Below, piece by piece: positions 1 to 34,609 of a stretch of 34,609 bases of DNA (the stretch's first letter is position 1; each line of letters begins with the position of its first letter). The notes below the pieces were generated by a model. It saw only the letters and a list, made by a program, of their open reading frames with translations, was not told the origin of the DNA and searched no databases. The stretch lies in assembly GCF_003170075.1 (NCBI RefSeq), contig NZ_PMZU01000071.1, positions 1-34,609 on the forward strand, read 5' to 3'. Source of the stretch: Methanoregula sp. GTDB taxonomy: Archaea > Halobacteriota > Methanomicrobia > Methanomicrobiales > Methanospirillaceae. A program made the position numbers and the translations under genes.

Positions 1-6
1 GTGTAG

Positions 7-63
7 CCGGATTGTTTATCCGGGACTGCTGACGGATTTTTTTAAAAGGAACAAAAATGTTCC
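7..63. other. two short perfect inverted repeats near the left edge
   Basis: The first 213 bases hold no convincing gene. Two perfect inverted repeats are visible. CCGGAT (7-12) and ATCCGG (18-23) flank a 5-nt loop, and a T run follows at 37-43. GGAACA (48-53) and TGTTCC (58-63) flank AAAA. The first could be the terminator of a gene left of the window. The second, GGAACAAAAATGTTCC, looks like an operator-type palindrome or a small hairpin. Neither can be assigned to a gene from this sequence. Confidence 0.35.
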
Positions 64-213
64 CTGCCCCGGGAACACCGCCGGTATCCCTCATGGGTCC
101 CGGCCGTTGGAGTACTGAGCTGTATTGGTCGTATCGCATTTCTCAAGCCCCGATTTATGGATTATCGGTTGTGCCAGGCTTCTGACTGGTGGAACGTGGT
201 ATTGTTTCCGCAG

Positions 214-1419
214 TCACTGATGCAGGGCCGGGGCATGGTGCGGGCCCCGGGTGGTCCAGATGAGAAGGATCGTCCCCGCCGCGGCTATGACCGCAGCGAC
301 CATGAAACCCGCGCTATACCCGACAAACGCCCAGATAAACCCGATCATCACGCTGGAGACAAGATCCCCGACCCCGTTCGTGGTAGCCAGAGCCCCGAAA
401 CCGAGCGCCCGGGACTCCTCTTCCACCATCTCGCCGGCGAGCGCGCTTTCGAGCGTGTCCTCGGCCGCGATGAAGATACCGCACATCGCAAAGAGGACCC
501 CGTACACAACCAGGTTGGCCGGGGCGATGACAAAGCCGATGAAGGTCGCAACTGCGATGGCATACCCGAGGATAAGCACGGGCCTCCTCCCGACACGGTC
601 GCCGAGCAGCCCCAACGGGTACGACGCCCCGGCATACACGATGTTGCGGACGAGGTACAGGCCCGCGCCTGCCGCAGTGGCCACGGCAAACCCAAGCGAG
701 GGGGTGAGGCTGACGATGGCAAATGCGATGAGCAGGGTGTGGGAGAAGTCCGCGATCCCAAAGACGAGCACAGCGGAGAGAAACACCCTGAACCGGGACG
801 GCAGCCCTTTAAGAGAGGCTACGAGCGGCCGGGGCCGCGGGTGCGGGGCAGCGTCGCGCTCGCGCAGGAAGAGCCAGATCGCAACAAACGCAATGAACCC
901 GGGGATGACCGCCCACAAAAGGATCTCCCGGATACCGATGGATGCAATGAGGATGAGGGCCACGGCCGGGCCGGCGACCGCACCGAGCGTGTCACTGGCC
1001 CGGTGAAACCCGAAGGCCTTGCCGAGATCCTTTTTCTCCACCGATTTCGAGAGGATCGCATCCCGGGAGGGGCTGCGGATTCCCTTGCCGGTCCAGCCGA
1101 CAAGCCTCCCCGCAAGTACGACGTACCACGAGGTGGCAACGGCGATGATCGCGGGAAAGATGGCGGTCGCGACCGAGCCGCCCAGCGCAAATTCCCGCCT
1201 TTTTCCCAGCTTGTCAGCGAAATATCCCGAGAAGAGCTTGACAAAACTGGATGCCCCGTCGCTCAGGCCCTCGATGATGCCGAGGGCAAAGATCGGCGCA
1301 CCAAGAATGATCAGGAACGAAGGGAGGAGGACCGTTACCGATTCGTACCCGAGATCCCCAAAAAAACTCGCGATCCCGGCACCAAGGACCGTCCGGTTCA
1401 GCCATGCCGGCCATTTCAT
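214..1419 (-). CDS. Major facilitator superfamily (MFS) transporter
   Basis: This is a predicted cytoplasmic-membrane secondary transporter of about 401 residues, the usual MFS size, with roughly 12 hydrophobic segments. The MFS loop signature appears twice: near the N-terminus as GYFADKLGKRRE (between helices 2 and 3), and at mid-protein as GDRVGRRPVLILGY (between helices 8 and 9). The substrate cannot be deduced; the family includes drug and metabolite exporters. A longer frame begins at 1524, but I prefer the ATG at 1419 (MKWPAWLNRT), because the added residues are not transporter-like and a TATA-like GATAAAA lies about 29 nt upstream, which fits a leaderless or near-leaderless archaeal transcript. 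It runs in the same direction as hicBA upstream, but a 123-nt gap with its own promoter separates them. Confidence 0.85.
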   Translation of the reverse strand: MKWPAWLNRTVLGAGIASFFGDLGYESVTVLLPSFLIILGAPIFALGIIEGLSDGASSFVKLFSGYFADKLGKRREFALGGSVATAIFPAIIAVATSWYVVLAGRLVGWTGKGIRSPSRDAILSKSVEKKDLGKAFGFHRASDTLGAVAGPAVALILIASIGIREILLWAVIPGFIAFVAIWLFLRERDAAPHPRPRPLVASLKGLPSRFRVFLSAVLVFGIADFSHTLLIAFAIVSLTPSLGFAVATAAGAGLYLVRNIVYAGASYPLGLLGDRVGRRPVLILGYAIAVATFIGFVIAPANLVVYGVLFAMCGIFIAAEDTLESALAGEMVEEESRALGFGALATTNGVGDLVSSVMIGFIWAFVGYSAGFMVAAVIAAAGTILLIWTTRGPHHAPALHQ

Positions 1420-1444
1420 ACGTGTAAATCGGGTGGGGATACCT

Positions 1445-1451
1445 GATAAAA
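1445..1451 (-). promoter_or_regulatory. TATA-like box for the MFS gene
   Basis: On the minus strand the sequence reads TTTTATC, centred about 29 nt upstream of the ATG at 1419. This is the spacing expected for an archaeal TATA box whose transcript begins at or next to the start codon. No clear Shine-Dalgarno sequence precedes that ATG, which agrees with leaderless initiation. Confidence 0.35.
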
Positions 1452-1501
1452 GATGGGAATTGTATCGTGATGGTTCCGGCACGTTAACAGGGCAGGGGGG
1501 A

Positions 1502-1522
1502 TTGATTGGGAGGATTACGCCC
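1502..1522. repeat. left copy of the 21-nt direct repeat flanking hicBA
   Basis: The repeat begins TTGATTGGGAGG and ends ATTACGCCC. It matches 2055-2075 in the same orientation at 20 of 22 aligned columns, differing only by a T/TT length change at two places. This copy lies 20 nt beyond the hicA stop and about 85 nt upstream of the MFS start. It may be an insertion scar, an attachment-like site or a shared operator. Confidence 0.6.
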
Positions 1523-1542
1523 ACAAAAGGTGAAACGAAAAA

Positions 1543-1785
1543 TTACCTGAGCAGGACCAGGACTTCAAGCAGTGCCTTAACGTCAATCCCTGCCTGTTTC
1601 AGGATCGCTTTCAGGGTCCCCCGGTCAATCTCCGGATGGTCAGGAACGACAATAGTCCGTGTATCATCCGCGCTTTTCAGAACGATATGGCTTCCCTTCT
1701 GGTGATCGATGTAAAAGCCGAGCCGGAGCAATGCATTGATCAGTTTCCTCGCCGGGAGAAGCGGGAGCTTTTTTGTCCCGGTCAT
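1543..1785 (-). CDS. hicA: HicA-family mRNA interferase toxin (YcfA-like)
   Basis: This 80-residue protein matches the HicA family, small double-stranded-RNA-binding-fold toxins that cleave mRNA. The conserved core reads KLINALLRLGFYIDHQKGSHIVL (split here as KLINALLRLGF and DHQKGSHIVL), and His33 in GSHIVL is the expected catalytic histidine. The VVPDH segment near residue 46 is also family-typical. Its ATG overlaps the stop of hicB by four bases (ATGA at 1782-1785), so the two are translationally coupled, with the antitoxin made first. Order B-A is the reverse of E. coli hicAB but common elsewhere. Length is normal and no disruption is visible, so the toxin is probably intact. Confidence 0.88.
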   Translation of the reverse strand: MTGTKKLPLLPARKLINALLRLGFYIDHQKGSHIVLKSADDTRTIVVPDHPEIDRGTLKAILKQAGIDVKALLEVLVLLR

Positions 1786-2006
1786 ACTTCAACAGCGATT
1801 TCCCGGATACTTACCCGGTTCTGATTGGGGACTTTTCTCTGGTGTTTGATGAGCGATTCAAGGTACGCCTCGATCGCTTCCTTTGCATTCGCTTCCGCTT
1901 CCGCGACCGTTTTTCCCTGCGTGATACAGCCGGGCAGGGCCGGGACGGTTACCACATACCAGCCATCCTCGCCGGGTTCAATGACAACATTGTATTTTTT
2001 CTGCAT
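1782..2006 (-). CDS. hicB: HicB-family antitoxin
   Basis: This 74-residue protein is a short HicB antitoxin. It has the typical partly degraded RNase-H-like core: an N-terminal strand (YNVVIEPGEDGWYVVTVP), the LPGCITQGKT turn around residues 28-37, and a helix AEAEANAKEAIEAYLE. It should bind and neutralise HicA and probably autoregulate the operon. There is no obvious C-terminal helix-turn-helix or ribbon-helix-helix domain, as the remaining tail is only about 20 residues. A TATA-like TTTAATA on the minus strand (about 2046-2052) and a purine-rich stretch before the ATG support this start. The right-hand 21-nt repeat sits directly upstream of that promoter. Confidence 0.87.
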   Translation of the reverse strand: MQKKYNVVIEPGEDGWYVVTVPALPGCITQGKTVAEAEANAKEAIEAYLESLIKHQRKVPNQNRVSIREIAVEV

Positions 2007-2054
2007 CGGCTTCTACCCCTTCACCTTTCATTGGGGGTTCGCAGGTATTAAAGG

Positions 2055-2075
2055 TTGATTTGGGAGGATACGCCC
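2055..2075. repeat. right copy of the 21-nt direct repeat flanking hicBA
   Basis: This is the near-identical partner of 1502-1522, beginning TTGATTTGGGAGG and ending ATACGCCC. It lies 49 nt upstream of the hicB ATG and abuts the hicB TATA-like box. The two copies bracket the whole hicBA module. Confidence 0.6.
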
Positions 2076-2206
2076 GGGAAACGGTGCGGGGTTTTGTACA
2101 GAGGGGGGAACGCTCAAACGGGGCTCCGCCCCCCGGGGTTATCCCCGATTGGATCCGAATCCTTATGCCCTATAAGAAAGGATAATCCGATGAGAATGAG
2201 CAGACC

Positions 2207-2231
2207 GGTTTTTTTTATTTCAAAAAAAACC
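2207..2231. terminator. perfect GGT8/A8CC hairpin before the HIT gene
   Basis: GG followed by eight T (2207-2216), a 5-nt loop ATTTC, then eight A followed by CC (2222-2231) form a perfect 10-bp inverted repeat ending 22 nt before the HIT start codon. A TATA-like CCTATAAG at about 2169-2176 would place this hairpin inside the HIT leader. It could act as an attenuator or T-rich terminator, or it could simply mark low-complexity sequence. The rest of the 2007-2253 gap holds only the repeat and a GC-rich hairpin-prone stretch near 2117-2148. Confidence 0.35.
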
Positions 2232-2253
2232 AACCCGCTGCCGGGAGTAATCC

Positions 2254-2622
2254 ATGAAATGCCCGTTCTGCAATCCACTGGCTGAAGATATTGTCGCAAA
2301 GAACAATCTCTGCTACGCACTCTGGGACCGGTCCCCGGTCAGCAGGGGGCACCTGCTCGTGATCCCGTTCCGGCATACACCGGATTTCTTCTCGCTCTCC
2401 GTTGAGGAGAAACATGCGTTGCTTGCCCTGATTGATACGGGGAAAGGCGTCATCGAGGAAAATTTCCAGCCGGCCGGCTATAACATCGGGACCAACGTGG
2501 GCGAAGCGGGCGGGCAGACCGTGATGCACTGCCATTGCCACGTGATCCCCCGGTATGCCGGGGATGTGCCGGATGCACGGGGCGGGATACGGGGAGTTGT
2601 GCCGTATAAACAAAAATACTAA
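2254..2622 (+). CDS. HIT-family (histidine triad) nucleotide hydrolase or transferase
   Basis: This 122-residue cytoplasmic protein belongs to the histidine triad superfamily, which hydrolyses or transfers nucleotidyl groups on nucleoside phosphoramidates or dinucleoside polyphosphates. The catalytic triad is MHCHCHVIPRY, with His92, His94 and His96. The upstream strand GHLLVIPFRHTPDFFSL and the NIGTNVGEAGGQTV segment are also diagnostic. The N-terminus starts with CPFC, as in many HIT proteins, and could bind zinc with another ligand. Length is normal. It is followed after 68 nt by the shikimate kinase-like gene in the same direction. The true substrate is not predictable. Confidence 0.9.
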   Translation: MKCPFCNPLAEDIVAKNNLCYALWDRSPVSRGHLLVIPFRHTPDFFSLSVEEKHALLALIDTGKGVIEENFQPAGYNIGTNVGEAGGQTVMHCHCHVIPRYAGDVPDARGGIRGVVPYKQKY

Positions 2623-2690
2623 AACTGTAGTGTGAGTACGCGGATGTATCAATCAACGGTTACTATGAATTCCGGGGACGGCAAAACCCC

Positions 2691-3200
2691 ATGAAAAACA
2701 TTATTCTTATCGGCATGCCAGGCGCAGGGAAGAGCACCGTGGGGGTTATCCTTGCAAAAGCGCTCGGCCGGACGTTTATCGATACGGATATCGTGATACA
2801 GGAAAATGCCGGCAGGCTCCTGCAGGAAATTATTGACAGGGAGGGGCCCGACGCTTTCCTGAAAATCGAGGAAAAAACGATACTGTCTCTTCATTGTCAC
2901 AATTCAGTCATTGCCACGGGGGGCAGTGTTGTTTTCTCGCAGAAAGCGATGGAATCCTTAAAAAAGGAAGGCGTGGTCATTTACCTCGCGATCTCCTTTG
3001 AGGAGATGGAAGAGAGGCTCAGGAACATAACGACCCGGGGAATTGTGCTGTTTTCCGGCGAGAGCCTTTCCGATATGTATCACGAGCGGGTCCCGCTGTA
3101 CGAGAAGTATGCCGATATCACGGTCGATTGTTCAAAGGGAGATTTTGAGAAGATTGTCGAAAAAGTGATCGGGGAACTTGACAGAACCGATCGAGAATGA
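2691..3200 (+). CDS. Shikimate kinase-like P-loop kinase (bacterial AroK type)
   Basis: The 169-residue protein has the fold and motif order of bacterial shikimate kinase: Walker A GMPGAGKST (8-16), DTD at 31-33, ATGGS around 75-79, and a C-terminal RVPLYEKYADITVD segment. Shikimate kinase phosphorylates shikimate at O3 in chorismate synthesis. Most archaea use an unrelated GHMP-family shikimate kinase instead, so a bacterial-type enzyme here is notable. Two substrate-binding features are altered: the usual FR of the FRxxE motif is FLKIE (56-60), and the GGG triplet is GGS. It may therefore act on another small hydroxylated substrate. The gene overlaps the start of the downstream PAS remnant. 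Confidence 0.7.
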   Translation: MKNIILIGMPGAGKSTVGVILAKALGRTFIDTDIVIQENAGRLLQEIIDREGPDAFLKIEEKTILSLHCHNSVIATGGSVVFSQKAMESLKKEGVVIYLAISFEEMEERLRNITTRGIVLFSGESLSDMYHERVPLYEKYADITVDCSKGDFEKIVEKVIGELDRTDRE

Positions 3201-3453
3201 TAAAGAATACAACCTTGAATTTGCTATCAATCCCGCAGATGGATCAGATCAAAAAGTGATAATTTCAATCGCCGGGCTGGAAAAGAATGCACAGGGCAAT
3301 ACGATAAGAGTCATTGGTGTAATTCAGGGTTTAAGTCAGGTTGTCAGCAGCTACCGATTTTTGACACTTTTTAGTCAGGAAATCAAATGGATAAAAATCG
3401 CCCAAAAAACGGTTAGAAATCGTATCGGAACAAATAAATCAATGCTACTCTGA
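3178..3453 (+). pseudogene. Remnant of a PAS/PAC sensor domain
   Basis: Read in this frame, the DNA encodes a stretch resembling the C-terminal half of a PAS domain with its PAC motif: NLEFAINPADGSDQKVIIS, then GLEKNAQGNTIRVIGVIQGLSQ. In intact PAS proteins this motif ends in a DITERK-like linker to another PAS or kinase domain. Here it is followed by about 37 unrelated residues and a stop. The front half of the PAS domain is missing and the only start is a TTG inside the preceding gene. I read it as a decayed signal-transduction gene rather than a functional 91-aa protein. The assignment rests on motif similarity by eye. Confidence 0.45.
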
Positions 3454-3607
3454 GGCATAGACACGGGATTGAATGTCGGGAAAAAGGCCATCTGCCGACA
3501 ACCTGACAGGACCCGTACCCGGTTAAAAGAACCGATTAAAATGGGAATTGCATAATAAATGCGCAGCAGGCTGGGGATTAATGAGGGTAAAAACGAGATG
3601 ATCTGCT

Positions 3608-4027
3608 ATGTGCGATACAAAACCGATAAAACTGGGATTTGTGGTCGCGGAATTTAACCGTGACATCACCTACATGATGGAGATCGAGGCGCGGGAACAC
3701 GCCGCATTCCTCGGCGCAGAAGTGACCGACTGCCTGTACGTGCCTGGCGCCTTTGACATGCCGCTTGCCATCAAGAAGATGCTTGCCGCAGGAAAGGTCG
3801 ATGCTGTTGTTACTATCGGTTGCGTGATCGAAGGGGCAACCCAGCATGACGAGATTGTCGTGCAGCACGCGGCACGGAAGATCATCGACCTCTCGCTTGA
3901 GTTTGGGAAGCCCGTGACGCTCGGAATCTCCGGGCCCGGCATGAGCCGGCTTGAAGCGAACGAGCGGATCGATTACGCTAGGCGCGCCGTTGAATCAGCC
4001 GTAAAACTTGTCAAACGATTACAATGA
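3608..4027 (+). CDS. ribH: 6,7-dimethyl-8-ribityllumazine synthase
   Basis: This 139-residue enzyme condenses 5-amino-6-ribitylaminouracil with 3,4-dihydroxy-2-butanone 4-phosphate to give the lumazine precursor of riboflavin, and hence of FMN, FAD and indirectly the F420 chromophore pathway's shared intermediate. Recognisable sites are FNRD (16-19), GAFDMP (47-52) and [12 protein letters not shown] (71-82), where His80 is the expected proton-transfer residue. Length matches archaeal RibH, which forms icosahedral or pentameric shells. A TATA-like CATAATAAA lies near 3550-3558. Its stop overlaps the aminotransferase start (ATGA at 4024-4027), so the two genes form an operon. Confidence 0.95.
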
Positions 4028-5163
4028 GACCGCTCTCGGAGAAAGTTGCGGCGATCGCCCCCTCTGCGACTATTGAAATATCCAACCGGGCAAAGAAGAT
4101 GCAGCGGGAGGGTATCGATGTCATCAGCCTCTCGATCGGCGAGCCTGACTTCGACACTCCAAAGCACATCAAGGATGCCTGTATCGATGCCCTGAACCGG
4201 GGGGAGACGCACTACGCGCCCAGCAACGGCATTCCCGAGCTGCTCTCGGCGGTAAGCGACAAGATTAAAAAAGAGAACAAGTTCCCCTGCAAACCCGAGC
4301 AGGTGATCGTCACCTGCGGTGCCAAGGATGCAATATACGAGGGGATGGAGGCGGCCTTAAATCCCGGGGACGAAGTCCTCCTCCTCACTCCGGCCTGGGT
4401 CTCGTACGAGCCCTGTGTCCAGATGGCGGGCGGGAAGATCGTCAGGCACGCGGTCAACCAGAAGACCTTCCAGCTCGACGACTCTCTCCTCGAACGGGTA
4501 ACCCCTCGTACCAAGATGATCGTTGTCAATTCTCCATCGAACCCCTCCGGGGCGGTCTTCGATGCGAAGTCCATGAAACTTGTCGCCGATCTCTGCCAGG
4601 ACTTCGATCTCTACGCGATGTCCGATGAGATCTACGAGAAGATGGTGTACGGGAAAGAGCATATTTCGCTTGCTGCCATCGGTGACATGGCGGAACGGAC
4701 GATCACGATCAACGGTTTCTCGAAGGCCTACGCGATGACCGGCTGGCGACTCGGGTACGCGGTGGCACCCTTAATGATCATCAAAGAGATGTCCAAGGTG
4801 CAGCAGCACTCGGTCTCGCAGGCGACCACATTTGCGATGTGGGGTGCGGTTGCGGCACTCAACGGCGACCAGCGCTGTGTCGAAGAGATGCGTGCCGAGT
4901 TTGACCGGCGACGAAAATTTGTCATATCAGAACTTAACCGTATGGGATACAAGACCGCCCCTGCCAACGGTGCATTCTACGCATTCGTGAAAGTAGCCGG
5001 TGACGACATGGCAATCGCGACAAAATGGCTCGAAGAGGGACACGTGGCGGCAACCCCGGGCAGCGCTTTTTATGCACCCGGATGGATCCGGCTCTCGTAC
5101 GCAACTTCAATGGATAACCTGAAGGAAGCGCTCCAGCGGATCAGGAAAACCGGCGGGAATTAA
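4024..5163 (+). CDS. Class I/II aminotransferase (aspartate aminotransferase family)
   Basis: This 379-residue PLP enzyme is of the archaeal/bacterial aspartate aminotransferase I-gamma type. It exchanges an amino group between aspartate (or an aromatic amino acid) and 2-oxoglutarate. Key features are [11 protein letters not shown] (36-46), the substrate-domain [20 protein letters not shown] (169-175, with the Asn that contacts PLP), DEIYEKMVY, and the Schiff-base lysine Lys234 in [16 protein letters not shown]. Arg near the C-terminus (GWIRLSYA) would bind the substrate alpha-carboxylate. It is translationally coupled to ribH, although the two are not in one obvious pathway. Exact amino-acid preference cannot be read from sequence. 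Confidence 0.9.
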
Positions 5164-5195
5164 ATCCTGCATTCCCGGATCATCTCTTTTCACCT

Positions 5196-6080
5196 TTAGA
5201 GGGAGGGTAAACTCTTTCCCTGTGTTTCCTTTTTCCACCAGATCTTTGCATAGGTCGAATCACCGGATATGATAACCTCCTTTCCTTCCTGCCGGATCAG
5301 AGGTGCAAGATAATCGTCCAGCACCCGCTCCTGTTCTCCTGTAGTCACGCTGAACCGGTGCCGGAAGAATGCCGTCACCTCTTCAAGGGACAAAAACCGG
5401 TACTCTTTTTGTAACGGCATCATCTTCACGTTCGCATAGATCTCGGCCTGGTACAGTACCTCAAAAAGACAATCCGCCTTTGGCCCGGGATAATACGTGC
5501 TCCCGTGCAGCGGTTTCCAGAGATCGACATACATCCGCTCCCAGAAGGGCATATCGACAAACCAGTACAGGCATACATATTTCCGCGAGACTGCATCCAT
5601 CGTGAGGAGCGCCGCCCGGATGTCTTCCATCGTCAGGGAGAGTGAGGCGATGACGATGTCGTAGGGGCCTTTGAGATCCCGGTCAGGATCGATATCTTCC
5701 CAGCGTTTCTGCACACAGGAAATATTTGAGATTCCTCTCGCCCGGCATTGCTCCGTGAGGACTGATACCATTCCTGCGCCGGGTTCGATCGCCGTGATTT
5801 CCTGTACCAGCGGCGCGAGCGGGATCGCAAGGGTCCCCGGCCCGGCACCGATATCGAGCACCCGTGTATCTTTGGTGATATCGAGCCCGGCAATTGTCGT
5901 TTTTACCCGGTCGTCGTACTGGCTTTGGGAGTTTGCGGCATACCTCTTTGCATTCTCCGGATCGTTCCAGTTGTGGGATGAATCCTCGAAATGCTTTGAG
6001 GACTCCTGAAGGCGCTGCAGCGCTTTCCAGCGCTCGTTCCAGTCTACAGGAGTACAGGATGTTCCCGACACGGGATGCAT
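5196..6080 (-). CDS. Class I SAM-dependent methyltransferase
   Basis: The 294-residue protein has a Rossmann methyltransferase domain in its middle third. Motif I is VLDIGAGPGTLAIPLA (about residues 73-88), followed by the acidic strand-2 end EITAIEPGAGMV and a motif IV-like PYDIVIASLSL. The N-terminal 60 residues (rich in W, N and Q) and the C-terminal 90 residues are family-specific and may bind the substrate. The closest general resemblance is to archaeal proteins annotated only as SAM-dependent methyltransferases. It converges on the aminotransferase with 32 nt between stops. No cofactor-pathway partner is adjacent, so the substrate is unknown. Confidence 0.8.
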   Translation of the reverse strand: MHPVSGTSCTPVDWNERWKALQRLQESSKHFEDSSHNWNDPENAKRYAANSQSQYDDRVKTTIAGLDITKDTRVLDIGAGPGTLAIPLAPLVQEITAIEPGAGMVSVLTEQCRARGISNISCVQKRWEDIDPDRDLKGPYDIVIASLSLTMEDIRAALLTMDAVSRKYVCLYWFVDMPFWERMYVDLWKPLHGSTYYPGPKADCLFEVLYQAEIYANVKMMPLQKEYRFLSLEEVTAFFRHRFSVTTGEQERVLDDYLAPLIRQEGKEVIISGDSTYAKIWWKKETQGKSLPSL

Positions 6081-6350
6081 ATAGTGGTACTATCCCCCGT
6101 CACCGGTTAAGAGGTTTCCGTTCCGGAATGAAAGGGAGCAATAAAAAAGATCACTCATGCCGGAGCGCATCGATCAGGTTGTGGTTTGCCTTCTGCCATA
6201 CCGGATTAATGCCACGGACCCTGGTGACCGACTCTCCTCACGTAACATAACACTCGAAAATCACCGGCATAAAATCTTGTTTTTGAATCAGCTACTCGCT
6301 CTCAAAAATGTATACTGGTGGGCATCAAATAACAAAACAGCACCACAATG

Positions 6351-6362
6351 TATATATTTATA
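6351..6362 (+). promoter_or_regulatory. TATA box for trpB2 (leaderless start)
   Basis: TATATATTTATA is centred about 26 nt upstream of the ATG at 6381, so transcription should begin at or within a few bases of the start codon. This favours 6381 over the in-frame ATG at 6348, which lies in the promoter itself. No Shine-Dalgarno sequence is visible. The rest of the 6081-6350 gap, between divergent genes, shows nothing else I can support. Confidence 0.6.
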
Positions 6363-6380
6363 CAAAACCGAATAACCGGC

Positions 6381-7739
6381 ATGCAGACCAAGATCCTCCT
6401 TGATGAGGAGCAGATACCCAAAAAATGGTATAATGTCCAGGCAGACCTGCCCTCTCCTCTCGATCCCCCGCTCCATCCCGTCACTCACAAGCCGATCGGC
6501 CCGGATGACTTAAAAGCGATCTTCCCAATGGAACTGATCCGCCAGGAAGTTACGACAGACCGCCATGTGGCCATCCCAGAGGAAGTGCGGGACGTGCTGC
6601 GGCTCTGGAGGCCAAGCCCCCTCTACCGTGCCCACCGGCTGGAGAAGTTCCTAAAGACCCCGGCGAAGATCTACTACAAGTGGGAGGGCGTCAGCCCGGC
6701 CGGGAGCCACAAGACCAACACCTCCGTTCCGCAGGCATACTACAATATGAAGGCCGGTATAGAGCGTATCGCGACTGAAACCGGGGCCGGGCAGTGGGGT
6801 TCCGCCCTTGCCTTTGCCACGATGCTCTACGATCTTGAGTGCACCATCTACATGGTTCGTTCGAGTTACACCCAGAAACCGTACCGGAAGTCGATGATGC
6901 GAGTCTGGGGGGCGGAGTGCATTCCCAGTCCGAGCACGAAGACGAATGCCGGGCGTGCCGTACTCGAAAAGGACCCCGAAACTCCGGGAAGCCTCGGCAT
7001 TGCCATATCCGAAGCGGTCGAGGATGCGGCAAGCCATGCCAATACAAACTACGCGCTGGGGTCGGTGCTGAACCATGTCTGCCTCCACCAGACCGTGATC
7101 GGTCTCGAATGCCGGGAGCAGCTTGCGATGGTCGATGATTACCCGGACGTGGTGATCGGGTGCGTGGGCGGCGGCTCCAACTTTGCCGGCATCTCTTTCC
7201 CGTTCGCCGGCGAAAAACTCACGGGGAAGCACAAGGATACCGATCTCATCGCTGTCGAACCGGCGTCCTGCCCGAGCCTCACGAAGGGCCTGTATACTTA
7301 CGATCTTGCCGATGAAGCGGGGTACACCCCCCTCCTGAAGATGTTCACCCTCGGCCACGATTTTGTCCCGCCTGCAATGCACGCTGGCGGGCTCCGCTAC
7401 CATGGAGACTCCCCGATCGTTTCGCGCCTGGTCCATGACGGTGTGATGCGGGCGGTGGCCTACCACCAGAGCGAGGTCTTCGAAGCGGCCCAGACGTTTG
7501 CCCGCACCGAGGGGATCATTGTTGCCCCGGAGACGTCCCATGCCGTGAAGTCCGCTATCGATGAGGCGCTCGCGTGCAAAAAGAGCGGGGAGAAAAAGAC
7601 GATCCTCTTCAACTGCTCCGGCCACGGCAACTTCGATATGACGGCCTACGATGCGTTCTACAGCGGCCAGCTGGTGGACTACGAGTACCCGGACGAACTG
7701 ATCAAGCAGGCAATCGGGCGAATCCCAAAAATTTCCTGA
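6381..7739 (+). CDS. trpB2: Tryptophan synthase beta chain, type 2 (TrpB2-like)
   Basis: This 452-residue fold-type II PLP enzyme is the TrpB2 form of tryptophan synthase beta, which joins indole and serine to make tryptophan. The longer TrpB2 N-terminus is present ([13 protein letters not shown]). The PLP lysine is Lys111 in [14 protein letters not shown], followed by [12 protein letters not shown], the phosphate-binding [11 protein letters not shown], and the C-terminal [10 protein letters not shown]. TrpB2 enzymes often work without a tightly bound TrpA, and no trpA or other trp gene is adjacent, so it may salvage indole or act as a serine deaminase. The next gene follows after 12 nt. The start was chosen from the TATA spacing. 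Confidence 0.9.
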
Positions 7740-7751
7740 AACCTTTTTTCT

Positions 7752-8849
7752 ATGCCCCGCATCGGTTTTCTCATTAATCCTGTTGCCGGTATGGGGGGGT
7801 CCGTGGGCCTTAAGGGAACTGACGGGAACGCAGACGAGGCGCGCCGGCGTGGGGCCATGCCGCATTCACAGGAACGGGCAGAGATTACTCTGAACGGGCT
7901 AAAAAACCTGCCTGACCTTTTTTTTATCACATGCTCCGGGGAGATGGGGGAGGATGCCCTGCGTATGTGTGGGATAACCTGTTACCGGGTCGCGTACCGG
8001 TGCCGGGGGACCAGTACCGCCGAAGATACCAAAAAAGCCGTTTCTGCATTCCTGCAGGAAAAAGTCGACCTGATCCTGTTCTGCGGCGGCGACGGCACGG
8101 CACGGGATGTCTTTGTGGTTGCAGGCCGGGCAGTCCCGATCCTCGGGATCCCTGCTGGCGTGAAGATGTATTCTGCCGTTTTTGCGATTGACACGGCGGC
8201 TGCGGCAGCTCTCGTCTCCGGATCATATAACCTCCAGGATGCGGAGGTGATGGACGTTGATGAAGAAGCATACCGGAACGGGATACTGGAGACGCACCTG
8301 TACGGTGTGGCACGTATACCGGCCCGCGCTCATATGACACAGGTCGCGAAACAGGTGTTCGAGGAACCCGACGAGGAGCGGGCAAAGGAGGAGATCGCAC
8401 GGTTCATGCAGGAAGTGATGATCCCGGATTCGCTCTATATTCTTGGTGCGGGGACGACAACGGAGGCGATCGCCCGGCGACTGGGAATACAGAAGACGCT
8501 GCTTGGGGTGGATGTAATCCACAACGGGAGTCTGGTTGCATCAGACGCAGATGAAAAAACTCTTCTCGATCTGGCCGGCAGTTGTCCTGAAACGCGGATT
8601 GTTATCAGCCCCATCGGAGCCCAGGGGTTCATCCTCGGCCGGGGAAACCAGCAGATCAGCGCTGCGGTGGTCAGAAAAGCGGGACTGCAGAACCTGATCG
8701 TTGTCGCAACGCCTCACAAACTGCGGGAGACACCCTTTTTGTATGTAGATTCCGGAGATCAGGACCTCAATCGGGAATTTGGGGAATCTGTCCTGGTGAT
8801 CTCCGGCTACCGGATCGCCCAGCGGAAAAAGATTTACCGGTCATCGTAA
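7752..8849 (+). CDS. ATP-NAD kinase-like / AcoX-family protein
   Basis: The 365-residue protein belongs to the diacylglycerol kinase-NAD kinase superfamily, in the branch annotated as predicted polyphosphate/ATP-NAD kinase (AcoX-like). It begins MPRIGFLINPVAGMGGSVGLKG, typical of this branch, and carries the nucleotide-binding GGDGTARD (112-119), followed by PILGIPAGVKMYSAVFA. Later segments ILGAGTTTEAIARRLG, SPIGAQGFILGRGNQQIS and TPHKLRETPFLYVDSGD are also characteristic. It probably phosphorylates NAD or a related substrate, but activity of this subgroup is poorly defined. It lies 12 nt behind trpB2, probably co-transcribed. Confidence 0.82.
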   Translation: MPRIGFLINPVAGMGGSVGLKGTDGNADEARRRGAMPHSQERAEITLNGLKNLPDLFFITCSGEMGEDALRMCGITCYRVAYRCRGTSTAEDTKKAVSAFLQEKVDLILFCGGDGTARDVFVVAGRAVPILGIPAGVKMYSAVFAIDTAAAAALVSGSYNLQDAEVMDVDEEAYRNGILETHLYGVARIPARAHMTQVAKQVFEEPDEERAKEEIARFMQEVMIPDSLYILGAGTTTEAIARRLGIQKTLLGVDVIHNGSLVASDADEKTLLDLAGSCPETRIVISPIGAQGFILGRGNQQISAAVVRKAGLQNLIVVATPHKLRETPFLYVDSGDQDLNREFGESVLVISGYRIAQRKKIYRSS

Positions 8850-8913
8850 CGTGTATCATTCAGCCCGTGCGCATCCGGTCTGCGGGGCATTAAAAAGGAG
8901 AAAGTGACAGAAT

Positions 8914-9507
8914 TTACCCAAGGGGAGCTACGGTCTTTTTGTACATCTCGTTTAAGACCTGTGCAAGACCTGCGTAGATCGCAAGGAACCCGCAGATGAT
9001 CCCCTCGTATCCCGCGATAATGGTGATGGTCCCGTTTCCGGTTGCCTCTCCTATGGCGAGCAGGAAGAACAGGATCGTAAGCGTCGCGAACACCAGCTGG
9101 AGTGCCCGGTTCGTTTTTAAGGTCCCGATAAACATTACCGCGGTGAAAATCCCCCACATCGCGAGGTATGCAGCCATCGCGGTCTTGTCCGGTGCGTCTG
9201 CAAGGCCCATTTTCGGGAGTACCAGCAGGGCGACAAGCGTCAGCCAGAACAATCCGTAGGAGGTGAACGCGGTCGCCCCGAACGTGTTGTTTTTCTTCCA
9301 CTCTTCGATACCTGCGATGATCTGCGCGAGACCCCCGTAGAATATCCCCATGGCGAGGATCATGGAGCCGAGTGCAAAGAACCCGGCGTTGTGCAGGTTC
9401 AGGAGCACGGTGGTCATCCCGAACCCGACGAGCCCGAGAGGTGCCGGGTTTGCTGTCATGTCCAGATTTTTAACCATGGTTGCAGATTGAGTCGCTTCAT
9501 TTTGCAT
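8914..9507 (-). CDS. GPR1/FUN34/YaaH (SatP-like) acetate transporter
   Basis: The 197-residue membrane protein has six predicted helices and the family signature [14 protein letters not shown] near residues 20-33. The segment [23 protein letters not shown] is also typical. Family members move acetate or succinate, often with protons, and some form hexameric channels. It lies 72 nt downstream of acetyl-CoA synthetase on the same strand, so the pair probably imports and activates acetate for biosynthesis. A second, TATA-like GATATTTT (top strand 9532-9539) 27 nt before its ATG suggests it can also be transcribed separately. A paralogue begins at 34388. Confidence 0.9.
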
Positions 9508-9529
9508 AGTATACTCTCTGTGATATTTT

Positions 9530-9539
9530 CCCTTCAGTT
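9530..9539 (-). promoter_or_regulatory. TATA-like box for the acetate transporter
   Basis: On the minus strand the sequence is AAAATATCAC, centred about 27 nt upstream of the ATG at 9507. This would allow near-leaderless transcription of the transporter independent of acs. Confidence 0.35.
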
Positions 9540-9579
9540 TTAGTCATTCAATCGTCGTTACCGGTTTTTCTTGTGCCAT

Positions 9580-11478
9580 TCATTCGTCAAGGGTGGAGAT
9601 ATCCCCGGGGTCCATCCCGAGTTCTTTAGCCTTGAGGACCCGGCGCATGATCTTGCCGCTGCGGGTTTTGGGCAGCTTGTCAACATACTCGATCTCGTGC
9701 GGGACCGCGATGGGCCCGATCGTTATGCGCACGTGGTACATGAGATCCTGGGTCAGTTTTTCGCTTGCCTTGTTGCCGAGCCGGAGGATGACGAAGGCCT
9801 TGATTGCATTCCCCTTGATGGCGTCGGGTTTACCGATCACCGCGGCTTCTGCCACTGCATGATGGGAGACGAGCGCACTCTCCACTTCCGCGGTCCCGAT
9901 ATTGTGGCCGGAGACAATGATGATGTCGTCCGCCCGGCCGATTACCATGATGTAGCCATCCTTTCCCTTGACCGCGAGGTCACCTGCGGTATAGCAGCCC
10001 TTGATAGTCTCCCAATATGTCCGGTACCGTTCGTCATTCTTGTATACCATGCGCAGCATGGACGGCCACGGCTTTTTGATCACGAGGAACCCACCGGAGC
10101 CCGGTGGTACCGGCTTCCCATCCTTGTTCACAACATCCACCTCGACACCGGGGATCGCCTTGCCCGCAAAACCGGGACGCATCGGTTCTCCGACCATCGT
10201 TGTGATTATCTGCATGCCGGTCTCTGTCTGCCACCAGGTATCCACGATCGGGCACCTGCTCTTTCCGATCACCCGGTAATACCATTCGAACGCCTCGGGG
10301 TTGAGTGGCTCACCGACAGACCCGATGATGCGCAGGGAACCGATGTTGTAGCGGTCCGGCCATTCCTCCCCGAGTTTCATAAATGTCCGGATTGCCGTCG
10401 GTGCTGTGTAGAACACCGATATCTGCTGCTCCTCGATCAGTTTCCACCAGCTGCCGGGATCCGGGTAATCCGGGGTAATTTCGGTGATGAACACCGTGGC
10501 CCCGACGGCGAGCGGGCCATATACGATATAGGAATGACCGGTGATCCAGCCGGGGTCTGCCGTGCACCAGTAGATGTCCCGCTCCTTCAAGTCGAAGACG
10601 GTCTTCGTGGTATAGTATGTACCGACCATGTAGCCGCCGCACGTATGGACGACCCCTTTGGGTGTGCCGGTTGAACCGCTTGTATAGAGAATGAACAGCG
10701 GATCCTCTGCGTCCATCACTTCGGCAGGACAATCTGCCGGTACACCTTCCATGAGCCCGTAGAAATCATGCTCCCGTCCCGGGCGGAGCTCGACCGGGGG
10801 CTCTTTGCGCCTCCGGTACATCACGATGTGTTCCACCGAGGGTGCATTGTCGATGGCCTCCTTCACTATTGTGATCAGGGGAATTGCCTTGCCGCGCCGG
10901 ATCGAGATATCTGCGGTGATAATAACTTTTGCCTCTGCATCATTGATCCGCATGTTCAGCGCGGTGGTCCCGAAACCGGCAAAGACGACACTGTGGACGG
11001 CTCCTATGCGGGCGCAGGCAAGCATCGCGATCAGCTGCTCCGGCACCATGGGCATGTAGATACAGACACAATCACCTTTTTTCACACCGAGTGATTTGAG
11101 GCCGTTTGCAAATCTCATAACCTCACCCAGCAGGCGCTGGTAAGAGTATACACGCTCCTTCCCGTCCTCTCCCCGCCAGATCAGGGCCACCTTGTTCCGG
11201 CGGTCGCCGGCCACGTGGCGATCGAGGCAGTTGGCGGTGATGTTCAGTTGTGCGTTGAGGAACCATCTGGCATAGGGATACTTCCACTCGCGGATCTGAT
11301 CCCAGGGCCGGATCCATTCGAGCTCCCGGGCGATCTTACTCCAGAAAGCATCGGGATCGGACAGGAATTTCTCATAGGTTTTCTGGTAGTCTCCTATCCA
11401 TGAGGTACGCTTGTACTCCGCATCCGGCGTATAGTACTTCGCGTTCTCCACGAGTTTAACATCAAAGTCGTCAGTCAT
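9580..11478 (-). CDS. acs: Acetyl-CoA synthetase (AMP-forming)
   Basis: The 632-residue cytosolic enzyme converts acetate, ATP and CoA to acetyl-CoA, AMP and pyrophosphate. Adenylation motifs are in order: [15 protein letters not shown] (P-loop, about 263-277), WWQTETG, the [23 protein letters not shown] hinge region, and the C-terminal catalytic lysine Lys609 in TRSGKIMRR, the residue that is reversibly acetylated in Acs of other organisms. Length is slightly short but complete. In a hydrogenotrophic methanogen it would mainly assimilate acetate. It heads the acs-transporter pair. A GGGGAG sequence lies close to the ATG and a TATA-like box lies about 47 nt upstream. Confidence 0.95.
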
Positions 11479-11519
11479 CTCTCCCCACTGATTTTACATA
11501 ATTGATCATGTTAAATTGT

Positions 11520-11530
11520 TATATATATTT
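11520..11530 (-). promoter_or_regulatory. TATA box for acs
   Basis: A run of alternating T and A (TATATATATTT on the top strand) is centred about 47 nt upstream of the acs ATG, predicting a leader of roughly 20 nt that includes the GGGGAG ribosome-binding sequence. The gap 11479-11698 separates acs from the divergent ADP-ribosylglycohydrolase. Nothing else is recognisable in it. Confidence 0.5.
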
Positions 11531-11698
11531 TAGCAACGCGGGTATACCCCGGCAACGAATTTATGTGTACCTATAAAGCCTCCATTTTTGTCACTTCGTG
11601 TTGCAGAAGCACATTAAAACCCATGATTTGCGAGAGCATTCTGCCAAAAAAGAAAATACAAGAATCATTATCTATCGGTGTCTTTCAATAGTGTATCA

Positions 11699-12610
11699 AT
11701 GCTGGAACGAATGAAGGGATGCATGCTCGGTGCGGCGGTGGGCGATGCCCTTGGCATGCCAAACGAGAGCACGATGCCCGGCCTTACCAAGATGAGGTAC
11801 GGGTACCGCAGGGCATATAAGGGGCATCCCAATGATAGTCTTGCCGCCGGCCAGTACACGGACGATACCCAGATCATGATCCTCGTGGCAACGCTGCTGG
11901 CCGATGGCCGGTACACGGATGAGCGGTACGCCCTTGCCTTAAAAGAGTTCTATGCCCGCGAGGCACTCCGGTTCCCGGACGGTTCGGTATCCGCCGCCTG
12001 CGATCATATGCTCACAGAAAAGACGCACTCCTGCGGTGTGAAGTCCACGACCGCCGGTTGTCTCCCCCCCGCTCTCCCGTTTGCCCTTGCCTTTCCGGAT
12101 ATCCATGAGGGTACCGAGCGGGCAGTCCGGGCCTGCTCGGTGACCCACACTCACCCGGCTGCCCACGCCGCGGTTTCTACATTTATCACTCTGCTGTATC
12201 ATGCGATTCATGAGAGCCCCGACCCGGTAACAAAAGCCCTGCAGCAGGCACAGAATGAGGATGAAGTGCTGGGTGGCAAGATCCATAATGCCATCGAACT
12301 CGAAAAAGATGGCCTGGAGACGGAAACTGCCCTCCTCAAGATCGGAAATGACGTTTCAGTGTACCAGACGCTTCCCATTGCATTTTTCCTGATCAACAGG
12401 TACCAGCTCCCTGCCGATCTCCTGACCGTTGCCGCTTATGTTGGCGGGAACACCGATACTATCGGTTTTCTCTGCGGTGCGTACCTTGGGGCAAGTAAGG
12501 GCCGAGATGCCATCCCGGCCGACCTGCTGGAGGGTCTTGAAGACCGGCAGCGGATCGAGATCCTCGCCCAGCGGATCTTCGATATTTACACCCGCAAACT
12601 CGAAACTTGA
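11699..12610 (+). CDS. ADP-ribosylglycohydrolase (DraG/ARH family)
   Basis: About 303 residues of the all-helical ADP-ribosylglycohydrolase family, which removes ADP-ribose from proteins or small molecules using two Mg ions. Visible motifs are MLGAAVGDALGMPNE near the N-terminus, GQYTDDTQIMI (metal-binding aspartates), SVTHTHPAAHAAV in the middle, and GGNTDTIGFLCGAYLGA near the C-terminus (second metal site). The start is uncertain: GTG at 11678, ATG at 11699 and ATG at 11711 are all in frame with no clear ribosome-binding site. I use 11699. No DraT or nitrogenase gene is adjacent, so a nitrogen-fixation role is unsupported here. Confidence 0.88.
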   Translation: MLERMKGCMLGAAVGDALGMPNESTMPGLTKMRYGYRRAYKGHPNDSLAAGQYTDDTQIMILVATLLADGRYTDERYALALKEFYAREALRFPDGSVSAACDHMLTEKTHSCGVKSTTAGCLPPALPFALAFPDIHEGTERAVRACSVTHTHPAAHAAVSTFITLLYHAIHESPDPVTKALQQAQNEDEVLGGKIHNAIELEKDGLETETALLKIGNDVSVYQTLPIAFFLINRYQLPADLLTVAAYVGGNTDTIGFLCGAYLGASKGRDAIPADLLEGLEDRQRIEILAQRIFDIYTRKLET

Positions 12611-12734
12611 TATTTCCAAGTCCCCCGGAAAACCGGATCAAATCTCGTTTTTTTGCGATATTTTTGAGAATAACCGGAATCCCCGCATGCAGTTCCGCAA
12701 AAGGTTAAGTTTTCAGGAATAAAAAGATCCATAT

Positions 12735-13721
12735 ATGAAAATTGCAATTGTCGGGGCATCCGGGTATGCCGGTGGCGAGCTGGTCCGCCTCCTGTACCAC
12801 CATTCTTCCGCAGAGGTTGTCTGCGCCACATCGCGCAAACTGGCAGGGACTCCTCTCGACCAGATCCATCCCCATCTCAAAGGATTCACGAATCTCAAAT
12901 TCGAGAACCTGGCTCCGGATGTTATTGATGCAGACATTGCCTTCCTCGCGGTTCCGCACACGGCGGCCATGTCCATCGCGGGAAAACTGCTTTCGCGGGG
13001 CATCAAGGTTGTCGACCTGAGTGCCGATTATCGTCTTCCAAAGGACGTATTTGAAAAGGTGTACGGCGTCCCGCACACGGATTACTTCCCTGCCCCCTAC
13101 GGTATCCCCGAGCTGCACCGGAAGGAATGCGTCAACGCAAAATTTGTTGCAAATCCCGGGTGTTTCCCCACCGGGGCGACGCTTGCCGCAGCCCCTCTCG
13201 CAAAATATGCCCACACCGTGATCTTCGACTCAAAGACCGGCGTGAGCGGAGCCGGCGACAATCCCTCGGCGACAACCCATTATCCCAATGTCGGGGACAA
13301 CGTCAGCCCCTACAAATGGACCAGCCACCGTCATCTTGCCGAGATGAAACAGGAACTCTCAAAACTCGGGTCAAAGGCGAAATGCTACTTCACACCCCAC
13401 CTCGTCCCGGTGAACCGGGGAATTCTCACCACCGCCCACATCCTCTTATACGAGCCCATGGAAACAAAAGAGGTCGAGAAACTGTACAAGGACTTCTACA
13501 AGGACGAGTTTTTCGTCCGGTACCAGAAGCCGATGCTCTCGGCAGTCCGCGGCAGCAACTTCTGCGACCTCATGGTCGAGAGCGAAGGCCTGCGGGTGGT
13601 CGTGGCTTCAGCGATCGACAACCTCGTCAAGGGTGCAAGCGGGCAGGCAATCCAGAATATGAATATCATGTGCGGGTTTAAGGAAACCGACGGTCTTGTC
13701 GCAGCCGGGATGCTTCCGTAA
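12735..13721 (+). CDS. argC: N-acetyl-gamma-glutamyl-phosphate reductase
   Basis: This 328-residue enzyme catalyses the NADPH-dependent reduction of N-acetylglutamyl phosphate to the semialdehyde, the third step of arginine synthesis. It starts with a Rossmann motif ([15 protein letters not shown], 7-20), has the nucleophile Cys143 in [13 protein letters not shown], and the downstream [11 protein letters not shown] and [12 protein letters not shown] segments. Length is typical. It opens the cluster argC - CBS protein - argJ - argB. The ATG at 12735 is embedded in ATATATG. An upstream TTAAGTTT at about 12705-12712 is a weak TATA candidate. Confidence 0.96.
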
Positions 13722-13733
13722 CTGAGGTGCCCC

Positions 13734-14210
13734 ATGCTTGTTTCTGAAGCCATGACAAAAAATCCCCTGACCTGCACGGTAGATACCCCGCTCCGCGAAG
13801 CTGTCGCGATCCTGCGCCAGCACCATATCGGGGGGCTGCCGGTGATGGACGGGGAGACCCTTGCCGGGATCATCACGGAATCCGATGTCATCGCACAGCT
13901 GGAGACCAGGAAGATGTCTGACGATCTCTGGCTCCCGTCGCCCCTCGAGATCATCGAGGTGCCAATACGGGAATTCGTCAACTGGGAAAAGACCAAGGAT
14001 GCCCTGCGCAATATCGGGGATTTACCGGTAAAAAAAGTGATGACCCACCGGGTGGTCACTGCGACCGGCGATATGGATATCGAGGCTGCTGCCGCACTCA
14101 TGCTCAAGGGAGGCATCGCGCGGCTGCCGGTGCTTGACGGGAAAAGACTGGTCGGAATACTCACCCGCGCCGATATCGTCCAGGCAGTCGGCGCATCCTA
14201 TTCAAACTGA
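13734..14210 (+). CDS. CBS-domain pair protein within the arginine cluster
   Basis: The 158-residue protein consists almost entirely of two CBS domains: residues 1-58 (VSEAMTKNPLTCTVDTPLREAVAILRQ split as VSEAMTKNPLTCT and PLREAVAIL, then GGLPVMDGETLAGIITESDVI) and residues 96-155 (VKKVMTHRVVT, then IARLPVLDGKRLVGILTRADIV). Such stand-alone pairs bind adenine nucleotides, SAM or other ligands and regulate partners. No DNA-binding or catalytic domain is attached. It begins 12 nt after argC and precedes argJ by 44 nt, so it is probably co-transcribed and may sense energy status for arginine synthesis. That role is inference. Confidence 0.88.
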   Translation: MLVSEAMTKNPLTCTVDTPLREAVAILRQHHIGGLPVMDGETLAGIITESDVIAQLETRKMSDDLWLPSPLEIIEVPIREFVNWEKTKDALRNIGDLPVKKVMTHRVVTATGDMDIEAAAALMLKGGIARLPVLDGKRLVGILTRADIVQAVGASYSN

Positions 14211-14241
14211 TACATCAAAAGCAAAAGTAACCACTACCATC

Positions 14242-14247
14242 GGAGAG
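14242..14247 (+). promoter_or_regulatory. Ribosome-binding site deciding the argJ start
   Basis: GGAGAG lies 1 nt before the ATG at 14249 and 7 nt before the ATG at 14255. Only the second spacing is usable, so translation of argJ most likely begins at 14255 rather than at the first ATG. Confidence 0.6.
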
Positions 14248-14254
14248 AATGAAC

Positions 14255-15412
14255 ATGATTTATAAGAGTATCTGTGCGATAAAAGGTGTCACCGCATACG
14301 GGGTAAAGGAAGGAAAATTCGGTCTGGCCCTGATCCGTGCAAGCGGTACGGCAGCCGGCGTGTTTACCGAAAACCTCGTGAAAGCGGCGCCCATCGAACT
14401 GATGCGCAGGCAGATTAAAGCAGGAAAACTGGAGGCTGTCATCGCCAACAGCGGCTGCGCGAATGCTTACACCGGCAAGAGGGGGTACGAGGACGCCGTC
14501 ACCATGACGGAGTATGCGGGGTCCGCACTGGGTGTGGATGACACGTCGGTCGGCGTGGCAAGCACCGGTGTCATCGGCCGGTACCTTGACCTTCCCCTTA
14601 TCCGGCACCAGTGTGCAGATGTTGCACTCAAACTCACATCAAGTCCGGATGCCGAGGATCGCACGGTCCATGCCATTATGACAACCGATACATGCCCCAA
14701 GCATGCACTCGTAAAACATGAAAGTTTCACGATCGGGGCGATTGCCAAGGGAAGCGGCATGATAGCCCCCAACATGGGCACCATGCTCTCGTTCATCTAT
14801 ACCGACGCACAGATCGAGGCAAAACAGCTCAAAGGGGCGCTCAAACGTGCCGCACAGCGGACGTTCAACCGGGTCGTTGTCGATGGCGATACGAGCACGA
14901 ATGATATCGCGCTCTGCACCGCAACCGGCGAGGCCGGTAAGGTGAACGAAAAGGAGTTTGCAGTGGCACTCGAAGCGTGCTGCCGTTCCCTTGCACAGCA
15001 GATCGCGGCCGATGGTGAAGGCGCGAGTAAACTCCTCGAAGTCACGGTTCGCGGCGCCCCAAAAGAGGCGGCAGCCGCAAAGGTCGCCCGGGTTGTTATC
15101 GAATCGCCGCTCGTGAAGACAGCCGTGTACGGGGAAGACCCCAACTGGGGACGTATTGTTGCGGCAGCGGGTCGTGCCGGCGTGAAATTCGACCCGAACG
15201 CGGTCTCGCTGTGGATCAGCGACGGGAACAACCAGTACCCGCTGGTAAAATCCGGCGAGATCATCGCCGATCTGACCAGGGCCAAGGCCGCGATGCATGG
15301 GAACAAGGTCATCTTCGTGCTCGACCTTGGGGCCGGAAAAGAAGAAGCCACCGCGTGGGGCTGTGACCTCACCGAGAAATACGTCGAGATTAACGGGAGG
15401 TACACGACATGA
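14255..15412 (+). CDS. argJ: Glutamate N-acetyltransferase (ArgJ)
   Basis: The 385-residue precursor transfers acetyl from N-acetylornithine to glutamate, recycling the acetyl group in arginine synthesis; bifunctional forms also use acetyl-CoA. ArgJ self-cleaves before a conserved threonine; here the site is [13 protein letters not shown] with Thr176 as nucleophile. The residue before Thr is Gly instead of the usual Ala, which should still allow cleavage. [11 protein letters not shown] near residue 64 and the C-terminal EDPNWGRI are other family marks. No argA is visible, consistent with the cyclic pathway. Its stop overlaps the argB start (ATGA at 15409-15412). Confidence 0.95.
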
Positions 15413-16284
15413 TGAAGCGCGAGGATGTCCTCATGGAGGCCCTCCCTTATATCCAGCAGTTCCATGGCAAGACGATTGTGATCAAACTCGGCGGCCACGC
15501 GATGGTCGACCCGGTCGTCCTTGAAAACGCCATAAAGGATGCGGTACTCCTCCATTACGTCGGGATCCGGGTCGTAATCGTTCACGGCGGAGGGCCGGAG
15601 ATCACCGAGAAGATGAAGGCCCTTGGAAAAGAGTCGGTCTTTGTCGGGGGACTCCGGGTTACCGATCAGGAAACCCTTGAGATCGCCCAGATGGTGCTCG
15701 TCGGAAAGATTAACAAGGGCATCATCTCCCTGATTGCCAAGTGCGGTGCAAAGGGTGTCGGGTTGTCGGGAAGCGACGGCAACATCATCATCGCAAAGAA
15801 GATGGACCTCCAGAAGGTCAACGTTAAGGGTGTCGAACAGGAAGTGGACCTCGGTCATGTCGGGGAGATCGAATGGATCGATCCCGCACTCCTCACAATC
15901 CTCCTTGAACGGGACTACATCCCGGTGATTTCACCCATTGCCATCGACCGGTCCGGGGGCAGCCTCAATATCAACGCGGATACCGCCGCCGGGGATATTG
16001 CGGTGGCGCTCAAGGCATACAAACTGATCAACATGACCGATGTCGATGGCGTCATGGACATGAAAAGGACGAAGGTCTTCCGCAAGCTCTCTGTCAATGA
16101 AGCCCGTGCCCTTCTCTCATCTGGAGCAATCGGCGAAGGCATGATCCCGAAAGTGACCTCAGTCATAAAAGCGGTGGAAAATGGCGTCTGTTATTCCCAC
16201 ATCATCAACGGCAACATCGAGCACAATCTCATCCTTGAACTCTTCACCCATGATGGCGTGGGGACGATGATCTCCCACCAGTAG
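15409..16284 (+). CDS. argB: Acetylglutamate kinase
   Basis: The 291-residue amino acid kinase phosphorylates N-acetylglutamate, giving the substrate of ArgC. Motifs are [11 protein letters not shown] (ATP phosphates), [11 protein letters not shown] (substrate and nucleotide glycines), [17 protein letters not shown] (the arginine-sensitive signature helix region) and [22 protein letters not shown] sits 8 nt before the ATG at 15409, and a second ATG follows at once. The [15 protein letters not shown]-terminus contains the extra helix found in arginine-inhibited hexameric enzymes, so feedback inhibition is plausible. It ends the arg cluster and is followed by a T8 run. Confidence 0.96.
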
Positions 16285-16292
16285 TTTTTTTT
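16285..16292 (+). terminator. Oligo-T terminator after argB
   Basis: Eight T immediately follow the argB stop codon. Archaeal RNA polymerase stops at such T tracts without needing a strong hairpin, so this plausibly ends the argC-CBS-argJ-argB transcript. Confidence 0.5.
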
Positions 16293-16353
16293 GCACAACG
16301 GGTTAACATTCAATTTGGATTTTTCACGATCATATGCGGACCGGTGTCACCTG

Positions 16354-16782
16354 ATGGATAAGATCATAAAAATCATTATCGGACTGTTTGTAATCGTTGC
16401 TATTGCAAGTCTTGCAGTGGTTCTGGTCCAAGGAACCACAGAAAAAGCAGCCACACCATCTGGTGCTACCGTAGTTAATGAAAGCACTGTCTATTTCTTC
16501 TATGGGGAAGAATGTCCGCACTGTAAAAACGTCGAGCCGTTTATCGATAATCTCACAAAAAAATATCCTGATGTCGATATCCGCAGGCTTGAAGTCTGGC
16601 ATAACCAGACGAATCAGCAGATCTACTCAACCGTAAATGCCGGCGCCGGGATCTCATCCCCGTCAGGAGTCCCTGAAGTCGTTATCGGAAAGATCGTGCT
16701 TGTCGGCGAAGTCGAAATCCCCGCGAAACTGGAAGCATACGTGCAGGCTATTGAAAAAAAAAAGCAATCAGTGAATCCCTGA
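16354..16782 (+). CDS. Membrane-anchored extracytoplasmic thioredoxin-like protein
   Basis: This 142-residue protein starts with a lysine-flanked hydrophobic segment (residues 4-26) that should export it and anchor it to the membrane. A thioredoxin fold follows: strand TVYFFYG, active site CPHC at Cys54-Cys57, and the cis-proline strand GVPEVVIG. The start at 16354 is preferred to one at 16291 because it places the membrane segment at the N-terminus. N-glycosylation sequons NES and NQT fit an outside location. It ends in AIEKKKQSVNP encoded over a run of ten A that contains an in-phase A_AAA_AAG heptamer; a -1 shift there would fuse it to the next gene. Confidence 0.82.
   Translation: MDKIIKIIIGLFVIVAIASLAVVLVQGTTEKAATPSGATVVNESTVYFFYGEECPHCKNVEPFIDNLTKKYPDVDIRRLEVWHNQTNQQIYSTVNAGAGISSPSGVPEVVIGKIVLVGEVEIPAKLEAYVQAIEKKKQSVNP
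16754..16763 (+). other. A10 run with in-phase A_AAA_AAG slippery heptamer
   Basis: Ten A are followed by G. In the frame of the upstream thioredoxin gene the last codons are AAA (16756-16758), AAA and AAG (16762-16764), so the heptamer A AAA AAG has the classical -1 slippery phase, as in bacterial dnaX. A weak TCCC/GGGA stem (16776-16779 with 16785-16788) carries the zero-frame TGA in its loop. In the -1 frame there is no stop until 17852. Confidence 0.55.
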
Positions 16783-16805
16783 GTGGGACAACTTCCTCCT
16801 CTTTT

Positions 16806-17852
16806 TTGAACCGGACGGTTACCGGTTATTATTTCTACGGTGACGGATGCAGTCACTGCGAGAGCATAAAACCCTTCGTTACTGATATCGAGTCACGCTA
16901 TTCCTACCTCCAGCTTGAGCAGCTCGAGGTCTATCACAACAGTACAAACCGTGACCGGTTCTTCCAGATAGCCCGGCAGCTGGGCATTGTCTCGCCAGGT
17001 GTGCCCACCATCATCATCGGTAACCACGCGCTCGTAGGAGAAGATGAGATCCGGAATCAGCTGGAGAGTACGATCCGCGGGCAGGAACTGCTGGCAGAAA
17101 ATGCTACGGCAACCGAAGCACAGACGGGCGGGAACGGCACCGTCACGGCGTCCGCGAATTGCCCCGGTACCTTCACGACCCTGACGATTCCTCTGGTTAT
17201 CTTCTGTGCTGCAATCGACAGCATCAACCCCTGTGCATTCTCGGTATTGATCATCCTCCTGCTCTCGATCATCGCGCTCCAGAGCCGCCGGCAGGTGCTG
17301 ATGGTCGGCATCACCTATATCGCAGCGGTGTTCTGTTTGTACTTCCTATCGGGGATTGGCATCCTCTCCTTTGTGCATGTATCGGGGATTTCAAGCCTGA
17401 TCGCAACGGTGGCCGCTGTTATTGCAATCATCCTCGGGCTGGTCAATATTGTCGATGCTGCATGGAAAAAGGAGGGATTCATCCTTGCTATCCCCGAGTC
17501 GAAAAAGCCGGTGATAGAGAGATATATAAAAACAGCAACTCTTCCCGCCGCGTTTGTTCTCGGTGTCCTTGTGGGGATCTTTGAACTGCCCTGCACCGGG
17601 GGGATCTACCTTGCGATCCTCAGTCTGATGAGCAACACCCTGACGCTCTATCAGGGAATCCCTTACCTGCTCCTCTATAACTTCATCTTCATCCTGCCGC
17701 TGATCCTGATCCTGCTTGTGGTCGTTTTCGGCATTCCCCCGGAGCGGGTCAACTCATGGAGACTGGAGAACCGCCGAATGCTCCGGTTCGCGATAGGTCT
17801 TGCGATGATTTTCGTGGGAATAATCATCCTTTTCGGCCTCCGGTTCCTGTAA
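16806..17852 (+). CDS. Thioredoxin-like domain fused to a CcdA-type transmembrane electron carrier
   Basis: Residues 1-85 form a thioredoxin-like domain (YYFYGDGCSHCESIKPF with Cys15 and Cys18, cis-proline GVPTIIIG). A Thr/Asn/Gly-rich linker with NAT and NGT sequons follows, then about six membrane helices with the CcdA cysteine motifs SINPCAF and FELPCTGGIYLAIL. CcdA proteins pass electrons from cytosolic thioredoxin to extracytoplasmic thiols. The only late start is TTG at 16806, with no ribosome-binding site, and it would leave the thioredoxin domain without an export signal. The frame is open upstream to 16755, overlapping the previous gene in the -1 frame. Real translation may be as a fusion of about 499 residues. 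Confidence 0.78.
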   Translation: MNRTVTGYYFYGDGCSHCESIKPFVTDIESRYSYLQLEQLEVYHNSTNRDRFFQIARQLGIVSPGVPTIIIGNHALVGEDEIRNQLESTIRGQELLAENATATEAQTGGNGTVTASANCPGTFTTLTIPLVIFCAAIDSINPCAFSVLIILLLSIIALQSRRQVLMVGITYIAAVFCLYFLSGIGILSFVHVSGISSLIATVAAVIAIILGLVNIVDAAWKKEGFILAIPESKKPVIERYIKTATLPAAFVLGVLVGIFELPCTGGIYLAILSLMSNTLTLYQGIPYLLLYNFIFILPLILILLVVVFGIPPERVNSWRLENRRMLRFAIGLAMIFVGIIILFGLRFL

Positions 17853-17905
17853 ATTACCGAAACCTAGTTCCTTTTTTAAATGCACCGGCTAAAAAAAATA
17901 AAAAT

Positions 17906-18205
17906 TTATCTGACGAGTTTCCGTGGCGGGACAGATTTACCCATCGTCGCACGTTGTTCTTTCTCGTTCATCGAGATCAACGTTTCAAAGACGGTTTTTA
18001 CCGGGACGGGATCGATCTTGTGTGCCTTTGCAAGTTTCATCACGTACTCCAGCACATCTGTTTTCCGCTGGTTGTCGTGGACCGGTATCCCTTCGGTCTG
18101 CTTGACCGCTGCGACTTTTTTGGCAAGGTTCTGCCGTTGTGCGATGAGGCGAATGATCTCCTCGTCGATCTGGGTAATCTCCGCACGGATCTCTTCAATC
18201 GTCAT
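17906..18205 (-). CDS. Chorismate mutase (AroQ type)
   Basis: The 99-residue all-helical protein matches stand-alone AroQ chorismate mutases, which convert chorismate to prephenate for phenylalanine and tyrosine. The family pattern is clear: IRAEITQIDEEIIRLIAQRQ with its conserved Arg residues, then LAKKVAAVKQTEGIPVHD and the NQRKTDVLEYV helix. The start at 18205 (MTIEEIRAE) fits family length; a longer frame upstream adds 77 residues without homology-like sequence. A TATA-like GTTTATCC lies roughly 27 nt upstream on the minus strand. The C-terminal 20 residues are basic and low in conservation. Confidence 0.88.
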   Translation of the reverse strand: MTIEEIRAEITQIDEEIIRLIAQRQNLAKKVAAVKQTEGIPVHDNQRKTDVLEYVMKLAKAHKIDPVPVKTVFETLISMNEKEQRATMGKSVPPRKLVR

Positions 18206-18311
18206 ATGAAAGTACATTGCCGGAAAAAGGGATAAACGTGATGACAGCGCTGCCTGGCGTCGGACACGAAAACAGATATGAAAGAAACACCCTATCTGAT
18301 CCGGTGGTTTC

Positions 18312-18974
18312 ATGCTCGAACGAATTACCCGGCGCGAGGAAGCTGACCTCTTTGTCGCGTGGATAGCCATATCCATCTCATTTGCGATCATCTTCATCTC
18401 GCCCGGGGGGTTTCTGAACTTTGGTTCCGGCCGCATCAGTGCCGTTACTGCTCTCGTCTACTTTGGAATGTCGCTCGTTGTAGTCTTTTTCGGATTCATC
18501 CTCCACGAGATGGCGCACAAGTTTACCGCGATAAAATACGGGTACTGGGCCGAGTTCCGCAAGGACAATATGATGTTGCTTGTCGCGGTTGCCCTTGCCG
18601 CCCTTGTGGGTGTCGTGTTTGCTGCCCCTGGTGCGACGATGATCTACAACATGCGGGCCGATGGCAGGATGATCAGCCGTGAGGAGAACGGGAAGATCTC
18701 GGCAGCCGGGCCGGTAACAAACCTGATCCTCTGTATACCCTTTGCCGGGCTGCTCCTCTACGGTGGTCTATCCTCCGGTTTTGGGTTAAACTTCTTTACC
18801 CTTGTCGGTATTGTCGGACTTCAGGTCAACGCGATGATCGCGGCTTTCAACATGCTGCCTGTCAGCGTGCTTGACGGCAGGAAGGTGCTTGCGTGGAACC
18901 CGGCGATCTTTATCGTCCTGATCGTCGCCGCGTTTGGTATCCTTGTGGCATCGTTCTATCTCTTCATCTCATAA
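18312..18974 (+). CDS. Site-2 protease family (peptidase M50) membrane protein
   Basis: The 220-residue integral membrane protein has the two zinc-metalloprotease motifs of the M50 family: HEMAH (His65, Glu66, His69) within a hydrophobic segment, and NMLPVSVLDGRK (Asn180 to Asp188), which supplies the third zinc ligand. About six hydrophobic segments are present and no PDZ or CBS domain is attached, so it is a minimal archaeal form. Such enzymes cleave membrane-embedded substrates, often signalling factors; no partner is recognisable nearby. It diverges from chorismate mutase with a 106-nt gap. Confidence 0.88.
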   Translation: MLERITRREEADLFVAWIAISISFAIIFISPGGFLNFGSGRISAVTALVYFGMSLVVVFFGFILHEMAHKFTAIKYGYWAEFRKDNMMLLVAVALAALVGVVFAAPGATMIYNMRADGRMISREENGKISAAGPVTNLILCIPFAGLLLYGGLSSGFGLNFFTLVGIVGLQVNAMIAAFNMLPVSVLDGRKVLAWNPAIFIVLIVAAFGILVASFYLFIS

Positions 18975-19050
18975 TCATTATTTTCAAACTCCAAAAAAGC
19001 ACCAAGGGAGAGATTTGTGCCGTAATTCCACGAGAGACGATCCCCGGTTT

Positions 19051-19656
19051 TTACGTATTTTTGATCTTTTCCAGATCCCGCACGGTCTGCTGCCCCTTTT
19101 CGTACGCTTCTTTTAATGCAGTCGGGTGGTTATTGATCCCGTTGTACGCATCCATGTTATTGGCGACGATATTTTCAGCATAGTCAAACCCCGTGCCGTG
19201 GAAGAAGGCGGTGATCGCCGGAAAGGCACTGTCGAACACGTGTGCCTGGTTCTGCCCGGCGGTTGAGATGAAGACCCCCTTATGTTGCTTGATGTGGTCT
19301 TCGGAAAAGTCCAGTGTTTTAAGGATAAATTTCCGAGCCCAGAGATACTGCGCCCGGTCGATGAACCCTTTGAGCTGGGCAGTAATACCCATACTGTAGA
19401 TGGGAGATGCAACCGCGACGCAGTCCGCGGCAAGGATCCGGTCGTACAGGCCCGGAGCATCGTCTTTTACGACGCATTCACCGGTCTTGTGGCAGGCGTT
19501 ACATCCCCGACAGGGTGAGTAATTGATATCCCTGAGCACCACTTTTTCCACCGTGGCCCCCGCCGCTCTCGCGCCGTCAAGGAAACTGTCGAGGAGCGTC
19601 TCGGTGTTCCCGTGCCGGCGCGGGCTCCCGGATATCCCAAGGACAGTGACGGTCAT
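19051..19656 (-). CDS. Iron-sulfur flavoprotein (Isf) / NADPH-dependent FMN reductase family, copy 1
   Basis: The 201-residue flavodoxin-like protein binds FMN through GISGSPRRHGNTETLL (8-22) and SPIYSMGITAQLKGFIDR. It carries the compact cysteine motif CRGCNAC plus Cys61 (Cys49, 52, 55, 61), which in methanogen Isf proteins ligates a 4Fe-4S cluster. Isf proteins are dimers that accept electrons from ferredoxin and can reduce O2 or H2O2. It overlaps the upstream paralogue by four bases (ATGA at 19653-19656), so the pair is coupled, possibly forming a heterodimer. Residues GVFISTAGQNQAHVFDS and the C-terminal helix match the neighbour closely. Confidence 0.88.
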   Translation of the reverse strand: MTVTVLGISGSPRRHGNTETLLDSFLDGARAAGATVEKVVLRDINYSPCRGCNACHKTGECVVKDDAPGLYDRILAADCVAVASPIYSMGITAQLKGFIDRAQYLWARKFILKTLDFSEDHIKQHKGVFISTAGQNQAHVFDSAFPAITAFFHGTGFDYAENIVANNMDAYNGINNHPTALKEAYEKGQQTVRDLEKIKNT

Positions 19657-20279
19657 TTTCCGGCTCCTGCACTCAGCCGGGCTTTGAGTTCGGTAATGAC
19701 CGCTTTCCCGAGGGCTTCCGCATCTTTTCGGGCCGTCGGGTGGCGTTCGATTGCGCCTTTCTCGTCAACGCCGTTTATCATCAGGTACCGGATGTCGGCA
19801 TCCTTTATGTCGATCACGTGGTAAAAGCACTTGACCGAGGGCACCGCCGCGTCAAAGACATGCAGCCATTTCTGCCCGGCAGTCGCTAGGAACACGCCCA
19901 TGCGTTTCCCTATCCGCTCCGGGGGGACGACCGGCAGTTTGAGAACATATTTCCGGGACCGGAAGACCTGTGCACGGTCCACAAGGGCTTTTACCTGCGA
20001 GGCAAGGCCCATACAAAAGATGGGAGATGAGAGGACGATGCAGTCCGCTTCAACGATCTTATCGTGATATGTGTCCATCCCGTCGCGCTGGATGCACTTG
20101 TTGAGCTTCTCGCATGCGTTGCACCCCCGGCAGGGGTTGATGTTTGCCTCGGTGAGCGGGACCTTCTCGACCGTGACGTCCGGTTCTTCTGCCATGGACG
20201 CGAGCACCCAGTCAAGCAGGGTCTCCGAATTGCCGTGCCGGCGCGGGCTCCCGGCAAACGCGAGGACTTTTACGGGCAT
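19653..20279 (-). CDS. Iron-sulfur flavoprotein (Isf) / FMN reductase family, copy 2
   Basis: The 208-residue protein is a close paralogue of the next gene downstream, with FMN motif AGSPRRHGNSETLL (9-22) and cluster motif CRGCNAC followed by Cys62 (Cys50, 53, 56, 62). The shared order of motifs (SPIFCMGLASQVKALVDRAQ, ATAGQKWLHVFDAAVPS) implies tandem duplication with moderate divergence. It is the first gene of the two-gene unit. A TATA-like GTATATATAC lies at 20371-20380 on a palindromic stretch, predicting a leader of about 65 nt. Function is expected to be electron transfer or oxidative-stress reduction. Confidence 0.88.
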   Translation of the reverse strand: MPVKVLAFAGSPRRHGNSETLLDWVLASMAEEPDVTVEKVPLTEANINPCRGCNACEKLNKCIQRDGMDTYHDKIVEADCIVLSSPIFCMGLASQVKALVDRAQVFRSRKYVLKLPVVPPERIGKRMGVFLATAGQKWLHVFDAAVPSVKCFYHVIDIKDADIRYLMINGVDEKGAIERHPTARKDAEALGKAVITELKARLSAGAGK

Positions 20280-20456
20280 AGATGATGCTTGGATATGGTG
20301 GCTGAAAAATCATTGGATGCGGTAGCGGGTACGGCTCCCCGGTCCGGTCTCGTTTCCCGGAATCTCGCAGTATATATACGGAAATAGCGCATCGACAAAA
20401 ATAAAAAAATTGCTTTGTAGAATCCCTATTTCATAAAATATAATCGCCCCCCCCTG

Positions 20457-20620
20457 CGCCAGCCCTGCCCCCGTTCGAGGGCGCATGGCGCATGTGATGC
20501 CTCGGTATTACCTGTAAAAATCTCTACACTATTGTATGCAGGTAATACGGCACTATCGCAACCGGGGGATGCCCCGGCGGCGGGGGCGGAGGCTTGCCGG
20601 AGCCCCCAAGAGCGTCATAA
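20457..20620. repeat. Dispersed structured repeat, copy 1
   Basis: This stretch in the 20280-20681 gap resembles 27343-27488 in order and sequence: CGCCAGCCCTGCCCCC, a GGGCG, GATGCC, GGTATTACCTGT, GGTAATA, ATCGCAACCGGGGGATGCC, then GGCGGGGG and CCAAGA. Here the centre is a perfect 10-bp inverted repeat, GTATTACCTG (20505-20514) with CAGGTAATAC (20539-20548), and the GC-rich ends are roughly complementary. It holds in-frame stops, so it is more likely a structured RNA or a MITE-like element than a gene. The remainder of the gap is AT-rich with the isf promoter and no gene. Confidence 0.6.
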
Positions 20621-20681
20621 TGAAGAAGTAAATGCCTATTCCAGAGAAAAAAATCAAAAACCTGGGGTTATCCCGGCCCGC

Positions 20682-21326
20682 TCATACGCTCTTGTAGCAC
20701 AGGTACCAGTCTTTACACTCGTATCCTTCGCTTAAGCGCTTGTCCATCTCGGCTGCGGTCTTTGGCGGCGCCACGACCACCTTGTCGCCCGGCTGCCAGT
20801 TCGCAGGTGTCGACACCTTGTACTTGTCGGTCGTCTGGAGCGCTGTTACCAGCCGGATGATCTCGGGCATAAACCGTCCGTTCTGCAGCGGGTAGTAGAT
20901 CATCGCCCGCATGATACCTTTGTCATCGATGAAGAACACGCACCTGACTGCCGCAGTCGAGCTCTGCGCCGGGTGGATCATGCCGAACTTCTTTGCCACT
21001 TTCATGTTCAGGTCGGCAATGACCGGGAACGGGATAGTGACACCCATCTTCTCCTTGATGTTGCGCACCCAGGCAAGGTGTGCCGATACGCTGTCAACGG
21101 AAAGTCCGATGAGCTTCACATTGAGTGCTGCGAGCTCATCGTGAATCGCGGCAAACGCCATGAATTCCGTTGTACAGACCGGGGTGAAATCGGCGGGGTG
21201 CGAAAACAATACCACCCATTTCCCCTTCAGGTCCGAAAGTTTGATCGGACCCTGTGTGGTCTCCGCTTCGAAGTCCGGCGCAGGCTCTCCCAGCACCGGA
21301 AAACCAGTATCTGCTTCTTCAGTCAT
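20682..21326 (-). CDS. Peroxiredoxin (archaeal Prx6-like)
   Basis: The 214-residue thiol peroxidase reduces H2O2, alkyl hydroperoxides and possibly peroxynitrite. The peroxidatic cysteine is Cys51 in HPADFTPVCTTEF, and the catalytic Arg is in the AVRCVFFID region. Two further cysteines near the C-terminus (Cys204 and Cys210, ECKDWYLC) match archaeal peroxiredoxins in which one acts as resolving cysteine. It is the third gene of the operon desulforedoxin - AhpD-like - peroxiredoxin, 14 nt after the preceding stop. Thioredoxin or the Grx-TrxR fusion at 25936 could regenerate it. Confidence 0.93.
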   Translation of the reverse strand: MTEEADTGFPVLGEPAPDFEAETTQGPIKLSDLKGKWVVLFSHPADFTPVCTTEFMAFAAIHDELAALNVKLIGLSVDSVSAHLAWVRNIKEKMGVTIPFPVIADLNMKVAKKFGMIHPAQSSTAAVRCVFFIDDKGIMRAMIYYPLQNGRFMPEIIRLVTALQTTDKYKVSTPANWQPGDKVVVAPPKTAAEMDKRLSEGYECKDWYLCYKSV

Positions 21327-21340
21327 ACCAGCAGCCAGGG

Positions 21341-21733
21341 TTATTTCTTCATGACTTCATCAAGCTGGGCCTTGCCGTAGACATAGGCCGGCATGCCCGA
21401 CAGGAGGAACGCGACCCGGAGCGCCTCTTCCACCTCGGCTTTTGTGACACCGAGATTTGCCGCCCCTATCAGTTGGGCATGGACTGCGTGCTGGTCGCGG
21501 AGTGCCGCTGCAATCGCGATTGCGATCAGTTTCTTGGTCTTTCTTGTGAGCTTACCATCATCCCAGATGTGATCTTCCAGTTTGATAACGAGATTATACA
21601 TCTCGGGGTCATTGACGGTCAGCTCCTTGAAGAACTTTGGGACTTTCCCGATCTTCTTTCCAAGGTTTTTGAGCTCTTTTTGGGTTTTGCTCTTTACCAC
21701 AGGTTTCTTTGTAACAGGCCTCTTTACAACCAT
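21341..21733 (-). CDS. Carboxymuconolactone decarboxylase/AhpD-like protein lacking the redox cysteines
   Basis: The 130-residue helical protein has the CMD/AhpD fold signature: KTKKLIAIAIAAALRDQHAVHAQLIGAANLGVTKAEVEEALRVAFLLSG in pieces (KKLIAIAIAAALRDQ, then GAANLGVTKAEVEEAL). In AhpD the helix after the Arg carries a CxxC pair that recycles peroxiredoxin; here the positions read HAVH. It is therefore probably not a disulfide reductase, although its place directly before peroxiredoxin suggests a linked role. The first 30 residues are lysine-rich. I use the ATG at 21733, two bases after the desulforedoxin stop; a GTG at 21739 overlapping that stop is the alternative. Confidence 0.8.
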   Translation of the reverse strand: MVVKRPVTKKPVVKSKTQKELKNLGKKIGKVPKFFKELTVNDPEMYNLVIKLEDHIWDDGKLTRKTKKLIAIAIAAALRDQHAVHAQLIGAANLGVTKAEVEEALRVAFLLSGMPAYVYGKAQLDEVMKK

Positions 21734-21735
21734 AC

Positions 21736-21864
21736 TCACTCACTTTCCAGTTTCATTGGTTCCCCGCAGCAGATCAGTTCTCCGCCGCCGGCTTCTTTCA
21801 CGATCACAACATTCCCGCAGATCTCGCATTTGAAGACCTGCCCCTCTGCGGATACATTCACCAT
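21736..21864 (-). CDS. Desulforedoxin-like small iron protein
   Basis: This 42-residue gene is easy to miss because of its size. The product has the desulforedoxin cysteine pattern: CEIC (Cys13, Cys16) and, after a short loop, ICCGEPM with adjacent Cys32 and Cys33. These four sulfurs bind one iron in a rubredoxin-like site, as in desulforedoxin or the N-terminal domain of desulfoferrodoxin. No superoxide reductase domain is attached. GGAGGA at 21876-21881 lies 11 nt upstream of the ATG. It leads the operon with the AhpD-like protein and peroxiredoxin, so it may donate electrons in peroxide or superoxide detoxification. Confidence 0.85.
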
Positions 21865-21996
21865 ACTGAAATTCGTCCTCCGTTATACGGGTTGATCCAC
21901 CTGCCTATACCATTTCGCAAACAGGCCCCCGAAAACCCCCTTTGCAGGCTTTCGGGCATTCACAACTGGCAGTACCGTTGCCGGAAAAATAAGAAA

Positions 21997-22236
21997 TTAC
22001 TGGAAACTCTTTCCGCGTCTGGGCGGGTTCTTTGCATCTTCAGGAGTCTTGATGTCCGGACGGATATGGGTCATCGGGAAACACTGGTACTCCTCGCAGG
22101 AGCAGGCCGGGCATTTACGGAGATCCTGCTCGCTCTTGTCGAGGGTAAACTCCTTGCCGCAGTCGATACACACGTATTTTCCCGGCCCGACCTTCTGGCC
22201 TGCCGTATACGTCTTTTGTTCGGTCAGATTTATCAC
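21997..22236 (-). CDS. Small zinc-ribbon protein
   Basis: The 79-residue protein has two CxxC knuckles, CIDC (Cys23, Cys26) and CPAC (Cys42, Cys45), with extra Cys47 and Cys52, the pattern of a zinc ribbon or rubredoxin-like iron site. The flanks (KVGPGKYVCIDCGKEFTL) resemble small zinc-ribbon proteins found near redox genes in methanogens; the exact function is not recognised. The start is a GTG at 22236. A TATA-like AATATATAT at about 22259-22267 lies some 27 nt upstream, consistent with a leaderless transcript. A CCCGAAA/TTTCGGG hairpin (21928-21956) lies between its stop and the next gene. Confidence 0.7.
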   Translation of the reverse strand: MINLTEQKTYTAGQKVGPGKYVCIDCGKEFTLDKSEQDLRKCPACSCEEYQCFPMTHIRPDIKTPEDAKNPPRRGKSFQ

Positions 22237-22334
22237 CAGACTTCACTTCTATGTCAATAATATATATCAGTTGTGTTTGTACGAACAGCGTCTGTTCCGT
22301 CAGCGGACGTTTACGTTGTCCTTTTTCGTATGCA

Positions 22335-22345
22335 AAACTATATTG
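22335..22345 (+). promoter_or_regulatory. TATA-like box for the third flavoprotein gene
   Basis: AAACTATATTG is centred about 27 nt upstream of the ATG at 22368, indicating a leaderless or very short leader and supporting that start over an in-frame ATG at 22251, which lies upstream of the promoter. Confidence 0.45.
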
Positions 22346-22367
22346 CGTTTTTTTCCCCAATGCTGGT

Positions 22368-22982
22368 ATGGTTAGAAAGATCATCGGGCTCTTGGGCAGT
22401 CCCCTCCCGGAAGGCAACACTGCACAACTGCTGGCACGGGCGATGAAGGGAGCAGAGGACGCCGGCTGCGCAGTGGAACTCATCCCGGTGACCCACCTGG
22501 ATTTTCAGTCCTGTCAGGAGATGTTCTTCTGCCGGGATCACGAGACCTGCATCCTTGACGACGACATGCAGCAGATCTTCCCGAAATTTGCGGACATGGA
22601 CAGCCTGATCCTTGCCACCCCGGTGATGACGATGGGAATTCCCGGCACCCTCAAATCGTTCATGGACCGGTTCCAGGTTTTTTTTATGGCCAAGTACCAC
22701 CGGAAACAGCCTCTGGTTTCGCCGGATAAGATGACGGGGCGGAACGGTCTTTTTATCTCCATCTCCGGCATGGATATACCGGAAGTGTTTGTCGGGGCAA
22801 AACTGACAGTGAGGGCATTCTTTGACATCATTGACTGCAAGTACCGGGACGAGCTCTTAATTAACGGCATGGACCGGATCAAGGATATCAGGACACGACC
22901 GGATCTTCTCGATGCGGCGTACAAAAAAGGATTTGCACTTGGAACGTCGCTTGCTGTATCCGGGTCGTGCCCGGAGAAATGA
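22368..22982 (+). CDS. Isf-like NADPH-dependent FMN reductase family protein with an altered cysteine motif
   Basis: The 204-residue protein is a third flavodoxin-fold member: FMN loop LLGSPLPEGNTAQLL (8-22) and TPVMTMGIPGTLKSFMDRFQ. At the position of the cluster motif it reads CQEMFFC plus Cys61, so Cys49, Cys55 and Cys61 are kept but the second cysteine of the Isf pattern is Met52. It may bind a site-differentiated cluster with a non-cysteine ligand, or none. It is transcribed opposite to the other two copies and from its own promoter. It converges on radC, leaving a 100-nt gap. Confidence 0.82.
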   Translation: MVRKIIGLLGSPLPEGNTAQLLARAMKGAEDAGCAVELIPVTHLDFQSCQEMFFCRDHETCILDDDMQQIFPKFADMDSLILATPVMTMGIPGTLKSFMDRFQVFFMAKYHRKQPLVSPDKMTGRNGLFISISGMDIPEVFVGAKLTVRAFFDIIDCKYRDELLINGMDRIKDIRTRPDLLDAAYKKGFALGTSLAVSGSCPEK

Positions 22983-23082
22983 TGAATTGACGCCGGTGTT
23001 CGTCCGCTCCATCCCGTAAAGGAGACCCGGCAGTCCAAAAAAAAATCCAAATCCCCGGGCCATCGGTCTCCGGGCTCGTCGA

Positions 23083-23745
23083 TCACACAAGCCCTTTCTC
23101 TTTCATGCTGGAAAATCCGGTCTTTGTGATGATGATATGGTCGAGCAGCTGGATCCCCAGCAGGATCCCTGCCTCCTGCAGCTGCCGGGTAACCGCGATG
23201 TCCTGTGGGCTTGCCTCAAGCGATCCTGACGGGTGGTTGTGCACGCAGATAACCGAGGCCGCCCGGTCGGCGATCGCCCCGGCAAATACCTCGCGGGGAT
23301 GGACAAGGCTGTGGTTGAGAATTCCTATCGTGACCACACGGCTGCTGATCACTTCACCGGCCCCGGTAAGACTGATGCAGATGAAATACTCCTGTGGTTT
23401 TTCCCGGTAGGTGCTGACCAGCGGCAGGATATCATCCGGCTTTTTGATCGTTACGGCGCCGGTCGGTTCGTACCTGCGGCGCCCGAGTTCAAGGCAGGCC
23501 ATGATCTGGGCGGCTTTTGTCGGCCCGACACCCCCGATGGCCAGCACGTCTTCATACCGGATCTCCCGGGAATGATCGCTCGTCATCACTGCAATATCCC
23601 TGGCGATCATCCGGACATCCCGGTTTATCACGCCTCTTCCGAGGATAGCCTCGATGAGTTCGGTGTCGGTGAGTGCAGCCACGCCTTTTATTGCGATTTT
23701 TTCCCGCGGGCGGTCATGCGGGGGGACATCTTTCATTTTTTTCAT
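23083..23745 (-). CDS. radC: RadC family JAMM-domain protein
   Basis: The 220-residue protein has a short helix-hairpin-helix region (AIGGVGPTKAAQIMA, about 68-82) followed by the JAB/MPN metalloprotease-like domain. The JAMM zinc site reads HNHPSGSLEASPQD, with the two His and the Asp as ligands. RadC proteins were once linked to DNA repair, but their activity is unsettled; many are mobile-element associated, though none is seen here. ATG at 23745 and 23736 are both possible, the second giving MKDVPPHDRPREK. A perfect 18-bp palindrome lies 46 nt upstream of the first ATG. Confidence 0.9.
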   Translation of the reverse strand: MKKMKDVPPHDRPREKIAIKGVAALTDTELIEAILGRGVINRDVRMIARDIAVMTSDHSREIRYEDVLAIGGVGPTKAAQIMACLELGRRRYEPTGAVTIKKPDDILPLVSTYREKPQEYFICISLTGAGEVISSRVVTIGILNHSLVHPREVFAGAIADRAASVICVHNHPSGSLEASPQDIAVTRQLQEAGILLGIQLLDHIIITKTGFSSMKEKGLV

Positions 23746-23791
23746 GATACTACCCGGGGCCGGGGCAAAGATACGCGGGCCGGCACCTGTT

Positions 23792-23809
23792 CACGCATAC
23801 GTATGCGTG
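23792..23809. promoter_or_regulatory. Perfect 18-bp palindrome between radC and rubrerythrin
   Basis: CACGCATACGTATGCGTG is its own reverse complement over all 18 bases. It lies between the divergent radC (46 nt to its ATG) and rubrerythrin (122 nt to its ATG). A TATA-like TTAATATG on the minus strand around 23834-23841 would put the radC transcription start next to the palindrome. It looks like the operator of a dimeric regulator. Confidence 0.55.
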
Positions 23810-23898
23810 GTTTTCCCGCATCTAAAACATCTTTCATATTAATTCCGGCAAATACCGGGGTCCGGATGAGTTTGTGTACTGTTATACCCCATGAAGAA

Positions 23899-23908
23899 TC
23901 TATAAGTA
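23899..23908 (+). promoter_or_regulatory. TATA box for rubrerythrin
   Basis: TCTATAAGTA is centred about 28 nt upstream of the ATG at 23932, predicting a leaderless transcript. It argues against the much longer in-frame extension that runs back across radC. Confidence 0.5.
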
Positions 23909-23931
23909 ACACTCTGACTATACCTTCCCAC

Positions 23932-24435
23932 ATGACAACCCAGGAGAATGCAATGGACGCATTTGCCGGCGAATCGCAGGCAAACCGGAAGTATCTGGCG
24001 TTTTCCGAAAAAGCTGCAGCCGAGGGGTTCAAAAATATTGCAACTCTTTACAAGGCTGCATCTGATGCGGAGGCCATCCACGCCAAGAAACTCTTAAAAG
24101 TGCTCGGGGCAATCAACGCAACCGAGAAGAACCTTGAAGGAAGTATCGAAGGCGAGACCCATGAGTATACCTCAATGTATCCCGCTTTTATCAAGGATGC
24201 TGAATCCGAAAAGAAGAGCGATGCGGTGCTTGCGTTTACCCACGCGATGAAAGCAGAGGAAGTGCATGCAGGCCTGTACAAAAAAGCACTCGCGGCCCTT
24301 AAAGCCGGTCACGATCTCGGCAGGGAAAAGATCTACCTCTGCCCGATCTGCGGCAATATTGAGATCAGGCAGGCCCCTGAGAAGTGCCCGATCTGCGGAG
24401 TATTTGGAAAACAGTTCCGCGAAATTACCCTTTAA
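23932..24435 (+). CDS. Rubrerythrin
   Basis: The 167-residue protein combines a ferritin-like four-helix domain that holds a di-iron centre with a C-terminal rubredoxin domain. Di-iron ligands are suggested by FAGESQANRKY, ASDAEAIHAKK, GETHEYTSMYPAF and MKAEEVHAGLY. The rubredoxin iron is held by CPIC and CPIC (YLCPICGNIEIRQAPEKCPIC in two parts). Rubrerythrins reduce hydrogen peroxide in anaerobes using electrons from rubredoxin or flavoproteins. With the neighbouring peroxiredoxin, desulforedoxin and Isf proteins, this marks an oxidative-stress region. Confidence 0.95.
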   Translation: MTTQENAMDAFAGESQANRKYLAFSEKAAAEGFKNIATLYKAASDAEAIHAKKLLKVLGAINATEKNLEGSIEGETHEYTSMYPAFIKDAESEKKSDAVLAFTHAMKAEEVHAGLYKKALAALKAGHDLGREKIYLCPICGNIEIRQAPEKCPICGVFGKQFREITL

Positions 24436-24519
24436 CACTTTTTTTCAGATACTGCTTAGTGCATCCGCAGCATCCCGCCATATGCCTCCGATCCTGAATC
24501 GTGAGATAACGTCAGAGAT

Positions 24520-25818
24520 TTATGGTTTGCTGCGTCGCTTATGGACCCAGAATATGACCACCACAAGAGCAACCAGTGTCGCCCACGATGCGGTGTAGAT
24601 CACGATGATCGGGTATTCGAGAATTGCTTTTGGCAGTGAGGATACCGGGTTGGGGCTCTTCTGTTCCGTGCAGGTGAACGTGACGCTCACACCCGCCGGG
24701 AACCGGGCCGGGCCGCCGAAGTAGTGCACGAGCACCGTGGCATTGCCCGATGCGATGGTGCCGGAGACCGGAGCGTTGTTTGTGGCCGGGAAAGCAACCG
24801 CCCGCGTGAGCCGGGTGTCCTGGTCTTTGAGTTCCACGTACCATTCGTCGGGATAGATTGTAGAATAGGCATCCATTGCACCCACGGTCAGCTGCGAGCC
24901 GGGAGGAACTGATATATGCCAGGTCCCCTCTTCGCTCTGGTTTGAGAAGGTCAGTTTCCTTGTGGCGCTCTCTCCGGCACCCAGTACGAGAGTACCCGAG
25001 ATAAGAAAGGCGGGTGTTATACTGTTGGGTAGTGACAGGATGCCTGTTCCCGGGGCGGCGGTACACTGGAACCGGTCATCCATGACATCTCCGTAGGTGA
25101 GTGCCCGGTTATAGATCCTGACTTCGTCGATTCCACCGGTTAGATAATGAGGAGCGTTCTGGTCGGGCGTCTCTGCCGGCCCTGCATCAGCGCCGACCTG
25201 AACATAATTGGTATCTGTGTAGCGGATTACGCCGGTTGCATTTACCTGGTTGCGGAGAACGCCATCAAGATAGATCTTAGAGGTCAGGCCGTCATAGGTG
25301 CCGGTAACGTGGTGCCATTGCCCGGGGACAATACTTTCGTGTGGGATAACTACTGATGCATCCCCGGTATCGTCAAGACCAATCGTCCACCAGAGATCGT
25401 TTCCGTCATCGAATGCGAGCCGGTATCCCCCTTCGTTATCATACGTAGAGAGCAGTGTTTGCGGTGTCGTATGGTCCACATAAAACCAGAGAGAGACCGT
25501 GATGGCATCTGTAGGATGGTTCAGTGATGTGTACGGGATAGATACAAAACTCGCATTTCCGTCCAGTACCAACGCTTTTACACATCCGTTGTTCTCAACC
25601 CGGACTGCTCCGCCGTGGATAGTCCCGGTGTTTCCGTGCCCGGATGCGTCAAGAGCCAGAGTGCCGCTCCCCTCGTTGAAGTTGAGATAGACCACCGGAC
25701 CACCAAAGGCAGGGGGTATGTCTGGTGCTGCTGCGGCGGCAGAGGTACTGAGCAGCACCACAAATACGATCCCCAAAACAATTTTCCAGCAGTGTTTGCG
25801 GCCGGCGTACATGTGCAT
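24520..25818 (-). CDS. LamG-domain surface protein with C-terminal membrane anchor
   Basis: The 432-residue protein starts with a signal peptide (basic start, hydrophobic stretch to about residue 30 ending in SAAAAAP). A concanavalin A-like LamG domain spans about 40-255: YLNFNEGSGTLALDASG, VSLWFYVD, WHHVTGTYDG and the closing GGIDEVRIYNRAL. A beta-rich domain of about 130 residues follows, then a transmembrane helix at about 400-424 and a basic tail KRRSKP. It is therefore a cell-surface protein with a large external part, possibly binding sugars or other surface polymers. Several N-glycosylation sequons are present. No partner gene is evident. Confidence 0.82.
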   Translation of the reverse strand: MHMYAGRKHCWKIVLGIVFVVLLSTSAAAAAPDIPPAFGGPVVYLNFNEGSGTLALDASGHGNTGTIHGGAVRVENNGCVKALVLDGNASFVSIPYTSLNHPTDAITVSLWFYVDHTTPQTLLSTYDNEGGYRLAFDDGNDLWWTIGLDDTGDASVVIPHESIVPGQWHHVTGTYDGLTSKIYLDGVLRNQVNATGVIRYTDTNYVQVGADAGPAETPDQNAPHYLTGGIDEVRIYNRALTYGDVMDDRFQCTAAPGTGILSLPNSITPAFLISGTLVLGAGESATRKLTFSNQSEEGTWHISVPPGSQLTVGAMDAYSTIYPDEWYVELKDQDTRLTRAVAFPATNNAPVSGTIASGNATVLVHYFGGPARFPAGVSVTFTCTEQKSPNPVSSLPKAILEYPIIVIYTASWATLVALVVVIFWVHKRRSKP

Positions 25819-25935
25819 GGTACTATCCCTGTATGAAGGGTGTATTAGGGTTCACGGGAAAAGAAATTTGCGCTTTAAGCCATCAACATGCCTCTTACAT
25901 AATATTTATATCCGCCAAAAATCCTCTTCGCTTTC

Positions 25936-27087
25936 ATGAGTATGGTCACGGTATATTCGACAAAAAACTGCCCGTACTGCCGGATGGCAAAGGCGTTTCT
26001 TGAGAAACAGGGCGTTCCCTATACCTCCATCGATGTCGGCGCAGATGATGCTGCTGCGCAGAGGATGATTGCACTCTCGGGCCAGCGCGGTGTACCCGTT
26101 ATCATGGTTGACGATGAGGTCATTGTCGGGTTTGATTCCCAGCGGTTAAACGAACTGTTCGGGACACCTGCGGCAAACGAGCTGTACGATGTCATTATAG
26201 TCGGCGCCGGCCCCGCAGGACTGACTGCGGGTGTGTACTGCGCACGCAAACTCTTAAAAACCCTTATCGTGTCGGAGAATATCGGTGGTCAGGCGCTGGA
26301 GTCGTGGGCGATCGAGAACTACATGGGCTACCGGATGATCACCGGTGAAGACCTGATGAAGAGATTCGAGGAGCAGGTGCATACGCTCGATGTCCGGCTT
26401 GAACTTGTGCGGGTAAGCGGGATCTCGCAGGACGCCGGGCTTTTTGTCGTGACTACTGCGTCCGGGACCCTGCTGAAAGCAAAAAGCCTGATCCTGACGC
26501 AGGGCAAACAACCCCGGAAACTTGGCGTACAGGACGAGGAGAAATACCTTGGGCACGGGCTTTCGATCTGCTCGACCTGCGACGGTCCGCTCTACAAGGA
26601 AAAGAAGGTTGCTATAGTCGGCGGCGGCAACTCTGCGATCCAGACGGCCATCGAAATGAGCGGGATCGCCTCTTCCGTGAACCTGATCGTTCGCAGCACG
26701 ATCAAGGCGGATCCGGTCTATGTCAAAAAAATGGAGGGAATAAAAAATATCATCGTGCACCAGCATTCGCAGATCACAGCGCTTGCCGGCGATCCGTTCC
26801 TCCAGCGGATTACGATAACAACAAAGGGCGGAAGTGACCAGAATCTCGATGTCGACGGGGTGTTCATCGAAGTCGGCTGGACGCCGAACACGGAGATCCT
26901 TGACGGTCTGGTGGAACTTAATGACCGGAGGGAGATCGTGGTGGATGTGGATGGCCGCACGAGCCGGCCCGGGGTCTTTGCCGCCGGCGATGTGACATCG
27001 GTTAAAAGCAAGCAGATCATTATCGCGGCCGGGGACGGGGCAAAGGCGGCATTAGAGGCGTACGAGTACGTGATGAAGCTGACCTGA
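25936..27087 (+). CDS. Glutaredoxin-thioredoxin reductase fusion
   Basis: The 383-residue protein joins an N-terminal glutaredoxin domain (residues 1-78; CPYC at 12-15, cis-proline GVPVIMVDD) to a thioredoxin reductase (84-383). The reductase has FAD motif IIVGAGPAGLTAGVY (87-101), redox pair CSTC (212-215) and second Rossmann motif GGGNSA (229-234). The NADPH 2'-phosphate motif HRRxxxR, expected after the second Rossmann segment, is replaced by VRSTIKADP (252-260). It may use NADH or reduced F420 rather than NADPH; an F420H2-dependent thioredoxin reductase is known in methanogens. The attached glutaredoxin is a built-in electron acceptor that could feed peroxiredoxin. Confidence 0.92.
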   Translation: MSMVTVYSTKNCPYCRMAKAFLEKQGVPYTSIDVGADDAAAQRMIALSGQRGVPVIMVDDEVIVGFDSQRLNELFGTPAANELYDVIIVGAGPAGLTAGVYCARKLLKTLIVSENIGGQALESWAIENYMGYRMITGEDLMKRFEEQVHTLDVRLELVRVSGISQDAGLFVVTTASGTLLKAKSLILTQGKQPRKLGVQDEEKYLGHGLSICSTCDGPLYKEKKVAIVGGGNSAIQTAIEMSGIASSVNLIVRSTIKADPVYVKKMEGIKNIIVHQHSQITALAGDPFLQRITITTKGGSDQNLDVDGVFIEVGWTPNTEILDGLVELNDRREIVVDVDGRTSRPGVFAAGDVTSVKSKQIIIAAGDGAKAALEAYEYVMKLT

Positions 27088-27102
27088 TCTTTTTTTACCG
27101 CT

Positions 27103-27116
27103 GCCCGTGTGCGGGC
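27103..27116 (+). terminator. Hairpin after the Grx-TrxR gene
   Basis: A T7 run just after the stop codon (about 27090-27097) is followed by GCCCG (27103-27107) and CGGGC (27112-27116) around a TGTG loop. The T run is a likely archaeal terminator; the hairpin is beyond it and opens the structure-rich gap to tfrB. Confidence 0.4.
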
Positions 27117-27157
27117 CTGACAGGTAGCCAGAAAATGTCCGGTCATGCTGCCTATCA

Positions 27158-27231
27158 TTTCGAAAAAAGCCCGGTGCCTGCATCAACCGTTTTTTAAAAA
27201 AGTTCACCAGCGTTACCGGGCTTTTTCGAAA
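27158..27231. repeat. Long inverted repeat with TTTTTTAAAAAA centre
   Basis: The left arm is 27158-27175 (TTTCGAAAAAAGCCCGGT) and the right arm 27215-27231 (ACCGGGCTTTTTCGAAA); they are complementary apart from one extra A. Between them lies the palindrome TTTTTTAAAAAA (27190-27201). After the right arm, two related stretches beginning GGTGAG and containing AGTTTC follow (about 27246 and 27279). No coding sequence is recognised here. Confidence 0.6.
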
Positions 27232-27342
27232 AAGACTGTATGAGCTGGTGAGTAGTTTCAAAAAGGACGGATGCCGGGTGAGGAGTTTCGAACAAATGAG
27301 CAGCCAGGAAAGATCCTTTCCTGTTGCACAAGTCCCCCATTA

Positions 27343-27488
27343 CGCCAGCCCTGCCCCCAAAGGGGGCGTGTGCGATGCCGTTGGGTATTATCTGTGGCGG
27401 GACCTATCTGAATATTGGTAATAAACCCTCATCGCAGCCGGGGGATGCCTCCACGGCGGGGGAGGCAGCCACCAAGAACATTTCATCG
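27343..27488. repeat. Dispersed structured repeat, copy 2
   Basis: Second copy of the element at 20457-20620. Shared blocks in order are CGCCAGCCCTGCCCCC, GGGGGCG, GATGCC, GGGTATTATCTGT, GGTAATA, ATCGCAGCCGGGGGATGCC, GGCGGGGGAGGC and CCAAGAACAT. The central inverted repeat is weaker here than in copy 1. Copy 2 has an open frame across it but copy 1 does not, which argues against a conserved protein. Confidence 0.6.
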
Positions 27489-27559
27489 CCTCCCGTATCA
27501 CCATCGATCCCACCCATCTTCATCAATTTTTCCGACGTAAAATTGAAAAACGCTTATAG

Positions 27560-27711
27560 CGGCCTCCGGGAGGCCGATCTCCCTATCAGATAACCAAATG
27601 TTCGATCCCAAAAACCCAGCCAACAGAAGCCCGCTATTATGCAGGTTTAAATCGCCCTTAAATCGAGGCATTTTTAAAAATAAACGATTAAATCAGGATT
27701 TTCTAAGGGCG
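27560..27711. repeat. Hairpin cluster in the gap before tfrB
   Basis: CGGCCTC/GAGGCCG forms a 7-bp hairpin at 27560-27576. Farther on, CGCCCTTA (27653-27660) pairs with TAAGGGCG (27704-27711), and inside these AATCG (27661-27665) pairs with CGATT (27685-27689) around the 12-nt palindrome ATTTTTAAAAAT (27670-27681). The design resembles 27158-27231. The gap 27088-27845 holds no gene I can support. Confidence 0.5.
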
Positions 27712-27845
27712 TGGACATCGGTTCCTGTGGAGATGGGATCCGGGGTCCGGAAACAAGAGATTGGAGACCAGATTGGGCCCGGATTTTGAGGGAGGAAGGT
27801 AGGATTGTGGGGGGTGGTTTAGACTCCGGTTACTGAATAACACTT

Positions 27846-29309
27846 TCACTCGTTCTTCTTTTTTGCCTGCCGGTCTTTCTCCCGGTACCCCTCTAAAAGC
27901 ACGGTTGTTATATTTTTTACCGGTTTGTCCGTGTGGCTTGCGATATGAAACTCGCAGAACGGGCAGGACGAGATCACGATATCGGCCCCGGTCTTTTTGA
28001 TCTCCTCTCCCCGGCGCTTTCCAAGAGCTGCCGCCTCTTCGGGCACGCCCGACTTCACGCCACCGCCCGACCCGCAGCAGATGGACGGCATCTCGACAAG
28101 ATCGACCACCTGCCGGATCAGCTGGCGTGGCTCGTCTCTGACATCCTGTCCCCGCATCAGGTGACAGGGATCATGGTACGTGGCCTTTATTGGCAAGCGT
28201 GCCGGGGGTTCAATGCCGTACATGGTAAGCATTTGGTTGATGTCCAATACCTTAAACGGCGTCATGTAATCGTTCTTGAGTGTCGAACCACAGCCGGCGC
28301 ACATCGTCATCACGGTATCGATGCCCCGGGACTGGAACGCATCGATGTTAGAGCGCTTGAGCGTGTCGATAAACGCCAGCTGGCCGGTCCGGATAAGCGG
28401 GGACCCGCAACAGACCTGATCTTTTGGTATGATCACCCGAATCCCGTTGCGCCGAAGAACTTCTATGGCGTCAAGCGCGGTTTTCGGGAGCCGCATGTTG
28501 TACATACAGCCGACAAAGAATCCCACGGTTGCTTTCACCGGCCCGTTCGGCTCGATCCTTTCACCGACCTGCTCCATGAATGTGGGTTCAGTGCGGGTGA
28601 CACTGCGGCCGGTCTCTTTTATGAGCGCTGCAACTTCCCTGTGCCGGGGAAGTGTGAACCCGCGCTGGTTTGCGAGAGCCCGGAGTTTTTCGATTGCTTT
28701 TCCCGGGATTTTGATCTTTTTCGGGCAGGCTTTGAAACACGCCTGGCAGCTCGTGCAGGTAAACAGGCCGTCCCGGATCGCGTCCGGCACCCGGTCACCG
28801 GTGTCACGCGGGTCAAGGGCAAGCCGCATCTCCTGCCTCATTGCGGTAGGCCCGAGGAACGGTGTCACATCCATCGCCGGGCAGATCGAGACGCAGGCAA
28901 GGCACTCGATGCAGTCCCGCAACGGTTTGATCGCGTCGATCTCCTCTTTTGTCGGCAGTTTACAGTCCACTCTTGGTTTCAGCGATGCTATCAGTTCGAT
29001 CTTCGGGAGGAGATCCACGACAAGGTCCTGTTTGACCGGCAGGTTTAAGGGGGCAATCGTGATGCCGTCTGTTGCTTCTTCCATGCAGGCAAGCACTGGT
29101 TCGCCGTTCACCCGTACGGCGCAGCTCCCGCACTGCCCGGAACCGCAGCAGTACCGGTACGCGAGCGTGGGATCGAGAGTATCGTGGATCGTGTGCAGGA
29201 CATGGAGGACCCGGGCACCGTCGTTTACGCTGACCGCGTAGGTTTCAAACCGGGGCGATGGATCTTTTTTCGGGTCGAACCGCTGGACCTTCACATGCAA
29301 TTCCTTCAT
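27846..29309 (-). CDS. tfrB: Thiol:fumarate reductase subunit B (CoM/CoB-dependent), FeS and CCG domains
   Basis: The 487-residue protein couples an FrdB-like part to an HdrB-like part. Residues 55-75 hold a 2Fe-2S ferredoxin motif (Cys55, 60, 63, 75). Two 4Fe-4S motifs follow: CIECLACVSIC (133-143) and CTSCQACFKAC (185-195). The C-terminal half carries two CCG domains: GCMYN, QVCCGSP, CAGCGS (269-341) and HDPCH, ICCGSGGG, CPFC (379-453). In Methanothermobacter this enzyme reduces fumarate to succinate with coenzyme M and coenzyme B, yielding their heterodisulfide for the reductive citric acid pathway. It overlaps tfrA by ATGA (29306-29309). Confidence 0.93.
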   Translation of the reverse strand: MKELHVKVQRFDPKKDPSPRFETYAVSVNDGARVLHVLHTIHDTLDPTLAYRYCCGSGQCGSCAVRVNGEPVLACMEEATDGITIAPLNLPVKQDLVVDLLPKIELIASLKPRVDCKLPTKEEIDAIKPLRDCIECLACVSICPAMDVTPFLGPTAMRQEMRLALDPRDTGDRVPDAIRDGLFTCTSCQACFKACPKKIKIPGKAIEKLRALANQRGFTLPRHREVAALIKETGRSVTRTEPTFMEQVGERIEPNGPVKATVGFFVGCMYNMRLPKTALDAIEVLRRNGIRVIIPKDQVCCGSPLIRTGQLAFIDTLKRSNIDAFQSRGIDTVMTMCAGCGSTLKNDYMTPFKVLDINQMLTMYGIEPPARLPIKATYHDPCHLMRGQDVRDEPRQLIRQVVDLVEMPSICCGSGGGVKSGVPEEAAALGKRRGEEIKKTGADIVISSCPFCEFHIASHTDKPVKNITTVLLEGYREKDRQAKKKNE

Positions 29310-30934
29310 GCGACCGCTCCGTGTTTTACGATCCCCATACGGTTCCTTGAGATGTACGTGTGACCATAGGGCGAATGCGCCGCGTCATAATCCTGCGGGA
29401 TATCGACCCGCATGTGGGCGCCCCGTGACTCGGGCCGGATCAGCGCCGAACGGCAGATCAGGGCTGCGGTCAGGCACATGTTTTCGACAATGCAGCAGTC
29501 CGCGAGGTTTTTCGTTGATACCGCCTTAATCGGGGCCTGCATGAGCCGGCTTGCCACGGCAAGCGCATTTTTGAGCCCGGCCTCGTCCCGGAAGATCCCG
29601 GCACCCCTCCACATCGCCAGCTGGAGTTCGGTTCGCACTACCGCCGGGTTTTCTGTTCCCGCAAGGAACCGGTCGAGCCGCTCTTCCTGTTTTGCGATCT
29701 GGGCCGGGTCGATCTTCTTTACCCTTTTCTCCGCCCGGGCTGCAAATTCCCCGGCACGTTTCCCGAAGACCTGTGTATCTGCAAGAGCGTTTCCGCCAAG
29801 ACGGTTCGCCCCCTGCACGCCACCAGCGGATTCTCCGCAGGCAAAGAGACCCGGCAGCGTGGTTTTACCTTCGGGAGTGATCTTCAGGCCTCCCATGATG
29901 TGGTGGGCAGTCGGGGCGACCTCCATGGGCTCGGTCCGGATGTCCACGCCGTACTTGAGGAACTGTTCGAGCATCACCGGCAGCTTGGTCTCGATCTGCT
30001 CTTTTGGCAGGTGCGTGACGTCAAGGTAAACCCCGCCACGCGGCGTGCCCCGGCCGGCAGCGATCTCGGTGGCAATTGCACGGGAAACCACGTCCCGGGT
30101 CGAGAGTTCCATGCGGTCGGGATCGTATTTTTTCATGAACCGCTCGCCGAGCCGGTTTTTCAGGATGCCCCCTTCGCCCCGGACGGCTTCCGTGATGAGC
30201 CGGCCCCGTGCATCGTACGGGTACACCGCGCCGGTCGGGTGGAACTGGACCATTTCCATATCGATGAGTTCCGCACCAGCCCGGTACCCCATCGCAAAGC
30301 CGTCGCCCGTCCCGCTCGATGAGTTGGTCGAGACATCGTAGACCCGTGACCCGCCGCCGGTCGCAAGGACCGTGCTGTCGGCTTTCAGGACAACGATCGA
30401 TCCGTTTTCATCGAGTGCGATGGCGCCCGTGACCCGGTCTCCGTCTTTGAGCAGGTCGATCACGGTCACTTCCTGGAGTTTTGTCACATCCGCTGCATCG
30501 AGCTGCTCGACAAGCGTCATCATCATCTCGTGGCCGGTCCGGTCTCCCGCGTAGCAGGTCCGGGGGAACCGCTGGCCGCCGAACGGGCGCTGGGCGATCT
30601 CGTTTTCTTTCGTGAAGTCAAAGACCGCCCCCCACCGGATCAGGTCGTCCATGCGCAGCGGGGATTCTTGCACGAGAATCTTCACGAGATCCGGGTCGTT
30701 GAGGAATGCTCCCCCTTTAAGCGTGTCCTCGTAGTGGATCTCGCAGGAATCCTCTTTTTTCAGCACCGCGTTGTAGCCCCCCTCGGCCATCGTGGTGCAA
30801 CCGCCTTTTCCTGCGATGGTTTTTGTGACAAGAACCGTGTCGCCATGCCCGGCAGCCTCGATTACCGCCCGCACTCCCGCCCCGCCGCTGCCGATCACCA
30901 GCACATGGCAGTCCACCACGTCCTCTGCATGCAT
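29306..30934 (-). CDS. tfrA: Thiol:fumarate reductase subunit A (flavoprotein)
   Basis: The 542-residue catalytic flavoprotein is of the fumarate reductase/succinate dehydrogenase family. The FAD motif is LVIGSGGAGVRAVIEA (12-27), with the family-typical KGGCTTMAEGGYNA, the active-site region QFHPTGAVYPYDARGRLITEAVRGEGG in two parts (QFHPTGAVYPYDARG and ITEAVRGEGG), a HHIMGGL segment, and the C-terminal ESRGAHMRVDIPQDYD. It acts with TfrB in the cytosol; no membrane anchor subunit is encoded beside it, as expected for the soluble methanogen enzyme. It diverges from aspartate kinase with only 60 nt between start codons. Confidence 0.93.
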   Translation of the reverse strand: MHAEDVVDCHVLVIGSGGAGVRAVIEAAGHGDTVLVTKTIAGKGGCTTMAEGGYNAVLKKEDSCEIHYEDTLKGGAFLNDPDLVKILVQESPLRMDDLIRWGAVFDFTKENEIAQRPFGGQRFPRTCYAGDRTGHEMMMTLVEQLDAADVTKLQEVTVIDLLKDGDRVTGAIALDENGSIVVLKADSTVLATGGGSRVYDVSTNSSSGTGDGFAMGYRAGAELIDMEMVQFHPTGAVYPYDARGRLITEAVRGEGGILKNRLGERFMKKYDPDRMELSTRDVVSRAIATEIAAGRGTPRGGVYLDVTHLPKEQIETKLPVMLEQFLKYGVDIRTEPMEVAPTAHHIMGGLKITPEGKTTLPGLFACGESAGGVQGANRLGGNALADTQVFGKRAGEFAARAEKRVKKIDPAQIAKQEERLDRFLAGTENPAVVRTELQLAMWRGAGIFRDEAGLKNALAVASRLMQAPIKAVSTKNLADCCIVENMCLTAALICRSALIRPESRGAHMRVDIPQDYDAAHSPYGHTYISRNRMGIVKHGAVA

Positions 30935-30958
30935 ATTATAATTCTGTGCGTCGTATGG

Positions 30959-30972
30959 TTACATAAATAAAT
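30959..30972. promoter_or_regulatory. Shared TATA-like sequence between tfrA and aspartate kinase
   Basis: ACATAAATAAATGG lies about 29 nt before the aspartate kinase ATG (30995). Read on the other strand as CCATTTATTTATGT it lies about 31 nt before the tfrA ATG (30934). One AT-rich box could serve both divergent promoters, each leaderless or nearly so. Confidence 0.45.
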
Positions 30973-30994
30973 GGTACAGCCGGTGTGAACCAAA

Positions 30995-32392
30995 ATGAAA
31001 TTGCTGATGAAATTTGGCGGGACTTCCGTTGCCGATGCGCAGTGTATCAAACGCGTTGTTGACATCCTCGAAAAACACCATAAGGCCGGCGACGAAGTCG
31101 CGGTCGTGGTCTCTGCGCAGCGCGGTGTGACCGATCAGCTCATCGCTCTTGCAGAAAAACTCCCCACTGCACAGAACTGCTCGGAGGTTGCTCCGCTGAT
31201 TACTGCGCTCCGACAGCGTCACATGACCACACTTGAAGGGGCTGCACCGGATTATGTTAAAGAAGTCGGGGCTGTCATTGAAAAGCGGCTCGCGAGTCTC
31301 CAGCACATTCTTTCTGCCATCCACAACCTGCGGGAGCTCACGCCCCGGTCAAAGGACTACGTCATCTCCTTTGGCGAACGGCTGCTTGCCCCGATTGTCG
31401 GTGCAGCTCTCCGCCAGCGCGGTATCCCGTCGACCGTGTTTGACGGCTGCGAGGCCGGCATTCTCACCACCCCCCAGCACGGTGAGGCAACTGCCCTCTG
31501 TGAGAGCGATGAACGGATTAAAAAGAAGATCGAACCTCTCTTAAAAAAAGAGATCCCGGTCATCATGGGGTTCATGGGCTGCACCGAGAGCGGGATCATT
31601 ACGACACTCGGGCGGAGCGGATCGGATTACTCCGCGTCCATTGTCGGGGCCGGGATCGATGCAGATGAAATCTGGATCTGGACGGATGTCGACGGCATCA
31701 TGACATCCGACCCGAGAGTGATAAACGACGCCCGGGTCTTAAAGAGCGTCTCGTACATTGAAGTCATGGAGCTCTCGTACTTCGGCGCAAAGGTCATGCA
31801 CCCGCGTTCGATTGACCCGGCGATGAGAAAGAACATCCTCGTCCGGGTAAAAAACACCTTCAATCCCGATGCTCCTGGCACCATGATTGTCCGGAACGGC
31901 TACCGGGACAGCCGGGTAGTAAAAGCGCTCACGTACATCGATAAGGTCGCCTCAATCAACATCAACGGCGCCCAGATGATCGGACGGCCGGGCGTGGCAA
32001 AGATGATCTTTTCCGCACTTGCCGACAAGGAAGTGAACGTGATGATGATCACCCAGGGTTCAAGTGAAGCAAACATCTCGCTTATTGTTGACGAGTCTCA
32101 TCTCCAGACAGCAGTGGATGCACTGGCATTTCTTGTAAAAGATGGTATTGTACGGGAAGTGACGCACAACAAGGATGTCTGTGCCGTTGCCGTGGTCGGG
32201 GCCGGTATGGCCGGTGCCGCAGGATCAGGCGGGCGGATTTTTTCCGCGCTTGGCCATGCCGGCGTGAACGTTATGATGATCTCGCAGGGCTCAAGCGAGG
32301 CAAGCATATCGTTTGTGGTCCGGCAGGAAGACGGCCCGCGTGCGGTCCGGGTGCTGCACGATGAGTTCCATCTCTCGGAGGAATCTGAATGA
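30995..32392 (+). CDS. Aspartate kinase
   Basis: The 465-residue enzyme phosphorylates aspartate, opening the pathway to threonine, methionine, isoleucine and lysine. The N-terminal amino acid kinase domain has KFGGTSV (6-12), SFGERLLAP, and the signature TTLGRSGSDYSA. Two C-terminal ACT domains (about 320-390 and 398-465) contain near-repeats VNVMMITQGSSEANISL and VNVMMISQGSSEASISF, the allosteric sites for amino-acid feedback. Length is typical of monofunctional enzymes; no homoserine dehydrogenase is attached. The stop overlaps purM (ATGA at 32389-32392). Confidence 0.95.
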   Translation: MKLLMKFGGTSVADAQCIKRVVDILEKHHKAGDEVAVVVSAQRGVTDQLIALAEKLPTAQNCSEVAPLITALRQRHMTTLEGAAPDYVKEVGAVIEKRLASLQHILSAIHNLRELTPRSKDYVISFGERLLAPIVGAALRQRGIPSTVFDGCEAGILTTPQHGEATALCESDERIKKKIEPLLKKEIPVIMGFMGCTESGIITTLGRSGSDYSASIVGAGIDADEIWIWTDVDGIMTSDPRVINDARVLKSVSYIEVMELSYFGAKVMHPRSIDPAMRKNILVRVKNTFNPDAPGTMIVRNGYRDSRVVKALTYIDKVASININGAQMIGRPGVAKMIFSALADKEVNVMMITQGSSEANISLIVDESHLQTAVDALAFLVKDGIVREVTHNKDVCAVAVVGAGMAGAAGSGGRIFSALGHAGVNVMMISQGSSEASISFVVRQEDGPRAVRVLHDEFHLSEESE

Positions 32393-33381
32393 CAGAGAAT
32401 GCATACCGCGATGCGGGTGTCGATATCGATCTTGAAGCGACCGCGATAAAAGCGCTGATAAACAACCTGAGTTTCAAACGGAAAGGCAGCTACACGATGC
32501 TTGGGAACGTCGGCCACTTTGCCGGCCTGATCGATTTCGGCCCAAAAGTCCTTGCGCTGACGACCGATGGTGTAGGTACGAAGATGCTTGTCGCAGACAG
32601 GATGCAGGACTGGAGTACGGTCGGGATCGACTGCATCGCGATGAACGTGAACGACCTCTACGTGATGCACGTGGAGCCGATCGCGTTTGTGGATTACATC
32701 GCGACCGACCGGCTCTCGGTCGAGAAGATGGCGCAGATCGGCCTTGGACTCAACGAGGGGGCCCGGCTGGCCAACATCGATATCGTGGGCGGGGAGACTG
32801 CGTCGCTCAAGGGACTCGTGAACGGCCTCGATCTTGCCGGCACCTGCATGGGGATCCAGGCAAAGGACCGGATCGTGACCGGCGACAAGATCAAGCCCGG
32901 CGACAAGATCATCGGTGTCCCGTCAACCGGCGTCCACAGCAACGGGCTCTCGCTAGCCCGGAGCATCGTGGAGAAATACGCGGACTACGATCAGAAACTT
33001 TCGAGTGGTAAGACGCTCGGACGCGAACTCCTCACGCCAACCCGGATCTACCACGAGAGCCTGCATGTCGCCGACACCTGCACGGTGCACGGTATGTGCC
33101 ACATAACGGGCGGGGGACTCTTAAACTTCCTGCGACTCAGCAAGTTCGGGTTCCGTTTCGACAACCCGCTGACTCCCCCGGAAATCTTCCGGTGGATACA
33201 GGAGACCGGGAAGATCTCGCCAATCGAGATGTACCGGACGTTCAACATGGGCATGGGGTATGCCTATGTCGTCCCGCCCGAATCTGTTGACGCGGTGACA
33301 AAACTCGTGGAAGGCGCCCGGGTGGTCGGGGAAATTATCGGGAAACCCGGCGCGTGGCTCGGAAACGTGCAGGTTACCTGA
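32389..33381 (+). CDS. purM: Phosphoribosylformylglycinamidine cyclo-ligase (AIR synthetase)
   Basis: The 330-residue enzyme closes the imidazole ring in purine synthesis, using ATP to turn FGAM into AIR. PurM family marks include the glycine-rich LGNVGHFAGLIDFG, LTTDGVGTKMLVA (ATP/Mg site), IDCIAMNVNDLYVMH, GGETASLKG and the GVPSTGVHSNGLSLAR signature. The C-terminal HITGGGLLNFLRL and TFNMGMGYAYVV are also conserved. It is translationally coupled to aspartate kinase, an uncommon partner; a shared demand for purine and amino-acid synthesis is the only evident link. Confidence 0.95.
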   Translation: MTENAYRDAGVDIDLEATAIKALINNLSFKRKGSYTMLGNVGHFAGLIDFGPKVLALTTDGVGTKMLVADRMQDWSTVGIDCIAMNVNDLYVMHVEPIAFVDYIATDRLSVEKMAQIGLGLNEGARLANIDIVGGETASLKGLVNGLDLAGTCMGIQAKDRIVTGDKIKPGDKIIGVPSTGVHSNGLSLARSIVEKYADYDQKLSSGKTLGRELLTPTRIYHESLHVADTCTVHGMCHITGGGLLNFLRLSKFGFRFDNPLTPPEIFRWIQETGKISPIEMYRTFNMGMGYAYVVPPESVDAVTKLVEGARVVGEIIGKPGAWLGNVQVT

Positions 33382-33519
33382 GCCGGGACTTTTTCCCACG
33401 GTGATTCTTTTAAAGAAACTCAAAGTAAAATGCTCTAAATTTTGTATTTTTGTGTTAACGTCTGAAAGAGCGCATATCAACAGTACTTTTTTTAAAATCC
33501 TGAGGAATTCATTTTTTCG

Positions 33520-34113
33520 TTAATGTCGAATACCGGAGGTTACAAGGATATGTCCCAAAAATAGCCGTCTCTGTGCTTGGACTTCCAATCCTGCCTGTTC
33601 AAACATATTTCGTACCTCATTCTGATTGCGAAGTTGGCCGTGACCGCGATGAACAAATCTTAAAACGAATGGGAGAGGTGCTATATCAGCGAGAAAGAAT
33701 TGACCCCCGGGACGTAAGACACGCCTTATCTCACGTATACCCTGTAACTGGTCTGACCAGTGATGAAAAGAAGTAGTACTGAAAACGAGATCTACAGAGA
33801 TGTCAGGGAGCGGGATTGATTCGGCTGGGCTCACCATAAATGTTGAATCCGGCATCATTTGCCGGGCTTTTTTCACCATGCCTTCAGCCGGATCAATACC
33901 AATCAGCTGTGCATGAGGCCAGCGTTCTCGGATTTTTCGTAATAGTCTACCGGTTCCGCATCCGACATCCAACAGGTCTACGGGAGCAGATACCCCATTA
34001 ACTAAATTAAGGACTCCTTTATGGATCCGATCGAAATACAGGTATTGTAACCGTGAATCCTCATAAGTGCCTGACCAGATATTAAATTTCTTAACATCCT
34101 CGTTGACGTTCAT
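33520..34113 (-). CDS. Class I SAM-dependent methyltransferase (UbiE/Methyltransf_11 type)
   Basis: The 197-residue protein has a standard Rossmann methyltransferase core: motif I DLLDVGCGTGRLLRKI, strand-2 end IGIDPAEGMVKKAR, motif IV LVFSTTSFHHW and the LRPGGQFFLADI post-motif. The N-terminus (VKKFNIWSGTYEDSRLQYLYFDRIH) resembles small methyltransferases that act on diverse small molecules. The ATG at 34113 is preferred to an upstream GTG at 34128; GAGGT lies a short way upstream. An ATATATA stretch around 34175-34183 could be its TATA box, giving a leader of about 35 nt. Local base composition is more AT-rich than neighbouring genes. Confidence 0.85.
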   Translation of the reverse strand: MNVNEDVKKFNIWSGTYEDSRLQYLYFDRIHKGVLNLVNGVSAPVDLLDVGCGTGRLLRKIRERWPHAQLIGIDPAEGMVKKARQMMPDSTFMVSPAESIPLPDISVDLVFSTTSFHHWSDQLQGIREIRRVLRPGGQFFLADIAPLPFVLRFVHRGHGQLRNQNEVRNMFEQAGLEVQAQRRLFLGHILVTSGIRH

Positions 34114-34387
34114 ATACCCTGACCTCACGCAAGTTGTCCGTAATCGATTCCTCTACCCGGAATTTAATTTCCCATTATATATACTTTGGAGAAACCCCCC
34201 ACCCCCTTCAAACGGAAAATGAGATCAGAATGCAAAATGTTAAAGTTACCGTCATTGAGATCAATGAGCTGATTAATCTGGTCCCGATAGTAAAAAAATC
34301 CTGTCCGGTATCGAAGAAAATCTGGGCACATGATGGATGTGAGCAACGGCAATTGTGCACCAGGTTATTCAGTTTTGAGTGGAAATT
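34114..34387. other. Intergenic gap before the second acetate transporter
   Basis: The gap holds a TATA-like ATTATATATACTTTGG (about 34172-34187) and a C-rich stretch just after it. An 86-codon open frame crosses it but shows no recognisable domain and no ribosome-binding site, so I do not call it a gene. Confidence 0.4.
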
Positions 34388-34609
34388 ATGTTGAACAATG
34401 AAGAGACAAACAAGAACAATCTTTTCCTCATGGATAATACCGCAAACCCGGCACCGCTTGGGCTCTGCGCATTTGGAACGACTACCATTCTTCTGAGCCT
34501 CTGTAATCTCGGGATAATCGCTCTGAGCAGTCCGGTCATTGCAATGGCAATTTTTTATGGCGGAATAGCCCAGATCATTGCCGGGCTCATGGAATGGAAG
34601 AAGAACAAT
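34388..34609 (+). CDS. GPR1/FUN34/YaaH (SatP-like) acetate transporter, cut by the window end
   Basis: The visible 74 codons encode the N-terminal third of a second acetate-transporter family protein. The signature NPAPLGLCAFGTTT and the AMAIFYGGIAQIIAGLMEWKKNN segment match the gene at 8914 closely, residue for residue in many places. The N-terminus before the signature (MLNNEETNKNN) is different and asparagine-rich. The frame is open to the last base. Whether it has a partner such as another acetate-activating enzyme lies outside the window. Confidence 0.88.
   Translation, partial: MLNNEETNKNNLFLMDNTANPAPLGLCAFGTTTILLSLCNLGIIALSSPVIAMAIFYGGIAQIIAGLMEWKKNN

Follow-up and report, generated by a model that had tools for sequence, protein, structure and literature searches.

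A conserved A-run between a thioredoxin gene and a thioredoxin-CcdA-like gene in Methanoregula: a candidate for recoding in an archaeal chromosome

Introduction

A 2021 review lists a single chromosomal gene of archaea with a reported -1 frameshift and raises the question of further genes (PMC8211752), so frameshifting of this kind is indeed little documented in archaea, as the preliminary description of the present locus had said. Saccharolobus solfataricus fucA1 uses -1 programmed frameshifting (PMC8211752, PMC8037382), and its slip has been shown in vitro at about 10% (PMC8211752). For Mg-chelatase genes of Methanocaldococcus and Methanococcus a frameshift at A_AAA_AAR has been predicted (PMC8211752, PMC3711429, PMC5009743), and with A-runs in reporters the efficiency climbs with run length, from 10% at 7 As to 40% at 9 and 63% at 11 (PMC3711429, PMC5009743). 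The third system of interest is dnaX, where the slip is ribosomal in E. coli and transcriptional, on A9, in Thermus thermophilus.

We describe here a junction between two open reading frames (ORF1 and ORF2) in a 34,609-nucleotide stretch of Methanoregula sp. DNA (contig NZ_PMZU01000071.1; hereafter the window), which comes from a metagenome-assembled genome of 77 contigs and 1.92 Mb. Like fucA1 it is an archaeal chromosomal gene of two ORFs that an A-rich slip site would connect by a -1 shift, but fucA1 has an overlap of 40 bases and a slip demonstrated in vitro, whereas here the slip is predicted from sequence, an A9-A10 run is kept across a genus, and the short product already makes up a whole domain with its anchor. 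The Mg-chelatase genes resemble it in being methanogen genes with an A-run, a -1 direction and a prediction based on conservation; the protein is unrelated, and in the present case the run can be seen to appear and disappear together with the need for it. With dnaX it shares a slip at A_AAA_AAG or A9-A10 and two products, but the stimulators of E. coli dnaX are not seen, and shifting gives the short product in dnaX and would give the long one here, where it would also supply a membrane anchor. The locus is thus a genus-wide candidate for archaeal chromosomal frameshifting with built-in controls. No paper on it was found in the literature searched; the genome sequence of Methanoregula boonei dates from before 2013, so the GeneTack database may list the junction, uncommented.

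The junction and its reading frames

The features of the window that concern us are the following.

16354..16782, + strand: ORF1, N-terminal membrane anchor and thioredoxin domain 1 (CPHC), 142 aa; PF00085 above cut-off
16752..16754, + strand: TGA of the -1 frame immediately 5' of the A-run, so that the ORF overlap begins inside the run
16754..16764, + strand: putative slip site, A10 and G with A_AAA_AAG inside; this position is A9 or A10 in 20/20 genomes
16764..17852, + strand: ORF2, in the -1 frame after the shift; linker, thioredoxin domain 2 (CSHC), linker, CcdA/DsbD-like domain
16806..17163, + strand: thioredoxin domain 2 and linker; fold in the structure model and matches to PDB thioredoxins, Pfam Thioredoxin match weak
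17196..17849, + strand: CcdA/DsbD-like membrane domain, named from its cysteine motifs; invariant NPC (C143) and ELPCTGG (C263)

ORF1 starts at ATG 16354 and stops at TGA 16780-16782, shortly past a run of ten As (16754-16763) that is followed by G. The 0-frame codons at the junction are GAA AAA AAA AAG CAA TCA GTG AAT CCC TGA, with an A_AAA_AAG heptamer in phase at 16758-16764. The -1 frame opens at 16755 and has no stop up to 17852; ORF2, counted from 16764, has 362 aa and its stop codon is 17850-17852, and a -1 shift at A10 gives a product computed at 499 aa. The preliminary description had read the A10-G, the in-phase heptamer, the open -1 frame and the product of about 499 residues correctly in every respect. 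It had also remarked that the downstream gene has only a TTG to start from and no ribosome-binding site, which holds as well: TTG 16806 is the sole ATG, GTG or TTG of ORF2 before its CxxC, and inspection of the pyrimidine-rich stretch upstream of it found no ribosome-binding site.

By itself the heptamer is unremarkable, AAAAAAG having 13 copies on the + strand of the window, but A10G has only 4 copies in the whole 1.92 Mb genome; because it is so rare, and because the conserved run and its arrangement recur in 20 genomes (below), we reject chance occurrence. A second A9 run lies on the + strand of the window at 23037-23045.

Conservation across the genus

Relatives were found by a six-frame search with ORF2, and their junctions were then read. 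The out-of-frame layout is present in 20 genomes of one genus; in all 20 the run is A9 or A10, three lysine codons lie at the run, ORF2 follows in the -1 phase, and ORF1 terminates with a stop codon whose end is 4-19 nt beyond the run. Among these genomes ORF2 identity falls from 94% to 42%, and run lengths, codons and flanks differ from one to another. The comparison with related genomes that the preliminary description had proposed as a check is therefore positive throughout (20/20, always -1, always A9-A10). Five of the 20 are single-contig genomes (G010, G017, G020, G033 and G062), of which G010 and G033 are apparently the cultured species Methanoregula boonei 6A8 and M. formicica SMSP, respectively. 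In fifteen of the 20 loci the -1 frame lacks any ATG, GTG or TTG from the run up to the CxxC of thioredoxin domain 2, whereas the remaining five (the window among them) have one before that motif. In several loci a -1-frame stop stands immediately before the run.

ORF2 proper has dN/dS values of 0.12-0.15 in four close pairs, indicating purifying selection, which rules out a pseudogene; the ratio is well below 1 in ORF1 as well as in ORF2 proper, and the short linker is weakly constrained (a pair with G022, whose ORF2 contains Ns, is unreliable). A slip-prone junction conserved in orthologues and conserved frames under coding selection, two of the marks of a recoded gene, are thus both present.

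We also note that, among twenty runs of A9 or longer sampled in G033, a few lie inside long reading frames. One locus, L118 (G033:C1:1353300-1354900; start region ATGAAAAAAAAA), has two phases open through an A9 run and is a possible further slip site.

The downstream frame lacks an anchor

As a measure of anchoring we used the greatest 17-residue hydrophobicity upstream of thioredoxin domain 2. It is at most 0.65 in 18/18 frameshift loci measured and at least 1.96, an anchor of its own, in all remaining homologues that are complete at the 5' end (a second copy in G012 begins at a contig edge and was left out of this comparison). The claim that the downstream gene by itself carries no export signal is thus upheld in the 18 loci, and given this gap in hydrophobicity ORF2 by itself would form the one branch of the family that lacks such a signal. 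There are seven N-glycosylation sequons, three in ORF1 and four in ORF2, and none in the membrane domain. The sequons had earlier been said to imply that the downstream thioredoxin domain lies outside the cell; all seven are indeed in the thioredoxin domains and linker, and this placement agrees with an outside location and is not proof of it.

The run is lost where it is not needed

Relatives in which no shift would be called for provide natural controls. In single-ORF fusions, where both parts are in frame, the junction run is A7 in G015, A4 in G018 and A4 in G019; where ORF2 starts at its own ATG and carries a membrane anchor (G005, G007 and G021) the ORF1 run is A3, A3 and A8, respectively; and ORF1-type genes without ORF2 have A6 (a paralogue in G033), A6 (G060) and A3 (one in G018). 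An A9-A10 run therefore occurs in 20/20 frameshift loci vs 0/9 controls (Fisher test, 1e-7, without phylogenetic correction and inflated by shared descent among the genomes). Owing to that shared ancestry the 20 genomes amount to far fewer than 20 independent tests, and on the tree there are only three independent pairs, in all three of which run and need agree. Two separate genes, both having their own start and anchor, had been named in advance as the observation that would tell against a frameshift; they do occur in a few relatives, but there the A-run is broken.

Because the layout is conserved, ORF2 has no anchor and the run is missing where it is unneeded, ORF1 and ORF2 are very probably one gene with conserved recoding. 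The first proposal of a programmed -1 frameshift joining two thioredoxin domains to a carrier is to this extent supported, by the layout in 20/20 genomes and the loss of the run in the controls. Transcription and translation would begin at ORF1 (ATG 16354), and most products would end at TGA 16782 as a membrane-anchored thioredoxin domain of 142 aa. In a fraction of events a net -1 shift on A10 would let reading continue to 17852, giving a 499-aa protein in which the anchor is followed by thioredoxin domains 1 and 2 and then by the CcdA/DsbD-like electron carrier. The ORF1 anchor would thereby bring thioredoxin 2 to the outside of the cell, as suits the membrane carrier. Both the production of the fusion and its amount are inferred from these sequences. 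Gene-calling programs will cut such a protein in two or give ORF2 a wrong start codon.

Polymerase or ribosome

The shift could be the work of either of two machines, and we slightly favour the addition of one A by RNA polymerase over a -1 slip of the ribosome. In programmed transcriptional slippage the polymerase would add or drop As on the A9-A10 run, so that some mRNAs carry ORF1 and ORF2 in one frame; we give this nearly an even chance. Its main argument is that the feature kept appears to be a run length of 9 or more and not the heptamer. At NNA AAA AAA AAG sites the preceding A, which is needed to reach 9, is present in 14/14, and at AAA AAA AAA sites, where it is not needed for 9, in 1/6 (Fisher test between the two types, 4e-4, uncorrected); several of the NNA sites use TTA for it, a rare leucine codon (38/854 Leu codons in the window). 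A homopolymer of about 9 or more thus seems to be held by selection. A tRNA-Lys(CUU), which reads AAG, is present in the window genome, G010 and G033, and A_AAA_AAG should for that reason slip less readily than it does in E. coli. A10 runs are regarded as transcriptional slip sites in dnaX (PMC3711429). On the other hand, all 20 loci are -1, while genes with transcriptional slippage often show both directions (PMC3711429), and in the literature searched no paper shows RNA slippage on A-runs for a polymerase from an archaeon.

Programmed -1 ribosomal frameshifting on A_AAA_AAG or A_AAA_AAA, as in bacterial dnaX and archaeal fucA1, is a serious contender that we hold a little less probable. An A_AAA_AAR is in phase in 20/20 loci, the uniform -1 direction (20/20) is taken as a mark of ribosomal shifting (PMC3711429), and the same motif was proposed earlier for the archaeal Mg-chelatase genes (PMC3711429, PMC5009743). 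The heptamer is however not independent evidence, since every A9 run holds an in-phase A_AAA_AAA, and it is itself divided between A_AAA_AAG (14 sites) and A_AAA_AAA (6 sites). Nor are stimulators of the dnaX type conserved: no conserved RNA structure was found in the 70 nt downstream (z-scores -2.5 to 1.7), where a stem-loop would be expected, and no conserved upstream Shine-Dalgarno-like element by inspection, an absence that suits slippage of the polymerase. The preliminary description had called the heptamer a dnaX-type slippery motif; it is present and in phase, but a ribosomal mechanism is not thereby established and transcript slippage fits as well.

Polymerase and ribosome may also both act. 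Put in full, the polymerase reading is that selection has kept the A9-A10 run as a place where the RNA polymerase of these archaea slips, and so sets the ratio of the short anchored thioredoxin to the long two-thioredoxin carrier, through the history of the genus, a tentative proposal that falls just short of an even chance. If true, it would make this chromosomal gene an archaeal example of programmed transcriptional slippage, and the locus in any event allows an archaeal test of polymerase vs ribosome action at an A-run.

Alternatives to recoding

The best surviving alternative is that these are two ordinary genes, ORF2 being translated separately by re-initiation after the ORF1 stop, at TTG 16806 or at a non-AUG codon (a CTG overlaps the TGA). 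In every genome the ORF1 stop falls close to the region where ORF2 would start, a stop codon that overlaps a start would likewise yield a -1 phase, and there is a GTGA overlap in G024 and an ATG in G017 and G020. But a conventional start is absent in 15/20 loci, the separate ORF2 protein would have neither anchor nor signal, unlike all other homologues, and both the kept A-run and its loss in the nine controls would go unexplained; we consider re-initiation unlikely, with a small probability left on sequence grounds for internal initiation at a non-AUG codon. Phase variation, in which replication slippage in the run turns ORF2 on and off between cells, is very unlikely: the mutability of A9-A10 runs and the outward-facing product would fit that idea, but all 20 genomes are in one and the same -1 state and an in-frame run of 9 or more was found in none of them, where one third would be expected if the states were free. 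The main alternative in the preliminary description, a sequencing or assembly error in the homopolymer or natural variation of the A-run through a recent frameshift mutation, is scarcely credible and as a general explanation refuted, for although the window comes from a 77-contig metagenome-assembled genome and homopolymers are error-prone, the -1 layout stands in 20 genomes, five of them single-contig, with varied run lengths, codons and flanks.

Protein domains

The ORF1 thioredoxin domain scores 26.1 bits with PF00085 (cut-off 23.5). Thioredoxin domain 2 has an invariant C15 and C18 and a weak Pfam Thioredoxin match; its model has the helix/strand pattern of the thioredoxin fold, and its best PDB matches are thioredoxins with weak E-values, so that a CxxC in a thioredoxin fold, as in other oxidoreductases of this kind, is present. 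A sequence search found no solved relative of ORF2 at E 0.01, and a profile search with ORF2 for solved structures returned thioredoxins only, weakly.

In the membrane domain C143 (DSINPC) and C263 (ELPCTGG) are invariant in ten homologues, giving paired cysteines in transmembrane helices 1 and 4 as in CcdA/DsbD. Each half of the domain has one conserved Cys-Pro pair (NPC and ELPC), as in CcdA/DsbD carriers, and its sequence match to CcdA families is weak. DsbD_2 is matched in 1/10 homologues, and a fold search with the membrane domain alone gave no credible match (model mean pLDDT 77, built from ten sequences). The putative assignment as a CcdA electron carrier therefore stands on its cysteine motifs, which make the domain CcdA/DsbD-like. 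We note separately that the Pfam SfLAP (sulfolipid-1-addressing protein) profile matches the domain in 10/10 homologues, better than any CcdA/DsbD model does, and is below cut-off in the window.

In known CcdA/DsbD-thioredoxin fusions a CxxC thioredoxin domain is likewise combined with a multi-helix membrane domain; the difference is that here there are two tandem thioredoxin domains, the first reachable only through recoding. By analogy, the long protein would pass electrons across the membrane to its two outer thioredoxin domains, and the ORF1-only product would be a spare, free-standing thioredoxin domain.

Locus and history

The gene order in the genus is argB, ORF1, ORF2, aroQ (opposite strand), M50 peptidase, and in the nearest genus it is argB, a Trx-CcdA gene with its own anchor, aroQ. 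On a maximum-likelihood tree of ORF2 the three states (frameshift, in-frame fusion, own start) must have changed at least five times, and the frameshift state is spread over the genus clade from the base, which fits an old, mostly retained state. On the simplest reading of the tree, an anchored thioredoxin domain would have arrived upstream of ORF2, whose own anchor was lost, and a slip site would have joined the two ever since; in a few lineages an in-frame fusion would later have formed or ORF2 regained an anchor.

Several relatives have other arrangements. In L067 (G060:C16, 1278-1712) an ORF1-type thioredoxin gene stands alone between argB and aroQ, ORF2 being lost and the run A6. At the same argB locus in G018 (L055, G018:C43, about 1455-3362, - strand of the locus) there is an in-frame ORF of 636 codons with three thioredoxin-like CxxC domains followed by a CcdA-like domain. 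In L033 (G034:C2) a CcdA-like domain follows directly on an anchor and thioredoxin N-terminus that resemble those of ORF1 (MDKTIKI...), possibly through a recombination that removed one thioredoxin domain.

By eye, the window also holds redox-looking neighbours at 19051-20279, 20682-21326 and 25936-27087: they comprise two genes resembling flavodoxin-fold reductases, one resembling a peroxiredoxin, and a glutaredoxin-like N-terminus on a longer protein.
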